Positions 1 to 64,000 of a stretch of 64,000 nucleotides of DNA are shown in pieces. Position numbers and translations under genes: made by a program. The notes under the pieces were generated by a model. It did not search any database and was not told the DNA's origin. It saw only the letters and a program-made list of their open reading frames with translations. The stretch is from an uncultured Methanobrevibacter sp. (GTDB lineage: Archaea; Methanobacteriota; Methanobacteria; Methanobacteriales; Methanobacteriaceae): contig NZ_CAMVEE010000004.1 in NCBI RefSeq assembly GCF_947166415.1, positions 1 through 64,000 on the forward strand, in the 5' to 3' direction. Within the stretch, counting starts at the first letter, position 1. Every line of letters starts with the position of its first letter.

Positions 1-80
1 ATATTCAATTAATATCTTTTATAATATTTGCATATTGTAAAAGAAATAATAATTAATGAAAAACTACAATATATTATATC

Positions 81-1193
81 ATGACTACATTAGAAAAGAT
101 GAAAATTTTAACAGATTCCGCACAATATGACCTTTGTGACTATGTAAGTCATAATAAAAGTTCACAGGTCAATTTACCTGGAATATATGAAGCAACAGGT
201 CATAACGGGTGTAAAATTCCTCTTTTCAAAACACTGCAAACCAATAAATGTAAAAATGATTGCAAATATTGTATTAATCAATCAAAAAGAAACTTTACAA
301 GACTTGAACTGTCACCTGAAGAGCTAGCCCGTGCATTTTTGGGATATTACAATAGAGGCTTAGTCAACGGATTGTTTTTAAGTTCCGGAATCGCTGGAGA
401 CGTGGACACTACAATGGAAAATCAAATAGAAACTGTCCATCTACTTAGAAACAAGTATGGTTATGACGATTATATTCACCTTAAAATTGTGCCTGGCGCA
501 AGTAAGGATTCTATAAAAAGAGCTATGGCGCTTGCAAATAGGGTTAGCATCAATATTGAAGCTGCAACACCTTCAGGTCTTGCAGAATTATCTTCCACTA
601 AAGATTACAATAAGGATATTCTTAAAAGATTATCCTGGATTAATAGCTTTCAGCATAAAAGTACAACTTATCCAAATTCTACTCACACCACCCAGTTAAT
701 TGTAGGTGCGAACAACGAAAGTGACAAGGAGATTCTCCAGAGAATGGAAAAAATCTACAAGAAATCCGAATTGAAGAGGACATATTTCTCTGCATTCACT
801 CCAATTGAAGATACTGAATTTGGAAAAAAAGAAGCGTGTCCGACCGATAGAACTGCAAAATTATATAATGCGGACAGTTTACTTAATGATTACCATTATA
901 AAGTAAAAGAACTTGTATTTGATGAAAATGACAAATTATCACTTACTCAAGATCCTAAGATTTTAGCTGCAGAAAATATGGATATCTTCCCTGTAGAAAT
1001 CAATACTGCGCCTCTAGTTGAACTCATAAGAGTGCCGGGAATAGGTGTAAAATCTGCCCGTAAAATAATTTCTATTAGGAAAAAAGCACCGTTTACATCA
1101 GAAGAACAGCTTAAAAAATTAGGGGTAGTAGTTGAAAGAGCTAAGCCTTATATTAAAATTGATGGTGAATATCAAGTTATTTTTGATTTTTAG
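81..1193 (+). CDS. Putative DNA modification/repair radical SAM protein with C-terminal HhH
   Basis: A 370-aa radical SAM protein. The 4Fe-4S/SAM motif CxxxCxxC is formed by Cys57, Cys61 and Cys64, with an additional Cys44 just before it. The C-terminal part (about residues 310-350, with VPGIGVKSARKI) is a helix-hairpin-helix unit typical of sequence-independent DNA binding. This combination matches the family annotated as putative DNA modification/repair radical SAM protein. The substrate is unknown. The gene is monocistronic, with a TATA-like stretch near positions 17-27. The family assignment is firm; a DNA-related role is an inference from the HhH unit. Confidence 0.85.
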   Translation: MTTLEKMKILTDSAQYDLCDYVSHNKSSQVNLPGIYEATGHNGCKIPLFKTLQTNKCKNDCKYCINQSKRNFTRLELSPEELARAFLGYYNRGLVNGLFLSSGIAGDVDTTMENQIETVHLLRNKYGYDDYIHLKIVPGASKDSIKRAMALANRVSINIEAATPSGLAELSSTKDYNKDILKRLSWINSFQHKSTTYPNSTHTTQLIVGANNESDKEILQRMEKIYKKSELKRTYFSAFTPIEDTEFGKKEACPTDRTAKLYNADSLLNDYHYKVKELVFDENDKLSLTQDPKILAAENMDIFPVEINTAPLVELIRVPGIGVKSARKIISIRKKAPFTSEEQLKKLGVVVERAKPYIKIDGEYQVIFDF

Positions 1194-1355
1194 ATTTATT
1201 AGATGAAAATAGAATAATTAAACTGTTTTTAAACAAAATAAATATTAAAAAAATGAATCAACAATATAATTTATCAGATACCAAATAGATTATACTATTA
1301 ATACAATATAATTTATTATAAAACCAATATAATTTATAATATAAAAAAATTAAAT

Positions 1356-1877
1356 TCAGTAATCGTCGAATAACGCCCATATTTCAGGGTATTTTTTAGC
1401 TACAGCTTCATCGATTAATATGGATGCTTCTTTTGAAATACTAAACTCTGGTTCGGTTTTTCTTAAATATCTAAATACTGCAGAAGATCTTGATGACCAA
1501 AGTGTAATCCTTGGATTTTTATCAACTATCTCTTTAACTTCGGCTACATGTTCTTCCTGTATTTTGATTTCTTGTGGTGTCTGTAAATCCTCTTCGCTGC
1601 GTACAGCGCCAGATAAGTCTTCGGATGCTTCGCTATTTTCCTCATTTTCCTTGTCTTCTTCAACATCGTCTGAAACCTCTTCAGCAGTTACTTCCTCATT
1701 ATTTGATGAATCTTCTCCTTGATTACTCTCCTCTTCTAACTGTTCAAAAATGTTTTTATCTGATTCATCTTCATTTAATAACTCTTCCAGTGATTGAGTG
1801 GAATTACTGTCAAAATCTTCATTATAAAAATCAGGAATTAATGAAGCTAAGCCTTTACCAAGTCCCTTTTTCGCCAT
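1356..1877 (-). CDS. ParA-partner protein with ParB-like N-terminal motif
   Basis: A 173-aa protein whose start codon overlaps the parA stop codon (TAATG), so the two are translationally coupled. The first residues, KKGLGKGLASLIPDF, closely resemble the extreme N-terminus of bacterial ParB/Spo0J (GLGKG followed by a hydrophobic patch), the peptide that stimulates the ParA ATPase. Residues of about 20-115 are a very acidic, low-complexity linker rich in Glu, Asp and Ser. The last roughly 55 residues form a folded-looking basic/helical segment (ITLWSSRSSAVFRYL, then SISKEASILIDEAVAKKYPE) that could bind DNA. No ParB CTPase/HTH domain is present. The role as ParA activator and DNA adaptor is inferred from the N-terminal motif and gene coupling. 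Confidence 0.7.
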   Translation of the reverse strand: MAKKGLGKGLASLIPDFYNEDFDSNSTQSLEELLNEDESDKNIFEQLEEESNQGEDSSNNEEVTAEEVSDDVEEDKENEENSEASEDLSGAVRSEEDLQTPQEIKIQEEHVAEVKEIVDKNPRITLWSSRSSAVFRYLRKTEPEFSISKEASILIDEAVAKKYPEIWALFDDY

Positions 1878-2746
1878 TATTTACCACCTGTTTTTCGTTC
1901 TAAATTTCTTTGAATCATCTGGAATTGAGATTTAGCTTTTAAATCAAGATTTTTCTTAGCAACACTCAAATGAACATTTTCATCTCTTTGGATAATTTCC
2001 TTAGCTAATTTTAAATAAGCTTTTGTTCCGGTACTATCAGGATCATAAATCAAACAAGGCTTACCAAAACTAGGAGCTTCAGCTAATCTAATATTCCTTG
2101 GAATAATAGTTTTGAAAAGTAAATCTGTACCGCCAAAGTAATTCTTAAGCTCTCTGTGCACATCTTTACTGAGTCTAGTCCTTTTATCAAATAGAGTAAG
2201 GAGAATTCCCTTGATAGGAGTTGGACTTCTAAGCCTTTTTTCGACCAATTTTATTGTATTAATTAAATCAGCCACTCCTTCTAAAGCGTAATACTCAGCT
2301 TGGATTGGAATTAAAACACTATCGGAAGCTACTAATGCATTGACAGTAATTACACCTAATGAAGGAGGTAAATCTATGAATATATAGTCAAATAATGGAA
2401 CAACATCTTTTAAAGTATCTTTCAATACGATATGGTAATTGTCACGTTTGGAAAGTTCCATTCCAGCACCGCTGAGAGATATATTACTTGGGATAATAAA
2501 TAAATTTTTAATAAACGTAGGAATTGTTGCTTTTTTTATACTTATATCTCCCATAAGAGCATCGTAAATAGTGTTTTCTATTTTAGTTTTATCAATCCCA
2601 AAACTAGTTGTGGCATTAGCTTGAGGATCCATATCGACAACCAAAACAGATTTACCCATTACCGCTAAAGATGTCGCAGTATTTACAACAGTGGTTGTTT
2701 TTCCACAACCCCCTTTCTGATTCATAACCGCAATTACTTCACTCAT
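1877..2746 (-). CDS. parA: ParA/Soj family partition ATPase
   Basis: A 289-aa ParA/MinD superfamily ATPase. The deviant Walker A KGGCGKTT is at residues 11-18, the A' motif DMDPQAN at about 39-45, and a Walker B-like YIFIDLPPS at about 121-129. Its length fits chromosomal Soj-type ParA proteins without an N-terminal HTH. A GGAG Shine-Dalgarno lies upstream of the ATG. It is the first gene of a two-gene operon with the ParB-N-terminus-like protein, and its promoter side faces the AAGTTA repeat array. By family it should form ATP-dependent dimers on DNA and drive segregation of chromosome or cargo. The bound centromere is not known. Confidence 0.92.
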   Translation of the reverse strand: MSEVIAVMNQKGGCGKTTTVVNTATSLAVMGKSVLVVDMDPQANATTSFGIDKTKIENTIYDALMGDISIKKATIPTFIKNLFIIPSNISLSGAGMELSKRDNYHIVLKDTLKDVVPLFDYIFIDLPPSLGVITVNALVASDSVLIPIQAEYYALEGVADLINTIKLVEKRLRSPTPIKGILLTLFDKRTRLSKDVHRELKNYFGGTDLLFKTIIPRNIRLAEAPSFGKPCLIYDPDSTGTKAYLKLAKEIIQRDENVHLSVAKKNLDLKAKSQFQMIQRNLERKTGGK

Positions 2747-2775
2747 CTAAAGAATTCTCCTATTTCCATGATTTT

Positions 2776-3131
2776 AAGTTATCAGTTATGATTTATAACT
2801 TAAAAAGACTAATACTTAAAGAATAATTATTAAATTATTCAGTATAAGTTAAAAGAATTAAGTTATTTCGAGGAAATTAAAACTTAAAGGAAATAACTTA
2901 TCAGTTTTAACTTCTAAGGGATAGGAATTAAGTTTTAAGTTAAAACGTCAAAGTTATAAAAAATAAGTTTTAAGAAATAACTTATCATAACTAACTTTTA
3001 ACAAATAAGTTATATTTTATAACTTCTCTCTTATAAAGTATTTGTTTTCACAGATAAGTTAACAGTTATTAGTTAACACTTGCAACTTATCTTTAATAAG
3101 TTATAAGTTATAAGTTATAACAAAAAAGTTA
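2776..3131. repeat. AAGTTA hexamer array (candidate partition site or operator)
   Basis: This gene-free stretch between parA and trpB2 contains 17 copies of AAGTTA or its complement TAACTT. Direct copies start at 2776, 2846, 2860, 2937, 2951, 3007, 3056, 3098, 3105, 3112 and 3126. Inverse copies start at 2796, 2894, 2908, 2978, 2992 and 3020. Many occur as same-orientation pairs exactly 14 bp apart (2846/2860, 2894/2908, 2937/2951, 2978/2992), and the pairs alternate in orientation. Near-matches AAGTTT at 2930 and 2965 keep the 7/14-bp phasing. At base composition typical of this window about one copy would be expected. Such phasing suggests cooperative protein binding. A centromere-like function is an inference from the adjacent parA. 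Confidence 0.7.
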
Positions 3132-3149
3132 GAAAAAAATAAAGAAGGA

Positions 3150-4451
<1,302 letters not shown>

Positions 4452-4468
4452 AATAATAGTTACTTTAA

Positions 4469-4504
4469 TGTACTATATAAAGCTTTGTTGTACAAAAATG
4501 TACA
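4469..4504 (-). promoter_or_regulatory. trpB2 promoter with TRP-box-like TGTACA repeats
   Basis: In the divergent spacer before trpB2 there are two exact TGTACA palindromes (4489-4494 and 4499-4504) and a near copy TGTACT (4469-4474). On the minus strand a TATA box, TTTATATA (complement of 4475-4482), sits between them, about 27 nt before the trpB2 ATG at 4451. TGTACA is the TRP-box consensus bound by TrpY of Methanothermobacter, which represses trpB2 there. The location is the same here, so tryptophan-dependent repression is likely. TrpY itself is not in the window. Confidence 0.7.
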
Positions 4505-4541
4505 CTTTAATTATTAATAATATAAAAAACAATTTTAAATC

Positions 4542-5570
4542 ATGAGAATATTAGCAATTGATGTTGGAACCGGAACACAGGATATAATGATATATGACAC
4601 TGAAAAAGAGCTTGAAAATTCAATAAAAATAGTTCTGCCATCCCCCCATCTGTATATTTCCCAGCAGATGAAAGAAATTGAAAATGACATTTACTTTACC
4701 GGGGAGATAATGGGTGGAGGAAAAATAAAAAGAAGTATCCTGGAACATATGGAAAAGGGATATAAAGTGGTAATGGAACCAACATGCGCTAAAACAATAC
4801 GTGATGATTTAAATCAGGTCAAATCGCTTGGAATAGAAATAGCTGACAAATCTAAAGAATATAAGGGATATACTAAAATCAATATGGGAGACATCAACAT
4901 AACCAAACTATCAGAATTTCTCCTAGGCTATGATTTGGAATTTGACTTTGATAAGATTGCAATTGCCGTACAGGATCACGGCTACAATGAAAACATGGGT
5001 GATAGGGACTTCAGATTTGAAAAGATTAGAGAAAAAGTATCAAAGCCTATTTCACCTTTGGAATTTGGATTTAGGGAAGATGTTCCCGAATACTTTACTA
5101 GAATGCAAGCTGTGAGAAGGCAAGTTAAAAATGAAGGAATTGAAGATTTACCCCTTGTAATGGATACCAAATTCGCATCAATAGCCGGAATGTGTTATGA
5201 TGAAGTTGCAAAAGAATTGAACAGCTATATTGTAATCGATATTGGAAATGGCCATACAACAGCCGCATCAATAGAAGACGGGAAAATACAGGGCGTTTTT
5301 GAACATCACACCTCAAGCCTTACAGGCGAATCCCTTGAAAGGTACATCAAAAGACTGGCTTCAGGAGAAATTACCCATGAAGAGGTACATGAGGACTATG
5401 GACACGGAGCACACGTAATAAATCCAATATCAAAACTAGAAAAGGTCATAGTAAGTGGCCCTAAAAGGGAATTGATTGAAAAGACAAACCTAGAGTGGCA
5501 TCATGCAGCTCCTGGAGGAGACGTGATGATGACCGGGACTGTCGGATTGATAAAAACAATAATAGGATAG
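4542..5570 (+). CDS. DUF1786 family protein (ASKHA-like fold)
   Basis: A 342-aa protein starting MRILAIDVGTGTQDI, with a second glycine-rich motif (YIVIDIGNGHTTAA) at about residues 225-238. These two resemble the phosphate-1 and phosphate-2 loops of the actin/HSP70/sugar-kinase ATPase fold. The sequence matches the archaeal DUF1786 family, sometimes labelled as related to pyruvate formate-lyase activation without direct evidence. It is divergent from trpB2 and shares the TRP-box spacer. The next gene begins 5 nt downstream, so the two form an operon. Substrate and function are unknown. Confidence 0.75.
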   Translation: MRILAIDVGTGTQDIMIYDTEKELENSIKIVLPSPHLYISQQMKEIENDIYFTGEIMGGGKIKRSILEHMEKGYKVVMEPTCAKTIRDDLNQVKSLGIEIADKSKEYKGYTKINMGDINITKLSEFLLGYDLEFDFDKIAIAVQDHGYNENMGDRDFRFEKIREKVSKPISPLEFGFREDVPEYFTRMQAVRRQVKNEGIEDLPLVMDTKFASIAGMCYDEVAKELNSYIVIDIGNGHTTAASIEDGKIQGVFEHHTSSLTGESLERYIKRLASGEITHEEVHEDYGHGAHVINPISKLEKVIVSGPKRELIEKTNLEWHHAAPGGDVMMTGTVGLIKTIIG

Positions 5571-5575
5571 ATATA

Positions 5576-6232
5576 ATGTTTAAGATGGATTCACATATTC
5601 ATAGTGAATATTCACCAGATTCATCATCTAAAATCGATGATATTTTAAAAGTCGCTGCCAAAAGAAATATTGACATCATTGCAATAAGCGACCACAATAC
5701 TGTAGATGGAACAAGTGAAGTATTAAAAAAAACTAGAAACACAGACATATTAGCCATTCCATCTATAGAGATTTCTTCCAGTCATGGCCATATCCTTGGT
5801 TTTGGCTGTGAGGAAAATATACCTAGAGACCTTTCACCGGAAGATACTATTGACAGAATTCATGATTTGGGCGGTCTTGCAATAATACCGCATCCGTACT
5901 GTTTTTATAGGCATGGTCTGTTGCATAATTACAAAGAAAAATTAAAAATTGATGCAATAGAAACAAGAAATGCCAGATTCATCGTAGGATACTGCAACAA
6001 CAAAGCTAAAAATCTATCCCTAAAAGAAAACCTGCCGGCATTGGGTGCAAGTGATGCCCACTACTATAAATTTGTCGGTGATTGCTACAGTTTAATAGAT
6101 TGTGAAAAAGATATCGACAGTGTTCTAAAATCAATCTCAAAAGGAAAAACAGAAGCAAAAGGAAAAGGAACATCAAACATTAAACTTTCAAAATATTTGT
6201 TTGAAAAAAATTTTCTAAAGAAATTTGATTAA
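5576..6232 (+). CDS. PHP domain metal-dependent phosphoesterase
   Basis: A 218-aa PHP domain protein with metal-ligand motifs in family order: HIHSEYSPDS near the N-terminus, SDHNTVDG, the Glu of SIEISS, IIPHPY and SDAHY near the C-terminus. It is expected to be a cytosolic phosphoesterase of the TrpH/YciV-like group. The ATG at 5576 is chosen because the protein then begins MFKMDSHIHSEYS as family members do. An in-frame ATG at 5495 lies deep in the preceding gene and would add an unrelated basic tail. It is probably co-transcribed with the DUF1786 gene. The natural substrate cannot be read from the sequence. Confidence 0.85.
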   Translation: MFKMDSHIHSEYSPDSSSKIDDILKVAAKRNIDIIAISDHNTVDGTSEVLKKTRNTDILAIPSIEISSSHGHILGFGCEENIPRDLSPEDTIDRIHDLGGLAIIPHPYCFYRHGLLHNYKEKLKIDAIETRNARFIVGYCNNKAKNLSLKENLPALGASDAHYYKFVGDCYSLIDCEKDIDSVLKSISKGKTEAKGKGTSNIKLSKYLFEKNFLKKFD

Positions 6233-6254
6233 AAAGAGTATTATTCACTCTTTT
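6232..6254. terminator. Bidirectional hairpin between the PHP gene and alba
   Basis: AAAAGAGT (6232-6239) and ACTCTTTT (6247-6254) form an inverted repeat with a 7-nt loop at the junction of two convergent genes. It ends in U-runs on both strands, as expected for a shared terminator. Confidence 0.5.
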
Positions 6255-6516
6255 CAATTAAAATTTCTATAATAGAAACATTTGTTTTTTCGTTGTTATA
6301 GTTTTCAATTTCTTCAGTAGAAATATGAATGTCTTTAACAACAGAATCAGGAACAAACCTATTTCTTACAATTTCAGCAGCATCTACTGCTCTACTAATA
6401 GCTTTTCCCCTGGCGCGAAGAACAACACTATTAGATCCTTCATTAAATTGTGTAACTACTGCTAATACATAATTCATAACAGGTTTACTTCCAACAAAAA
6501 TTGTATTATTCTCCAT
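6241..6516 (-). CDS. albA: DNA/RNA-binding protein Alba
   Basis: A 91-aa chromatin protein. The N-terminus contains [12 protein letters not shown], with Lys11 corresponding to the DNA-contacting, acetylatable lysine of Alba. This is followed by the conserved [20 protein letters not shown] helix and a C-terminal beta strand. Alba dimers coat DNA and RNA in archaea, and this organism also encodes a histone (17917-18123). It is monocistronic and convergent with the PHP gene. Length and motifs are standard for the family. Confidence 0.95.
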
Positions 6517-6717
6517 ATTTAATTCACCATATAAATATTAGTGATAGATGTATATAAAATTTTACATATTGAATGATTGAAAATTAAACAAACACAAATA
6601 AACAATGAATATTATGCAATTGATATATAAATAAAAAAATATTTTTTTGAACAAAACTTGTTTAAATTAAAATTTAATAAATAAAATATAATAAAACAAA
6701 AAAAATTAAAAAAAATG

Positions 6718-8259
6718 TTAAATATTAGACCTTTTAATCAACAATAACTTATTGATTGAATCAAGAACTGCCAATATACTGGCCATAACAATGTCCTGAT
6801 TGGTTGAACGTCCGGTTGATTTATTTCCTTCCGGATCAGAAGTAATCACAAACACCTCGGCCAATGCATCGGTACCGCCAGTAATAGCTTCAAGATTATA
6901 TTCTTCTAGTTCAATATCCATTGTGCCTTGAATCAGCTTACGGATAGCATTCAAAGCTGCATCAACAGGACCGACACCAGTGCTTGCGGTTTCCTTTTCT
7001 TCACCATCAATTTCCAATTTAACAGTAGCTGTAGGAGATACATTAGCTCCCATAGAAATGCTCAAACCCTTAATTACAATAGGAGTTTCACGGGCTGAAG
7101 AAAGTTCTGTAATTGCAATAGCTATCAAATCATCATCAGTGACACATTTTCCGCTGTCACCCAAAGACTTGATTTCATCAAATACTTTACAAAATTGCTC
7201 TTCATCCAAATCTATATGATAATCTTTAAGTTTTGATTTTAAAGCATTGGCTCCAGTGTGTTTTCCTAAAACTATGCGTCGTGAATGACCTACCATTTCA
7301 GGAGACATTGGCTCATAGGTAGAAGCGTTATTTAAAATTCCATGAACATGAATTCCTGATTCATGAGCAAATGCATTATCGCCGACAATTGGTTTGTTGA
7401 CAGGCATCTTGACACCAGTTAAACGTCCGACAAGGTTGGATAGGCTGTATAGCCTTGTAGTGTCAAGACCTAAATCAACACCATAGGCTGACTTTAAAGT
7501 CATTACAAGCTCTTCAAGGGAACAGTTACCTGTCCTTTCACCCAAACCATTGATAGTAACGTGAGCTTGATTAGCACCGCATTCGATGGCTGTTAGGGAA
7601 TTGGCTGTAGCCAAACCGAAATCATTATGGAAATGAACGCTGATTGGAGTTGTGAAGTTATTTTTGATATTAGTAATAAGGTCACGGGTCATGATTGGTG
7701 TTAGAATTCCAACTGTGTCCGGAACATCTAAAAAGTCTGCCCCGGCATCAACTACCTCATTGAAAATTTCAAAGAGGAAATCCTCTTCAGTTCTTGTAGC
7801 ATCTTCTGCTGAAAACTCAACAGTCAAGCCATGGTCTTTAGCATATTCAACACCGTCTACCGCCTTTTCAATTATTTCTTCTTTAGACATCTTAAGCTTA
7901 TAATCACGGTGCAAAGGGGAAGTTCCAATGAATGTGTGGACATATTCTAAATCAGCATCTAAAACCGCGTCGATATCACCTTTTAAGGAACGTGCCAAAC
8001 CAACCAAAGTAGATTTCAAATCCATAGATCTTATTTTTTTGGCTGATTCTATTTCTCCTTTTGAAGAAGCCGGAAATCCAACTTCTATTTTATCAACACC
8101 CAAATTGTTAAGCTTTTGAGCAATCTGAATTTTTTCATCGACTGTCAGAGCAACACCGGGTGTCTGTTCACCGTCTCTCAAGGTTGTATCGAAAATATAA
8201 ATTTTATCTGCAAGATTCATATTTTCCTTTTTTAGATTTTCTATATTTTTTGTGGTCAT
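6718..8259 (-). CDS. leuA: 2-isopropylmalate synthase (or close paralogue such as citramalate synthase)
   Basis: A 513-aa member of the DRE-TIM acyltransferase family. The signature [13 protein letters not shown] is at about residues 23-35, the metal-binding HFHNDFGLA lies mid-protein and HESGIHVHG follows. The final roughly 130 residues match the LeuA allosteric domain, absent from the shorter homocitrate synthases of the AksA type. It condenses acetyl-CoA with a 2-oxo acid, most likely 2-oxoisovalerate for leucine. Citramalate synthase (CimA) has the same architecture and cannot be excluded. The ATG at 8259 has an AAAGGGAAG ribosome-binding site. leuC, leuD and leuB lie separately at 42.5-45.2 kb. 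Confidence 0.85.
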
Positions 8260-8301
8260 TGTATTACTTCCCTTTAATAATTCTAATATTATAGTAAAAA
8301 G

Positions 8302-8309
8302 TTTATAAA
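8302..8309 (+). promoter_or_regulatory. TATA box for the TIM-barrel gene at 8334
   Basis: TTTATAAA ends 24 nt before the ATG at 8334, with no Shine-Dalgarno between. The transcript is probably leaderless. Confidence 0.5.
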
Positions 8310-8333
8310 TTTATTGAAAACAAATATATTAAC

Positions 8334-9047
8334 ATGAAATTGGGTTTTACAACACTAGCTTTATTCATGCAACCTAACAATGAAATCATAGATTTAGCTA
8401 AAAAACACGGATTTGAAATTATAGAAATTCTTGGGGAAGGTCCATTTTTTGAAAAAGACAATATGGAATTCAAGGACTGTGGACTGGATATGAGAATTCA
8501 TGCAGCAACAGTGGACATTAACGTCGCAAGCCTAAACAAAGGAATTAGAGCTGAAAGTGTAAAACAGATGATTCAATGCGGACAATATGCAGAAAGCATA
8601 AATGCAAATACAATTACAGTACACCCTGGAATTATCGGCAGAAATGAGCCTCATCTTAGAAAATGGGCTTTGGAAATTGCAATTGAAAGCATTGGTGAAA
8701 TAATTGACAATACAAATGTTGAAATTTCTGTTGAAAACATGCCTGTTCGTGGAAAATTTTTGGGAAATACTGTAGAGGAAATTGAAATAATTCAGGAGGC
8801 TACCGGCTGCAGCTTGACAATAGATACCGGACATGGAAATACCTGCGGAAACCTCGAAGAGATGCTTTCTTTAAAAAACATTAGCTATTGTCATTTAAAC
8901 GATAACGATGGTGTCAAAGATCAGCACATTACCTTAGGCGAAGGGACTTTGGACTTGAATTTACTTAAAAAGATTGATAGTGCAATCATTGAGCTGAACA
9001 ACTTTGATAATATCCTAAAAAGCAAGGAAGTCATTGATAACCTATAA
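8334..9047 (+). CDS. Sugar phosphate isomerase/epimerase-like TIM-barrel protein
   Basis: A 237-aa protein of the xylose isomerase-like/AP endonuclease family 2 TIM-barrel superfamily. It has a conserved Glu in VEISVENMP, Asp and His in TIDTGHGN, and Glu in HITLGEGTLDL, the positions that usually bind a divalent metal. It is shorter than endonuclease IV, so an isomerase/epimerase or unknown lyase role is more likely than DNA repair. It stands alone on the plus strand and is convergent with the HAD gene. The substrate is unknown. Confidence 0.75.
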   Translation: MKLGFTTLALFMQPNNEIIDLAKKHGFEIIEILGEGPFFEKDNMEFKDCGLDMRIHAATVDINVASLNKGIRAESVKQMIQCGQYAESINANTITVHPGIIGRNEPHLRKWALEIAIESIGEIIDNTNVEISVENMPVRGKFLGNTVEEIEIIQEATGCSLTIDTGHGNTCGNLEEMLSLKNISYCHLNDNDGVKDQHITLGEGTLDLNLLKKIDSAIIELNNFDNILKSKEVIDNL

Positions 9048-9081
9048 TTTATTATCCTTTTTTTTAGAGGTTATCACTTAT

Positions 9082-9101
9082 AAGTTATACCTTTTAAGTT
9101 A
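9082..9101. repeat. Outlying AAGTTA pair with 14-bp spacing
   Basis: Two direct AAGTTA copies (9082-9087 and 9096-9101) separated by 8 nt reproduce the spacing of the array next to parA. They lie between two convergent genes, where promoter function is unlikely. Confidence 0.45.
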
Positions 9102-9121
9102 TATCAATTAAAAAAATAAAT

Positions 9122-9916
9122 CTAAAAGTCAATCATAGTAACTTCAAAAATGTCCTCGATTATATAGTCTGTCTTATCCATCATCTTTGGAGAGACTTCT
9201 TCCTGCTGTTCGATAGTCAAAACGCTGACATCCGCTTTTTTAAATGCCAATATATCATTAAGACCATCCCCAACCATCATGACTTTGTATCCTCCCTCTT
9301 TGAGGATAGAAACAACTTCACACTTGCCTCGGGTAGAAACAGTTCCAAATGCATTGTCTTCAGGGACATCCAGCATGTTGGCTAACCTATTGATGGCCCC
9401 TTTTCTATCTCCAGAAGCTATGAATATTTCAATTCCCCGGGACTTCAAAGTCTCGACTGTTTCAAAAACCTTCGGGAAAAATTTGCCCGCTGAAGTAATG
9501 GTATATGCAACGACGCCGAGGTCCATGTCAACAATCAAAGCGGATCCATTGCACAGCTCCATGTGAGAGATCTTTTCGCGTAAAATATCAAATCCGTCAG
9601 TAATGTCTGAAATGGTTGATACTTTTTCATTATAAAGGATTTCCTCAACATCAGCCTTTGAAACCTGCCTTGTGGAAAAACTTACGTCAAAATCAATGTC
9701 ATATTCCTTGATAACATCTGAAATTAATGTATTAGGATCTAATTTTAACAATTTATTGGTGTTGAATTGAAGAACTACCAAAGCTAATGCATCTGCTGCT
9801 TCAATCAAATCCAAAGAGTTAATGTCTGTGAATATATTTCCATTTAATACATCCTTAATAACCCTATACCTTTCTATTAAAGTGCCGGAGTTATCAAATA
9901 CGACTGCCTTTTTCAT
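9122..9916 (-). CDS. HAD superfamily hydrolase, P-type-ATPase-like
   Basis: A 264-aa soluble HAD protein. Motif I is VFDNSGTLIE with Asp8 as nucleophile; the usual second Asp (DxD) is Ser10, so it resembles the DKTGT of P-type ATPases rather than DxDGT phosphatases. Motif II is near IASGD, and motif III/IV is VGDGLNDILAFKKADVSV, again very like P-type ATPases. No membrane segment is present. It looks like a free-standing phosphorylation domain of the COG4087 kind. The substrate is unknown, and loss of the acid/base Asp may mean slow dephosphorylation. It is monocistronic. Confidence 0.78.
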   Translation of the reverse strand: MKKAVVFDNSGTLIERYRVIKDVLNGNIFTDINSLDLIEAADALALVVLQFNTNKLLKLDPNTLISDVIKEYDIDFDVSFSTRQVSKADVEEILYNEKVSTISDITDGFDILREKISHMELCNGSALIVDMDLGVVAYTITSAGKFFPKVFETVETLKSRGIEIFIASGDRKGAINRLANMLDVPEDNAFGTVSTRGKCEVVSILKEGGYKVMMVGDGLNDILAFKKADVSVLTIEQQEEVSPKMMDKTDYIIEDIFEVTMIDF

Positions 9917-10026
9917 GATTAATAGTAGTTAAAAAATAATATTTATAATTAATTAAAAAAAACAACTTTATAAACATTGAAAAATAAAATAATAATATTA
10001 TAATTTACGATTATTTAGGTGTTTTA

Positions 10027-11397
10027 ATGAATGTTATTGAAAAATTAAACTCCATTAAAAGTGGAGAAATGACAGCTAAAGAAAATGTTGAAGGCTTCAT
10101 TAAAGTTATCGATGAAAATAACGAAAGCATTAATGCATTTATTGAATTAAACTATGAAAATGCATTGAAACAAGCTGAAGCTATTGATAAAAAAATCGCA
10201 AATGGCGAAGATGTCGGTGCTTTAGCTGGTTTGGTATTCGGTATTAAAGCAAACATTAATGTTGAAGACATGATTATTTCTGCAGCTTCAAAAACCTTGG
10301 AAGACTACTATGGAAGTTACAATGCAACAGTAGTCAATGAAATATTGGCTGAAGATGGAATAATTATTGGTATTTTGAATATGGATGAATTTGCAGCGGG
10401 CAGTTCAACTGAAACCTCATACTACGGACCTACCCAAAACCCTGCGGCTATGGGTAGAATTCCAGGAGGTTCATCAGGAGGCTGTGCAGCAGCTATTGCA
10501 GCTGAAATGTGTGACATCTCAATCGGTTCAGATACTGGAGGGTCAATCAGAAACCCTGCATCACATTGTGGTGTTGTCGGATTTAAACCAACATACGGTG
10601 GAGTTTCAAGACAAGGTTTGCTTGACCTGTCCATGAGTTTAGACCAAATCGGACCTTTGGCAAATGATGTAAGCGGTATCGCATTAGCTTTAAACACCAT
10701 TGCAAAATACGATGAAACCGAATGTACAACCTTAAACTGGGACAAACCTGACTTTACTGAAGTTCTGGATGACACATCCCTTGAAGGCATGAAAATAGCT
10801 GTATGTAATGAATTCATTGATGTGACAGATGATGAAATCAACAAAACCGTCAACAAAGCTATCGATAAATTAGTTGATGCTGGTGCGGAACTAGTTGAAG
10901 TGAGCTTTGATTATATTGACCTTTGTTTACCTACATACTACCTAATCAACTATGTGGAGTTCTTCTCAGCAACAAGAAAATATGACGGAAGAGATTATGG
11001 ATCCAGAATTGAAGAAGTTTGCGGTGAAGAAGTATTGAGAAGAATCAAAATCGGTTCCCACATTGCAGAAGCTGAATTCAGTGGTAAATACTACAAACAA
11101 GCATTAAAAGCAAGATCCGTAATCAGAAGCGAAATCACTGCGATGCTTGAAAACGTTGATTTGATTGTAGGTCCAACAGTTCCTAAACTTCCTCACGAAA
11201 TTGGTGCTGAATTGGAACCAATGGAAATGTATGCCTACGACATATTGACAGTTATCGCTAACTTGGCTGGAATTCCTGCTGGAAGCATAAAAGCTGGAGA
11301 AGTTGAGGGCATTCCTGTAGGATTGCAGATTCAAGCTAAACCATTGGATGACTTGAAAATTATTAAAGCTATGAGTGTATTTGAAAACACTCAATAA
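10027..11397 (+). CDS. gatA: Aspartyl/glutamyl-tRNA amidotransferase subunit A
   Basis: A 456-aa amidase-signature enzyme. The catalytic Lys74 (FGIKANI), cis-Ser149 (PGGSSGG) and Ser173 (SDTGGSIR) keep the exact spacing seen in bacterial GatA. It releases ammonia from glutamine for GatB, which amidates Asp-tRNA(Asn), or Glu-tRNA(Gln) in bacteria. Archaea use GatDE for glutamine, so here the likely product is Asn-tRNA. gatB and gatC are not adjacent. A GGTG ribosome-binding site precedes the ATG, and a TATA box (CTTTATAAAC near 9966) is upstream. Confidence 0.96.
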   Translation: MNVIEKLNSIKSGEMTAKENVEGFIKVIDENNESINAFIELNYENALKQAEAIDKKIANGEDVGALAGLVFGIKANINVEDMIISAASKTLEDYYGSYNATVVNEILAEDGIIIGILNMDEFAAGSSTETSYYGPTQNPAAMGRIPGGSSGGCAAAIAAEMCDISIGSDTGGSIRNPASHCGVVGFKPTYGGVSRQGLLDLSMSLDQIGPLANDVSGIALALNTIAKYDETECTTLNWDKPDFTEVLDDTSLEGMKIAVCNEFIDVTDDEINKTVNKAIDKLVDAGAELVEVSFDYIDLCLPTYYLINYVEFFSATRKYDGRDYGSRIEEVCGEEVLRRIKIGSHIAEAEFSGKYYKQALKARSVIRSEITAMLENVDLIVGPTVPKLPHEIGAELEPMEMYAYDILTVIANLAGIPAGSIKAGEVEGIPVGLQIQAKPLDDLKIIKAMSVFENTQ

Positions 11398-11418
11398 TTC
11401 TCTTTTTTTGTAATATTT

Positions 11419-11431
11419 TTTACACTTGAAA
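11419..11431. repeat. Isolated exact ORB core outside the origin
   Basis: TTTACACTTGAAA matches exactly the 13-bp core found twice in the origin at 21.6-21.8 kb. It lies in the spacer before the amidotransferase fusion gene. Confidence 0.5.
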
Positions 11432-11489
11432 TATACCTCTAAAATTTTATACATTATAAAATACAATAGAATATCAAGAGGTTATTTTT

Positions 11490-12983
11490 ATGACAAAAAT
11501 CGGACTTGCTTATGTAAACGGAGCCGTTCCAGGATTTGAAGATTTTGGAAATTTACCAACAGATATCGTTAAAGAAAACGGTTTGGTTAACGGTAATAAA
11601 GCCAGCGATGAATTAGATGCACTAATAATTCCTGGAGGAACATTAATCGAATCAAACGATATTGATATGGGTTTGAATAAAGAAATTAAAAAGATGGCCC
11701 GTGACGGAAAGCCTATTATCGGCATATGTGCAGGTTTTCAGTTGCTATCAAACCAGATAGATATCGGAAGAAAATCCCCAGTGCCAATAATTAAGGAAGG
11801 GCTTGGAATAATAGATGTCAACTTTTCACCGTTAATCACAAGTGACAGGGTGAAGGCAAAAGTATTCAAAAACTCCTTTTTGGTTGAAAATCAAAATGAG
11901 GATGTTGACGGATTTCACACCCATACTTACGGTAAAGTGGAAGGGGATGCCAAGCCATTGTTCTATTCCAAAGTTCAAAGAATGAATTATGGCGATACAA
12001 ACGAAGAGGGAGACTACAACATCTTTTCAGGTGCCTGTAACGATGACGGTAACGTTATCGGAACAATGATCCATGGCATATTGGATGAAAATCCAATCCT
12101 TGTAGAAAATTTGAAAAATCAAATAGACATTAAGGATATGGATGAAATATACAATAGAAATCTGGAAGTCAAAAAGTATCTGCAAAGCGAAGTCGGAATA
12201 AATTCCGGGATAAAAATAACCGAAAACAGGAAAAATGACAGGCCAAAATACCTAATGATTGGAAGTAACGGATCAGATTCTGGTAAAACATTCATTTTAA
12301 CTGGTCTTGCAGGTGCAATTAGAAAAAGAGGATATAAGGTCGCACTTTTAAAAGTCGGCCCCGATGTCAGGGACATTATACCGGGATTATACTTGACAAA
12401 AGGTAAAATGGAAGAATTTTCCTCAATAAAAATCGGACATTTGGGTTGGAGTGACATCGAATCTACAATAAAAAAACTTAACAACTCAGACTATGATATT
12501 GTCCTTATCGAAGGCGTGATGAGCGTGTTTACAGGGCTTTTAAATGAAAAAGTACCGTTTTCAGCAGCAGAAATTGCAATGTCTTCAAAAATTCCTATGA
12601 TATTGGCTACTGGAGTAAATAAAGGTGGAATAGAATCAGCGGCAGTTGACATAGTGGCTCACACTAATATGCTAAACAACCTTGGTGTTACAGTAGAAGC
12701 AATTCTGCTAAACAAGGTATACAATGAAAATATATTCGATACCGTTGTTCCTTACATAAAAGAAAACACCAACGTTGATAATATCCTAAAGCTTCCGAAA
12801 CTAAAATCTGCCGATATGAGAGGATTCATACCGGAAGTTGAAATCAGATATGAACTGTTTACCTCACATGCAATGAATCTTATTGAAGAGAATCTCAATA
12901 TAGAAGAAATAATAGCTATGACATCTGAAGTCGAATTTGAAAAAATATATTCATTTGAAGAAATCAAAGAGAGAGTGATATAA
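11490..12983 (+). CDS. Amidotransferase/P-loop fusion, reversed CobQ/CobB-like architecture
   Basis: A 497-aa fusion. Residues 1-205 are a class I glutamine amidotransferase domain of the CobB/CobQ type, with Cys80 (GICAGFQ) as nucleophile and His195 (MIHGIL). Residues from 252 on form a dethiobiotin-synthetase-like P-loop domain with GSNGSDSGKT at 258-267. In CbiA, CfbB and CbiP/CobQ the P-loop domain comes first, so the order here is reversed. By analogy it should amidate a carboxylate in an ATP- and glutamine-dependent way, possibly on a tetrapyrrole-type or other coenzyme. The substrate is unknown. It is translationally coupled (TAATG) to the next gene. An exact ORB core lies in its promoter region. 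Confidence 0.75.
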   Translation: MTKIGLAYVNGAVPGFEDFGNLPTDIVKENGLVNGNKASDELDALIIPGGTLIESNDIDMGLNKEIKKMARDGKPIIGICAGFQLLSNQIDIGRKSPVPIIKEGLGIIDVNFSPLITSDRVKAKVFKNSFLVENQNEDVDGFHTHTYGKVEGDAKPLFYSKVQRMNYGDTNEEGDYNIFSGACNDDGNVIGTMIHGILDENPILVENLKNQIDIKDMDEIYNRNLEVKKYLQSEVGINSGIKITENRKNDRPKYLMIGSNGSDSGKTFILTGLAGAIRKRGYKVALLKVGPDVRDIIPGLYLTKGKMEEFSSIKIGHLGWSDIESTIKKLNNSDYDIVLIEGVMSVFTGLLNEKVPFSAAEIAMSSKIPMILATGVNKGGIESAAVDIVAHTNMLNNLGVTVEAILLNKVYNENIFDTVVPYIKENTNVDNILKLPKLKSADMRGFIPEVEIRYELFTSHAMNLIEENLNIEEIIAMTSEVEFEKIYSFEEIKERVI

Positions 12984-13408
12984 TGGCTCTTAATTTAAGC
13001 CCCGAACCTGGTGTAAAACTTACAAAAAAGGATAGGGCACATGTTTTAACTAAAATGAAACAGGGATGGAAAGCAAATTGTCTTATTCCTGATTACGTTT
13101 TTGATGAAAATGGAAACATTCAAATAGAATCTGATATGAATCGCCGCGTCGTCAAGATTGTTAAAATAAAAGATGATGGAATCTATATCGAAAAGGCTCT
13201 AAAAAGCAAAACATTAAGAATTCCTTGGGATAAGGTTGCCTTAATTTCTAAATCAAAAGAAGTAAAAGATGGTTTGGAAATTAAAATGCATGATGGGAAA
13301 TATGTGGCATTCAGCATTTACAATTCCTACAAAATACAACAAATTACCCAGTTTATTGCAAATTATATCAATGATAAAAAGTTGAATAATGCTAATATGT
13401 ATTCATAA
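12983..13408 (+). CDS. Conserved small protein coupled to the amidotransferase fusion
   Basis: A 141-aa soluble protein whose ATG overlaps the stop codon of the preceding gene, implying a shared function. I do not recognise the family. The N-terminal third is basic (LTKKDRAHVLTKMKQGWKAN). The rest reads as alternating short beta strands followed by a terminal helix (YNSYKIQQITQFIANYI), a pattern reminiscent of PH-like folds, but this is a guess from secondary-structure appearance. No metal or nucleotide motif is visible. Confidence 0.7.
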   Translation: MALNLSPEPGVKLTKKDRAHVLTKMKQGWKANCLIPDYVFDENGNIQIESDMNRRVVKIVKIKDDGIYIEKALKSKTLRIPWDKVALISKSKEVKDGLEIKMHDGKYVAFSIYNSYKIQQITQFIANYINDKKLNNANMYS

Positions 13409-13412
13409 TAGC

Positions 13413-14096
13413 TTATTCTTCTAAATATTTGTTGATGATGTCTTCGCCTTTAAGCAAGACCAATCCATTTTCTTCAGCATATTTACGAGCATCGGCAACG
13501 GATGTAGCTTGTCCGGTTTCACCGTCCATCATTTCGCAAACTACACAGACAGGAGTAACTCCAGCCATCTCACATAATGCAAGACCTATTTCTGTGTGTC
13601 CTTGTCTATTTTTAACAAGTCCGTCTGCTCCTCTTAAAAGACATACATGACCTGGAGATCTGAAAGTTGCTCCAAATTCATCAAATCTTTCTTCTTTCAT
13701 CATAATAGCCATTTCACTAATTGTCATTGCTCTGTCATGATCTGTTACACCTGTGAAAGATTTTCTGTGGTTTGTCCATACTGAAAATGAAGACCTTTCG
13801 TCATATGGAATGTCATTAGGTGCAAGTTCAGCCAGTTCAGGATATTTTTCACTAGCTGCTTTCATGATGTCAACCATGAATGGCAAATGAATAGCATCAC
13901 AAAAATCAGAATGTAAACAGTTGCAAATTAAACCGCCTGCATCGTTTCTCATTGTAGCGATAGATTTTGGGGTAACAAATTCGGAAGCGATAATCATATC
14001 AACTTCCCCTTCTCTATCATCATCATCGAAAACTAGTACGAATTGACCATCTCTTATAGCTTCTAAAGCTTTATCTAAGTTTGTTTCTTGATTCAT
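13413..14096 (-). CDS. ribB: 3,4-dihydroxy-2-butanone 4-phosphate synthase
   Basis: A 227-aa enzyme converting ribulose 5-phosphate to 3,4-dihydroxy-2-butanone 4-phosphate plus formate, the four-carbon unit of riboflavin. The acidic metal-binding motif DDDDREGEVDMI near residue 25 and the RxGHTE motif (NRQGHTEIGLA) near residue 165 are diagnostic. No fused GTP cyclohydrolase II domain is present, as expected in archaea. A strong AAGGAG ribosome-binding site sits before the ATG. The leader contains an FMN riboswitch, and ribK is immediately upstream on the same strand. Confidence 0.97.
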   Translation of the reverse strand: MNQETNLDKALEAIRDGQFVLVFDDDDREGEVDMIIASEFVTPKSIATMRNDAGGLICNCLHSDFCDAIHLPFMVDIMKAASEKYPELAELAPNDIPYDERSSFSVWTNHRKSFTGVTDHDRAMTISEMAIMMKEERFDEFGATFRSPGHVCLLRGADGLVKNRQGHTEIGLALCEMAGVTPVCVVCEMMDGETGQATSVADARKYAEENGLVLLKGEDIINKYLEE

Positions 14097-14148
14097 AGTA
14101 ATGTCTCCTTATTTACTAGAACCAGGGCTAAAAATAACTAATAACTAT

Positions 14149-14276
14149 TTCTTCTCTTCCATCCGGACTATCACCGTCGGTTTTGGAATTTCACCAAATC
14201 AACACATTTTGTGCTCGTGGACTTATTTATTAAAAATCACCACCGGTGGAGAATTTCACTCCGCCCTGAGAACGTA
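14149..14276 (-). ncRNA. FMN riboswitch (RFN element) in the ribB leader
   Basis: Read on the minus strand, the segment follows the RFN consensus: a P1 stem TTCTC/GAGAA, then AGGGCGGAGTGAAATTC, CCACCGGTGGT, a variable arm, GGTGAAATTCCAAAACCGAC and finally GGTGATAGTCCGGATGGAAG. These blocks are the FMN-binding core of bacterial riboflavin leaders. The 3' end is about 50 nt before the ribB ATG. A TATA-like element (complement of about 14297-14304) lies about 25 nt upstream of the 5' end, so the leader may have its own promoter. FMN should repress ribB, by translational or transcriptional control. No obvious intrinsic terminator follows. Confidence 0.9.
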
Positions 14277-14322
14277 TTAACAAATATATTTATCATGTAT
14301 AAAATAGTTTTTGGTAAAAATT

Positions 14323-14697
14323 CTAAAATTCAAGGCAAACGATATCGCCATCTTTAAGATTTAATTTATCCCTAAGTTTTTCAAAAGCTATGAATTCCAA
14401 ATAATTCTCTTCATGAGTTGTTTTGGCTGGAAATACAATAGCTCCTTCAACATTATCGTTTAAAACAGCTTTTATATATTTTACTGCACCAAAACCTTCA
14501 TCAGGTTTTATTATATTTTCACAATTGTTTTTGATATTGTTTATTTCATCAAGATTGTCTTCACTTACTACAACATTTAAGGTTCCTGGAAATGGGACGA
14601 ATCCCAGATTTTTCTTGAATTCATTCGTATAAAATTCCTGAGATAAAAAATAAGCCGCTTTTCCCAAACCAGTAGTGACCTCTCCATCAATTTTCAT
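14323..14697 (-). CDS. ribK: CTP-dependent riboflavin kinase
   Basis: A 124-aa protein of the archaeal RibK (former DUF120) family, which uses CTP to phosphorylate riboflavin to FMN. Diagnostic stretches are GLGKAAYFLSQEFY at the N-terminus, PFPGTLNV around residue 37, and a C-terminal DGDIVCLEF typical of the cradle-loop barrel. The gene lies directly upstream of the riboswitch and ribB, so the enzyme that makes FMN is next to the RNA expected to sense it. It lacks the N-terminal HTH found in some relatives. Confidence 0.93.
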   Translation of the reverse strand: MKIDGEVTTGLGKAAYFLSQEFYTNEFKKNLGFVPFPGTLNVVVSEDNLDEINNIKNNCENIIKPDEGFGAVKYIKAVLNDNVEGAIVFPAKTTHEENYLEFIAFEKLRDKLNLKDGDIVCLEF

Positions 14698-14935
14698 GAA
14701 ATAACCTCTAATAATTTACAAGTTTAATTAAATACCTTAGCATTATCTTAAAAGAAAAATTAATTAAATCAAAACTCTGTCAAATAAATTAACTTTCAAT
14801 TCAAAGAATTATATTGAACACTATAATTTATTGATTTTTTAATTTAAATAGTTAAAGAAGGACATTTTAAAAAATTTTTTAAACATTGAAGAATAAAGTA
14901 AATATTACTAATAAAATTATTACAGGGTAAAAGAA

Positions 14936-16579
14936 ATGGAAATAAAAACTATCTCATCAGATGTGTTAATAATAGGATCTGGAGGGGCTGGTTCTAGAGC
15001 AGCTATAGAAGTGGATAATGCTGGTTTAAAACCTATCATAGTCTCAAAAGGCCTTTCATTCAGGTCTGGCTGTACTGGAATGGCTGAAGGCGGATATAAT
15101 GCTGTTTTTAAAGCAGTGGATAAGGAAGATTCAATAGAAGCCCATAGATTTGATACACTAAAAGGTGGAAGCTATTTGAACGACGAAAAACTTGTCGATA
15201 TATTAGTAAATGAATCTCCAAAAAGATTGATTGATCTGGAAAATTATGGAGCATTATTCGACCGTCAGGAATCCGGTGAAATAGACCAAAGACCATTTGG
15301 TGGGCAGTCTTTTAGAAGAACATGTTATCAAGGAGATAGAACAGGTGCAGAATTACTAAATGCACTTAAAGAGGAAATCATTAAAAGAGATATTGAATGT
15401 ATTGAGGAAGTGATGATAACATCCCTTGTAACAGAAGGCACACAAGTAATAGGGGCGTGTGGTTTCGATTTAAAAGATTCCAGTTTAATTTATTTCCAAG
15501 CAAAATCTGTTATATTGGCCAGCGGAGGTGCTGGTCAATTATACCCTGTAACTTCAAACACTTTCCAAAAAAATGGTGACGGTTACGCTATAGCTTATAG
15601 AGCTGGAGCTAATTTGGTTGACATGGAACAGGTACAATTCCACCCTACTGGAATGGTGACACCAGAATCCAAAAAAGGAGTATTGGTGACTGAAGCAGTT
15701 AGAGCTGAAGGCGGAAAACTCATAAATAAAGATGGCGAAAGATTCATGAGCAAATATTCACCTGAAAAAATGGAATTGTCAACCCGTGATGTTGTTGCCC
15801 GATCAATTTATCAGGAGATTATTGAAGGAAGGGGAACTGAAAACGGAGGAGTCTACCTTGACATTTCACACTTAGACGATGATTACATTGATGAAAAGCT
15901 CGAAACAATGGTTCTCCAATTTGAAAATGTGGGTGTCGATATCAAACATGGGCCGATTGAAGTAGCTCCGACAGCGCATCACTTTATGGGTGGTTTAAAA
16001 ATCAATCCAGATGCATCAACATCTCTTGAAAACCTATTTGGAGCAGGAGAAGTATGCGGTGGAGTTCATGGAGCAAACCGTTTAGGCGGCAATGCTTTGG
16101 CCGATACTCAAGTATTCGGAAAAATTGCCGGTGAAAGCGCATCAAAGGCATGTGAAAACACCGAACTTAAAACAAACGAAATCCAAGTTGAAAAAGAAGC
16201 TTCAAGAATAGAAAAACTAATTAAAAAGGGTTCAATAAAACCACAAGAGTTCAAAAATAAAATCAAAAGCCTAATGTGGGAAAAAGTTGCAATCGTAAGA
16301 GAAGAAAAAACATTGAACGATGCATTGAAAGAATTGCTTGAAATGCAAAAAGACCTGAAGAACCTGGATGTAAGTTATAAAAAGCAATATAACACAGAAC
16401 TAGTAACTGCTCTTGAAGTAATAAATATGGTTGAAATCTGCATTTTGATAGTCAAATCTGCAATCATACGAAGAGAGAGCAGAGGAGCACATTACAGGTC
16501 TGATTTCCCAGAAACACTGGATGAATGGAAAAAGAGCATTGTTATAAATAAAGAAAAAATAGAATTTGAAGCTAGATAG
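14936..16579 (+). CDS. tfrA: Thiol:fumarate reductase subunit A (flavoprotein)
   Basis: A 547-aa flavoprotein of the fumarate reductase/succinate dehydrogenase family. The FAD-binding GSGGAG is at 14-19, substrate-binding HPTGM is near residue 236, the catalytic-region HFMGGLKI is mid-protein, and RRESRGAHYRSDFPE is near the C-terminus. In Methanobacteriales TfrA/TfrB reduces fumarate with coenzymes M and B, giving succinate and the CoM-S-S-CoB heterodisulfide in the cytoplasm. tfrB is not adjacent here. The 3' end overlaps the convergent dadD by 8 nt. Confidence 0.93.
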   Translation: MEIKTISSDVLIIGSGGAGSRAAIEVDNAGLKPIIVSKGLSFRSGCTGMAEGGYNAVFKAVDKEDSIEAHRFDTLKGGSYLNDEKLVDILVNESPKRLIDLENYGALFDRQESGEIDQRPFGGQSFRRTCYQGDRTGAELLNALKEEIIKRDIECIEEVMITSLVTEGTQVIGACGFDLKDSSLIYFQAKSVILASGGAGQLYPVTSNTFQKNGDGYAIAYRAGANLVDMEQVQFHPTGMVTPESKKGVLVTEAVRAEGGKLINKDGERFMSKYSPEKMELSTRDVVARSIYQEIIEGRGTENGGVYLDISHLDDDYIDEKLETMVLQFENVGVDIKHGPIEVAPTAHHFMGGLKINPDASTSLENLFGAGEVCGGVHGANRLGGNALADTQVFGKIAGESASKACENTELKTNEIQVEKEASRIEKLIKKGSIKPQEFKNKIKSLMWEKVAIVREEKTLNDALKELLEMQKDLKNLDVSYKKQYNTELVTALEVINMVEICILIVKSAIIRRESRGAHYRSDFPETLDEWKKSIVINKEKIEFEAR

Positions 16580-16583
16580 CTTC
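16568..16583. terminator. Hairpin at the tfrA/dadD convergent overlap
   Basis: GAAGCTA and TAGCTTC form a 7-bp stem with a 2-nt spacer, centred on the overlapping stop codons of two convergent genes and followed by a T-run on the plus strand. Confidence 0.45.
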
Positions 16584-17876
16584 TTTTAATTCTTTTATTG
16601 CTTTTCTAGCTTTTTCATAAATTTCCTGTTCGTCCAGGACAACTAATTTTTTATTTTCCATCAATATTTTACCATTGCAGATGGTTGTATCAACATTTGA
16701 ACCGTTTGCAGAGTAAATAATGTTGGAGCTTAAACTTGAACTGTCCGGAACCATATTTGCACAGTTGGTATCAATCAAAATAATATCAGCCTTTTTGCCG
16801 ACTTCGATTGAACCTACTTCGTCATCGATTCCCAAAGCTTCAGCGCCTTTTATGGTACCCATTGCTATAGCTTCATCGGAAGTCAAAACCTTAGGATCCA
16901 AGGTAGAAACCTTTTGAAGTAAACTGGCGGTTTTCAACTCTTCAATCAAATCCAAATTGTTATTTGAAGATGCACCATCAGTTCCTATGGCTACACAAAT
17001 GTCATTTTCGATTAATTTTGAAACTGGAGCGATTCCAGAAGCCAATTTCATGTTACTGCATGGGTTGTGGGAAACCTTGACATTATTTTTCTTAATGATT
17101 TCAATTTCATTGTCATTAAGCCATACGCAATGAGCTGCAACAACATCAGGACCCAAAAAGCCTATTTTATCCAAATATTCAAATGGCCTTAATCCTTTTT
17201 CTTCCAGACTGTCATTGATTTCCTTTTGTGTTTCTGATACATGAATGTGAATTCCCATGTTGTATTCATCGGCCAATTCACGAACTTTAATCAGCAGTTC
17301 CTCAGAAGCTGTGTATGGGGAATGAGGTCCGAAAAATACTTTGATTCTGCCATCAGCCATTCCATTGCAGTTTTTAAACAATTCAAGATTTTCCTTGATT
17401 TCAGCTTCTCTTTTTTCGGCAACGCCAAAATCAATCATACCGTATGATAGAACTGCACGGATTCCTGCCTCATCAACTGCACGGGCGACATCCTCCATGT
17501 AGAAATACATGTCGCTGAATGTTGTTGTTCCTGACTTAATAAGTTCAACTGCCCCTAAAAGGGCGCCAATATAACAATAATCACCATTTAGATTAGCTTC
17601 CATAGGCCAGATATGATCATTCAGCCAGCTGTCTAAACTTAAATCATCTGCTAATCCCCTAAATAAGGTCATGGATAAATGAGTATGAGTATTAATTAAT
17701 CCAGGAAGTAATATCATTCCTGTAGCATCGATAATTTTATCAACATTGGTTTCATCAATCTCTTCTGAAATTTCAGCAATCAAATCGTTTTTAATTAAAA
17801 GAGATTGTCTTTTTTCTTCAAAATTAATTGGATCTAAAATAAATGCGTTCTTGATTAAAATAGTATTATATGACAT
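16572..17876 (-). CDS. dadD: 5'-deoxyadenosine/S-adenosylhomocysteine deaminase, amidohydrolase family
   Basis: A 434-aa amidohydrolase of the MtaD/DadD family. Metal ligands are recognisable in THTHLSMTLFRG (about 62-73), IHIHVSET, a His in AAHCVWL and the Asp of GTDGASSNNN. The methanogen member deaminates 5'-deoxyadenosine, and also S-adenosylhomocysteine and methylthioadenosine, for salvage of radical SAM and methyltransferase by-products. This window alone encodes two radical SAM proteins. Exact substrate preference cannot be read from sequence. It is convergent with tfrA and lies upstream of nothing on its strand but the tfrA overlap. Confidence 0.88.
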   Translation of the reverse strand: MSYNTILIKNAFILDPINFEEKRQSLLIKNDLIAEISEEIDETNVDKIIDATGMILLPGLINTHTHLSMTLFRGLADDLSLDSWLNDHIWPMEANLNGDYCYIGALLGAVELIKSGTTTFSDMYFYMEDVARAVDEAGIRAVLSYGMIDFGVAEKREAEIKENLELFKNCNGMADGRIKVFFGPHSPYTASEELLIKVRELADEYNMGIHIHVSETQKEINDSLEEKGLRPFEYLDKIGFLGPDVVAAHCVWLNDNEIEIIKKNNVKVSHNPCSNMKLASGIAPVSKLIENDICVAIGTDGASSNNNLDLIEELKTASLLQKVSTLDPKVLTSDEAIAMGTIKGAEALGIDDEVGSIEVGKKADIILIDTNCANMVPDSSSLSSNIIYSANGSNVDTTICNGKILMENKKLVVLDEQEIYEKARKAIKELKEAI

Positions 17877-17906
17877 AATAACACCTAAAAAAAATAAAAA
17901 AAGGTT

Positions 17907-17928
17907 AAAAACTTATCTATAAGTTTTT
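17907..17928 (-). terminator. Histone gene terminator hairpin
   Basis: A 10-bp inverted repeat AAAAACTTAT/ATAAGTTTTT with a 2-nt loop spans the histone stop codon, followed on the minus strand by T-rich sequence. It also resembles the AAGTTA-type motif, but as part of the stem. Confidence 0.5.
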
Positions 17929-18123
17929 AATAGCTAATTTAATATCGTCAGCTTTAACAGTTTTACGTTTTGCGATTTTTGCTACTTTGTTAGCTTCAAT
18001 AGCAACATCACGAGCAACTTCTTCAACGTAAGCAGCTAATTCTGCTTTTGCGTCTTCGCTAACTCTTTCTGCGCCAGCTTCTTTGATGATTCTAGCGATA
18101 GGAGCTTTTGGTATTTCAGACAT
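17917..18123 (-). CDS. Archaeal histone
   Basis: A 68-aa HMf-type histone with a single histone fold: PKAPIARIIKEAGA at the N-terminus, the central helix (AKAELAAYVEEVARD) and the C-terminal motif RKTVKADDIKLA. Dimers form and stack into chromatin that wraps DNA. The ATG at 18123 is chosen because GAGGTGA lies 7 nt upstream. A GTG nine bases further up is part of that ribosome-binding site. The leader holds an 8-bp inverted repeat. It is monocistronic and probably highly expressed. Confidence 0.96.
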   Translation of the reverse strand: MSEIPKAPIARIIKEAGAERVSEDAKAELAAYVEEVARDVAIEANKVAKIAKRKTVKADDIKLAIKNL

Positions 18124-18153
18124 AATTTTCACCTCATTAAATTTTTATTAAAA

Positions 18154-18180
18154 ACTTAAGAATAAGTGTTAATCTTAAGT
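18154..18180 (-). promoter_or_regulatory. Inverted repeat in the histone leader
   Basis: ACTTAAGA (18154-18161) and TCTTAAGT (18173-18180) are perfect inverted repeats 11 nt apart, 31 nt upstream of the histone ATG. They may form an mRNA hairpin or a dyad protein site. Confidence 0.4.
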
Positions 18181-18362
18181 TAGATATAATATAACACGAC
18201 TTAATATTTAAATATTTCCCTTAAAATGACGATAAAATTAAAAAATAAGGAGAAATATAAAAAATTATTAAGAAATAATATGATAAATAATATTAATTGA
18301 AAAAAATAGTATTAAATAAAAAGATTTATTAATATTAAAATAGAAAAATTGGAAAGATTACG

Positions 18363-19223
18363 ATGAAAATTAAAATAGCTGTTCCTTCAAAGGGAAGAAT
18401 TAGTGAACCTTCAATAAACTTATTGGAAAAGGCAGGATTAGGATTAAAAGATAGAGAAAGCCGTAAATTAATTTCTAAAACTTTTAATAAAGATATTGAT
18501 GTTTTATTTGCAAGAGCATCAGATATTCCTGAATTTGTTCAAGATGGAATAGCTGATATTGGAATAACAGGAATAGACCTGATTGAAGAAAACGAAGCTG
18601 ACGTTGTCCAGCTGCTTGACTTGAAATTCGGAAAAACAAACCTGGTTTTAGCAGCTCCCGAAGATTCAAACATAAAATCAGTCGCAGACATTACCGACGA
18701 GATGACTGTCGCTACTGAATTTCCAACATTAACAAAAAAGTATCTGGCTGAAAACAATCTAAACCTTAAGGTCGTCAAATTGAGCGGATCCACTGAAGCA
18801 GCCCCATTTATAGGAGTTGCAGATTTGATTACAGATTTGACAAGTACCGGAACAACTCTAAAGATGAACCATTTGGAGATTGTTGATACTTTATTGAAAA
18901 GTTCAATTGTGCTTGTGGCAAACAATGAAAGCATGGAAAGCAAAAAAGAATTAATCGAATCCGTAAGCACAAGCATAAAGGGAGTATTGGAAGCTTCCCG
19001 TAAAAAGCTTTTGATGATGAACGTGAAGACAAAGGATCTGGACTGTGTAAAAGAAGTCATGCCATCAATGGGTGGACTGACAATATCAGATGTATTGTCT
19101 GAAGATGAAACCGTTGCGGCTCAGGCAGTGATTGATGAAGATGAAGTTTTTGAACTTATTAACAAATTAAGAATAGCAGGCGCAAAAGATATTCTGGTTG
19201 TGCCGATTGAAAGGATTATTTAA
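18363..19223 (+). CDS. hisG: ATP phosphoribosyltransferase, long form
   Basis: A 286-aa long-form HisG, catalysing the first step of histidine biosynthesis (ATP plus PRPP). The N-terminal IAVPSKGRISEP and the PRPP loop region DLTSTGTTLK at about 157-166 are typical. The final roughly 75 residues (from about 210) form the ACT-like regulatory domain that binds histidine, so HisZ is not required. It is followed at 25 nt by pyrB, so co-transcription is plausible. No other his genes are nearby. Confidence 0.95.
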   Translation: MKIKIAVPSKGRISEPSINLLEKAGLGLKDRESRKLISKTFNKDIDVLFARASDIPEFVQDGIADIGITGIDLIEENEADVVQLLDLKFGKTNLVLAAPEDSNIKSVADITDEMTVATEFPTLTKKYLAENNLNLKVVKLSGSTEAAPFIGVADLITDLTSTGTTLKMNHLEIVDTLLKSSIVLVANNESMESKKELIESVSTSIKGVLEASRKKLLMMNVKTKDLDCVKEVMPSMGGLTISDVLSEDETVAAQAVIDEDEVFELINKLRIAGAKDILVVPIERII

Positions 19224-19248
19224 TTTACTTGGCATCAAATAAAAAGGG

Positions 19249-20184
19249 TTGGTTAGAATTTTTAAACTAAAAAACATAATTTCAATAAAAGACTTTGAAA
19301 GGGAAGATGTGGACTACATTCTTGATGAAGCATCTAAGCTAGAAGATATCGCTAAATCAAAAGAAAATTCTGATGAATTGAAAGGAAAAATATTAGGATT
19401 GATGTTTTTTGAACCATCAACCAGGACCAGACTCTCTTTTGAAACAGCCATGAAAAGATTGGATGGAAACTGCATCGGTTTTGAAAGCAGCGGATCCAGT
19501 TCCGTTTCAAAAGGTGAAAGCATAGCCGATACCGCAAAAATGTTTGAAGGATACAGCGATGCACTGGTAATAAGACACGAACTTGAAGGAGTTTCAAAAT
19601 TCATATCAGATATCGTTGACGTTCCTGTAATCAATGCGGGTGATGGTGCCGGACAACACCCAACACAGACCTTGCTTGACTTATACACAATAAAAAAGGA
19701 AATCGGATCTATAGATAACCTGAAAATAGCTTTAATTGGAGATTTGAAATTTGGACGTACCGTCCATTCACTATCAAACGCATTATGTTTATATGATAAC
19801 GTTAAAATCTATCTCGTATCCCCTCCAGAGCTCAAGATGCCTCAGGAAGTACTTCACGACCTGGACAAGACAAATGTCGTCTACGAAGAAGTGAATAACA
19901 TAGAAAGTATTATTGATGACGTTGATGTGCTGTATGTAACCAGGATACAAAAAGAGCGCTTTGGAGATATTGACGACTATTTAAAAATAAAAGGAGCTTA
20001 TATTATAAATAAAAAAATGCTTGAAGGCAAAGATGTTATAGTAATGCATCCTTTACCTAGAATTGATGAAATTGACACTGACGTCGATGATACAAAATAC
20101 AATAAGTATTTCATTCAAGCGTTTAATGCAGTTCCAGTTAGAATGGCAATTTTAAAAACATTGATAAAAAACAACCCTAAATAG
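19249..20184 (+). CDS. pyrB: Aspartate carbamoyltransferase catalytic subunit
   Basis: A 311-aa PyrB catalysing carbamoyl phosphate plus aspartate to carbamoyl aspartate in pyrimidine synthesis. The carbamoyl-phosphate motif [12 protein letters not shown] is at about 54-65, [17 protein letters not shown] mid-protein and HPLPRIDEI near the C-terminus. pyrI is not adjacent. No ATG fits the N-terminus; a TTG at 19249 is used here and lacks a well-spaced ribosome-binding site, so the exact start is uncertain. It ends in an 8-nt convergent overlap with orc1/cdc6. Confidence 0.93.
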
Positions 20185-20199
20185 AGAAAAGGGTTGTTT
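20169..20199. terminator. Bidirectional terminator hairpin, pyrB/cdc6
   Basis: AAACAACCC (20169-20177) pairs with GGGTTGTTT (20191-20199), a 9-bp stem with a 13-nt loop over the overlapping 3' ends of two convergent genes. Confidence 0.55.
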
Positions 20200-21343
20200 C
20201 AAGCAATTCTTCATCACATTGGAGTTTGATTATATTTGTTCTTCCTTTTCCACGGCCACGTGAAATTGTGTTTGTAGAAATGATACCCAAAAGTTCAAGC
20301 TCATTTATAAAATCAAAAATCCTTCTGTAGGTAACTGCATCTTTTTTGGATATTGACTGATATTCTTCATATAGTTTTCCTGAAGTGATTTCCTCATTAT
20401 TTTTTGTTAAGTTCAAAATCGCTTCAAGAAGCCTTTGCTGTTGTAAAGGTAAAGTCTGGATAATTTCAGTCACTTTATTGAATTCTATTCTATCCTTCGC
20501 TTTTCTTACATGTTCGCCTGTAACCTTTTCAGAATCATCATCATAAGCCAATTCACCTGCATTCTTAAGTAAATCTAAGGCGTATCTAGCATCACCCTCT
20601 TCTTTTGCAGCCATGGCAGAACATAAAGGAATGACATCATCATCCAAAACATCATCATAAAATGCCAATTTAGCCCTTTCGGATAAAATATCTGATAATT
20701 GATCTGCACCATAAGGAGGGAATACAATTTCCTTATCGTTTAAACTGCTGGTCACTCTGGACTTGATCAGATTCTTGAAATCGAGATAGTTACTGATTGA
20801 AAGAACAGAGACATTGTCTGTTCTGGTCAATGTGTATAAGATACCGTCGCCATCCTTATCAAGCAGAATGTCGATTTCATCTAAAATGACAATCAATGTT
20901 ATTTTTCTACCGAAAACATCCCTTTTGCTTAGAATGTCTCTGAAGGTATTTACAATTTCACCTTTTGTCCAACCCCTATTTGGAACATCCCTTCCAAGCT
21001 GTTGGCATAATTGAGCAATGACCTGATATTCAGTAGTATAATCTGTACATCTAATATATTCAACTTCTACACGAACCTTCTTGTTTGAAGCAGCATCCTT
21101 AAGTTGTTCACTAGCAAATTTTGAAGCTGCAGTTTTTCCGGTTCCTGTCTTTCCATAAAGGGTAACATTTGAAGGTGTTACTTCATTTAATGCATCAACC
21201 CAAATTTTAGCGATATCAGTGATTTGTTCTTCCCTGTGAACTAATTTGTTAGGTAAATATCTGTGATCTAAAGGAATCTTATTTTTGAATATATTTTTAC
21301 TTGTGGTTGTTTCTGATTCTATTTTATCGAATATGTTTGACAT
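20177..21343 (-). CDS. cdc6: Orc1/Cdc6 replication initiator
   Basis: A 388-aa Orc1/Cdc6 family AAA+ ATPase. Walker A GKTGTGKT is at 64-71, Walker B LDEID at 154-158, a sensor-like region at about 175-190 and a C-terminal winged-helix domain from about residue 300. It binds ORB repeats at the origin and helps load MCM. It is transcribed away from the 650-bp repeat-rich spacer at 21344-21992, the usual arrangement for an archaeal initiator next to its origin. A GGTG ribosome-binding site precedes the ATG. Confidence 0.95.
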
Positions 21344-21654
21344 ATGAACACCGCAAAATTTTGTAATAAAATTAAGTAAAAATTAGAAAAAAACTGTAGT
21401 AGTATTTCCAGTGATACATTATTAATCACCATCATAAATAAAGGTTTTTATTACAAATTTGCAATAAAGTTAATAAAAATCGAAAATTTCGATTAGATTA
21501 ATTGAGCGATATTTCTTAAATTAGGATATAAACAGCCAATATTATTTAAAATAATTTATTAAAGAATTATTATGACTGGATTTGAAAACAAATTGGTATT
21601 TTGAAATATTGAATAAAAATATGAAATGGTACTATTTCAAATATAAAATAACAA

Positions 21655-21678
21655 TTTCAAGTGTAAAATCTATGAAAA
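21655..21678 (+). repeat. Extended ORB copy 1
   Basis: TTTCAAGTGTAAA followed by ATCTATGAAAA. It is identical to copy 2 at 23 of 24 positions, showing the repeat extends beyond the 13-bp core. Confidence 0.85.
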
Positions 21679-21754
21679 AACCTTGAAAATAAGGCGTATC
21701 TGAGCTTGAAATCATATGAAATGATGGAAAATTGAAAAGAGTGAGAGGGATGCA

Positions 21755-21769
21755 TTGCAAGTGTATACA
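21755..21769 (+). repeat. ORB variant
   Basis: TTGCAAGTGTATACA keeps the central CAAGTGTA of the ORB core in the same orientation as its neighbours. Confidence 0.6.
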
Positions 21770-21802
21770 ATTTTGTCCGCCAGGCAATTTTCAAGACATG
21801 TA

Positions 21803-21826
21803 TTTCAAGTGTAAAGTCTATGAAAA
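21803..21826 (+). repeat. Extended ORB copy 2
   Basis: TTTCAAGTGTAAA followed by GTCTATGAAAA. It lies at the left edge of the A+T-rich tract. Confidence 0.85.
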
Positions 21827-21908
21827 ATAGTCTATTGGATAAATAAATAATAAATAAATAATTAATTATCGTTTAAAATAAAAATAAAGAGCAAATTGAA
21901 AAGATAGA

Positions 21909-21923
21909 TTTCAAGTGTTTACA
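21909..21923 (+). repeat. ORB variant right of the A+T tract
   Basis: TTTCAAGTGTTTACA, followed by a GATGAAA that echoes the TATGAAA flank of the two extended copies. Confidence 0.65.
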
Positions 21924-21964
21924 GATGAAATGCACCTCTTCAATCTTAGAAGACCCTCGTAAGG

Positions 21965-21977
21965 GTTATACTTGAAA
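21965..21977 (-). repeat. Inverted ORB variant
   Basis: GTTATACTTGAAA faces the other repeats. It overlaps a small ACCCT-CGTA-AGGGT hairpin (21953-21966). Confidence 0.55.
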
Positions 21978-21992
21978 CAGACCTCTCCCTCT

Positions 21993-22475
21993 CTAAACAA
22001 ACATGCTGTTTTCATTGGAAGAATCGTCTTTTTTAGATATACTACCAAATTTTTTGTCAATTAACATTATGCAGTGTAGTTTAGCTTTAAAAACACGTTT
22101 TATTGTTCTAATTAATTCGTTTTTGGTTAATCCATCTTCATAGATTACATCAGTGAGGATGAATTGCTGTAATAGATCCTGATTGACATTCAAATCAAAA
22201 TCAACAAAATAACGATTAATTCCAAACTGCAAATCAAAAAGGAAGCTTCTTCTGTTTTCAGGTGTGGAAGAAACCATAAGTTCAATATGTTCCGGTGCTA
22301 CCTGAGTAGCGCATCCGACAATGATACAATCTTTTCCTTTTGGTTTTACTACATCCATAATGTTATCATTTGGGAATTCAATAACGTAATGAAATTCAGC
22401 ATTATCTTCAATTTTCTTATCTCTGAACATTCCTTCATCGACTAACCAATCTTTAACTTTTTCTTCGACAGTCAT
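21993..22475 (-). CDS. DUF2299-like protein
   Basis: A 160-aa soluble protein matching, as far as I recall, the archaeal DUF2299 family. It has a central hydrophobic core (EFHYVIEFPNDN, then DCIIVGCATQ), a helical region and a C-terminal basic helix (RVFKAKLHCIMLID), a layout reminiscent of type III secretion chaperone-like folds. No catalytic motif is visible. It lies at the edge of the origin and is transcribed toward it. The function is unknown, and family naming is moderately sure. Confidence 0.65.
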   Translation of the reverse strand: MTVEEKVKDWLVDEGMFRDKKIEDNAEFHYVIEFPNDNIMDVVKPKGKDCIIVGCATQVAPEHIELMVSSTPENRRSFLFDLQFGINRYFVDFDLNVNQDLLQQFILTDVIYEDGLTKNELIRTIKRVFKAKLHCIMLIDKKFGSISKKDDSSNENSMFV

Positions 22476-22537
22476 AATATCATCATTAAAAATTTTATAA
22501 TAAATTATATATTTTTTTATTATATATATTATAAACT

Positions 22538-23575
22538 ATGATTGAATATAATAAATTATTTAATGATATTATTTTTACACAAATAACAAACAACAATTCA
22601 TTAAATTTATTTTTATTTATTATATTATCATTATTGGTTTCAATCGTTATTGATATGGTATTTGGAGAGCTTCCGACAGCTGTTCATCCTGTTGTCATAA
22701 TGGGATCTATTATCGGCTTTTTCAAGAATGTTTTTATCAAAATAAAAAACAAGCTGTCCGGTTTGCTATTGATTATCTTCACTGCATCTGCAGTCAGCAT
22801 AATTGTCTATGTGTTCTACGCAATTGGAATGTTAAATGTCATATTACTGTTCATTATATTTTCTGTGTTATTGTCAAGTTCATTTTCGATAAATATGCTT
22901 CTACAGACAGCCATCGATGTTGAAAATGACTTGAAAACAAGTTTGGATAAGGCAAGGGAATCCGTATCATACCTGGTTAGCAGAAGCACTGATGAGCTGA
23001 CAGAGAGCTTTATCGTATCAGCAACAATAGAAAGTCTGACAGAAAACATCACTGATTCATATGTCGCTCCAATTTTTTACTATTTTATTTTTACTTTAAT
23101 TATAATGATTTATCCAGTCAATAATGCATTATACTTTTTATTGCTGATTCCATTGTTGTATAGACTGTCCAATACCATGGACGCAATGGTTGGATATGAA
23201 ACCGATGAATTGAAGGATATAGGTTTTTTCCCTGCCAAGATAGATGACATCCTGAATTACATTCCTGCAAGAATATCTGGTTTATATGTGGTACTGTCAG
23301 CATGTCTGCTTAAGTTGGATTGGAAAAACAGCTACAGAATAATGAAGAGAGATGCCAGAAACTGTCCAAGTCCTAATTCAGGATATACCATGGCATCAAC
23401 TGCAGGAGCACTGAATATCCAACTTATAAAAAAAGATACTTATATTCTTGGAGATGAAAATAAAACCATAGAAACCAATGACATAGAAAATGCTGTAAAG
23501 CTGTCAAAGTATACAATAATGCTGTTTACAGCCACAATTCTATTATTGTTAATTATATTTAAAGTGATATTATGA
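22538..23575 (+). CDS. cbiB: Adenosylcobinamide-phosphate synthase
   Basis: A 345-aa multi-pass membrane protein of the CbiB/CobD family, which attaches the aminopropanol (or its phosphate) side chain to adenosylcobyric acid. Diagnostic segments are IDMVFGELPTAVHPVVIMG near residue 40, FVSATIESL-type residues mid-protein, LSNTMDAMVGYETD and RDARNCPSPNSGYTMAS near residue 270. Its stop overlaps the cbiG start by 4 nt. Together with cbiH at 28.1 kb it shows local clustering of cobamide genes, used for corrinoid methyltransferases such as Mtr. Confidence 0.92.
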   Translation: MIEYNKLFNDIIFTQITNNNSLNLFLFIILSLLVSIVIDMVFGELPTAVHPVVIMGSIIGFFKNVFIKIKNKLSGLLLIIFTASAVSIIVYVFYAIGMLNVILLFIIFSVLLSSSFSINMLLQTAIDVENDLKTSLDKARESVSYLVSRSTDELTESFIVSATIESLTENITDSYVAPIFYYFIFTLIIMIYPVNNALYFLLLIPLLYRLSNTMDAMVGYETDELKDIGFFPAKIDDILNYIPARISGLYVVLSACLLKLDWKNSYRIMKRDARNCPSPNSGYTMASTAGALNIQLIKKDTYILGDENKTIETNDIENAVKLSKYTIMLFTATILLLLIIFKVIL

Positions 23576-24585
23576 AAATAGCTATCATTTCAGTTTCAGA
23601 TCAGGGTTACGAATTATCCTTGAAATTAAAGGAAAAATTAGATCAGGATTCTACAATAATCAAGAATGATTTGTTTCATAAAAATGTCAAGAAAATTTTT
23701 CCGATTTTGTTTTATGAATATGATGCAATAATAGCAATAATGGCTTCAGGAATATTAATCAGGTCCATTGCTCCACTTGTCGAATCAAAAACATCAGATC
23801 CTGCCGTTTTAAACATTGATGATAACGGCAATTTTGTAATATCCACATTATCCGGACATTTGGGCGGCGCCAATAGCTTAACTCAGAAAGTTGCTGAGCT
23901 GATTGATGCAACACCTGTAATCACAACTTCAACAGATGTGAATAAAAAATTGGGAATAGATGTTATTGCAAGGAACCTTTATTTTGAAATTGACAATACA
24001 AATGAAATATTGTATTTCAATAAGGCTGTTCTTGATGGAAAGGAAATATCATTCACAGTCAATCCAAACGCTAATTTTGACTACTTGTATGATTATCTAA
24101 ATGAAAATGCTCTTAAAATTAACATCTCAATATCATATTCATCAAAAATAAGCCCAGATGAAATATTTGCCGAAGTTGATGGACATGAAATAACCTTAAA
24201 GAAGCGCAAACTTGTGGTAGGAATCGGATGTAGACGCGGAAAGGAATGTGTAAAAATTCATGATGGTATAAACAAGTCATTTGATGATTTGAACTTGCCT
24301 TTGTCAAGAATAGACATGTTTTCATCTGCAGAAATTAAAAAGGATGAAATTGGATTGCTTGAAATTTCAGATAAAATGGGCATACCAATCAATTTTGTTG
24401 ATTTGGAAAGAATGAAAATGTTTGAATCAAAAGACATTCAGAAATCCGAATTCGTAAAATCAAAATTTGGAATTTATGGCGTCTGTGAACCTTCAGCATT
24501 GATAACTGCAGGATTTGATTCTAAGCTGATATATAAAAAGACATCATACAATGGCGTTACGATAGCTGTCGCTATTTCAAAATAA
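23572..24585 (+). CDS. cbiG: Cobalt-precorrin-5A hydrolase
   Basis: A 337-aa CbiG. The N-terminal domain contains IIAIMASGILIRSIAPLV, the central part STLSGHLGGANSL, and the C-terminal domain VVGIGCRRGKEC and YGVCEPSALI. The enzyme opens the delta-lactone of cobalt-precorrin-5A and releases acetaldehyde in the anaerobic cobalamin pathway. It is translationally coupled to cbiB (ATGA overlap). Full length for the two-domain form. Confidence 0.93.
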   Translation: MKIAIISVSDQGYELSLKLKEKLDQDSTIIKNDLFHKNVKKIFPILFYEYDAIIAIMASGILIRSIAPLVESKTSDPAVLNIDDNGNFVISTLSGHLGGANSLTQKVAELIDATPVITTSTDVNKKLGIDVIARNLYFEIDNTNEILYFNKAVLDGKEISFTVNPNANFDYLYDYLNENALKINISISYSSKISPDEIFAEVDGHEITLKKRKLVVGIGCRRGKECVKIHDGINKSFDDLNLPLSRIDMFSSAEIKKDEIGLLEISDKMGIPINFVDLERMKMFESKDIQKSEFVKSKFGIYGVCEPSALITAGFDSKLIYKKTSYNGVTIAVAISK

Positions 24586-24602
24586 TATAAATAAAAAAAA
24601 GT

Positions 24603-24625
24603 AAAATTAGATAGATTCTAATTTT
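24603..24625. terminator. Bidirectional hairpin, cbiG/UPF0147
   Basis: AAAATTAGA and TCTAATTTT form a 9-bp stem with a 5-nt loop between two convergent genes, ending in T-runs on both strands. Confidence 0.5.
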
Positions 24626-24855
24626 GATAAAACTTCCCAAATTAAAGTTCTTGCATGAACTGGGATATTTGGATCATTACTGATTTCATCTAATTTAGTG
24701 AGAACAGTACTAATTCTCACGGATAAATCTTGTTCCTCATCTTTTAAAAGGTCATTAGATTGACTTGCAGCTTCTCTAATGTTACGAGGCACAGTATTAT
24801 TATCCATAATGTATTCAAGTATTTCTGATACTTCGTTAATAGTTTGATTACTCAT
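24607..24855 (-). CDS. UPF0147 family protein
   Basis: An 82-aa all-helical acidic protein matching the archaeal UPF0147 family, with the conserved PRNIREAA and SNDPNIPVHARTLIW segments. A strong GGGAGGGG ribosome-binding site precedes the ATG. The function is unknown; its size and helical repeats suggest a protein-interaction role. Confidence 0.88.
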   Translation of the reverse strand: MSNQTINEVSEILEYIMDNNTVPRNIREAASQSNDLLKDEEQDLSVRISTVLTKLDEISNDPNIPVHARTLIWEVLSKLESI

Positions 24856-25002
24856 AATTAACCCCTCCCAAAATGATTTTAAAATAAGTAATAATTATAT
24901 TATATTCTATATATCTAAAAGTTTATTTAAATAGTTTTTGGTAAATCGAATTAATTTTTTATATAGTAAGGTTTATATTTTATAAAATAATGAAATTATA
25001 TC

Positions 25003-25167
25003 ATGTCAGATGTAAGCAAAACTACTATAAATTTACCTGTAGACTTAAAAAAAGAATTAAAGAAAATGGCTATTGATGAAGAAACTTCTCTATCAGGATT
25101 AATCATTAAAATGATAGAAGAAGGTTACGAAAAAAGAACTCAAACCAAATTTAGCTCAGAAGATTAA
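25003..25167 (+). CDS. Ribbon-helix-helix DNA-binding protein
   Basis: A 54-aa protein, too small for many gene callers. It has the RHH pattern: a short beta strand (KTTINLPVDL) followed by helix A (KKELKKMAIDEE) and helix B (SLSGLIIKMIEEGYEK). Such proteins dimerise and bind operators, often as regulators or antitoxins. It stops 2 nt before the end of the convergent aldolase gene. No toxin-like partner is next to it. Upstream is an A+T-rich promoter region (TTTATATTTTATAAAA near 24972). Confidence 0.8.
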   Translation: MSDVSKTTINLPVDLKKELKKMAIDEETSLSGLIIKMIEEGYEKRTQTKFSSED

Positions 25168-25169
25168 TT

Positions 25170-25751
25170 TCAATCTTCAGCTGAATTTAACATATATGTA
25201 ATGAACTGTGTTTTTGCACTTTCTTCAACAAATATTGCTAACAGTTCAGCTTCTTTTAAACTATCGGCAACGCAAACAACACCATGCTTTTTGAGGATTA
25301 ATACATCTTCATTTCCAAGGCCTTCACTAGCACTTTTAGCAAGTTCATCACTGCCAGGTTTTTCATATTCGATTTCAGCCATATATTCTGATTTTATTGC
25401 TCCAAATCCTTCCAGTCTTCTGATTCTCTTTGTTGAATGAGCAAATCCTGTAGCATAAGGTGAATGGGTATGGACTATTCCGTTAACGTCCGGTCTTTTT
25501 TTATAGATTTCAATATGCATATTCACTTCGGAAGATGGGACTCCTCTTGTTAGGACATTGCCGGTCATGTCAACCAACACGATATCCTCTTCATGTAAAT
25601 TGGACAATGATTTCAATGTAGGAGTAATGGCGATGATATCTCCATTTTCACCTTTAAATCTTGCGCTAATGTTTCCAGATTTTCCGGAAACAAGTCCTTT
25701 GTCATAAATTTCATTAGAAATGCCAATAATTTCAGCTATATTTTTTTTCAT
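25170..25751 (-). CDS. fucA: Class II aldolase, L-fuculose-1-phosphate aldolase-like
   Basis: A 193-aa class II aldolase/adducin family enzyme. It has SGKSGNISARF at about 20-30, the catalytic Glu in SSEVNMH, metal-binding HTHSPYATGFA and a third His in KKHGVV. The methanogen homologue cleaves fuculose 1-phosphate and has been proposed to supply lactaldehyde for coenzyme F420 side-chain precursors. Which role it plays here is open. It starts 9 nt after polB and so is probably in the same operon. Confidence 0.87.
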   Translation of the reverse strand: MKKNIAEIIGISNEIYDKGLVSGKSGNISARFKGENGDIIAITPTLKSLSNLHEEDIVLVDMTGNVLTRGVPSSEVNMHIEIYKKRPDVNGIVHTHSPYATGFAHSTKRIRRLEGFGAIKSEYMAEIEYEKPGSDELAKSASEGLGNEDVLILKKHGVVCVADSLKEAELLAIFVEESAKTQFITYMLNSAED

Positions 25752-25760
25752 TATATACCT

Positions 25761-27434
25761 CTAAATAAATTTGAAGTGTTTGTATTTTCCCTTATGAAGA
25801 ACAGGAACTTCAGCAGGAGTCGGTTCAATATTGTAAATTTTCTGGAACTCTGTCTGAGTCTGGAAAGTACCTGAGTTAATCAAGTGGATTCCCTTATATC
25901 TTCTGTATGTGTTAATGTGGACGTGCCCGGTATGGAAAACATCCGGCACTTCATCAATGACTAAATAATCTTCAAGTTCTGAAGCTAATGGGGTTCTTTC
26001 ACCATAAATAGGTGCTAAATGTCTTTTTTTAAGCAATTCTTCCATTAATATATCGTTTCTTTCGTGAGAGAAATCCTTGACGGCCATTACCAGATCATCA
26101 AAACTACGTCCGTGGTAGATGAGAACATTGATTCCATCAAGTGAGACCAAACCCGGATTTGAGATGAATTCAACATTATCCAATTCATACAATGATTTTG
26201 CATATTCTTCAGGCACTGCTGGCTGCGGTTCAGCAACTCTTGATGCGTCGTGGTTTCCGGGAGCGATAATGATTTTGATGTCGCTTCTTATGTTTCCTAA
26301 AAACTTAGCAGCTTCGTTATATTGTTCTGTAATGTCTTTGATTGCAAGTTCCTTTTCTTGGTTAGGATAAACGCCTATTCCATCTACGATATCTCCTCCA
26401 ATGATGAGATATTTGACATCTTCAGCTACTCTTCTTTGTTCTTCAGTTCCGAATTCACAGTTTATCCAACTTATAAATCGTGAGAAAGCGTCTTCCAGGA
26501 ATGTCAAGCTTCCTATGTGCACATCTGATAGGAATACAATTCCAAAGTCCATTTCCTTTTCCGGAACGCTTAACACATCCGGATGGATGATGTCCTGGCC
26601 AAATGCAAATCCTCTATCGTTACTTTTGTTTGCAATGACACCCACAACCTCATCTCTAACTAGCCTTTCAGCCTTTTTGAACAGTTCCTCATTTTTTTGT
26701 GAGAACAAGATGGAAATGTTTCCGGTATCATCTTCAAATTCGACAATCTTATGGCCGTTTTTGCTGGACCTGATTTCCCTAACCATCAAGATCATGCTTA
26801 GGTTGTCCTGCATATCATCAATATCTGCAACTTTTATAGTGGTTCTGAGCTCTGGCCTTTTGGATAGGATATTATGTAATTTTTCATATCTGCTCTGGAA
26901 ATAGGAAATTAAGTTTTCAAGCTCGCCACTAGTATATGACTTTTTGCTTGTATCCTGAATAATTTTAAAGTCATATTCAACATTTGATTTTTCCAGATTT
27001 CTTTTGAATTGAATTTTTTCATCTTTAACGGTTTGTGAAGCTTCTAAAATTGTTTCGTTGATGTGCTTTTCCTTTTCATCAGTTTCCTTCTTTAAGCTAT
27101 CAATAGAAGCAGTTTCATTTTTAGGTGGTGTTTGGATTTCAGGCTTTTCTTCACCAGGTTTTTTTTCATCAGGTGATTCTGCTTTTTTCTCATCAGTTTT
27201 GATGAATGGGATTTCTTTAGGTTCTTCTTTTGTTTTTATTCCCATAATTTCATCAATGGTTTTTCCACTAACAGAGACTAAATCCTTTGATGAGAAGTTA
27301 TCACCTTTTAATTTAACTATTAATGAAGATGCAAAATCTACAGGATTTTCTGCATTAATGACTTTATTATATGCTTCAGGTGATAGGTTAATTCCTTTTT
27401 TTGCAAATTTTAATAGAATTTTGTTAGTTGACAT
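25761..27434 (-). CDS. polB: DNA polymerase II (PolD) small subunit DP1
   Basis: A 557-aa DP1 subunit of the euryarchaeal D-family polymerase, carrying the 3'-5' exonuclease. The N-terminal helical domain (1-60) is followed by a low-complexity charged linker (about 70-150), an OB-fold (about 205-285) and an Mre11-like phosphodiesterase domain. The latter has intact motifs DVHIGS, GGDIVDG, GNHDAS, YHGRS and HTGHVH. The large subunit DP2 is elsewhere. It is followed closely by the aldolase gene and diverges from the cbiH operon. Confidence 0.96.
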
Positions 27435-27575
27435 TATTTAGAATTTTAATTTTCTATATTAATAAACTTTGAGAATTTTAATTTCGAATATTGGTTTTTA
27501 TTAGTTATATTTATTATATATTAAAAATAGAATTTAAAGTATTATATTATAATAATTTTTCATGATTGTGATAAC

Positions 27576-28073
27576 ATGGCAAGCAAGGTACTTAGAATTA
27601 TTTTAATAATTGTATTGTTTATTATATTCTTTGAAATTGGCCTTATCAGTTCATACACTATCGTAACAGCTGAAGCGCCTAACGTTCATAATATAGTGGA
27701 CATGCAAATATCAAAAGTTACTGGAATTTTTAGTCCTGAAAATGTTAATGAAGTTTTGATTAAAGATCCGACTCCAGTTAATATCTCAAACAAGAAGGAT
27801 GTTGCACTTAAGATGCAGACACTGTCTAAAGTTGATGGGATTAACGTTGATTCAATGAATGTGACTACATATGAGGATAAAGACAATAAAAATTTTACAG
27901 TTACAATTGAAGCATTGGGTTATGATTCTCCGAAATCAACTTCAGGCCAAATTGTAATTAGCCAAACCCCTTCATATAAGATTATTGCAAAAGGAGTTGC
28001 TAGTTATAAGGATACAGGACTGATGGTAGACGACGATAAGTTGGTTATAAATTCTGTTTTAAAATTGTATTAG
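27576..28073 (+). CDS. Exported or membrane-anchored protein of unknown function
   Basis: A 165-aa protein with an N-terminal hydrophobic segment (residues 5-30) and a hydrophilic remainder predicted outside the cell. The rest has beta-rich spacing with no Cys and no catalytic motif I recognise. It lies 7 nt upstream of cbiH, with the cbiH ribosome-binding site overlapping its stop, so it is the first gene of a cbiH/TrkA-C/MgtE-like run. Membrane location is clear; function is unknown. Confidence 0.7.
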   Translation: MASKVLRIILIIVLFIIFFEIGLISSYTIVTAEAPNVHNIVDMQISKVTGIFSPENVNEVLIKDPTPVNISNKKDVALKMQTLSKVDGINVDSMNVTTYEDKDNKNFTVTIEALGYDSPKSTSGQIVISQTPSYKIIAKGVASYKDTGLMVDDDKLVINSVLKLY

Positions 28074-28080
28074 TGATAAA

Positions 28081-29154
28081 ATGATTAATGTTATTGGTAT
28101 TGGTCAAAATAGAGAAAACATGACTTTGGGAGCCCTGAAGGCTATTAAAGAATCAGACGTGATAATTGGATATAAGAAGTACGTAGACCAGATAAGCGAT
28201 TTGATTTCTGATAAGGAAATTATAAAAAAAGGGATGGGCGATGAAATAGCCAGAGCAGAAATGGCTATTCAAAAAAGTTTAGATGGCCAGACAGTTTCAT
28301 TGATTAGTTCTGGAGATCCTGGCGTATTTGGAATGGCAAATGTGGTATATCAGATTGTCAGCAAATATGAAGGCGTTGAAATCAAGGTTTATCCAGGCGT
28401 ATCAGCCCTAAATTATGCATCAAGCAAACTTGGAGCTCCATTGAATGATTTTGCAGCGATTAGCTTAAGCAATATTTTAACTCCTTTATCTGAAATAGAG
28501 AAGAAATTGAGATATGCACTTGAAGCTAATTTGATAGTTGCCATTTATAATCCGTTAAGCAAAACAAGAAAGGAACCTTTCAACAGATTCAAGCAATGCG
28601 TCACAGAAATCAAAGGCGAAGACGCATTAATCGGAATTATAGACAGCACATATGAACCTGCAAAGAAAACAATTGTAAAAGTTAAGGATTTAACCGAAGA
28701 CATTGTAAACATGTCCTGTACTCTGATTGTCGGAAATGACCTGACTTATGTCCAAGACGGTAATCTTATAACACCTAGAGGATATGTCATAAGGTCAAAT
28801 ATTCATGAGTTATCACAAAATCATTATGAAAAATTTTTAAACGGCGAAGTTTCACATGGGCCTAACAGGGACTGTGAGTTTTATCCATGTCATTTTGACG
28901 GCCAGTATTGCGATTTCTGCTATTGTCCGTTCTATCCTTGCGGAGACTCTTCAACCGGTGGGGAATGGATTAAAGGCAAGAACGTTTGGAACTGTAAGGA
29001 ATGCCACTGGCTACATGAAAAACAGGCAGTTGAATGTTTAAGGGAACCTTTTGAAAACATCGTTAATGAAGTCGAAGACTTAAAGAAAAAGAAAAAAACT
29101 TTATTGAAACTTAGAAGAGCATGCTTATTAAAAAATAATCCAAATGATCTTTAG
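28081..29154 (+). CDS. cbiH: Cobalt-factor III (precorrin-3B) C17-methyltransferase with Cys-rich tail
   Basis: A 357-aa fusion. Residues 1-240 are a tetrapyrrole methylase of the CbiH type with [24 protein letters not shown] (SAM site) and [10 protein letters not shown]. Residues of about 255-330 form a small cysteine-rich domain with repeated Cys pairs ([30 protein letters not shown]) that should bind zinc or an iron-sulfur cluster. It performs the ring-contraction methylation of anaerobic cobamide synthesis. The tail is known from other methanogen CbiH proteins and may sense or handle metal. The start follows GTGATAAA. Confidence 0.92.
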
Positions 29155-29165
29155 GGGAATTTGAA

Positions 29166-29768
29166 TTGTCAATCAAAAATCTTTTAATTGAAATGAAAAA
29201 TCTATCAGAACTCATGGTTGACTTGGCTTATTCAGCTATATTGTTTAACAGTAAAGCGGCAGCTGAAGAGGTCATAGCTTTAGAAAATGAAGTCAATTCC
29301 ATGAATTATGAAATCAAAAAAGAATCGTTAGTTGCAGCTCGCTCTTATGAGGATGCAGAAAAATTGACTGCATTGCTTGAGATTGCAGAAGCTGCTGAAA
29401 GTATTGCAAATGCAGCTAAAGATTTAGCTGATTTGGTAATCACAGGTTTCAAGCCACACCCAGTATTCAAGATGGTGATGGAAGAATCCGATAAAAGTAT
29501 TGTCAGAGTTGTTATAGACGAAAAATCAGATTTAGCTAATAATACATTAGGAGATTTGCTTTTGGTAAATCGTACCGGAATGAGAGTTATAGCTATTAGA
29601 AGAGGTTCATCATGGATTTATGGGCCTGATAAAAATACCACATTGTTGGCAAAGGATACATTAATTTTAAAAGGAACAGAAGCCGGTGCTGATTTATTGG
29701 AGAAATTGGCTGCAGGAACTTGTTCTCTTGAAGATATTCCAGACGAACTGGAAGAAGAACTTAACTGA
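29166..29768 (+). CDS. PhoU-like/TrkA-C (RCK_C) regulatory protein
   Basis: A 200-aa protein. Residues 1-110 form a PhoU-like helical bundle with repeated acidic heptads ([13 protein letters not shown]). Residues of about 115-185 are a TrkA-C domain ([19 protein letters not shown]). This pairing is typical of regulators of ion channels and transporters that bind nucleotides at the RCK_C domain. The start codon is TTG at 29166, with GGGG 8 nt upstream. It immediately precedes an MgtE-like transporter, which it probably regulates. Confidence 0.82.
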
Positions 29769-29781
29769 GTAGAGTGATAAA

Positions 29782-29871
29782 ATGAAAATTATGGGTAGTG
29801 ATAAATATGAAGGACCAAAGTCCAATGAAGAAGATTCGAACTTCACTATCTGTAGTTTCAACTATTTCTGA
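29782..29871 (+). other. Possible short upstream ORF before the MgtE-like gene
   Basis: An ATG at 29782 with its own GTGATAAA site opens a 29-codon frame (starting MKIMGSDKYEG) that overlaps the transporter start in another frame and ends with TGA. It could be a leader peptide or chance; the tandem GTGATAAA signals are what draws attention. Confidence 0.25.
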
Positions 29872-31078
29872 ATTTTTCAAAATTCATAAATCTACCATTA
29901 AGGAAGGTTTGATTGCACTTTTAATCTGCGCTATCGGAGATTTGATTGCAGGAATTATTTTAGGTAAAATGACATTTTTCCTTGAAACTTTTCCAGGCCT
30001 TTTGGTTATCATTCCTGGTGCCATAGGAATGAGGGGAAATATTTTTAGTTCCTTTGCATCAAGATTATCTACCAATTTGCACATTGGTATAATATCTCCA
30101 AAATTCGAGCTGTCAGAAGAATTGAACCATAACATATTTTCTTCTTTTGTACTTACACTTGTCCTGTCATTGTTTTTAGGAATAGTTGCCAAATTGATGT
30201 GCCTGTTATTGCATTATCCTTCAATGTCCTTAATAGACTTTATATTGATTTGTGTAATTGCAGGAATTATTTCAAATCTGATTATGCTTCCGATAACAAT
30301 GGTAGTGTCATTTAAGAGTTTCCAAAACGGCTGGGATCCGGACAACATTACAAGTCCAATCATTGCGGCATTCGGGGATTTGTTCACTCTACCGGCAATT
30401 ATATTGTCAATTTTTATTTTAAATGAGTTAAACATAAATTGGATTTTGAAAGATTCCGTGCTTTTCATTATTTTGGTTGTTGTAGCTGTCACATTCGTTC
30501 ATTGCTATAACCTGTCATATGAAACCAAAACCATCTTGAAACAGTCCACTCCCGTTTTGCTTTTATGTTCCTTTTTAGGATGTTCTGCAGGAGGAATTTT
30601 AAACAGTGCGGTCGAGACTTTGCTTACAAACCCTAGTTTGCTTACACTTCTACCTCTGTTTTCAGGAGAAAGCGGAAGCTTAATAAGTATTTTGGGTGCA
30701 AGATTGTCTTCAGGTCTCCACTCCGGTCTGGTCGAACCAACCAGAAAGCCTGAAGGAAACACGGTACATAATTTCATAATCTGCTGGATTCTGTCAATAA
30801 TCGTATTCCCATTCATTGGAATATTGGCTGAAGCTTCATCTATCATCTTCAAGACAGCAGGGGTAGGATTTGATAAAATCATTGAAATAAGTACCTCTTC
30901 TGGGCTTATTTTGGTAACAATAATGGTATTTTTAGTCTATTATGTTTCAATTTCATCATATAATAGAAATCTAGATCCGGACAACATTGTTATTCCGATT
31001 TCAACAAGCATAACAGATTCGATTTCAAGTTTGATTTTGATTTCAATGTCCCTGATTATTTTGGGTGTTGTGGTTTAG
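29807..31078 (+). CDS. MgtE/SLC41-like divalent cation transporter
   Basis: A 423-aa protein with two MgtE transmembrane repeats, about 30-210 and 240-420. Each has the motif pattern PGLLVIIPGAIGMRGNIFSS or its counterpart LLPLFSGESGSLISILGARL, followed by RLSTNLH or RLSSGLHSG. No cytosolic CBS or N domain is present, so it resembles the SLC41-type two-repeat form for Mg2+ or related ions. The ATG at 29807 is preferred because GTGAT lies 4 nt upstream; the GTG at 29798 is part of that site. The PhoU/TrkA-C gene next to it is a likely regulator. Confidence 0.85.
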   Translation: MKDQSPMKKIRTSLSVVSTISEFFKIHKSTIKEGLIALLICAIGDLIAGIILGKMTFFLETFPGLLVIIPGAIGMRGNIFSSFASRLSTNLHIGIISPKFELSEELNHNIFSSFVLTLVLSLFLGIVAKLMCLLLHYPSMSLIDFILICVIAGIISNLIMLPITMVVSFKSFQNGWDPDNITSPIIAAFGDLFTLPAIILSIFILNELNINWILKDSVLFIILVVVAVTFVHCYNLSYETKTILKQSTPVLLLCSFLGCSAGGILNSAVETLLTNPSLLTLLPLFSGESGSLISILGARLSSGLHSGLVEPTRKPEGNTVHNFIICWILSIIVFPFIGILAEASSIIFKTAGVGFDKIIEISTSSGLILVTIMVFLVYYVSISSYNRNLDPDNIVIPISTSITDSISSLILISMSLIILGVVV

Positions 31079-31941
31079 TACCATCCTTTAAAAATGAATT
31101 TGCATTCATTGGCCCTAAAGTAATCATACTTTAAATTGTTTTTATCAAAATCCTTAGGGATGGATATTATAACCGCTTTCGGATTTTTTTTGTTTAGGTG
31201 CACAAAGACTATTGCGTCTTTATCACCATAAAAGTCAAATTTGTCATTCAGGTAAATTTTTTCTGAAGTCATAGTTTGCCAGCCTTCATGCTTCAGCATT
31301 TTAGTAGTATCAACCATGTATTCCAGATTATAGACTTCATCCTCATCAGCTATCAGATAATAATCGCAGTATTTTAAATTTCCCTTAAATGTTTTGAAGT
31401 AATTACAACTATTCAAATCCTGTTTATGATTATGATTGCATTTCCCTTTACTTTTAAAGTCTTTGATGACATATTTTTTATAGAAGTCGCATATTACAAG
31501 CCTGTTGGTTGAAAACACATTTTTTCCTTCATCTTCATGACCTATTTTTACACTTGAAATAACACTCTCCTGCGGAATCAGTTCCATAGAAGTTTTTATT
31601 TTCGAATTGAATAGCTTTTCATCGACTAGTTTGTTATAGTTGTTTTTTAATGCAATCAATTTAAAATAGGAAATGCTGTTTGGAATTATTGTATCTTCCT
31701 CATTTATAATTGCAAGGCCGGGTGTTCCTTTGGCATATTTTTCCCAATCATCCGGATTTCCTGGAGTGTTTATTAGATTCTCAGCTGTTCTTTCAATCAG
31801 AGTTTCGCCATGTTCCATTTCTTCCTGCTTAACGATTTTTTCATTGGCCATTTCAGTGAATGAAAGAATTATTCCTGTTATCAAAAGAATGATTACCAGA
31901 ATCAAACCCAATTCAATTGTCATGTTTCCTTTTCTGTCCAT
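31075..31941 (-). CDS. Type IV pilin-like exported protein with Cys/His-rich region
   Basis: A 288-aa protein with a class III (prepilin) N-terminus: short charged leader MDRKG, then NMTIELGLILVIILL. Gly at -1 and Glu at +5 fit archaeal prepilin-peptidase processing. The extracellular part contains Cys residues clustered with His (CDFYKK, GKCNHNHKQDLNSCNY, KYCDYY), suggesting disulfides or metal binding. It starts 1 nt after the stop of a partner with the same layout, so the two are coexpressed. No pilus assembly genes are adjacent. The function (pilin, pseudopilin, adhesion) is not known. Confidence 0.7.
   Translation of the reverse strand: MDRKGNMTIELGLILVIILLITGIILSFTEMANEKIVKQEEMEHGETLIERTAENLINTPGNPDDWEKYAKGTPGLAIINEEDTIIPNSISYFKLIALKNNYNKLVDEKLFNSKIKTSMELIPQESVISSVKIGHEDEGKNVFSTNRLVICDFYKKYVIKDFKSKGKCNHNHKQDLNSCNYFKTFKGNLKYCDYYLIADEDEVYNLEYMVDTTKMLKHEGWQTMTSEKIYLNDKFDFYGDKDAIVFVHLNKKNPKAVIISIPKDFDKNNLKYDYFRANECKFIFKGWY
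31547..31559. repeat. Isolated exact ORB core inside a coding region
   Basis: TTTACACTTGAAA, identical to the origin core, lies within the pilin-like gene about 10 kb from the origin. Confidence 0.45.
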
Positions 31942-31942
31942 T

Positions 31943-32872
31943 TTACATCAGTCCGTACTTCCTTCTGTGAGAATCGTCTAAAATCAAACTGTCAAAGTCT
32001 GTTTCATTTATTTTTTTGGCATTATAATGGTCATGATAAACCACATGGTCCGAACATGATAAGGTTTCGTTTGTAAGCGGCGTATGCGTTTGGATGAAGA
32101 CTTCCATTCCGTAATGCTCACATTTACCTTTTCCTTCTAGCCTGCATAGGTAACAGCTTCCATCTGCACTTTCGTGAAAATAACCCTTTTCCAGGCAGTC
32201 TTCCAATACATCCGGATCGCCGTGATGGGTGTAAGGGTCATATGGACATTTTTTGATTGTCAAGGGAGCTGTTGCAAAAAGGTAGGATTCCGGGGATTCC
32301 AGCCCATGCATCCAAAGGTACCTTGATAGAGAGTGAAGGTAGTATATCTTATCCTTATAATAGCTTATTCCCGAACCTCCGGTTAGTATGGCAGGAGGCA
32401 GCGGGTCTTTCAAGCCTTCAATAGATGTGTTCTTTTCTATAACTTTATTGAATCGGTTTTTATCCTTTTCAATAGATAATCTGACCTTGAAGAGAACTTT
32501 CCATGGACTTGGGCCACTTTCGACAGACAATGTCTCAGACGTTATATTAACTCCATATTTTTGAGCATATTCCTCATTCTTTTCATCCAATCTTTTATCC
32601 ATGTTCTTTTTTATTTGATCTTCGCTGTCAATCAGGCGAAAGCTTTCGAAGACCTTGTCCTGTGCCTCCTCAATAGCTTCCCTTTGAAGTACTTCTAGAT
32701 TATTTGTATAGTCATCAACTATAAACTTGAAATAATTATTTCCATTGGATTCGATATTTTCATTTTCAATGTAATTCATGCTTGTAAAAACAAAAATGAA
32801 GACAATTAATAATGATATAATCAATATTGCTAAACTTCCAGCTATTATATTACCTTTAGAGTCTAATTTCAT
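31943..32872 (-). CDS. Pilin-like exported protein, partner of the next gene
   Basis: A 309-aa protein with the N-terminus MKLDSKGNIIAGSLAILII, which resembles its downstream neighbour but has Gly rather than Glu at +5. A long extracellular domain follows, with a Cys-rich cluster (KKCPYDPYTHH, EDCLEKG, SCYLCRLEGKGKCEHYG, LSCSD). The ATG at 32872 places the charged leader correctly; a GTG at 32887 would add five residues. The two genes are separated by 1 nt. It may be a minor pilin or surface sensor. Unrecognised beyond the export signal. Confidence 0.65.
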   Translation of the reverse strand: MKLDSKGNIIAGSLAILIISLLIVFIFVFTSMNYIENENIESNGNNYFKFIVDDYTNNLEVLQREAIEEAQDKVFESFRLIDSEDQIKKNMDKRLDEKNEEYAQKYGVNITSETLSVESGPSPWKVLFKVRLSIEKDKNRFNKVIEKNTSIEGLKDPLPPAILTGGSGISYYKDKIYYLHSLSRYLWMHGLESPESYLFATAPLTIKKCPYDPYTHHGDPDVLEDCLEKGYFHESADGSCYLCRLEGKGKCEHYGMEVFIQTHTPLTNETLSCSDHVVYHDHYNAKKINETDFDSLILDDSHRRKYGLM

Positions 32873-33043
32873 AATATAGAAATTCACTTGAAATTTATAA
32901 GTTTTTTACTTAAGTGCGACTTTATGATTTTACACAAAAAAGTAATACTTTAACCCGAAATCATTGAAATCAGTAATAAAAAAAATACTTATTTATATTA
33001 TTGATTAGAAATTATACATATTGAATATATATGGAGGATTTAC

Positions 33044-33442
33044 ATGTCAGATACTGTAAGAACATGGCGTCATATACAACAAAGATACAATCTCATAGGT
33101 TCTAAATGTACTACCTGTGGAGAATTATTCTTCCCATCTCGTGTAGTTTGTCCTAATTGTAGGAGAAAAGGAAACCTCGAACCTTTCCAATTCAGTGGAA
33201 AAGGAAAAATTCACACTTTTTCAATTATTAGGTCTGCTCCTGATGATTTCAAAAAAGCAGCTCCTTATGCTGTAGCTGTCATTGAACTCGAAGAAGGTGC
33301 AAAATTAACTTCACAATTAGTCGATTGTGATGTTGAAGATATTGAAATCGGTGACGATGTAGAAATGGTATTTAGAAAAATCAGAGAAGACGGAGAGGAT
33401 GGAGTAATCTCCTATGGATACAAGTTCAAAGTTATCAAATAA
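33044..33442 (+). CDS. Zn-ribbon OB-fold protein (DUF35 family)
   Basis: A 132-aa DUF35 protein with a rubredoxin-like zinc ribbon (CTTCGELFFPSRVVCPNC, about residues 23-40) and a C-terminal OB-fold (about 50-130). In archaea DUF35 proteins scaffold acetoacetyl-CoA thiolase and HMG-CoA synthase and channel intermediates in the mevalonate pathway, but those genes are not next to it here. A GGAGG ribosome-binding site precedes the ATG. Its end overlaps the chelatase gene by 29 nt. Confidence 0.88.
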   Translation: MSDTVRTWRHIQQRYNLIGSKCTTCGELFFPSRVVCPNCRRKGNLEPFQFSGKGKIHTFSIIRSAPDDFKKAAPYAVAVIELEEGAKLTSQLVDCDVEDIEIGDDVEMVFRKIREDGEDGVISYGYKFKVIK

Positions 33443-34325
33443 TACCGCCGTAATTTTAGTGAGCCACGGAAGTACTTTACCTTTCGCAGAAGAGGTTTTC
33501 ACTGAAATTAAAGAAAAATTTATCAAAAAAACAGGCCTTCCAGCTGAAATAGGCTACATGAAGGTTTCAGAACCTACAATAGCTGGAGCAGTTGAAATAT
33601 TAAAGGATGAAGTTGACGATTTAAATAGAATAATCGCCCTTCCTGTATTTTTAGCTCCTGGAATTCATACAAATATTGATATTCCAACTTTATTAGGTCT
33701 TGAACCTTTGGAAGTTGATCCAAGATGTCCTGATGGAAATTATCCGCCTGAACATTATTTATCAATTGCCGAAGACGTTGATTTTGATGGCGAAATTGAG
33801 TTATTATCTTCAATTGGTCCAAGAGATGAACTTTTGGATATTATTGACAAGAGAATCAATGAAGCTTTGGCCGAGTCCGAATTGGATGAAGATGCAAAAA
33901 CAGGAATTTTGCTTGTAACCCACGGTTCCAGATTGAATTACAATAAGGAATTTGCAACCGCATTATATAATAAATTTGAAAAGACTTGTGATGTACCATC
34001 CAGTTTTGGATTTATGGAGTTATGCGGTCCAAGCATCCCGGAATCCATCAATAAATTGGCGGATGAAAATGACATTGACAGATTGGTGGTCATACCTGTA
34101 TTCATTGCTCCTGGAATGCATACCACTCATGACATTCCGCACATCCTAGGATTTTTAGAAGAGCATGAGCATGAACATTCTCATTCACATGACCATGGGG
34201 ACCATGACCATGTCCATGACTTGACTCCTGTGGACTTTGACGGAGAAATTCTTTATCCGGAGCCTATTAAGGCCGACGATATATTGATTGATATTTTAGC
34301 TAAAATGACAGATGAAAAATTATAG
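33414..34325 (+). CDS. Two-domain CbiX/CfbA-type chelatase
   Basis: A 303-aa tandem duplication of the small sirohydrochlorin chelatase fold. Domain 1 has LVSHGS (His18) and GIHTNIDIP (His85). Domain 2 has LVTHGS (His170) and GMHTTHDIP (His236). Both active sites therefore look intact. A His/Asp-rich stretch (about 251-268) lies after the second site. Such enzymes insert Co2+ or Ni2+ into sirohydrochlorin. With single-domain CfbA next door, this paralogue may serve cobalamin rather than F430, but metal choice is inference. The ATG lies within the end of the DUF35 gene. Confidence 0.83.
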   Translation: MDTSSKLSNNTAVILVSHGSTLPFAEEVFTEIKEKFIKKTGLPAEIGYMKVSEPTIAGAVEILKDEVDDLNRIIALPVFLAPGIHTNIDIPTLLGLEPLEVDPRCPDGNYPPEHYLSIAEDVDFDGEIELLSSIGPRDELLDIIDKRINEALAESELDEDAKTGILLVTHGSRLNYNKEFATALYNKFEKTCDVPSSFGFMELCGPSIPESINKLADENDIDRLVVIPVFIAPGMHTTHDIPHILGFLEEHEHEHSHSHDHGDHDHVHDLTPVDFDGEILYPEPIKADDILIDILAKMTDEKL

Positions 34326-34409
34326 ATTTTTCATATATTTTTTTGAAAAATTTTTTTCTCAAGATAACTTAAATAACTTTAACTTAAAACTTATAAAAGG
34401 AAGATAATT

Positions 34410-34898
34410 ATGTCTGATAAAAAGACCGGAATTTTACTTTTAAGCCACGGTTCCAGATTGGACGACGGTGAGGAAGTAATTAAAGCTTATAAAGAAATGT
34501 ATTTAGAGGAATTTCCAGAAATGCCTGTTGAATACGGATTTATGGAAATCAGAAAGCCAGGAATTCCTGAAACCATTAAAAAATTAACTGAAGAAAACGA
34601 TTTAGATAAAATTATTGTAGTTCCTGTGTTTGTTGCACATGGTCTGCACACTAAAAGGGACATTCCTGGATTATTAGGAATCGAAAGTGATTATGAAGAT
34701 GAAGGCCACGGACATCATCATCACCACCATCATGACCACGATGATCATGACCATCATCACGGACATCATCATCACCACCATCATGACCATGATGAAGAGC
34801 CAGTGGAATTCGATGGTGAAATCGTATTGACCGATCCTCTTGGAATCGACAAGAGGATGTATGAAATTATCAAGGATAGGGTTTCAGAACACTTATAG
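34410..34898 (+). CDS. cfbA: Sirohydrochlorin nickel/cobalt chelatase with His-rich loop
   Basis: A 162-aa single-domain chelatase of the CfbA/CbiX-short family, with His13 (LLSHGS) and His80 (GLHTKRDIP) as expected metal ligands. It makes Ni-sirohydrochlorin in F430 synthesis and can also insert Co2+. Between residues 100 and 127 there are 21 histidines, a loop proposed to store or deliver nickel. At DNA level the loop contains a 29-nt exact direct repeat (34710-34738 and 34761-34789, offset 51 nt), indicating recent duplication. The spacer upstream has three TAACTT motifs. Confidence 0.92.
   Translation: MSDKKTGILLLSHGSRLDDGEEVIKAYKEMYLEEFPEMPVEYGFMEIRKPGIPETIKKLTEENDLDKIIVVPVFVAHGLHTKRDIPGLLGIESDYEDEGHGHHHHHHHDHDDHDHHHGHHHHHHHDHDEEPVEFDGEIVLTDPLGIDKRMYEIIKDRVSEHL
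34710..34789 (+). repeat. 51-bp offset direct repeat coding the His-rich loop
   Basis: Two 29-nt identical stretches (34710-34738 and 34761-34789) use the same CAT/CAC codon order for seven consecutive histidines. This means duplication in DNA, not convergence at protein level. Confidence 0.8.
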
Positions 34899-34961
34899 TC
34901 TGAATTCTATTTTTTACTTTTTTTATTAAGATTTATTTAATTCAAAGTTTAAATTATATTC

Positions 34962-35888
34962 ATGACTCTTAAAGTCTCTGATATTGGTGAAAAGGAATTA
35001 GTTAAATACATTATTTCTCGTTCGAAAGACATCACTCCTGATGATACAGCAATCACTTCTTTTAATGATTCCCATTTGATTTCAACATGTGACATGCTGA
35101 TTCAATCAAGGCACTTTCCAGAAAATATGTCTTATTTTGACATGGGCTTTAAGGCGGTAACTGTCAATGTAAGTGACCTTGCCGCAATGGGTGCTGAAGG
35201 ATTTGGATTTTTGCTTGCAATTGCCCTTCCAAAAGATTTGAAACTGGACGCTTTTAAGGAAATAATTGATGGGGTCTTGTCCGCATGCAGCTATTATAAT
35301 ATTCCCTTGATAGGAGGAGATACCAATGAAGCTTCTGAAATCATAATAACAGGAACCGCATTGGGATTGTGCGACAGGCCTTTGATGAAGGACACATATT
35401 CTATAGGTGATGTAATTGCAATCACAGGAGACATTGGACATGCGGCACTGGGTTTTGAAATGGATGTATTTGACAATGTTTATGTAAAGAAAGCTTTAAA
35501 GCCAATAGCTAGACTTGATGAAGGAATTTCGATAAGAAATGCCGGCGCAACATCTGCAACAGACATAACCGATGGAATTGCAAGCGAATTATATGAAATG
35601 AAAAAGAATCATTTTGGCTTCATGATTTATGAAGAGCTTTTGGGCATTTCAGATGAATACAAAAGCATTGCAAATGAATTGGATTTGAATTATTTGGATT
35701 TGATACTGCACGTCGGCGAAGACTTTGAACTTCTCTTTACAATATCAAAAGAAAATCTGGAAAAACTACCAATCGATTATAAGGTAATAGGGGAGGTAAC
35801 GGATTCCGATAAAATTGAAATTACCTTGGAAAACGGTTTCGTCGAGGAAATAATAAACAAAGGCTATGAACATTATGTTAGTGAGTAA
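34962..35888 (+). CDS. thiL: Thiamine-monophosphate kinase
   Basis: A 308-aa ThiL of the PurM-like ATP-binding family. It converts TMP to TPP. Recognisable motifs are DDTAITSF, STCDMLIQSRHF, VNVSDLAAMGAEG, the Gly-rich IGGDTNEA and ATDITDGIA. The N-terminus is slightly divergent from the usual GDDAA (here PDDTA). The gene is probably leaderless. It overlaps the radical SAM gene downstream by 23 nt in another frame. Confidence 0.92.
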   Translation: MTLKVSDIGEKELVKYIISRSKDITPDDTAITSFNDSHLISTCDMLIQSRHFPENMSYFDMGFKAVTVNVSDLAAMGAEGFGFLLAIALPKDLKLDAFKEIIDGVLSACSYYNIPLIGGDTNEASEIIITGTALGLCDRPLMKDTYSIGDVIAITGDIGHAALGFEMDVFDNVYVKKALKPIARLDEGISIRNAGATSATDITDGIASELYEMKKNHFGFMIYEELLGISDEYKSIANELDLNYLDLILHVGEDFELLFTISKENLEKLPIDYKVIGEVTDSDKIEITLENGFVEEIINKGYEHYVSE

Positions 35889-36747
35889 CGAGTTATATAA
35901 GAAAAGTTCCAAAACACAAAAGATCAGATGTGAAATCTGTGCCAATTACTGTAAGATAGCTGACGGCAATGTGGGAATTTGCAGGCAGCATAAGAATGTA
36001 AACGGCGAACTGTTTGATGAGTCTTATGGCATAGTCTCCTCATTAAGTCCTGACCCTATTGAAAAAAAGCCCCTTCACCATTTTCTTCCGGGAACATTCA
36101 CTTATTCCATCGGCGGTTTTGGGTGCAATATGACCTGTTTACATTGCCAGAACTATATGATATCTCATGAATATGATAAAAATTCGAGAGGAATAAAAAT
36201 AACGCCAGAAGCTATTGTGGAAAATGCACTTCGTTACAATTGCCAATCAATTGCATGGACCTATAATGAACCTACGATACACTTGCCTTTTAGCAAGAAA
36301 ACCTCTTTAATGGCTAGGCAAAAAAATCTTAAGGTAATTTATGTAAGCAACGGCTATTTTTCAGACAGGTCCATTGAAGAGGTTCTGTCATTTGTCGATG
36401 CATTCAATATTGATTTGAAATCTATGAGCAGTGATTTTTATAAAAAGGTCTGCGGTGCTGATTTGGATGTTGTCCTTGATAATCTGAAAAGAGTTTATAT
36501 GGAGGGCAAACATCTGGAAATTACAAATCTCATAATCAATGATTATAACGATTCTATTGAGGAAATTGAGCAATTATGCGATTTTGTCGCTGATGAATTG
36601 GGTCCGGAAGTGCCTCTGCATTTCTCAAGGGCCTTTCCTTACTATAAAATGAAAGACATCAATCCGACAAGACCTGAAATATTGTTTAAGGCTCGCGAAA
36701 TTGCAATAAATAAAGGAATCAAAAATATCCATTTAGGAAATATATAA
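35866..36747 (+). CDS. AmrS-like radical SAM protein, short C-terminus
   Basis: A 293-aa radical SAM protein. Cys22, Cys25 and Cys29 (CEICANYC) precede the SAM cluster motif CxxxCxxC at Cys87, Cys91 and Cys94 (GCNMTCLHCQNY). The overall sequence matches the AmmeMemoRadiSam protein AmrS, also annotated as pyruvate formate-lyase activating enzyme homologue. It ends at IHLGNI, where relatives continue with a C-terminal zinc-type CxxC tail, so it seems short by about 30-40 residues without sign of a frameshift. The start lies inside thiL; ATG 35875 is an alternative. Its substrate is unknown. Confidence 0.8.
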   Translation: MNIMLVSNELYKKSSKTQKIRCEICANYCKIADGNVGICRQHKNVNGELFDESYGIVSSLSPDPIEKKPLHHFLPGTFTYSIGGFGCNMTCLHCQNYMISHEYDKNSRGIKITPEAIVENALRYNCQSIAWTYNEPTIHLPFSKKTSLMARQKNLKVIYVSNGYFSDRSIEEVLSFVDAFNIDLKSMSSDFYKKVCGADLDVVLDNLKRVYMEGKHLEITNLIINDYNDSIEEIEQLCDFVADELGPEVPLHFSRAFPYYKMKDINPTRPEILFKAREIAINKGIKNIHLGNI

Positions 36748-36762
36748 AAAAAGTAAATTAAA

Positions 36763-36788
36763 AGTTAGTTTATTCTCCAAAACTAACT
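36763..36788. terminator. Bidirectional hairpin, radical SAM/ubiD
   Basis: AGTTAGTTT (36763-36771) and AAACTAACT (36780-36788) form a 9-bp stem between two convergent genes. Confidence 0.5.
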
Positions 36789-38026
36789 CTTTCGAATTTT
36801 TCAAGTGTTTTAAGTGATTTTGTTGCATCCACTCCAATTTTTGTTGTGGTACCGTCACTTTCGGCAACAGGATCCAATGAAGATCCACGAACATTAGGAA
36901 CAATCATGATGTCGCGGTCACCTTTTACACGTGTGGATATTGCGTATTCGACATCTTCAGCATCAAACACATTGACGTCGGTATCAACCACTACGCAGTG
37001 TTTAAGTGAAGGGTGAGCTGACAGTGCTGCCATAATTGCGTTCTTTCCGTCACCTTCGGTTTGCTTGTTGATTGACACGACCGCATGCAACCAGCAACAG
37101 CCTCCTTCAGTCAAGACAACATTTTCAACTGTAGGAACTGCATTTTTAACTGCTTTGAATATTCTAGGTTCCTGTGGAAGACCTTGCAATAATTTATGTT
37201 CAAATCCTGCAGGAATGATTGCATGGTAGCAAGGATTGTCCTTTTTAATATGCATTTTTTCCAAATTGATTATTGGCTGGTCACGGATGATGTCATAAGT
37301 GTCAGTTAAATCCACGAAAGGACCTTCAGCTACTGTTTCTGTCACTGAAATCTTTCCTTCCAGGATGATGTCGGCTTGAGGAACTTCCAAGTCACCACAT
37401 TTAATCAGTTCTAATTCACCATCCTTGAATGTGTTTGCAACATCCATTTCATTGTAGTCGATTGGAATTGAAGTGGTACTTGCAAGAAGAATTGCAGGAT
37501 CCATTCCGATAGCTATTGCAATATCCAAATCCTCACCCGCTTTTTGAGCATTTTGGAAGTAGGTGTATAGATTTCTTGGAACAATTCTGATAACAAGTCT
37601 CTTATTGTCCAAAACCATCATTCTGTGAATGGAGGCATTCTGAATTCCGGTTTCAGGGTCACGTGCAAACACAACGCCTGCGGTAATGTATGCTCCACCA
37701 TCCCTTTTGTAATGTGTCAGGATAGGAATCTTATCCAGGTCAATGTCCAATGTATCATATTCACTGAAATCAGTAAACTTATCGACCTTTTGAGGATTTT
37801 CCATAGCATGGATGATTTTTTCGGTAATTTCGGAAACTTCGCAATTGATGGATTTAGCTATCTTATCTCTTGTATTGCAGATTCCGGAAATTACTGGCAT
37901 GTCAAAGCCTTTCACGTTTTTAATAATGACTGTGTCTTTAGGATATTGCCTTAAGACTTTAGCTACTTCAAATTCGCTGGATAATTCTTCAGTAATTTCA
38001 ATAATGTTTTTGTCGTTAAGGTTCAT
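36770..38026 (-). CDS. UbiD family decarboxylase
   Basis: A 418-aa UbiD-type decarboxylase requiring prenylated FMN. Diagnostic regions are the substrate/cofactor stretch [27 protein letters not shown] (with acid residues of the E-R-D network), [15 protein letters not shown] and [18 protein letters not shown]. In archaea the single UbiD paralogue is often anhydromevalonate phosphate decarboxylase of the modified mevalonate pathway; this is a plausible role but not provable here. It is 7 nt downstream of purE, so they are co-transcribed. Confidence 0.87.
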
Positions 38027-38033
38027 GTTATCA

Positions 38034-39059
38034 CTATAAATTAATTTTTTTATCTTTCAACTTTTCAAGGACGTTTACAATGTCAGGGTCTCTAATGGAA
38101 AGAATTTCGCCCGCAAGAACCGCAGCATTTTTACCGTTGTTAATTCCAACGGTTGCAACAGGCACTCCCGGAGGCATACTGACAGTGGTAAGCATATAAT
38201 TGTCACCGTTTTCATTAGAACATGGAACTCCAATCACAGGCCTGTCTGTAAGACCTACGATTCCACCTGTGACTTGAGATGAGTTTGAACTGATTCCAAT
38301 GAATATTTTTGCGTTTTTCATTGAATTTACATAATTTCTGAATTTTTTTGTGGATCTGATTGGGCAAACAACCTTTGTATCGTGGCTGATTTTAAGCCTG
38401 TCCAGGATTACTGCAACCTTTTTGGCTGTCGCTACATCATTTTGCCTTCCGACAATGATTGAAACTTCAGCATTTTCATTCTTACAGCATTTCTCTTCAG
38501 ATTCCTCATCTTCAAACTCGTTAACTTCAAGATTTTTTACTCTTAGGAATTCCTTGTCGAGGAAAGGTCTGTCGATTTGCTGGACAATCTCCTCATTGCT
38601 GTTTTTGACTTTTTCAGCATATTCCTTTCTTAAGCCAATTACCTTTTGGCGTATCTCCTCATCATGAATCCCAAGGAATTGGGCGGCCAATATTGCTGCA
38701 TTGTCTCCCCTGTCTATTCCAACAGTTGCAATAGGGGAAGGATAAGGCATTTGAACGATGGATTCCAATGCATCTATACCGTTAGTTTTAACATCAACCG
38801 GAACGCCTATCACTGGTCTTGGGGTGTATGCCGCAATTGCACCTGGAAGGTGCGCAGCCAATCCTGCAATTCCAATAAATACTTCGATTCCGGCATCAGA
38901 ACCCTGTCTAACTATTTCACGAATGAGATTTGGAGTTCTGTGGGCTGATGCAATCTTTAAACTGTATGGTATTTCCAGCTTATCGAGGATATCCATACTT
39001 TTTTCTGCAATAGCAATGTCTGATCCACTTCCAAGAATAATCATTATTTTTGGTGTCAT
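38034..39059 (-). CDS. purE: PurE, tandem-domain N5-CAIR mutase/AIR carboxylase
   Basis: A 341-aa protein with two PurE domains. Domain 1 (1-150) has GSGSD (10-14), the catalytic SAHRTP with His40 and GLAAHLPG. After a charged Cys-containing linker (about 155-198), domain 2 has GRQND in place of GSxSD and CPIRST in place of SAHRTP (Ile234 at the His position), though [14 protein letters not shown] remains. The second domain is therefore probably non-catalytic and structural or regulatory. It acts in purine biosynthesis (AIR to CAIR). It leads the operon with ubiD. Confidence 0.93.
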
Positions 39060-39260
39060 TAAAAAATCCCTTCTAAATACATATTAATATTATACTATTT
39101 ATTTTCGTGATATAAAAATTTAAATTTTTTTATTATTGTAGAAAATTGGGGTAGTTTTATCAAATCCATGTTGGGGTCTTTTTTACATAAAAATACTATA
39201 ATATTTATACTACTTAAAAGACAAAAATACAAATAATTAAAATGTTATGGTGAATTGATA

Positions 39261-40958
39261 GTGTATTGGTTTTTCGTAATAATCGTGTTTTTACTCGCAG
39301 GAATAAAAACTGGAAAGCCTAAAAAATACCAGAAGGTTTCAGTGATTATTCCGGCATACAATGAGGAAGACACTGTTGCAAAGGTAATTGAAGTAATTAA
39401 GAAGGTTTCGTTTGTAGACGAGGTCATCGTCGTTAATGACGGATCAAGTGACAATACTGAGTCCGAAGCTTTAAAGGCCGGAGCGATAGTAATCAATCAT
39501 GAAACCAATAAGGGTAAGGGTGAAGCATTGTATACAGGATATATGAATGCGGAATGCGATATTATTGCATTTATTGATGCTGACATTTACAATCTAACTT
39601 CCAAAAAAGTGGAAGCGATGATTAAGCCTATTTTACTTGGAAAGGCCGATATCACCAAAACAAAGTTTTCACGTGCAAGCGGACGGGTTACAGAACTTAC
39701 TGCAAAGCCGCTTCTTAACTTTTTCTTCCCTGAAATTTCATTCGAACAACCGTTGAGCGGTCAGTTTGCGGCACGTAAAGAGATTTTAAAGAGAATTAAT
39801 TTTGAAAAGGATTATGGTGTGGACGTCGGTATCGTCATCGATGCTGATGTTTTGGGAATTTCCATCCTGGAAGTCGACATTGGAGCAATCGAGCATGACA
39901 TGTCTCCGCTTTCCGATTTGAACATAATGGCTAATGAAGTTGTAAGGACAATCATCAACCGTGCCAACAAGTATGGAAGGGTAACAATGATTGATGACAT
40001 CGGTTATTATATCCGTATGGCAATAGTTGGATTGTCTTTAGTTATTCTCGGCCTGTTTACAATATTTTTCGTAAAGGCAGTTCCGTTGTTCATCGGTGTT
40101 TTGGTTTCCATCGTTGGAATAATTCTGGCCATTTACTATATGATTAAAGTCATTGTACAATCCATTGGAATGTTTAAAAAGACTCCTAAAGGGAACCTGG
40201 TGAAATCATTTGTCAAGATTCACTTTCCAATGATTATTTCAATTATCCTATTGTTATTGATGATTTCAACATTTATTGGAGCGGCCCATTATGAAAATGG
40301 GGTATTGTCAATCGAACCTAATTCAAGAAATTTAGTCATCTACGCGGATGACGCACACAGTGACAGGTCAATTTCAGTCAGGGGACCGTATACCGTAGAC
40401 GCCGCAATTGAAAACGAATCCGGCGAAATCAGAATGCCGAATGAGGCAATGATGACGTTGGGCCTTAAAGTAAACGACACTTTACGCATCGGCAGCGAAG
40501 TCTATCTGGTTAATGAAACCAGGCCTGGAGAGCCTGACATACTCAGATTGCCGATAGATGTTAAAAAGGAATTTGACGTTCAAAATGGTGATGTAATTCA
40601 AAACAGTCGTTTGAAGGATGTGTTTGAAGGATCAGTTGCAACACATCTCAACAACGATAATGAAAATGTGACATTTGCCGAAAAATTCACTATCACCTCA
40701 AGGTATAAGAATGCAACAACCTTTGAAATATTATCGAATGGTGTTTCAATGGCCAATTGCACAGGCATTCTAAAGGACAATACGTCATATAGCATCGCAG
40801 TTGATGACAGTACTGTAGAAACATTCACCTACTATTCTGGCATGGATAAGGTTTCCCTTGAAGGTTATGGTATCGAAATAGTATTTAAAAATGAGGAAGG
40901 AACTTCAACAAACAGGTTTGTACAGTCCAGCCAAGATTTCTTGAGTTTTTATTTCTGA
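39261..40958 (+). CDS. Membrane glycosyltransferase family 2 with extracytoplasmic C-terminal domain
   Basis: A 565-aa protein. A short N-terminal hydrophobic segment is followed by a GT2 domain (about 20-230) with VSVIIPAYNEED, VNDGSSDN and the DxD-type IDADIY. Two or more transmembrane helices follow (about 260-315, 325-350), then a roughly 210-residue extracytoplasmic, beta-rich domain of unknown family. The GT domain resembles dolichyl-phosphate glucose/mannose synthases and small-membrane-protein-associated GTs. GTG at 39261 is chosen because GGTGA lies 7 nt upstream; a TTG at 39255 is too close to it. It ends at a bidirectional terminator. Confidence 0.82.
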   Translation: MYWFFVIIVFLLAGIKTGKPKKYQKVSVIIPAYNEEDTVAKVIEVIKKVSFVDEVIVVNDGSSDNTESEALKAGAIVINHETNKGKGEALYTGYMNAECDIIAFIDADIYNLTSKKVEAMIKPILLGKADITKTKFSRASGRVTELTAKPLLNFFFPEISFEQPLSGQFAARKEILKRINFEKDYGVDVGIVIDADVLGISILEVDIGAIEHDMSPLSDLNIMANEVVRTIINRANKYGRVTMIDDIGYYIRMAIVGLSLVILGLFTIFFVKAVPLFIGVLVSIVGIILAIYYMIKVIVQSIGMFKKTPKGNLVKSFVKIHFPMIISIILLLLMISTFIGAAHYENGVLSIEPNSRNLVIYADDAHSDRSISVRGPYTVDAAIENESGEIRMPNEAMMTLGLKVNDTLRIGSEVYLVNETRPGEPDILRLPIDVKKEFDVQNGDVIQNSRLKDVFEGSVATHLNNDNENVTFAEKFTITSRYKNATTFEILSNGVSMANCTGILKDNTSYSIAVDDSTVETFTYYSGMDKVSLEGYGIEIVFKNEEGTSTNRFVQSSQDFLSFYF

Positions 40959-40973
40959 TTTAAAAAAAATAGT

Positions 40974-41008
40974 AAAAAATCTAAGAATTCATCTTAGATT
41001 ATTTTTTA
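40974..41008. terminator. Bidirectional terminator, GT2/mmp11
   Basis: AAAAAATCTAAG and CTTAGATTATTTTTT flank a 7-nt loop between convergent genes, with A/T runs giving U-tails on both strands. Confidence 0.65.
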
Positions 41009-41937
41009 TCGTATGCTTTCACTGCTTCTTCAACATCATCGTAAAGTCCAAGTGCAGCCAAAGCGCCTACTTTGCCTTGCTCACCAGTCACTGCAATCAA
41101 TGGAATGCCGAGTTCTTCTGCAGTAGCTTCAGCAGTTTCAACATCCATCATTCCGGATTTTGTAGCTATTGAGTATTCCCTTAATTTTTCAGGTATTTCA
41201 AGACCCTCTAAAATAGCTATTGCTGTTTTTTCAGATAAGGTGTCTCTTTTAAGGATTTCAATAACTCTATTAATCAAATCTTCTTTTTTGGATTCTTCGA
41301 CAGCGAAAGTAAGAGCAATTGATACGCAGTTTTGTGTTTTATGAGGATTATGTGGATATAATTGGACGATAATGTGGTCCAGATATTCATATCCTTCGCT
41401 TGCAAGCTCAACGCCCAGGTTGTGAGCCATAGTCCAGGTTGCTCCTGCGTCTTTGGTGTCTGTATCATCAACGCCAATGACTACCTTTTCAAGCTTAGGA
41501 GTTACAACTGTAGCCTTTCCGACTTTTGATCCTCCTCCTGTTTCGATAAGCTCAATGTATTTAACGCCTTTTCCCATTCCTCTACACATTCCAGCGCCAA
41601 CACCGGCACCTGCAAGTCCGGCATGTGTTACTTTGACTTCATCTCCGTCAATAACTATCTCATCGATTCCTGCCGCATTGAAACTGGCCTTCAAATCAAG
41701 AGGTGCACAGCCTACATGACATGAATAGACATGCTTGTTTCCGTCACGGTAGGCGGAATCAATCAGTTCTGAGTTATTTCTGTATTGGTTCAATAGCCAA
41801 TGGGACCCGGAGATGCATGGATGGTATTCGACAATTTCTACTTTGTCTCCATCCACCATAGTCAGCACTTTTTCATATGGTGCAATCCATGGGTCTGTAA
41901 ACTTTTCTTTTAATTCATCGGGTTTAAGAATTTCCAT
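40999..41937 (-). CDS. mmp11: Methanogenesis marker protein 11
   Basis: A 312-aa protein matching the methanogenesis-marker-11 family, restricted to methanogens. It has the segment VVIGVDDTDTKDAGATWTMA, shared with TiaS-like/DUF1743 domains, and a Gly-rich HAGLAGAGVGAGMCRGMGKG upstream. A conserved Cys pair (CHVGCAPLD) may bind metal. The function is unknown. It is the last gene of the operon leuC-leuD-leuB-microprotein-ribH-mmp11, 7 nt after ribH. Confidence 0.85.
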   Translation of the reverse strand: MEILKPDELKEKFTDPWIAPYEKVLTMVDGDKVEIVEYHPCISGSHWLLNQYRNNSELIDSAYRDGNKHVYSCHVGCAPLDLKASFNAAGIDEIVIDGDEVKVTHAGLAGAGVGAGMCRGMGKGVKYIELIETGGGSKVGKATVVTPKLEKVVIGVDDTDTKDAGATWTMAHNLGVELASEGYEYLDHIIVQLYPHNPHKTQNCVSIALTFAVEESKKEDLINRVIEILKRDTLSEKTAIAILEGLEIPEKLREYSIATKSGMMDVETAEATAEELGIPLIAVTGEQGKVGALAALGLYDDVEEAVKAYDKK

Positions 41938-41944
41938 CCAATCA

Positions 41945-42361
41945 CTAAATTTCTTTTAATCTGTCACACATTTTTATTGCAGCTTCAACAGCACTTTTTG
42001 CGTTTTTGACACGTCTGTGAGCATCTAATCTGGTCATTCCAGGACCGGTTATACCGAGAGCTACTGGAGTGTCATATTCCAATGCTAAGTCTGCAATTTT
42101 ACGGGAAGCATGCTGTGCCACGATTTGGTCGTGGTCAGTTGCGCCTTCAATTACAGCACCTAAAGTGATGATTGCGTCGTATTCTCCTTTTTGCAATAAT
42201 TTTTTTATTACAAGAGGCATATCGAATACGCCAGGAACGGCAACCACTTTAGTAATTTCACAGTCTCTATTTTTAGCTTCTGCTGTAGCTAATTCCAACA
42301 TCATTTGTGTTATATCATAATTAAATTCAGCAACTACTGCTGCTATTTCATATTTCACCAT
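41945..42361 (-). CDS. ribH: 6,7-dimethyl-8-ribityllumazine synthase
   Basis: A 138-aa lumazine synthase condensing the RibB product with the pyrimidine intermediate, the penultimate step to riboflavin. It has AEFNYDITQMM at the N-terminus, VPGVFDMPL, LGAVIEGATDHDQIV and the conserved His of DHDQIVAQH. It is distant from ribB and ribK, and no FMN riboswitch precedes it. Instead it sits in the leucine/marker operon. A GAGG ribosome-binding site precedes the ATG. Confidence 0.96.
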   Translation of the reverse strand: MVKYEIAAVVAEFNYDITQMMLELATAEAKNRDCEITKVVAVPGVFDMPLVIKKLLQKGEYDAIITLGAVIEGATDHDQIVAQHASRKIADLALEYDTPVALGITGPGMTRLDAHRRVKNAKSAVEAAIKMCDRLKEI

Positions 42362-42385
42362 TTTTTTAACCTCTTTATTTTGTTT

Positions 42386-42508
42386 TTATGCGCTGCTTTG
42401 GAAAATTAAAAGTAAAAAACCTGCTACCCCGCTCAATACCATAATGAATATGATAAAAAGTGCAGCCAATTGCATATTTGTTAATTTTTTGAATCTTTTT
42501 AAATCCAT
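42386..42508 (-). CDS. 40-residue single-span membrane microprotein
   Basis: A small ORF with a GGAG ribosome-binding site 7 nt before its ATG lies in the 165-bp space between leuB and ribH on the operon strand. It encodes a basic start (MDLKRFKKLTNMQ), one hydrophobic helix (about 14-36) and a short polar tail. The arrangement (18 nt after leuB, 24 nt before ribH) and the clean topology support a real gene. The function is unknown; it may be an anchor or regulator peptide. Confidence 0.65.
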   Translation of the reverse strand: MDLKRFKKLTNMQLAALFIIFIMVLSGVAGFLLLIFQSSA

Positions 42509-42526
42509 GTTCAATCTCCATTTAGT

Positions 42527-43534
42527 CTATAAATTATTCTTAATAGCTTCAGTTACTTCCATGGTACTTGCAGAACCGCCCAAGTCTTTGGTTAAGGTTT
42601 TGGCTTCCTCAAGCACCTTTAGGATCGCGGCATCAAATTTATCGGCCGCTTCGTTTTCTCCAATGTATCTAAGCATCATGATTGCTGAAAGCATCATCGC
42701 TATCGGATTTGCTATACCTTGACCAGCAATATCCGGCGCTGAGCCATGAACAGATTCAAACAGTGCCGCGTTTTCTCCAATGTTTGCGGAAGGTATTAAT
42801 CCAAGTCCTCCAACGAGTCCTGCGCCTTCATCGGATAGGATGTCTCCGAAAAGATTTGTGGTGACAATCACTTCAAAGGTTTGTGGCTGTGTGATGAGAT
42901 ACATTGCTGTTGCATCGACATAATAGTCTTCTGTGTCGATTTCAGGGTATCTTTCAGCCACTTCATAGAAAATCTCTTTGAAGAGCCCGTCACTTTTCTT
43001 CAATACATTTGCCTTGTGAACGGCAGTAACTTTGCCTTTGTTATTTTCTTTAGCGTAATTAAAAGCATAATCGATAATACGTTCTTCAGCTTCTCTTGTG
43101 ATAATGCGTTTGGCTATTGCTCCATCGTCAGTCATTTTTTCCTGGTCTGCAATATAGAGTCCTTCAGTATTTTCACGCACAATCATGAAGTCAATATTTT
43201 CAAATAATGCATTAGTATTAGGATATGATTTGACCGGCCTTAGATTTGCAAACATCTTCATTTCTTGGCGTATCTTAACTATAACGTCTGCCGCGGTTTC
43301 GCCGGCAGCCCCAAATAAACAGGCGTCTGCATTTTTAATGATTTCCAATGTTTCTTTAGGCAGTGCAGTTCCTGTCTTTTCAAGGCATTCGTCACCTGCA
43401 TCACCGTAAACATAATCAAATTCAATATCTAACTCATTTAATACAGATATTGCTGCCTGCATTACTTCCTTTCCTATTCCATCGCCTGGAACGACAGCAA
43501 TCTGATATTTATCTTTTGTTTTTGAGGTACTCAA
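42527..43534 (-). CDS. leuB: 3-isopropylmalate dehydrogenase (or homoisocitrate paralogue)
   Basis: A 335-aa decarboxylating dehydrogenase of the isocitrate/isopropylmalate family with VVPGDGIGKEV, NLRPVKSYP, the substrate loop IVRENTEGLYI, ATAMYLI (YVDATAMYL) and FESVHGSAPDI. Clustering with leuC and leuD favours the leucine pathway, though methanogen paralogue AksF (coenzyme B synthesis) is very similar and dual use is possible. The start is TTG at 43534 with GGTGG just upstream, overlapping the end of leuD by 26 nt. Confidence 0.9.
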   Translation of the reverse strand: MSTSKTKDKYQIAVVPGDGIGKEVMQAAISVLNELDIEFDYVYGDAGDECLEKTGTALPKETLEIIKNADACLFGAAGETAADVIVKIRQEMKMFANLRPVKSYPNTNALFENIDFMIVRENTEGLYIADQEKMTDDGAIAKRIITREAEERIIDYAFNYAKENNKGKVTAVHKANVLKKSDGLFKEIFYEVAERYPEIDTEDYYVDATAMYLITQPQTFEVIVTTNLFGDILSDEGAGLVGGLGLIPSANIGENAALFESVHGSAPDIAGQGIANPIAMMLSAIMMLRYIGENEAADKFDAAILKVLEEAKTLTKDLGGSASTMEVTEAIKNNL

Positions 43535-43988
43535 TTAACCCACCTTGCTCTAGTATTTCTAACATGAATGGAGGCAATTTTTTAAATGTTACTTTTTCTC
43601 CATTTGCTGTAGTTATGCATCCGTTTTCCATATCCACTTCGATTTCATCGCCGTTTTCTACAAGTTCACTGATTCCTGGAGCTTCCAGTAGGGGAACCCC
43701 CACGTTTGTCGCATTCCTGTAGAATATCCTTGCAAAGGATTCGGCTATAACGCATGAGACTCCTGCACCTTTGATTGAAATAGGTGCGTGCTCCCTTGAA
43801 GATCCGCAGCCAAAGTTGGTTCCGGCAACAATGAAATCTCCATCTTTGCATTTTTCGCTGAATTCATCATCCAAACCTTCCATGCAGTGTTTGGACAATG
43901 TCTCTTCATCAGTATAAATCAAGTATCTTCCGGGAAGGATAATGTCTGTATCAATATCGTTTCCAAATTTCCATGCGGTTCCTTTCAT
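43509..43988 (-). CDS. leuD: 3-isopropylmalate dehydratase small subunit
   Basis: A 159-aa small subunit with [31 protein letters not shown] (substrate phosphate/serine loop) and [16 protein letters not shown]. The specificity loop after GRYL reads IYTDEE, closer as I recall to the isopropylmalate type than to the YLRT loop reported for homoaconitase. Its ATG overlaps the leuC stop. It pairs with LeuC to isomerise isopropylmalate. Confidence 0.92.
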
Positions 43989-45238
43989 TATAATCCCTCC
44001 GGCTCTACAATTCTTCCTTTTATTGCTGAAGCGGCAGCTACAGTAGCGGAAGATAAATAAACTTTTCCGTCAGGGCTTCCCTGTCTTCCCTTAAAGTTCC
44101 TGTTGGATGTGGAAAGACTTACCTCATCAGGACCGATAATTCCGGTATGGCCACCTAGACATGGGCCACAGCATGGAGCGGATACAAGTGCTCCGGCTTC
44201 AACGAATATCTTTATTAGCCCTTCATCCAGTGCCTTAGAGTAAACTTCTCTTGATGCCGGAATGACCAGCATTCTTGTGCCGTTAGCTATTTTATTTCCT
44301 TTCAGTATCTTTGCGGCATCCCTTAAATCGCTAAGCCTACCGTTGGTGCATGAACCCAAAAATACTTGGTCGATTTCCTGGTCGACTTCGCTTACAGCCT
44401 TTACGTTGTCAACGTGATGAGGACAGGCAACCTGCGGTTCCAAGTCGCTTACATCAATATCAATTATATTAAGAGATGGGGAATCCAAATCAGTTTTAAA
44501 TACTTTATATGGTTTGCTGGAGCGTTTTTCAACATACTCGATTGTCTTTTTATCGGGTTCCACCAAACCGGTTTTTCCACCCATTTCAATAGCCATATTG
44601 GTTAAAACCATCCTGTCTGAAACTGTCATTTTTGAAACGGTCTCGCCTGCAAATTCACATGCCTTGTAAGTAGAGCCGTCAGCACCCACTTGACCGATGA
44701 TGTTGAGGATAACGTCTTTTGCATACACATTTTCCTTTAATTCACCTGTAATGTTGAATCTGTTTGTTTCAGGTACCTTAAACCATAGGTTGCCCTCTGC
44801 AAACACCATTGCCATATCGGTCGAACCGATACCGGTTGAAAATGCACCCAATGCTCCATGGGTACAGGTGTGAGAGTCCGCACCGACAATAACTTCACCC
44901 GGAACGACATGTCCCTTTTCCGGAAGAATCTGGTGGCATACTCCTGCATTAACGTCATAGAAATGCTTGATTTTCTGCTCTTTTACGAAGTTTCTCATTA
45001 TAATATGGTTATTAGCGGAGTCAATTGAATCTGCCGGGACCTGATGGTCAAATGGAATGACGATTTTTGAAGAATCCCAAACCTTTTCAGCACCTATTTT
45101 TTCAAAAGATTCCACTGAAAGAGGTCCAGTTAAATCGTGTGTCATTGCTACATCAATATTGGCTATTACGATATCTCCGGCTTCAACCGTATCGTTTCCA
45201 GATGCTCTAGCTAATATTTTTTCAGACATTGTTGGCAT
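43988..45238 (-). CDS. leuC: 3-isopropylmalate dehydratase large subunit
   Basis: A 416-aa aconitase-family large subunit binding a 4Fe-4S cluster, with ligands in [11 protein letters not shown] and in PCCGPCLGG (CxxC). [18 protein letters not shown] forms part of the substrate site. It heads a minus-strand operon of leuC, leuD, leuB, a microprotein, ribH and mmp11. A TATA box (complement of 45282-45289) and an AAGAGG ribosome-binding site precede it. Confidence 0.95.
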
Positions 45239-45281
45239 ATTTTTAACCTCTTAATTACGATAAATATTTTGTATTATAAAA

Positions 45282-45289
45282 TATATAAA
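45282..45289 (-). promoter_or_regulatory. TATA box of the leuC operon
   Basis: TTTATATA on the minus strand, about 45 nt before the leuC ATG, predicts a short leader of roughly 20 nt. Confidence 0.55.
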
Positions 45290-45367
45290 GGCTTTTTTAT
45301 TTTCTAAAAATAGTATTAATTAAAAAATTATTTCGAAAAGTAAAAGTTAAGTTTTGAATTCTGGATG

Positions 45368-46243
45368 TCACTTATTTTTCCTTTTTCCCATGTTCATTGC
45401 CTGCCTTATTATTAGGATTGCGAATATTATTCCGATTCCCCAGACGATTGTTTTTCTAATTATTCCTTCAGGAGTTAAGTTGAGATGTATCGGAGGAAAC
45501 ATTGCACTTCCCATAAATAAAAATGAAATCAAAAGATAAACCGCTCCCGTTAGCGCATTGTATAGAATAAACCCTTCTTTTTTCCTAATCTCAATAGAAA
45601 CAATCCCATTAATCCGATTTGGAATGATGAAAATTACCTGGAATAAAACAGTAACGATAAATAATAATGCCGCACCATTAAAATTGACATTAAAAAGATT
45701 ATACACATTATAAAAGCCCAACAAACCCACCAGTATCGAAAACGTATGGCAAATAGGATGATAACCAAAAACAACCTCCCCGCCAAGATAACAACTGGAA
45801 TCATTAAAAACACCAGTCCTAAAACAAGCAGAAATGAAGGGAATAACAAATGCCAATGACAGCAAGGAGCCTAATAGCAGCTTATTGAAGAAATTTGCTA
45901 AAAAGAGGATTACACACACAATGCCCGGATAAATAAACGAAACAAAATTGAGGGATCTCTGATAAGTATAACCGAATCTGACTTGTGAAAAACGACCATA
46001 TTTCTCATTAAGCTTATCTACAAAAATAAAAGAGTAAGCAATTGGAAGCACAATAACCAAAAAAACTATTAACATTTCCAAAATCAACAGGTCTTTTGAA
46101 TTTAAATAATCAAATACCAATAATAAACCAGGCACTCCGATAATTATGCCAAGCAATATAACTCTCTGTTTGATAGACAATGTAGATCCATCGGTAAAAA
46201 TATATTTTGAAAAAAACTCGCTAATTTTCATATTTTTCAACAA
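45368..46243 (-). CDS. Multi-pass membrane protein, paralogue pair member 1
   Basis: A 291-aa protein with seven or so predicted transmembrane helices. It is clearly paralogous to the adjacent gene upstream: both share VFNDSSCY, LVGLLGFYNVYNL (SLIVGLFGFYNVYNL in the other), VNFN and KKEGFILYNAL. Motif-level similarity runs along the full length. I do not recognise the family. The start is 1 nt after the partner's stop, so the two are likely subunits or diverged duplicates. No catalytic residues are obvious. The region begins the accessory envelope stretch. Confidence 0.7.
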   Translation of the reverse strand: MLKNMKISEFFSKYIFTDGSTLSIKQRVILLGIIIGVPGLLLVFDYLNSKDLLILEMLIVFLVIVLPIAYSFIFVDKLNEKYGRFSQVRFGYTYQRSLNFVSFIYPGIVCVILFLANFFNKLLLGSLLSLAFVIPFISACFRTGVFNDSSCYLGGEVVFGYHPICHTFSILVGLLGFYNVYNLFNVNFNGAALLFIVTVLFQVIFIIPNRINGIVSIEIRKKEGFILYNALTGAVYLLISFLFMGSAMFPPIHLNLTPEGIIRKTIVWGIGIIFAILIIRQAMNMGKRKNK

Positions 46244-46244
46244 C

Positions 46245-47081
46245 TTAATTTTTTTTGCCCATATTCTTTCCCTGTCTGATTATAAGGATTATTAATAATA
46301 TTTCAATTCCGAATATAATTATATTTCCCGGACTGAATTTAATTGGAATTGAATGAATCATGGAACTTCCTATTATGCAGTATGAAATCAACAGATAAGC
46401 TCCGCCCGCCAGCGCATTGTATAAAATGAATCCTTCAGTTTTTCTAACTTCAAAAGGAGCAATTTTATTAATCCAGTTGGGAATAACAAAAATTATCTGG
46501 AAAATCACTGTAATAATAAATAAACATATTGCACTATTAAAGTTAACATCCAAAAGATTATAAACATTATAAAAACCGAACAAACCAACAATTAATGAAA
46601 ACAATTGATAAAATGGAGGATATCCCAACACAATCTCATCTTCAATATAACAGCTGGAATCATTGAAAACACCAACCCCTACTGATGAAATAAGCGGAAT
46701 AATAAATCCTAAACAAATAAGAATCGCCAGATTTAATCTATTGAAAAAATCACCCACCGGTAAGATAAATGCAATCAATCCCGGAATGAATGCCAAATAC
46801 ATTCCCAAATAATACTGATACGTAAAAAAAGGAGGATGAAGCGAAGAATATCCTCCAAATATCTCCACATATTTTTCGTTATAATAAATACTAACCAATG
46901 TTGGAATGCTTAGAATGTAATATGCAAATAAAAATTCTAGCAGCATAATGTCATGTGATAGAGAATAAGCTATTCCAAATAAAAGACTAGCTGGCACTAA
47001 ATAAATAGATATTACAATTATTCTATCCCTTTTAGAAAAATCTGAAGGACCATCTGGAGTAAATAATTTTGAAATTTTCAT
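46245..47081 (-). CDS. Multi-pass membrane protein, paralogue pair member 2
   Basis: A 278-aa membrane protein, first gene of the paralogous pair. Shared landmarks with the downstream copy are the N-terminal cytosolic stretch (KLFTPDGPSDFSKRDRI versus KYIFTDGSTLSIKQRV), GVFNDSSCY, GFYNVYNLLDVNFN and KTEGFILYNALAG. The tail GKNMGKKN is basic and probably cytosolic. Unknown function. Upstream is a 240-bp A+T-rich spacer diverging from the DUF2264 gene, in which I see only promoter sequence. Confidence 0.7.
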   Translation of the reverse strand: MKISKLFTPDGPSDFSKRDRIIVISIYLVPASLLFGIAYSLSHDIMLLEFLFAYYILSIPTLVSIYYNEKYVEIFGGYSSLHPPFFTYQYYLGMYLAFIPGLIAFILPVGDFFNRLNLAILICLGFIIPLISSVGVGVFNDSSCYIEDEIVLGYPPFYQLFSLIVGLFGFYNVYNLLDVNFNSAICLFIITVIFQIIFVIPNWINKIAPFEVRKTEGFILYNALAGGAYLLISYCIIGSSMIHSIPIKFSPGNIIIFGIEILLIILIIRQGKNMGKKN

Positions 47082-47312
47082 ATTAACACCAATCCAAAAC
47101 CATAACTTACAAGTGTTCCTTTTAAAGCCTCATTTGAATTTCCATCATAATAATAATTTAAAAAATTAATCATTACCACCTAATGAAGAACAATTAAACT
47201 TAATTATGCAAAGAACGTATAAAAAATTTTTCTTTTATTGACAAAAAAAGTCATTTTCCAAAAAGAAATCGTTTATCTTTTTTTCTTTTGCTAAAAATTG
47301 CTTTTTCTAAGA

Positions 47313-47320
47313 TTTATATA
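47313..47320 (+). promoter_or_regulatory. TATA box of the DUF2264 gene
   Basis: TTTATATA lies 24 nt upstream of the ATG at 47344. The ATG at 47323 falls between TATA box and expected transcription start, so it cannot be the start codon. Confidence 0.6.
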
Positions 47321-47343
47321 TAATGTTCAACAAATTGTATTTT

Positions 47344-48552
47344 ATGAGTAGCTCAATTTTTAAAAGATTTAAAAAAAAGGAAGAACCGGTTATAGAGGAA
47401 AAACCCTCAATTTGGGAAGATAGGATTTTTTGGGTTTCAACATTACGAAAAATTACTTTTCCAGTTTTAAGCAATTTGGCAAAAGGCTCTCTTAAGAAAA
47501 AAATGCCTTATGAGTCAAACAGCTTGGAAGGTGAAAAGTTCGCTTGCCTTGAAGCATTTGCCCGTGTTTTTAATGGTATATCTTCTTGGTTGGAATTGGG
47601 ACCTGACAGCTCAGAGGAAGGCCAAATTCGTGAAGAATATATTAAGTTAACATTGAAAGCCATTTCCAATGCTGTAAATCCAAATAGCAATGATTATATT
47701 TTTATCGTACAACCGAAACAATCTTTAGTTGATGTTGCCCTGTTTGCTCAGGGATTGCTCAGAGCCAAAAACCAAATCTGGCTTAACTTGCCGATGGACA
47801 TACAGGCCAGAATCATCCGCGAACTTAAGAATACAAGAACAATTGCCCCATATGAAAATCACTGGTTGCTATACACCGCAATGATTGAAGCTGCTCTTTT
47901 AGAATTTACCGGTGAATGCGACAAGGAACGTTTGACATATGGAATTCATAAATTCAGGGATGAATTCTACATGGGAGATGGAGTATATTCCGATGGAAAA
48001 TCTCATGAAGCAGGATATATCAACAGTCTCTTTATCCATCCAATGCTCAATGACATTCTAGCCGTAATGAGAAAATACGGCCTTTCCGAAGGCGAGCTTT
48101 TGGATGTGCAACTGATGAGATCTTCAAGACTGTCATCACAGCTTGAAAGGTACATTTCACCTGAAGGAACATATCCGCTTATAGGAAAATATCTCACTTA
48201 TCGCTGCGGTGTTTTCCATTTGCTGTCTCAGGCTGCGCTGTTTAAAATATTGCCTAGAAACGTCAATCCGGCACAGGTAAGGTCTGCCTTAACAAAAGTT
48301 TTGGTTAATCAGTTTAAGGATAATCAGAACTTCAACAGCGAAGGCTGGCTGATTGTTGGTTTAAACGGATCCCAATTGGAACTTGCCGAAGACAATGTTA
48401 CTACCGGTAGCTTATACTTATGTTGTGCTGTTTTCCTTGCTTTAGGTTTAACACAGAATGAAATATTCTGGACAGGCCCATCATCTGAATGGAGCAGCCT
48501 AAAAGCCAGAAACATGCATAAATTACAAAAAGATCAATCTATTGATTTTTAG
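47344..48552 (+). CDS. DUF2264 domain-containing protein
   Basis: A 402-aa soluble protein of the DUF2264 family. It shows the family pattern ENHWLLYTAMIEAALL, GDGVYSDGKSHEAGYINS and YISPEGTYPLIGKYLTYR, an alpha/alpha-barrel layout like polysaccharide lyases or glycoside hydrolases of unsaturated sugars. It may act on glycans, which fits the neighbouring envelope polysaccharide genes. There is no signal peptide, so it is probably cytoplasmic. The start is chosen from the TATA position; the mRNA is probably leaderless. Confidence 0.85.
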   Translation: MSSSIFKRFKKKEEPVIEEKPSIWEDRIFWVSTLRKITFPVLSNLAKGSLKKKMPYESNSLEGEKFACLEAFARVFNGISSWLELGPDSSEEGQIREEYIKLTLKAISNAVNPNSNDYIFIVQPKQSLVDVALFAQGLLRAKNQIWLNLPMDIQARIIRELKNTRTIAPYENHWLLYTAMIEAALLEFTGECDKERLTYGIHKFRDEFYMGDGVYSDGKSHEAGYINSLFIHPMLNDILAVMRKYGLSEGELLDVQLMRSSRLSSQLERYISPEGTYPLIGKYLTYRCGVFHLLSQAALFKILPRNVNPAQVRSALTKVLVNQFKDNQNFNSEGWLIVGLNGSQLELAEDNVTTGSLYLCCAVFLALGLTQNEIFWTGPSSEWSSLKARNMHKLQKDQSIDF

Positions 48553-48650
48553 ATTTTAAATCTAAAATCACTTTTTTTATTTAAACAATAATTTTCTACT
48601 TTTTCAACTATTTTTAAATAATAATTAATATAAACCTTTTAATTGATATT

Positions 48651-49490
48651 ATGAAAATTTTAATCACCGGTTCAAACGGCATGTTAGGCCATGATTTGAT
48701 TGAAGCTTTAAAAGATAATCATGAATTGGTCCTTACAACTTCCAGAACTTTAGACATTACAGATAAAGAGCAGGTTTTTGATTTTATTTCACAAAACAAG
48801 CCGGATATAGTTATAAATTCAGCGGCATACACTGATGTTGATGGCTGTGAGGAAAATCAGGACTTGGCATATAGCGTCAATGGTGAAGGCGTTAAAAATT
48901 TGGCTTTTGCCTGCAGGGAAGCTGACTCTGCATTGCTTCACATAAGCACTGATTATATTTTCAACGGTGAAAATACAAGGCCATGGGTTGAAGATGATGA
49001 GATTGGTCCTATCAGCGTTTATGGCAAAAGCAAGCTCAAAGGCGAGCAGGCCATTTTGGAAATCCTTGACAAGTTCTTTATCGTAAGGACAGCATGGCTG
49101 TACGGCGTAAATGGTCACAATTTCCCAAAGACAATGCTTGAATTGGCAGAAAACCATTCACAAATCACTGTAGTTTATGATGAGGTGGGAACCCCAACAT
49201 ACACTCCCGATTTGGCAAAGGCAATTTCACAACTAATAGAAACTGAGCATTACGGAATTTATCATATTACGAATTCCGGCAGCTGCTCCTGGTGTGAATT
49301 TGCAAGATACATTTTTGAGGTAGCTGGAAAGGATGTTGAGGTCATACCGGTTACTGCCGCTGAGTTTGCACGCCCTGCTCCAAGGCCACATTATTCGGTA
49401 TTAGAAAACAGGAATTGGATTGAAAAAGGATTCGAACCGTTGAGAAGCTATAAAGAAGCTATTAAAGAATATATTGGGTTGATAAAATGA
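48651..49490 (+). CDS. rfbD: dTDP-4-dehydrorhamnose reductase
   Basis: A 279-aa short-chain dehydrogenase-like reductase, the last enzyme of dTDP-L-rhamnose synthesis. NADPH-binding ITGSNGMLGHDL is at the N-terminus, STDYIFNGE mid-protein, the YGKSKLKGE catalytic Tyr/Lys motif at about 124-132, and RTAWLYG. Its stop codon overlaps the start of the barnase-like gene (ATGA), placing that RNase in the same operon. rfbA, rfbC and rfbB follow after the RNase/inhibitor pair. Confidence 0.95.
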   Translation: MKILITGSNGMLGHDLIEALKDNHELVLTTSRTLDITDKEQVFDFISQNKPDIVINSAAYTDVDGCEENQDLAYSVNGEGVKNLAFACREADSALLHISTDYIFNGENTRPWVEDDEIGPISVYGKSKLKGEQAILEILDKFFIVRTAWLYGVNGHNFPKTMLELAENHSQITVVYDEVGTPTYTPDLAKAISQLIETEHYGIYHITNSGSCSWCEFARYIFEVAGKDVEVIPVTAAEFARPAPRPHYSVLENRNWIEKGFEPLRSYKEAIKEYIGLIK

Positions 49491-49942
49491 ACAAGAAGAT
49501 AACACTTTTATTGGCTATTTTCCTCACATTGTTTTTGGTGGGTTCTGTCAGCGCAGGATTTTTTGACTTTCTGAAGTTCGGTGACGATTCTGCATCTTCA
49601 GATGTTCAGGTTGTTGAGGACGGCCAGTACTGCACTCCAAATGAAGTGGCAGCATATATTAAGGAATTCCACAAGCTTCCAAGCAATTACATTACCAAAA
49701 GCGAAGCCAGGGATTTGGGATGGCAAGGCGGACCTCTTAAGAAATATGCTCCCGGAAAAAGCATAGGTGGAGATGTCTTTACAAACAGGCAGCACATACT
49801 TCCCGATAGTAAGGATAAATATATAGAATGTGACATTAACGCAAACGGAACCATTCGTGGGGCTGAAAGGATAGTTTACAATTCTGGTGATTTTAAGGTC
49901 TATTATACTGATGACCATTACAATACATTTAAAGAGCTTTGA
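49487..49942 (+). CDS. Barnase-like secreted ribonuclease
   Basis: A 151-aa protein with a signal peptide (about 1-23, ending GSVSA) followed by a barnase-family RNase domain (about 48-151). Alignment by eye to B. amyloliquefaciens barnase gives HKLPSNYITKSEA and PGKSIGGDVFTNR nearly unchanged. The catalytic and binding residues are all present: Glu114 (barnase Glu73), Arg124 (Arg83), Arg128 (Arg87) and His144 (His102), plus Lys71 and Arg101. An active extracellular guanyl-preferring endoribonuclease is therefore expected. It is coupled to rfbD by a 4-nt overlap and followed 4 nt later by a barstar-like gene. Transfer from bacteria is likely. Confidence 0.93.
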   Translation: MNKKITLLLAIFLTLFLVGSVSAGFFDFLKFGDDSASSDVQVVEDGQYCTPNEVAAYIKEFHKLPSNYITKSEARDLGWQGGPLKKYAPGKSIGGDVFTNRQHILPDSKDKYIECDINANGTIRGAERIVYNSGDFKVYYTDDHYNTFKEL

Positions 49943-49946
49943 TATT

Positions 49947-50180
49947 ATGGAGCTGGATGGAAAACTAATTAAAAGAGAAGGGCATGACTACCTGAAGGAT
50001 GCGCTGAATTTTCCGGATTATTATGGGAAAAATCTTGACGCCTTATATGATTGCCTATGTGAAATTGGCGTTGAAACAGAAATTGTTCTGATAAACAGCG
50101 AAGAGGTTTCAAAGGATTTAATTGATACTTTTATTGATGCCAGCGCTGAAAATGAACTTTTAAGTTTTAAATATGATTAA
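49947..50180 (+). CDS. Barstar-like ribonuclease inhibitor
   Basis: A 77-aa cytosolic protein matching barstar. The segment FPDYYGKNLDALYDCLC parallels the barstar helix LPEYYGENLDALWDCL, with Asp31 and Asp35 at the positions of barstar Asp35 and Asp39, which fill the barnase active site. It is slightly shorter than barstar at the C-terminus. It follows the RNase gene by 4 nt, the expected arrangement for an immunity protein. The ATG at 49947 is used; an in-frame ATG at 49887 would extend into the RNase gene with unrelated sequence. Confidence 0.9.
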   Translation: MELDGKLIKREGHDYLKDALNFPDYYGKNLDALYDCLCEIGVETEIVLINSEEVSKDLIDTFIDASAENELLSFKYD

Positions 50181-50214
50181 AAATTAATATATTAATAAAA
50201 TTTGAGTGATGATT

Positions 50215-51084
50215 ATGAAAGGTATTGTGCTAGCAGGAGGTTCAGGGACACGTCTTTATCCCATTACTAAAGCTGTTTCCAAACAGTTATTACCTTTATA
50301 TGACAAGCCAATGATTTATTATCCTATTTCAATTCTAATGCTTGCTGGAATCAAGGAGATATTGATTATTTCCACTCCAAGAGACATATCAATGTATGAA
50401 GATCTGTTGGGTGACGGTTCAAGCCTGGGAATCAAGTTTGAATATGCAGTTCAGGAAAATCCAAACGGCCTTGCAGAAGCGTTCATTGTTGGTGAGGATT
50501 TCATTGGTGACGATAATGTTGCTTTGATATTGGGAGACAACATATTTCATGGTCACAGATTCAGCGAAATCCTGCAGAGGGCTACCAAATTAGAAAAAGG
50601 TGCTGTGATATTTGGATATTATACCAACAATCCTGAAGCCTTCGGGGTAGTCGAATTCGATGATGAATGGAATGTTCTCTCAATTGAGGAAAAGCCGGAA
50701 GTTCCAAAGTCAAATTATATAGTTCCAGGACTTTATTTTTATGACAATGATGTTATACAGATAGCCAAGAATGTGGAGCCGTCCTCCAGAGGCGAAGTTG
50801 AAATCACTTCGGTCAATGAGGAATATCTCAAGAGAGGAGAACTCAAGGTAGAGCTTCTCGGAAGGGGTATGGCCTGGCTTGATACAGGAACACATGACGG
50901 GCTTTTGGAAGCGGCGAATTTCATCGAAACCATACAGAAAAGGCAAGGATTGTATGTGGCATGTCTTGAGGAGATTGCATTTCTCAAAGGTTACATAACA
51001 AAAGAAACCTTATTGAACACAGCTAAGGAACTTGAAAAGACAGATTATGGACAATACTTATTTAAATTGGCTAACAGGCGATAG
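50215..51084 (+). CDS. rfbA: Glucose-1-phosphate thymidylyltransferase
   Basis: A 289-aa nucleotidyltransferase making dTDP-glucose, first step of dTDP-rhamnose synthesis. The N-terminal [17 protein letters not shown] binds the nucleotide; [10 protein letters not shown] and the allosteric-loop region [11 protein letters not shown] are typical. The ATG at 50215 follows GTGAT; two earlier codons (GTG 50206, ATG 50209) belong to the ribosome-binding site region. It is directly followed by rfbC (1 nt). Confidence 0.96.
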
Positions 51085-51085
51085 A

Positions 51086-51643
51086 ATGGGTAAATTTGAA
51101 TTTATTGAAACAGGAATAGAAGGTATGTTTATAGTGGAGCCTACAGTTTTTGAAGACAATCGCGGCTTTTTCATGGAAACCTTCAACGAAAGGGATTTCA
51201 AGGATGCAGGATATGATTTGAAGTTCGTGCAGGACAACCAGTCAAAATCCACAAGGGGAGTGTTGAGAGGACTCCATTTTCAAATCAAATATCCTCAAGG
51301 AAAGCTGGTGAGGGTTACCAAAGGCAAGGTTTTTGACGTTGGGGTCGACTTGAGATTAGACAGCGATACCTATGGAAAATGGTTTGGAGCCGTCCTGTCC
51401 GATGAAAATAAAAGGCAGCTTTACATTCCACCTAAATTCGCCCACGGTTTTGTAGTATTGTCTGATGAAGCTGAATTTTTATACAAATGCACAGAATTCT
51501 ACCACGGTGAGGATGAGGGTGGAATAATCTGGAACGATGAAGACATTGGAGTGGAATGGCCATTGGACGATATCGATGAGGTAATTTTATCCGAAAAGGA
51601 TAAGCTGTGGCCTACTTTTAAGGAATCTCAAATTAGCTATTAG
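51086..51643 (+). CDS. rfbC: dTDP-4-dehydrorhamnose 3,5-epimerase
   Basis: A 185-aa cupin-type epimerase with DNRGFFMETFNERDF, the catalytic His of RGLHFQIKYPQGKLVRV, and FAHGFVVLSD. It produces dTDP-4-keto-L-rhamnose. The ATG at 51086 starts MGKFEFIETGIEG, as expected; an in-frame ATG at 51032 lies in rfbA. It is part of the rfbD-RNase-inhibitor-rfbA-rfbC-rfbB operon. Confidence 0.95.
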   Translation: MGKFEFIETGIEGMFIVEPTVFEDNRGFFMETFNERDFKDAGYDLKFVQDNQSKSTRGVLRGLHFQIKYPQGKLVRVTKGKVFDVGVDLRLDSDTYGKWFGAVLSDENKRQLYIPPKFAHGFVVLSDEAEFLYKCTEFYHGEDEGGIIWNDEDIGVEWPLDDIDEVILSEKDKLWPTFKESQISY

Positions 51644-51650
51644 TGATATT

Positions 51651-52658
51651 ATGACAAACATTTTGGTAACTGGAGGAGCAGGATTCATAGGCAGCAATTT
51701 TGTCAGGTATATGGTCAACAGATACCCTGAATATGACATTATCAACTTGGATGCCCTAACCTATTGCGGCAATCTTGAAAACCTAAAAGACATTGAAAAT
51801 AACGATAACTACTCATTCGTTAAAGGGGACATTAGAGACAAATCCGTTGTCGACGATTTGGTTGAAAAATCCGATTACGTCATCAATTTTGCAGCCGAAA
51901 GTCACGTTGACAGAAGCATAGATGACCCTGAAATATTCATAAAATCAAACGTATTGGGAACACAGGTCCTTTTGAATGCGGCAAAGGAATTCGGAGTTGA
52001 AAAATACATTCAGATTTCCACAGACGAGGTTTATGGTTCACTGGGCGAAACAGGTTATTTCACAGAAGATTCCCCATTACAGCCGAACAGCCCTTACTCC
52101 GCTTCAAAGGCTGGCGGAGACTTGATTACAAGAGCGTATTATGAAACCTTTGATTTGCCGATAAACATTACACGCTGCTCAAATAACTACGGTCCTTATC
52201 AGTTCCCTGAAAAGCTGATTCCGCTGATGATTTCAAATGCACTTGAAAATAAAAAATTGCCTGTTTACGGTGACGGCAAGAACATCAGGGACTGGCTTCA
52301 CGTACACGACCACTGCGTTGCAATCGACCTGGTTTTGCATGAAGGAAAGATTGGTGAAGTCTACAATATTGGCGGAAACAATGAAAAACAAAACATTGAC
52401 ATCGTTAAATTGATATTGAAAGAGCTTGGAAAGGATGAATCCTTAATTGAGTTTGTTACTGACAGATTAGGTCATGACAGGCGCTATGCCATCGATTCAA
52501 CTAAAATACAAAATGAATTGGGTTGGAAGCCAAGCTATACATTTGAGAGCGGTATCAAGGAAACAATCCAATGGTATTTGGACAACATTGATTGGGTAAG
52601 CCAAATCAAAAGTGGGCAGTATCAGGAATATTATGAGAAAATGTATTCAAACAGATAA
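51651..52658 (+). CDS. rfbB: dTDP-glucose 4,6-dehydratase
   Basis: A 335-aa extended SDR enzyme. It has GGAGFIGSNFVRY at the N-terminus, AAESHVDRSI, STDEVYGS, the catalytic YSASKAG (PYSASKAGG) and RCSNNYGPYQFPEKLIPL. It converts dTDP-glucose to 4-keto-6-deoxyglucose. It completes the four-enzyme rhamnose pathway in this cluster. A GTGAT site precedes the ATG. It is followed by a 140-bp spacer with a near-ORB AATACACTTGAAA at its start. Confidence 0.96.
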   Translation: MTNILVTGGAGFIGSNFVRYMVNRYPEYDIINLDALTYCGNLENLKDIENNDNYSFVKGDIRDKSVVDDLVEKSDYVINFAAESHVDRSIDDPEIFIKSNVLGTQVLLNAAKEFGVEKYIQISTDEVYGSLGETGYFTEDSPLQPNSPYSASKAGGDLITRAYYETFDLPINITRCSNNYGPYQFPEKLIPLMISNALENKKLPVYGDGKNIRDWLHVHDHCVAIDLVLHEGKIGEVYNIGGNNEKQNIDIVKLILKELGKDESLIEFVTDRLGHDRRYAIDSTKIQNELGWKPSYTFESGIKETIQWYLDNIDWVSQIKSGQYQEYYEKMYSNR

Positions 52659-52798
52659 TACACTTGAAACTATTCTCTCGTTTTTTTCAATTTTCATTAT
52701 TTTTTAAAATTAGGATAATTTTATATATTTTATTGATTAATCTTAATTTGTATAAATTAGAAATTTATTTTTCTAGTTATTAGGGAAATGGTGATTGG

Positions 52799-53065
52799 AT
52801 GTTGGAACAATTTTTACCTTTTGCAGGGCTGATTATCTTTGGAAACATTGAAAACTTGGTCTTGTCTTCACAAGGGGTTGTAGCTGGTGTAAATCCGTTG
52901 AAATTAGCTATTGCTAGTCTAATTTGTGTAGCTTCATGGTTAATTATTGGAACTTTCGGAACCCAACTTTTGATTCAGTATGTTGATTTTATTGATTTCA
53001 TTGGTGGGTTTGCAATATTTGTTCTAGGACTTCAAGCTATGTACGAATCTGTTTTCCATAATTAG
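52799..53065 (+). CDS. Small membrane protein, half-transporter-like pair member 1
   Basis: An 88-aa protein with about three hydrophobic helices and the landmarks IIFGNIENLVLSSQGV, LIIGTFGTQ and GGFAIFVLGLQAM. It is a clear paralogue of the next gene. The three-helix unit with a polar motif in helix 1 resembles half of two-repeat ion transporters (LysE/TerC/UPF0016 kind), so the two products may form a heterodimer. No family recognised with certainty. GGTGATTGG precedes the ATG. Confidence 0.65.
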   Translation: MLEQFLPFAGLIIFGNIENLVLSSQGVVAGVNPLKLAIASLICVASWLIIGTFGTQLLIQYVDFIDFIGGFAIFVLGLQAMYESVFHN

Positions 53066-53077
53066 GGATGATTAAAT

Positions 53078-53359
53078 ATGCTTGATGATATAAAACCGTT
53101 TATTATATTATTAGTTTTTGGTAACATCGAAAACTTGATTTTGGCAGCACAGGGTGTAGCGGCGGCTGTTGATCCCCTCGGTCTTGGGCTTATAAGTTTA
53201 TGTGCGGCTTCTTGCTGGTTACTCATCGGTACTTTTGGAACCAGGTTTGCATTGAAATATGCAAAATATATCAACTTCGTTGGCGGTCTTGCAATATTCA
53301 TTTTAGGTATTCAAGCAATGTTAGAATCCATTCCAGGAATATTATCCTTTTTCCACTAA
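53078..53359 (+). CDS. Small membrane protein, half-transporter-like pair member 2
   Basis: A 93-aa membrane protein with the same layout as its upstream neighbour: LLVFGNIENLILAAQGV, LLIGTFGTRFALKY and GGLAIFILGIQAMLES. The two genes are 12 nt apart and probably cotranslated. Conserved Asn-Ile-Glu-Asn in helix 1 and Gly-Thr-Phe-Gly-Thr are candidate ion-pathway residues. Function unknown. Confidence 0.65.
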   Translation: MLDDIKPFIILLVFGNIENLILAAQGVAAAVDPLGLGLISLCAASCWLLIGTFGTRFALKYAKYINFVGGLAIFILGIQAMLESIPGILSFFH

Positions 53360-53382
53360 ATAATTTAGTTTAGTTGATTTCT

Positions 53383-54474
53383 ATGAAATATTTGAAACAT
53401 AAACTTTATGGAAGTTTATTCAATCTATTTAAGATTTTTCCCGTTTCTGAAAATCGAATATCCTTCATAATAGATTCAAATGAATCATTTAAGGGCAATC
53501 TGGACTATATCAAAAAGGAGTTCGAAAGAAGGGGAAATTTTGAATTTAACTTTTTTTACAAGGATAAACTATCACTAGGCAGCTTTAAGAAATTGGCCAC
53601 TTCCCAATATGTATTTTTAAATGATAATTTTTTCCCGATGGCTTTTATGAGTTTTAAAAATCAAGCAAAAGTGGTTCAGCTATGGCACGCTCCCGGCGCT
53701 TCCAAAAAGTTCGGTGGATCTGTTGCAAGTCCGGATGAACTTGAAATGCTTTCAAAAATCAGTGACAATACAGATTATCTAATCACTTCCTCTAAAAGAA
53801 TTGAAGATTATTATGCAGAGGCCTTTCAGATAGACAAATCAAAAATCAAGGCTTTGGGATTGCCGAGGCTGGATTATTATTTCGAAAATCATGACCTTAA
53901 TAAAATAAAATCCGAATTCTGTAAGAGATACGGATGCGATTCAAACAAAAAGATTATTCTCTACGCTCCGACATTCCGTGATGAAAGAAAGTACAACAAT
54001 ATCTTTGATTATCTTGACTTGAAGAGTTTCAATGAAATTTTGGGAGAGGAATATGTTTTGGCATTAAGGCTCCATCCGAAAATCAGGGATTTTTATGACG
54101 GCAATATTGAATCAAGTGAGGATTACATTGATTGCAGCGATTATGAAAGCGAACAGGAGCTTATGATGATTAGTGATGTGTTAATCACTGACTATTCCTC
54201 AATAATGATAGAGTTTGCAATCCTCAACAAGCCAATCCTATTTTTCGTATACGATTTGGAGAATTATCTGGCTACGGAAAGGGGATTCTATTATGATTTC
54301 AAAACAACCGTTCCCGGCAAATTGGTTTATACCTCAGAAGAACTGACAGATGCAATCAAAAACAAGGATTTCGATAAGGACAGATTATCAAGTTTCACAA
54401 AGACACAGTTTGATGAAATAGACGGTCAATCATCTAAAAGGGTAGTCGATTTCCTTTTGAATCGAGGTAGGTAA
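53383..54474 (+). CDS. CDP-glycerol glycerophosphotransferase family protein (TagB/TagF-like)
   Basis: A 363-aa GT-B-like transferase of the CDP-glycerol:polyol glycerophosphotransferase family, best known from teichoic acid synthesis. It has VVQLWHAPGASKKFG mid-protein, ILYAPTFRDERKY and the C-terminal VLITDYSSIMIEFA, the characteristic nucleotide-binding motifs. Archaea lack true teichoic acids, so it may add glycerol-phosphate or a related unit to a surface glycan. ATG 53383 is used after TTGAT; a TTG nine bases earlier is the alternative. It is the first of a GT run. Confidence 0.85.
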   Translation: MKYLKHKLYGSLFNLFKIFPVSENRISFIIDSNESFKGNLDYIKKEFERRGNFEFNFFYKDKLSLGSFKKLATSQYVFLNDNFFPMAFMSFKNQAKVVQLWHAPGASKKFGGSVASPDELEMLSKISDNTDYLITSSKRIEDYYAEAFQIDKSKIKALGLPRLDYYFENHDLNKIKSEFCKRYGCDSNKKIILYAPTFRDERKYNNIFDYLDLKSFNEILGEEYVLALRLHPKIRDFYDGNIESSEDYIDCSDYESEQELMMISDVLITDYSSIMIEFAILNKPILFFVYDLENYLATERGFYYDFKTTVPGKLVYTSEELTDAIKNKDFDKDRLSSFTKTQFDEIDGQSSKRVVDFLLNRGR

Positions 54475-54475
54475 A

Positions 54476-55435
54476 ATGGATAATATTAAGGTCAGCGTTA
54501 TAGTGCCTGTTTACAACAATTCACAATATATAGGCAACACAATCGATTCGATAATCAATCAGGATTTTGACTCATTTGAGATTATAGTCATCGATGACGG
54601 ATCAACCGACGACAGCCTTAGAATTGTCAATGAAAAATTAGCGGCGGCAGATGTTCCAAGCAAGGTCATCCATCAGGAAAATCAGGGTGTAAGCGCTGCA
54701 AGAAATAAGGGAATTGAAGTTTCAAGCGGGGAATATCTTGTATTTGTTGACGGCGACGACTATGTCATGGCGAATCACCTGTCAGAATTGTACAATGGCA
54801 AAACAGATTTCAGCCTGGTTCAGATGGCTAAAAAGGAAGGGGAAAATCTATCATCTCCTCACGTTTATTCACACAACATTATCCAAGCAAAGGAATTCAT
54901 TGAAAAGGAATTGAAGATGGAAATCCCGTTCAACTTTGTCCAGCTGATGTACAAGTCAGACATCATTAAAGACAATTCCATTGAGTTTCCTTTGGAATTC
55001 ATCTACGGTGAGGATACCTATTTTGCACTTAAGGCATTAAGCCATGGCGATGAGATAGCCATTTCAAACGAAGTGACCTATCATTATATCCAACATCCCG
55101 AATCTGCAATAAGGACTTCCGAGCTTAAACGCTTCGACATCGTAAAGGCTTTTGAAAACCTGTCAGATTTCTATAAAAAGAAAGGATTGGACGATTTGTC
55201 AAATCTCATCATCACTTCCAGAATACCTAAAGCCATTTTCGGAAACATGAACTATTTCTTTTACAACGGCTATGACTTTGATGAGGTAATAAGCAAAATG
55301 AAGGAATTGGACTTGCTTGAAAAACTGTCAAAATATGAAGGTGACGGCAAATTTAAGCTCAAGATTAAGCTATTTTTATTAAATCCTAGAATATATTATA
55401 TAGTGTGGAGAAAATTTAAAAATTCAATTGATTAG
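54476..55435 (+). CDS. Glycosyltransferase family 2
   Basis: A 319-aa cytosolic GT2 enzyme with KVSVIVPVYNNSQYI, VIDDGSTDDS and FVDGDDYV (DxD) in the first 105 residues. The C-terminal half is typical of capsular and teichoic-type GTs that elongate a lipid-linked glycan. Sugar donor and acceptor are unknown. It starts 1 nt after the TagB/F-like gene and overlaps no other gene of the run. Confidence 0.88.
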   Translation: MDNIKVSVIVPVYNNSQYIGNTIDSIINQDFDSFEIIVIDDGSTDDSLRIVNEKLAAADVPSKVIHQENQGVSAARNKGIEVSSGEYLVFVDGDDYVMANHLSELYNGKTDFSLVQMAKKEGENLSSPHVYSHNIIQAKEFIEKELKMEIPFNFVQLMYKSDIIKDNSIEFPLEFIYGEDTYFALKALSHGDEIAISNEVTYHYIQHPESAIRTSELKRFDIVKAFENLSDFYKKKGLDDLSNLIITSRIPKAIFGNMNYFFYNGYDFDEVISKMKELDLLEKLSKYEGDGKFKLKIKLFLLNPRIYYIVWRKFKNSID

Positions 55436-55436
55436 T

Positions 55437-56396
55437 ATGAAAGTTTCTGTTGTTACCCCAAATTATAATGGAGAAAGATTCCTGAAAGCGTTTTTCGATT
55501 CGTTAAATAATGATAGCGAGTGCATAGGTGAAGTTATCATAGTTGACAATGGGTCTACTGACGGCAGTAAGGAATTCATTAAAGGCAGCTCCTTTAATTT
55601 TCCTGTTAATCTGATTGAAAATACTGAAAATCTGGGTTTTTCACCTGCAGTCAATCAGGGAATTGAAAACGCCAAATATGAATATGTCTTCTCTCTCAAC
55701 AATGACACGGAAATCAGGGAAGGCTCCATAAAGGCGTTGGTCGAGCTGATTTCATCAGCCGATGACATATTTTCCGTTCAGGCTAAGATGCTTCAGTACA
55801 ACAACAAGGACCTAATCGATGATGTGGGAGATGAATACAACCTCCTTGCCTGGACCAAGAAGGTAGGCGAAAATCATAACTCCTCTGAATTTACAGAAGT
55901 CAGGGAGATTTTCTCATGCTGTGCAGGAGCAGCAATGTATAAAAAGTCAGCCTTGGATGAAATAGGCTATTTCGATGACAATTTCTTTGCATATATGGAG
56001 GATGTCGATCTGGCCATCCGCTCAAGGATTCATGGATTCAGAAACTTGCTGTGCCCGCAGGCTGTTGTGTACCATATCGGAAGCGCAACAAGCGGAAGCA
56101 GATACAATGAATTCAAGGTCAGACTGGCCGCCAGAAACAACGTTTGGGTTGTTTATAAGAACCAGCCCATTCCAATGAAGATTGTTAATTTCATTTTCCT
56201 GTTTTTCGGCTTTCTGATAAAATACCTGTTCTTTGTCCGGAAAGGATTCGGACCGATATATTTATCCGGAATTAGGGAAGGTTTAAAAACAAGAAACAAA
56301 ATCGATAAGGTCAAATTCGATTTCAAGAATACAAAAAATTATTTTAAAATTGAATACAGATTAATTATTAACACAATCAAATTTTTAAAAAAATAG
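55437..56396 (+). CDS. Glycosyltransferase family 2, rhamnosyltransferase-like
   Basis: A 319-aa GT2 enzyme with VSVVTPNYNGERFL, VDNGSTDGS, SLNNDTEI (the NDD/NDT metal motif of rhamnosyltransferases) and DNFFAYMEDVDLAIR, the signature of WbbL-like rhamnosyl and related transferases. A hydrophobic segment near residues 245-265 may anchor it to the membrane. Since dTDP-rhamnose genes are next door, rhamnose is a likely donor. The ATG is 1 nt after the preceding stop; a TTG nine bases earlier is the alternative start. Confidence 0.87.
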   Translation: MKVSVVTPNYNGERFLKAFFDSLNNDSECIGEVIIVDNGSTDGSKEFIKGSSFNFPVNLIENTENLGFSPAVNQGIENAKYEYVFSLNNDTEIREGSIKALVELISSADDIFSVQAKMLQYNNKDLIDDVGDEYNLLAWTKKVGENHNSSEFTEVREIFSCCAGAAMYKKSALDEIGYFDDNFFAYMEDVDLAIRSRIHGFRNLLCPQAVVYHIGSATSGSRYNEFKVRLAARNNVWVVYKNQPIPMKIVNFIFLFFGFLIKYLFFVRKGFGPIYLSGIREGLKTRNKIDKVKFDFKNTKNYFKIEYRLIINTIKFLKK

Positions 56397-56409
56397 CTAG
56401 TTGAGTCTT

Positions 56410-57267
56410 ATGGATCTTTCAGTTGTAATCGTAAATTATCAGACCTTTGAGTTAACAAAAAACACCATTAACTCCATTTTTGAATATGACTATCCTTTTG
56501 AGCTGGAAGTCATTGTAGTGGATAACGCATCCAGTGACGATAGCCTGTCCAGACTGCAGGATTACTTTGGAGACAGGGTAAGATTCATTGCTTCAGCTGA
56601 AAACAACGGGTTTGCGGCAGGAAACAATCAGGCCTTGAGGGTCGTGGAAGCAAGATATGTTCTTCTTTTGAACTCAGACACAATAGTTTGGGAAAACACC
56701 TTGGAGAACATTTACAATTATATGGAGGACCACAAGGATGTCGGCACATGCGGATGCAGAGTTCTTTTGGAAAATGGCGAACTGGATAAGGCATGCAAAA
56801 GAAGCTTTCCAAACGTCAAGAACTCATTTTTCAGGCTTTTCCATATTCCGACCAACAGTGCCGATGACAACTACAACCTTGACAACCTTCCAGACGATGA
56901 AATCTATGAAATCGACTGTTTGACCGGAGCGTTCATGTTCATGCGCAAGGAAGCCTTGGACACAGCAGGCCTTTTGGATGAGACATTTTTCATGTATGGC
57001 GAGGATATTGACCTGTGCTACAGGATAAAGAATTCCGGATGGAAGATAATCTATTACGGCGAATCCAAGATTACTCACCTTAAAGGTGCAAGCAGCAAAA
57101 AACAGAAATCCAAACTTATTTATGAATTTTACCGCGCAATGTACATTTATTATAAAAAGCATCATGCCGAAGAATCTTCCTTTATTGTAAACATAGTTGT
57201 ATACATTGGAATTGCTGTTTTATGCATTTTAAAGCTATTTTTAAATTTGTTCAAAAAGAAAGATTAA
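56410..57267 (+). CDS. Glycosyltransferase family 2, rhamnosyltransferase-like
   Basis: A 285-aa GT2 enzyme paralogous to its upstream neighbour, with LSVVIVNYQTFELT, VDNASSDDSL, LLNSDTIV and ETFFMYGEDIDLCYR. A C-terminal hydrophobic helix (about 258-278) suggests membrane attachment. Together the two would add successive sugars, plausibly rhamnose, to a lipid-linked chain. ATG 56410 lies 9 nt after an in-frame TTG and gives the usual MDLSVVIVNY start. Confidence 0.87.
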   Translation: MDLSVVIVNYQTFELTKNTINSIFEYDYPFELEVIVVDNASSDDSLSRLQDYFGDRVRFIASAENNGFAAGNNQALRVVEARYVLLLNSDTIVWENTLENIYNYMEDHKDVGTCGCRVLLENGELDKACKRSFPNVKNSFFRLFHIPTNSADDNYNLDNLPDDEIYEIDCLTGAFMFMRKEALDTAGLLDETFFMYGEDIDLCYRIKNSGWKIIYYGESKITHLKGASSKKQKSKLIYEFYRAMYIYYKKHHAEESSFIVNIVVYIGIAVLCILKLFLNLFKKKD

Positions 57268-57318
57268 ATAATGGATAACATCTAATATTATTATAATAAA
57301 CTAGTTTTGGTAGTTGTT

Positions 57319-58722
57319 ATGATAAGGGAAAATCAAAGGATATTAAATGTTTTGCTAGTCTTGCTTGATGTGCTGGTGGTTAGCATTTCATTGATGTGTT
57401 CCTTTTGGCTGAGGTTTAAGACCACTTTATTTGGTCCGTTAGGAGGGCATTTAGGCTATCAAAGTTATCTCATTTTCCTATTATTGGCTGTCATTCCAGT
57501 TTATTTGATTTTATATTTTGCTTTTGGATTGTATAAGCCACGCAGAACCTATAAGAATATATTTTCAGAAGCAACTCAGATTATAAAGGTTAATATTGTA
57601 GCATTTTTTGTATTGGTATCTATTTTATTCATTATTAACCAACCGGACTTTTCAAGAATCATGCTTTTCTTACTGGCCCTCATTTCAACATTCTTTGGAA
57701 TCATTGAAAGGTTTGCCATCAGAAGCATTTTAATCCGGATGAGAATCAACAATAAGAACTTGAAGCATATTCTCATTGTTGGAGACAACGAATTGGCGTT
57801 TACATTTGCCAATAAAATCAAGGCAAATCCATATCTTGGTTTTTCAATCGGAGGAATATTGGGTAGGCCTGAGCATATTGGCGAAGAAATTCAGGGTTGT
57901 AAAATCACCGGTTCATTTAATGATTTGGATAACCTTCTGGAAAACAATAGATTCGACCGGGTTGTTTTGGCGATTCCTTTAAAATACTATTATAAAATCA
58001 ACGAGTTAGTAGAAAGCTGCGAAAAGGTAGGAATCAAGGCGGAAATCATTCCGGATTATATCAGGTATTTCCCGGCTCAGCCGTCTGTAGACATGATTGA
58101 AGACATTCCTATCATTAACATTAGGTACGTTCCATTGGACGACGGTTTCAATAAATTTTTAAAGGCCCTTTCAGATTATGCGATTGCAATAATAGCCATT
58201 GTAATCACTTCCCCAATCATGATTGTTACCGCAATAGCCATCAAGTTGACATCACGCGGTCCAATTATATTCAAGCAGGAAAGAATAGGATACAACAGCA
58301 AGCCGTTCATGATGTATAAGTTCAGAAGTATGAGGGTTCAAAATCCGAACGAGGAAAAATCAGAATGGACTACAAGGGATGATCCAAGGAAAACCAAAGT
58401 CGGGGAGTTCATCAGAAAAACCAGTATCGACGAGCTGCCTCAATTCTTCAATGTTTTGAAAGGGGACATGAGCGTTGTCGGTCCAAGGCCTGAAAGACCA
58501 TTTTTCGTTGAGCAGTTCAAGGAATCTATTCCAAAATATATGGTAAAGCATCAAGTCAAGCCGGGCTTAACTGGTTGGGCTCAAATTCATGGCTGTCGTG
58601 GAGACACTTCAATCAAAAAACGTATAGAATATGACATTGAATATGTAGAAAATTGGCACATGGGTCTGGATTTAGGTATAATGATCAAAACAGTGCTTAA
58701 AAAGAATCCTAACGCATATTGA
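57319..58722 (+). CDS. Polyprenyl glycosylphosphotransferase (WcaJ/undecaprenyl-phosphate sugar transferase-like)
   Basis: A 467-aa initiating transferase. It has four N-terminal transmembrane helices (about 8-125), a CoA-binding-like domain (about 140-265), a further membrane helix (about 280-305) and a C-terminal bacterial sugar transferase domain with GPIIFKQERIGYNSKPFMMY, FRSMR, TSIDELPQFFNVL and GDMSVVGPRPE. It transfers a sugar phosphate to a polyprenyl phosphate and starts synthesis of a surface polysaccharide. It closes the cluster. ATG 57319 is chosen over a TTG at 57307. Confidence 0.92.
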   Translation: MIRENQRILNVLLVLLDVLVVSISLMCSFWLRFKTTLFGPLGGHLGYQSYLIFLLLAVIPVYLILYFAFGLYKPRRTYKNIFSEATQIIKVNIVAFFVLVSILFIINQPDFSRIMLFLLALISTFFGIIERFAIRSILIRMRINNKNLKHILIVGDNELAFTFANKIKANPYLGFSIGGILGRPEHIGEEIQGCKITGSFNDLDNLLENNRFDRVVLAIPLKYYYKINELVESCEKVGIKAEIIPDYIRYFPAQPSVDMIEDIPIINIRYVPLDDGFNKFLKALSDYAIAIIAIVITSPIMIVTAIAIKLTSRGPIIFKQERIGYNSKPFMMYKFRSMRVQNPNEEKSEWTTRDDPRKTKVGEFIRKTSIDELPQFFNVLKGDMSVVGPRPERPFFVEQFKESIPKYMVKHQVKPGLTGWAQIHGCRGDTSIKKRIEYDIEYVENWHMGLDLGIMIKTVLKKNPNAY

Positions 58723-58826
58723 TTTTTTTTCACATTTTCATTTTTACGCATTTAAACAATATTTATAAAATATTTTTTAGTAATATTTTCACGGCGATTA
58801 CTTTTCAAATGCTCTGTCTCTAATAG

Positions 58827-58834
58827 TTTATATA
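58827..58834 (+). promoter_or_regulatory. TATA box of rpa
   Basis: TTTATATA about 47 nt upstream of the rpa ATG, predicting a short leader that contains GAGGGG. Confidence 0.5.
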
Positions 58835-58880
58835 CATTCTAAATTAAAATTATAATTAACTTTTCTATGAGGGGTTTGGT

Positions 58881-61571
58881 ATGCAAGATGAAATTTTAGA
58901 ATTATACGAAAAAATTAATGATCAACTTTCACAGGAAGAGTTTTTAGCAGAAATGGAAGAAGTCCGCGAAAGCTTTGGCTTGGACTTTGTAAATGAAGTT
59001 GACTGTGCTCGTGAAGTTTTAAAGAACCACGGCATTGAGATTCCATTTGAAGTTTCTCAAGAAAAAACAGAATCCGGTGAAAGCACAGAAGAAGTACCTT
59101 TTGAAGTTTCATTCGAAAGCGATGAAGAAAATGTCGAAACTTCAACTGAAGAAGCTGAATCATCAATCGAATCTGATGAAATGAGTGACGAAGTTCTAGA
59201 AAGATACAATAAAGTTAAAGATAAAGTTTCCAAAGAAGACTTTTTAGCTAGAATGAACGAATTTAAGAAAGAAAATGAAGGCATTTCATTTATGGGTGAC
59301 GTTACATTTGCAGACATGGTTGTCGGCGAATTAATCGATGAAGAGGTTGAAGTCGTTTCCGAAAAACCTGAATTTTCCAATGATACAATTTCCAGTCTTG
59401 AAGATGGAAGCAGGGATGTTACAATTTCCGGAAGGGTAATATCAATATCCAATCCTAGATCCTTTAAAACACGTAAAGGAGGCAAAGGGGAAGTATGCAA
59501 TGTTGAGTTGCAGGACAACACCGGAAAAATGAGAACCGTATTCTGGACTCAAAACATGCCTCTTTTGAAAAAATTCAGTGAAGGGGATGTAATTCAAATC
59601 AAAAACGTAGATATCAAGGAAGGATATTCCGGACTTGAAGCTAACTTAAGGCCAAGATCAGCAATCGTTAAATTGGAGGAAGACCCTTCAAAATTCCCGG
59701 TTTATGAGGAAGTCATTACCAACATAGCTGACATCGAACCCGATACTCAAGTAAACGTCATTGCAAGAATCGTCAGAATTCCAGCAGTCAGAAGCTATGA
59801 GAAAAACGGCAAAGAAGGTAAAGTGGCATCCCTTGAATTGCAGGATGCAACCGGCAAAATCTCATACACATTATGGAACAGAAATGTTGAATTGATTGAA
59901 AACTTGAAATTGGAAGATGGAGATACAGTCAAGATTCTAGCTGCACAGTCCCGTGAAAGAACCAACAGGGACGGAATATCAGAAATTTCACTATCCCATT
60001 GGGACGGCAGAATAATTAAAGGAGAATACGATGTTCCTGAAATTGAACAGGAATTCACTCCAATCGGAGATTTAACAGAGCAAACCGATGTTGCAATTAA
60101 AGGTGTCGTAGTCAGACTCCAGGATATTAAAAAGTTCATCAGAAAATCAGACAACACCGAAGGAAAATTAAGGAACTTTGATGTTGGAGATTCATCCGGA
60201 TCTATAAGAGTTACACTTTGGGGCGATAGCACCGATTTAGCGATAAATAAAGGAGACATTGTTAAGGTTATCGGCGGTGATGTTCGTTATGACGAATTTA
60301 CTCAAACAGGATACTCAATGAACACAAATTTCAATACTCAAATCTCTATCAATCCTGAAAATCTAACAATTGAAGAACTAGATGAGTTCAATGAAATCAG
60401 AGAACAGTTAAGACCAACCCCTATTGGAAGAATTAGAGAGATTGAGGAAGACGGCACTGAAATCGATATTATTGGAAGATTCATTGCAGTCAATGATGTC
60501 AATGAATTCCAAAGGGATGACGGTACTGTAGGCATTGTCAAATCTGCAACTTTCGCTGACGAATCCGGAAAAGTTCAATTGTCATTATGGAATGAACGCG
60601 CTCAGGAAAATTATAATGTTGGTGACGCATACCAAATTGAAAACGCTAGAACCAGACTAGGATACTATGATGTTGACTTAAACATAGGTGGCGGTTCCAG
60701 ACTCATTAAATTATCAGAAGAACAGGCATCTGCATTGTTCATACCTGAATTGTCAACATTAGAAAAAGCGCTTTATGATTATAAGAAAATTTCTGAAGCT
60801 GAAGAGGATGAACAAGACATTATCCTCATCGGTAGAGTCATTGAATTAAATGATTTACGTGAATTCGAAAGGGACAATGGAGACAAAGGCTTCGTTAGGC
60901 ACATTGAAATTGCCGATGATACAGGAACCATTAAAGTTGTTTTATGGAATGATGAGGCTAAAATGGATCTTGAAATGGGCATGCCACTTAAGCTACAGAA
61001 TCCACGCATTTCCTTAGACATGGACAATCGTTTAGAAGCCAGTGTTGGCAGAACCACCACAATCTTGGAGCCTAGCGAAAAAGAATTGGAAAAATTGCCA
61101 ACATATGAAGAATTGAAAGAAGCTATTTACGTTCCAAAAACTATCGAATCCTTATTGGAGGATGACACCAATGTTACCGTAACAGGAGTCATCAAAGAAG
61201 TTTATTCCGATAGAGTCTTACGTAAAAAATGTCCTCACTGCAGAAGCAATATAGAAGAGTCAATTGATGAATATGTCTGTGATAACTGCGGACATACATT
61301 TGATGAGCCTTATTATCTCTTCATGATTCCAACCAGAATCGAAGACGATACAGGTGAGATTCAAGCTACCTTCTTTGATAAGTTAGCCGAAGAACTCGTC
61401 GGCATGAAAAAAGAAGAAGTCATAAGTCTCATTGAAGACGGTTATGGAATTGAAGACAAACTTCAAGACTTACAAAATTTAACCGTTGAAATTATTGCTA
61501 ATGTAAGCTTTGACGATTATAACGAAGAAAGTAGGTTAAATCCTAAGAAAATTTTATCAAAATATTATTAA
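58881..61571 (+). CDS. rpa: Replication protein A, multi-OB-fold single-stranded DNA-binding protein
   Basis: An 896-aa RPA. It begins with two copies of a roughly 50-residue helical unit (about 3-54, DEILELYEKINDQLSQEEFL, and about 103-155, DEVLERYNKVKDKVSKEDFL) separated by a Glu/Ser-rich linker. OB-folds follow at roughly 170-275, 285-385, 395-500, 515-630 and 645-745, each with a DxTGxIxxxLW-type core (LQDATGKISYTLWN, FADESGKVQLSLWN). A zinc ribbon at about 784-806 (CPHC and CDNC) precedes a last OB-fold. It protects ssDNA in replication and repair and lies next to radA. Confidence 0.93.
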   Translation: MQDEILELYEKINDQLSQEEFLAEMEEVRESFGLDFVNEVDCAREVLKNHGIEIPFEVSQEKTESGESTEEVPFEVSFESDEENVETSTEEAESSIESDEMSDEVLERYNKVKDKVSKEDFLARMNEFKKENEGISFMGDVTFADMVVGELIDEEVEVVSEKPEFSNDTISSLEDGSRDVTISGRVISISNPRSFKTRKGGKGEVCNVELQDNTGKMRTVFWTQNMPLLKKFSEGDVIQIKNVDIKEGYSGLEANLRPRSAIVKLEEDPSKFPVYEEVITNIADIEPDTQVNVIARIVRIPAVRSYEKNGKEGKVASLELQDATGKISYTLWNRNVELIENLKLEDGDTVKILAAQSRERTNRDGISEISLSHWDGRIIKGEYDVPEIEQEFTPIGDLTEQTDVAIKGVVVRLQDIKKFIRKSDNTEGKLRNFDVGDSSGSIRVTLWGDSTDLAINKGDIVKVIGGDVRYDEFTQTGYSMNTNFNTQISINPENLTIEELDEFNEIREQLRPTPIGRIREIEEDGTEIDIIGRFIAVNDVNEFQRDDGTVGIVKSATFADESGKVQLSLWNERAQENYNVGDAYQIENARTRLGYYDVDLNIGGGSRLIKLSEEQASALFIPELSTLEKALYDYKKISEAEEDEQDIILIGRVIELNDLREFERDNGDKGFVRHIEIADDTGTIKVVLWNDEAKMDLEMGMPLKLQNPRISLDMDNRLEASVGRTTTILEPSEKELEKLPTYEELKEAIYVPKTIESLLEDDTNVTVTGVIKEVYSDRVLRKKCPHCRSNIEESIDEYVCDNCGHTFDEPYYLFMIPTRIEDDTGEIQATFFDKLAEELVGMKKEEVISLIEDGYGIEDKLQDLQNLTVEIIANVSFDDYNEESRLNPKKILSKYY

Positions 61572-61593
61572 ATGAATTAAAGGAATGGTTGTT

Positions 61594-62529
61594 ATGGTAG
61601 AACTAGGTGATTTACCAGGTGTTGGTGAAAAAACAGCAGAAAAATTAAAAGACGCAGGTTTCGCTGATATGATGAGATTGGCTACTGCTACTCCTAAAGA
61701 ATTATCTGTTAAAGCAGAAATTGGTGAAGGAGTTGCTGAAAAAGTTATTGAAGCAGCCCGTAGAGCTGAAAACATTACTTTTGAAACCGCATTAGAAGTA
61801 GATGAAAGAAGAAAAGACGTTGGTCACATTACAGTCGGAAGTCAAGAATTCAATGATTTAATCGGCGGCGGTATTGAAACTCAATCCATCACTGAAGTAT
61901 TCGGTGAATTCGGATCAGGTAAAAGTCAAATTTCTCATGAATTAGCTGTTACTGTTCAATTACCTAAAGAGCTTGGCGGTCTTGAAGGCGAATGCGTATT
62001 TGTTGACACTGAAAACACTTTCCGTCCGGAAAGGGTTAGGCAAATCGCAGAAGGGTTCGGATTAGACACTGATGAGGTATTAGGAAGAATTCATGTTGCA
62101 CGTGCTTTCAACTCAGCTCACCAAATTTTAATGGTCGATAAGATTAATGAATTAATTCAAAGCGGTGTCAATGTTAAATTGGTCATTGTCGATTCCTTGA
62201 TGGCTCACTTCAGAGCAGAATACGTTGGAAGGGAATCCTTAGCTGTTAGACAGCAAAAGCTAAACCAACATTTACATTCACTTCAACAAATTGCTAATAC
62301 CTACAATGTTGCTATTTTCTTAACAAACCAAGTACAGGCAAAACCTGATTCATTCTTCGGAAGTCCTACTAAAGCTATCGGAGGACACGTTTTAGGACAC
62401 GCTTCTACTTACAGAATCTGGCTCAAAAAAGGATTGGCAGGTAAAAGAATTGCTCGTTTAGTCGACAGCCCTCATTTACCTGAAGGCGAATGTGTATTTA
62501 AAATTACTAGCGAAGGTATCGTTAGCTAA
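61594..62529 (+). CDS. radA: DNA repair and recombination protein RadA
   Basis: A 311-aa archaeal recombinase (Rad51/RecA family). The N-terminal HhH domain ([19 protein letters not shown]) is followed by an ATPase core with Walker A GEFGSGKS at about 104-111, [12 protein letters not shown] and Walker [12 protein letters not shown] 61594 is chosen because AAGGA lies 9 nt upstream; an ATG at 61585 is too near it. It forms nucleoprotein filaments on DNA coated by RPA, whose gene precedes it by 22 nt. Probably co-transcribed. Confidence 0.97.
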
Positions 62530-62556
62530 TTTTATTTTTTCTTTTTTTTTATTTTT
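62530..62556 (+). terminator. radA poly-T terminator
   Basis: The 27 bases after the radA stop are almost all T on the coding strand, interrupted by single A or C residues. This fits archaeal oligo-U termination. Confidence 0.6.
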
Positions 62557-62593
62557 CATTAATTTTTTATAGAATCTCGTTTAATTATTATTT

Positions 62594-63499
62594 ATGAACG
62601 AAATTGAAGTTACTATTTTATCCATAATCTTGATGATAGGTTTGGGATATTTTCTTAAACGAATAGATTTTCTATCTGAAAAAGATATAACCCCTTTGAA
62701 TAATATAGTAATGTATATTTTAATGCCTTGTATGGTTTTTTCCGCATTGTATGCAGCGGATTTATCTTCAATTTCCAAATTGGGAATTTTACCCTTCATA
62801 ATTTTTTCATCTTCAATGGTTACTGGAGCAATTTCATTTATCATTTTAAAGAAATTGAATTTTGATGATAGGAAGTTATGGAGCGTCCTTGTCACTGTAA
62901 TGATTGCAAATACCGGATTTATGGGTTATCCAATTAGTTTGGGCATATTTGGCCAGGCAGGATTTTTAAGGGCAATATTTTGTGATATTGCAACTTTATT
63001 TATTTTCCTGTTGCTTTCATTCATTTTGGTTTTGAAATTCGGCGGCAACTTAAAAAGCGCTGTCAGCAAGATCACATTGTTTCCATCATTATGGGCGGTC
63101 ATACTTGGACTGTCATTGAATTTTTTGAATATTCCAATCGGTCCTGTTTTTGAAAATGCCATTAATTATTTGGGAAACGGTGCAGTTCCTTTAATCATGC
63201 TTTCACTGGGCTTGTCAATTAATCTTGCAGGTCTTTCAAGGAGTCGGTCGATGGTATTGTTTACTTCAGTGGTAAAGCTATTGTTTTTCCCTTTGATTGC
63301 TTTTATCGTCGCATCTTATTTGGGGCTTGTCGATTTGCAATTAAAAGTGGCAGTAACTGAAGCGGCTATGCCTTCTGGAATGCTGTCCTTGTTGCTTGCT
63401 ATAACCTACAAGCTGGATTATGAATTGACATCGGACTGCATTTTGATAAACACTGTAATCTCTTTGATTACACTACCTATAATTATCATGATTTTATGA
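62594..63499 (+). CDS. AEC family transporter (auxin efflux carrier-like)
   Basis: A 301-aa membrane protein with about ten helices in two halves. MIGLGYFLKRIDFLSEKD, LMPCMVFSAL and NAINYLGNGAVPLIMLSLG are typical of the AEC family. In prokaryotes these export or import small organic anions such as malate. A TATA-like TTTTTATAGA lies about 22 nt before the ATG, indicating a leaderless mRNA. Substrate unknown. Confidence 0.85.
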   Translation: MNEIEVTILSIILMIGLGYFLKRIDFLSEKDITPLNNIVMYILMPCMVFSALYAADLSSISKLGILPFIIFSSSMVTGAISFIILKKLNFDDRKLWSVLVTVMIANTGFMGYPISLGIFGQAGFLRAIFCDIATLFIFLLLSFILVLKFGGNLKSAVSKITLFPSLWAVILGLSLNFLNIPIGPVFENAINYLGNGAVPLIMLSLGLSINLAGLSRSRSMVLFTSVVKLLFFPLIAFIVASYLGLVDLQLKVAVTEAAMPSGMLSLLLAITYKLDYELTSDCILINTVISLITLPIIIMIL

Positions 63500-63636
63500 A
63501 AAAATATTAATTTTTTTTCATCTTTAAAATACTTTATTTCGTATATAACTTAAGTAAAACTCTTGATTATTTAAAATGTATTCGGATTCCTCTGTGTTTC
63601 TCTATTTAAAATAAATAAAAAAAGTTTATTTTCTAG

Positions 63637-63798
63637 TATATAAACATTACTCTAAATTTTTATTAGAAAGCTTTATAAGTGTGTTTTTACTACATATGTA
63701 TATCTAATATTATGTAAAAATTCTAGAACTTTTTTTAAAAAATTGCAATTTTTATTATATGTTAGATATTTTTCACGACTTGTACAAGGTGAATTAAT
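63637..63798 (+). promoter_or_regulatory. hdrA promoter and leader with inverted repeats
   Basis: TATA candidates are TATATAAA (63637-63644) and CTTTATAAG (63671-63679). Downstream, ATATCTAA (63700-63707) pairs with TTAGATAT (63762-63769), and the 16-bp palindrome AAAAATTGCAATTTTT (63738-63753) lies between them, so the mRNA leader can form a nested hairpin before the GGTGA ribosome-binding site. Confidence 0.45.
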
Positions 63799-64000
63799 AT
63801 GGCAGAAGAAAAAATAGATAATAACGAAGAAATTAGGATAGGTGTTTACGTCTGTCACTGTGGTGTTAACATTGGTGGAGTAGTAGACTGTCCTGACGTA
63901 GCAGAATATGCTAAGACATTACCTAACGTTGTCTACGCAACTGACTACAAGTACATGTGTTCTGACCCTGGTCAAGCAATGATTCAAGAAGACATTAAAG
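63799..64000 (+). CDS. hdrA: Heterodisulfide reductase subunit A (partial, 5' end)
   Basis: The first 67 codons of HdrA, cut by the window edge. The start [27 protein letters not shown] and the downstream [14 protein letters not shown], with Cys in VCHCG and MCSDPG, match the N-terminal iron-sulfur binding part of HdrA. It is the FAD/Fe-S subunit that bifurcates electrons from hydrogenase to ferredoxin and CoM-S-S-CoB in the cytoplasm. GGTGA lies 6 nt upstream of the ATG. hdrB/C and mvhD are outside. Confidence 0.93.

Follow-up and report, generated by a model that had tools for sequence, protein, structure and literature searches.

A SegAB locus in a Methanobrevibacter-like archaeon with a strict 7-bp lattice as its putative centromere

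The locus described here lies in a stretch of 64,000 nucleotides from an uncultured Methanobrevibacter sp., a methanogen of the gut (contig NZ_CAMVEE010000004.1), the whole of which is referred to as the window. Two overlapping genes on the minus strand stand beside a long series of 7-bp cells, and the main orc1/cdc6 gene is found in the same window. The features are as follows.

1356..1877, minus strand: segB, 173 aa, from its ORF and a profile match to S. solfataricus SegB
segB, aa 4-15: N-terminal ParA-activating motif (putative), KGLGKGLASLIP
segB, about aa 16-105: variable acidic linker
segB, about aa 108-172: C-terminal SegB domain
1877..2746, minus strand: segA (parA), 289 aa, a ParA-type ATPase with Walker A KGGCGKT (Pfam AAA_31, 4.1e-62)
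2775..3131, no strand: heptad lattice, 24 cells TAASTTA with at least 6 of 7 matches in one 7-bp register, among them the 17 AAGTTA/TAACTT motifs; putative centromere for SegB and operator of segAB
3094..3120: part of the lattice with the best match, TTATAASTTATAA twice exactly and once with one mismatch, overlapping in register
9071..9104: candidate minor site, in-register TCACTTA TAAGTTA TACCTTT TAAGTTA, intergenic, 6 kb from the main array
20177..21343, minus strand: main orc1/cdc6 (TIGR02928, E = 4.3e-123), with the lattice 18 kb away
21655..21977: repeats TTTCAAGTGTAA resembling origin boxes, two of them exact and the others differing at 1-2 positions, upstream of orc1/cdc6

The 3' end of segA and the 5' end of segB share one base, at 1877, in keeping with the coupling of parA to the 173-aa ORF claimed in a first-pass annotation of this DNA. 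The two genes are adjacent in the loci read among relatives, and segB was found in 108 of 115 genomes and in 19 of 19 genera of the phylum. The 173-aa protein has no usable match in Pfam or NCBIfam, so that family libraries by themselves would leave it "unknown", and its C-terminal domain had been called new. It is not: a search of the PDB with a profile of 11 orthologues (hmmsearch) matched this domain to S. solfataricus SegB (7duv) at E = 3.8e-14 and to a chain of the SegB-DNA complex (7dv2) at E = 5.6e-11, and because the profile finds both structures the protein is named SegB here; a new protein family for the ORF was considered and dropped on the same match. Judged by homology, the protein is a SegB orthologue and its C-terminal domain is homologous to that of the characterised SegB. 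The homology of the C-terminal domain to solved structures of the DNA-binding ribbon-helix-helix (RHH) fold is strong in the profile search. An AF2 model built from 11 sequences was poor (pLDDT 59), the RHH strand being absent from the monomer; 7duv and 7dv2 head the fold search made with it, each match being weak (E = 0.3-1.3). The linker, acidic in the window as had been claimed, differs widely in length among lineages and has low confidence in AF2, as disorder would give. One genome (G328 C1:478442-478741) carries a second, short SegB-like gene (107 aa) beside the normal one, perhaps of mobile-element origin.

The best solved match of SegA is the M. xanthus chromosomal ParA 8ray (E = 1.9e-72), the match to S. 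solfataricus SegA 7dut being far weaker (E = 2.3e-17). The homologies of both proteins bear out a ParA-based segregation system, which is what the first-pass annotation had proposed, but not its further claim that the system is a distinct one. On those homologies the gene pair is SegAB, a known archaeal chromosome-segregation system described in Sulfolobales and already recorded in Euryarchaeota (PMC5120986, PMC12284271).

The N-terminus of SegB in the window reads MAKKGLGKGLASLIP, and L6, G7, G9, L10 and L13 of its motif are invariant across aligned SegB orthologues. By inspection this N-terminus is like the peptide with which bacterial ParB activates ParA, in support of the earlier claim that a ParB-type activating N-terminus has been joined to a protein otherwise unlike ParB; a query with the 25 N-terminal residues gave no match in the PDB. 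To speak of "a ParB lacking its CTPase/HTH core", as had been done, is misleading; the ParB-like peptide is present, but the protein is SegB, and neither a ParB/Srx CTPase nor an HTH domain was found in it by way of a Pfam or NCBIfam ParB match. SegA for its part retains a tyrosine and a glutamate equivalent to Y81 and E117 of M. xanthus ParA, which are invariant residues flanking the ParB arginine pocket in that organism, where a basic residue in the ParB peptide is needed for ATPase stimulation (PMC12462528). Methanothermobacter-like SegBs (e.g. L044, L045, L048) have GLGMGL, without the central K/R, and this form, an exception, counts against the part of the explanation offered below in which the peptide activates SegA.

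The gap between segA and the trpB-like gene is 403 bp long, of which the AT-rich (80%) array takes up 357 bp, covering the segA promoter region and keeping strict register out to the far, trpB side. Between 2776 and 3131 there are exactly 17 AAGTTA/TAACTT motifs, the number originally reported; 1,000 dinucleotide shuffles of the intergenic region averaged 2.1 and reached 8 at most. With NAAGTTA/TAACTTN as the test cell, a single 7-bp register over 355 bp holds all 17 motifs, and the adjacent spacings are multiples of 7 in 16 of 16 cases. The imperfect cells are degenerate copies in the same frame, with a mean of 4.86 matches out of 7 compared to 2.05-2.39 in the six other frames, and cells with at least 6 of 7 matches number 24 in frame and one in all other frames together. 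The consensus drawn from many genomes is TAA(G/C)TTA (TAASTTA), a pseudo-palindrome of 7 bp whose middle base is G or C, and the extended site unit in the lattice is TTA-TAASTTA-TAA. The same-orientation pairs 14 bp apart, alternating in direction, that first drew attention to the array are there (2846/2860 plus, 2894/2908 minus, 2937/2951 plus, 2978/2992 minus), but their 14-bp phase is a by-product of the 7-bp lattice, and the direction of a motif is its central G/C alone because the cell is near-palindromic. The candidate minor site at 9071..9104 has three strong cells, which is close to the level that control consensuses also attain.

The segA-side gap was read in about 30 genomes of the same genus and in further genera. 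The lattice is kept in every same-genus intergenic region examined, with 8-34 AAGTTA motifs per complete trpB-segA gap throughout the genus as opposed to the 0.6-2.6 expected from base composition, and the arrays of strong cells run to 24-45 cells over 350-770 bp. Several relatives have perfect single-register arrays (34/34, 19/19, 18/18, 17/17 and 16/16 motifs). Over 95 distinct segA-upstream regions, 926 of the 1,028 adjacent spacings of 120 bp or less are multiples of 7, where one in 7 would be expected; most same-genus arrays share descent with few indels, so these are not 95 independent tests. The lattice is also present in other genera, and more distant members with other cell arrangements hold all their motifs in one register too (L137, 11; L142, 10; L153, 13; L220, 11). 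Per-position conservation across 19 species was 0.92-1.00 for cells with at least 6 of 7 matches and 0.83-0.93 for weak cells. Genome-wide scans were made with exact patterns and over selected stretches, and among the matches listed for AAGTTA pairs the segAB locus is the only dense in-register group.

In two other families of the order the array is down to 5-6 cells that keep the register, immediately ahead of segA, and no more than one cell falls outside it. The suggestion that gene pair and array would be conserved across Methanobacteriales held when checked. In a genome of another phylum, whose SegB is 38-42% identical, TAACTTA-TCACTTA-TCAGTGA stands in register before segA. Promoter-proximal cells are not universal, since no cells precede segA in one segAB region of the same class (L053), that of the genome G049, which is Methanothermus-like; this label and Methanothermobacter-like are inferred from kinship and sequence. 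In G049 (1,243,342 bp), whose segAB is at 1.043 Mb, a triplet TTATAAGTTATAACTTATAAGTTATAA, on one strand or the other, occurs at six scattered places, all of them within 1.0736-1.1365 Mb; exact TTATAASTTATAA is found 18 times and the reversed control pattern not once. Five of the six triplets (C1:1073573-1136474; L202-L204) have a TTTCAAGTGTAA resembling an origin box some 30 bp away; the combined element points one way at the first three sites (1.0736-1.0807 Mb) and the opposite way further on (1.092-1.136 Mb). Two Methanothermobacter-like genomes contain a double palindrome, AAGTTATAACTTATAAGTTATAACTT, at 8.6 kb from orc1/cdc6 and about 31 kb from segAB (L205 10363-10388; L206 10381-10406), which is probably a second SegB site.

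The TTTCAAGTGTAA repeats upstream of the main orc1/cdc6 are taken here to be Methanothermobacter-type origin boxes. The distance from lattice to orc1/cdc6 is 23-25 kb in closed genomes of the genus and 40-42 kb in three Methanothermobacter-like genomes; in two other genomes segAB is about 200 and 310 kb from orc1/cdc6, which counts against a link to the origin. For G029, the closed genome of a relative, the sign of the GC skew switches at roughly 20-40 kb; the lattice lies at 17.8 kb, the orc1/cdc6 gene at 39.8 kb and origin boxes at 41.2 kb, and no other lattice of more than three cells was found in the 300 kb read. In the Methanothermus-like genome the skew had too much noise for the origin to be placed. 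In two genomes outside the phylum (L168, L171) segB is convergent with, and directly beside, an orc1/cdc6-like gene, as judged from their translations. More than 20 Methanobrevibacter loci (e.g. L011 1437-1448, L058 8297-8308) have one exact TTTCAAGTGTAA some 55 bp past the end of segB; in the window itself there is none just after segB. An AAGTTA cluster near a second gene, orc1/cdc6-2 (G000 C14:32.2-32.5 kb; G029 271.7 kb), was considered as a second centromere and rejected: it is an array of origin boxes, in which the tail of TTTCAAGTGTAA overlaps TAACTT, and spacings are multiples of 7 inside units only, the register being lost between them. Most boxes of this array (L087 5190-5470 in G000, L207 1714-1824 in G029) are followed by TAACTT-type heptads, and it lies 3-4 kb from the second orc1/cdc6, where it is possibly a second origin or an Orc1 regulatory site.

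Sulfolobales SegB, an RHH protein, recognises TCTAGASTCTAGA (TCTAGA-S-TCTAGA), whose core AGA S TCT hardly varies (PMC12284271). The window has no match to this site at up to 2 mismatches, and the five at 3 mismatches are below expectation and none is near segAB. A 2025 study of SegAB found no convincing site near segAB of Thermococcus sibiricus and expected quite different euryarchaeal sequences, and because the euryarchaeal site was already thought to differ, the Sulfolobales site is treated here as lineage-specific rather than as family-defining (PMC12284271). The 13-mer can be read as one 7-bp cell, AGASTCT, flanked by the facing halves of two neighbours, the same layout as TTA-TAASTTA-TAA, and it follows from this shared layout that the DNA architecture of the lattice matches SegB in another base code. 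The system in the window shares with Sulfolobales SegAB the overlapping segA-segB, a homologous SegB C-terminus, pseudo-palindromic sites upstream of segA, the central S and the 7-bp spacing. However, the Sulfolobales sites are 13 bp long with AGASTCT, mostly intragenic and chromosome-wide, whereas here tens of contiguous TAASTTA cells form one origin-proximal array; SegB here has a ParB-like GLGKGL N-terminus, and SegA is nearer to the chromosomal ParA of bacteria than to its Sulfolobus namesake.

A second parallel is with the delta-omega system of plasmid pSM19035, whose RHH ParB binds contiguous 7-bp repeats in either orientation, at least four being required for ParA activation, at sites overlapping partition-gene promoters (PMC9499535). 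Common to both are a centromere binder of RHH type, putatively so in SegB, and contiguous repeats of either orientation in one 7-bp register over partition-gene promoters, but pSM19035 is a bacterial plasmid, its repeat is the non-palindromic WATCACW, and there are 7-10 repeats per site (PMC9499535). A PDB profile search gave no match between omega and SegB, and the likeness is one of mechanism only and not of membership. With bacterial chromosomal ParABS the locus shares the M. xanthus ParA as the closest match to SegA, an N-terminal peptide that looks like the ParA-activating one and an origin-proximal centromere, if the array is one; it differs in that SegB lacks the CTPase and HTH domains of ParB and that there is no parS-like 16-mer, parS (TGTTTCACGTGAAACA) having no match at up to 3 mismatches.

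Very probably the locus encodes the SegAB machinery that partitions the chromosome of a Methanobrevibacter-like archaeon, with the array as an origin-proximal SegB centromere and operator; the centromere-like character first ascribed to the array is supported. SegB dimers would bind the 7-bp TAASTTA cells through the putative C-terminal RHH domain, and since the 7-bp register runs on from cell to cell without a break, adjacent dimers could pack side by side into a long, ordered nucleoprotein stretch some 18 kb from the origin. Flexible acidic linkers would then project the N-terminal GLGKGL peptides toward nucleoid-held SegA-ATP dimers, whose ATPase the peptides may stimulate, so that origin regions would move along a SegA gradient by analogy with ParABS. 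As the array spans the segA promoter region, SegB probably represses its own operon.

That last role might be the only one. The array would then be solely an autoregulatory operator and promoter of segAB, with the segregation sites elsewhere or with SegB acting mainly as a repressor and chromosome organiser. Its overlap with the promoter region of segA and the mere 5-6 cells before segA in some families are in keeping with this, as are the sites ahead of segAB that SegB binds in Sulfolobus too, the literature allowing a regulatory role (PMC5120986). It is nevertheless unlikely, as the number of strong cells and the length of the arrays in the genus are far beyond the needs of an operator, the register is maintained to the trpB side, and like cells occur away from segAB in the six Methanothermus-like triplets and the Methanothermobacter-like double palindrome.

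The AT-richness of the array and its distance of 18-25 kb from orc1/cdc6 in the genus could also suggest a part of the replication origin, that is an AT-rich unwinding region or a binding region for Orc1/Cdc6. This is very improbable given that the array has no exact origin boxes, which are found at 21.65-21.98 kb beside orc1/cdc6, and that the skew of the closed relative turns near that gene (at a resolution of about 20 kb). Hardly credible is a neutral tandem repeat, a decaying and functionless satellite produced by 7-bp slippage, in spite of the low-complexity, AT-rich DNA and of recent larger duplications in some arrays (L081): virtually every genome of the genus has the array at this locus, its strong cells are more conserved than its weak ones, and the 300 kb of the relative hold no comparable lattice elsewhere.

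No report of the TAASTTA lattice was found in the literature searched, which covered subscription papers only in small part, and the DNA side of the SegAB reading looks new, that is, a known partition pair with a new and unusually regular putative centromere. A wider proposal, held tentatively and with somewhat more doubt than belief, is that SegB sites everywhere are made of one kind of pseudo-palindromic 7-bp cell, with G/C in the middle, recoded by lineage (AGASTCT in Sulfolobales, TAASTTA in Methanobacteria), and that Methanobrevibacter would have gathered them in one origin-proximal lattice holding tens of SegB dimers in strict register, an archaeal point centromere working through a continuous protein filament and not through sliding clamps in the manner of ParB.

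Chromosome segregation in archaea is largely open, and the target of SegB was previously known in Sulfolobales only. The lattice is an exact and falsifiable candidate for the SegB site of a large group of methanogens that includes major gut archaea, and its register offers a simple test system for cooperative assembly of SegB. Six dispersed triplets, promoter clusters and one long array make up a natural series for the study of centromere evolution, and the lattice would, if the proposal is true, supply the missing SegB target site for a whole archaeal group.
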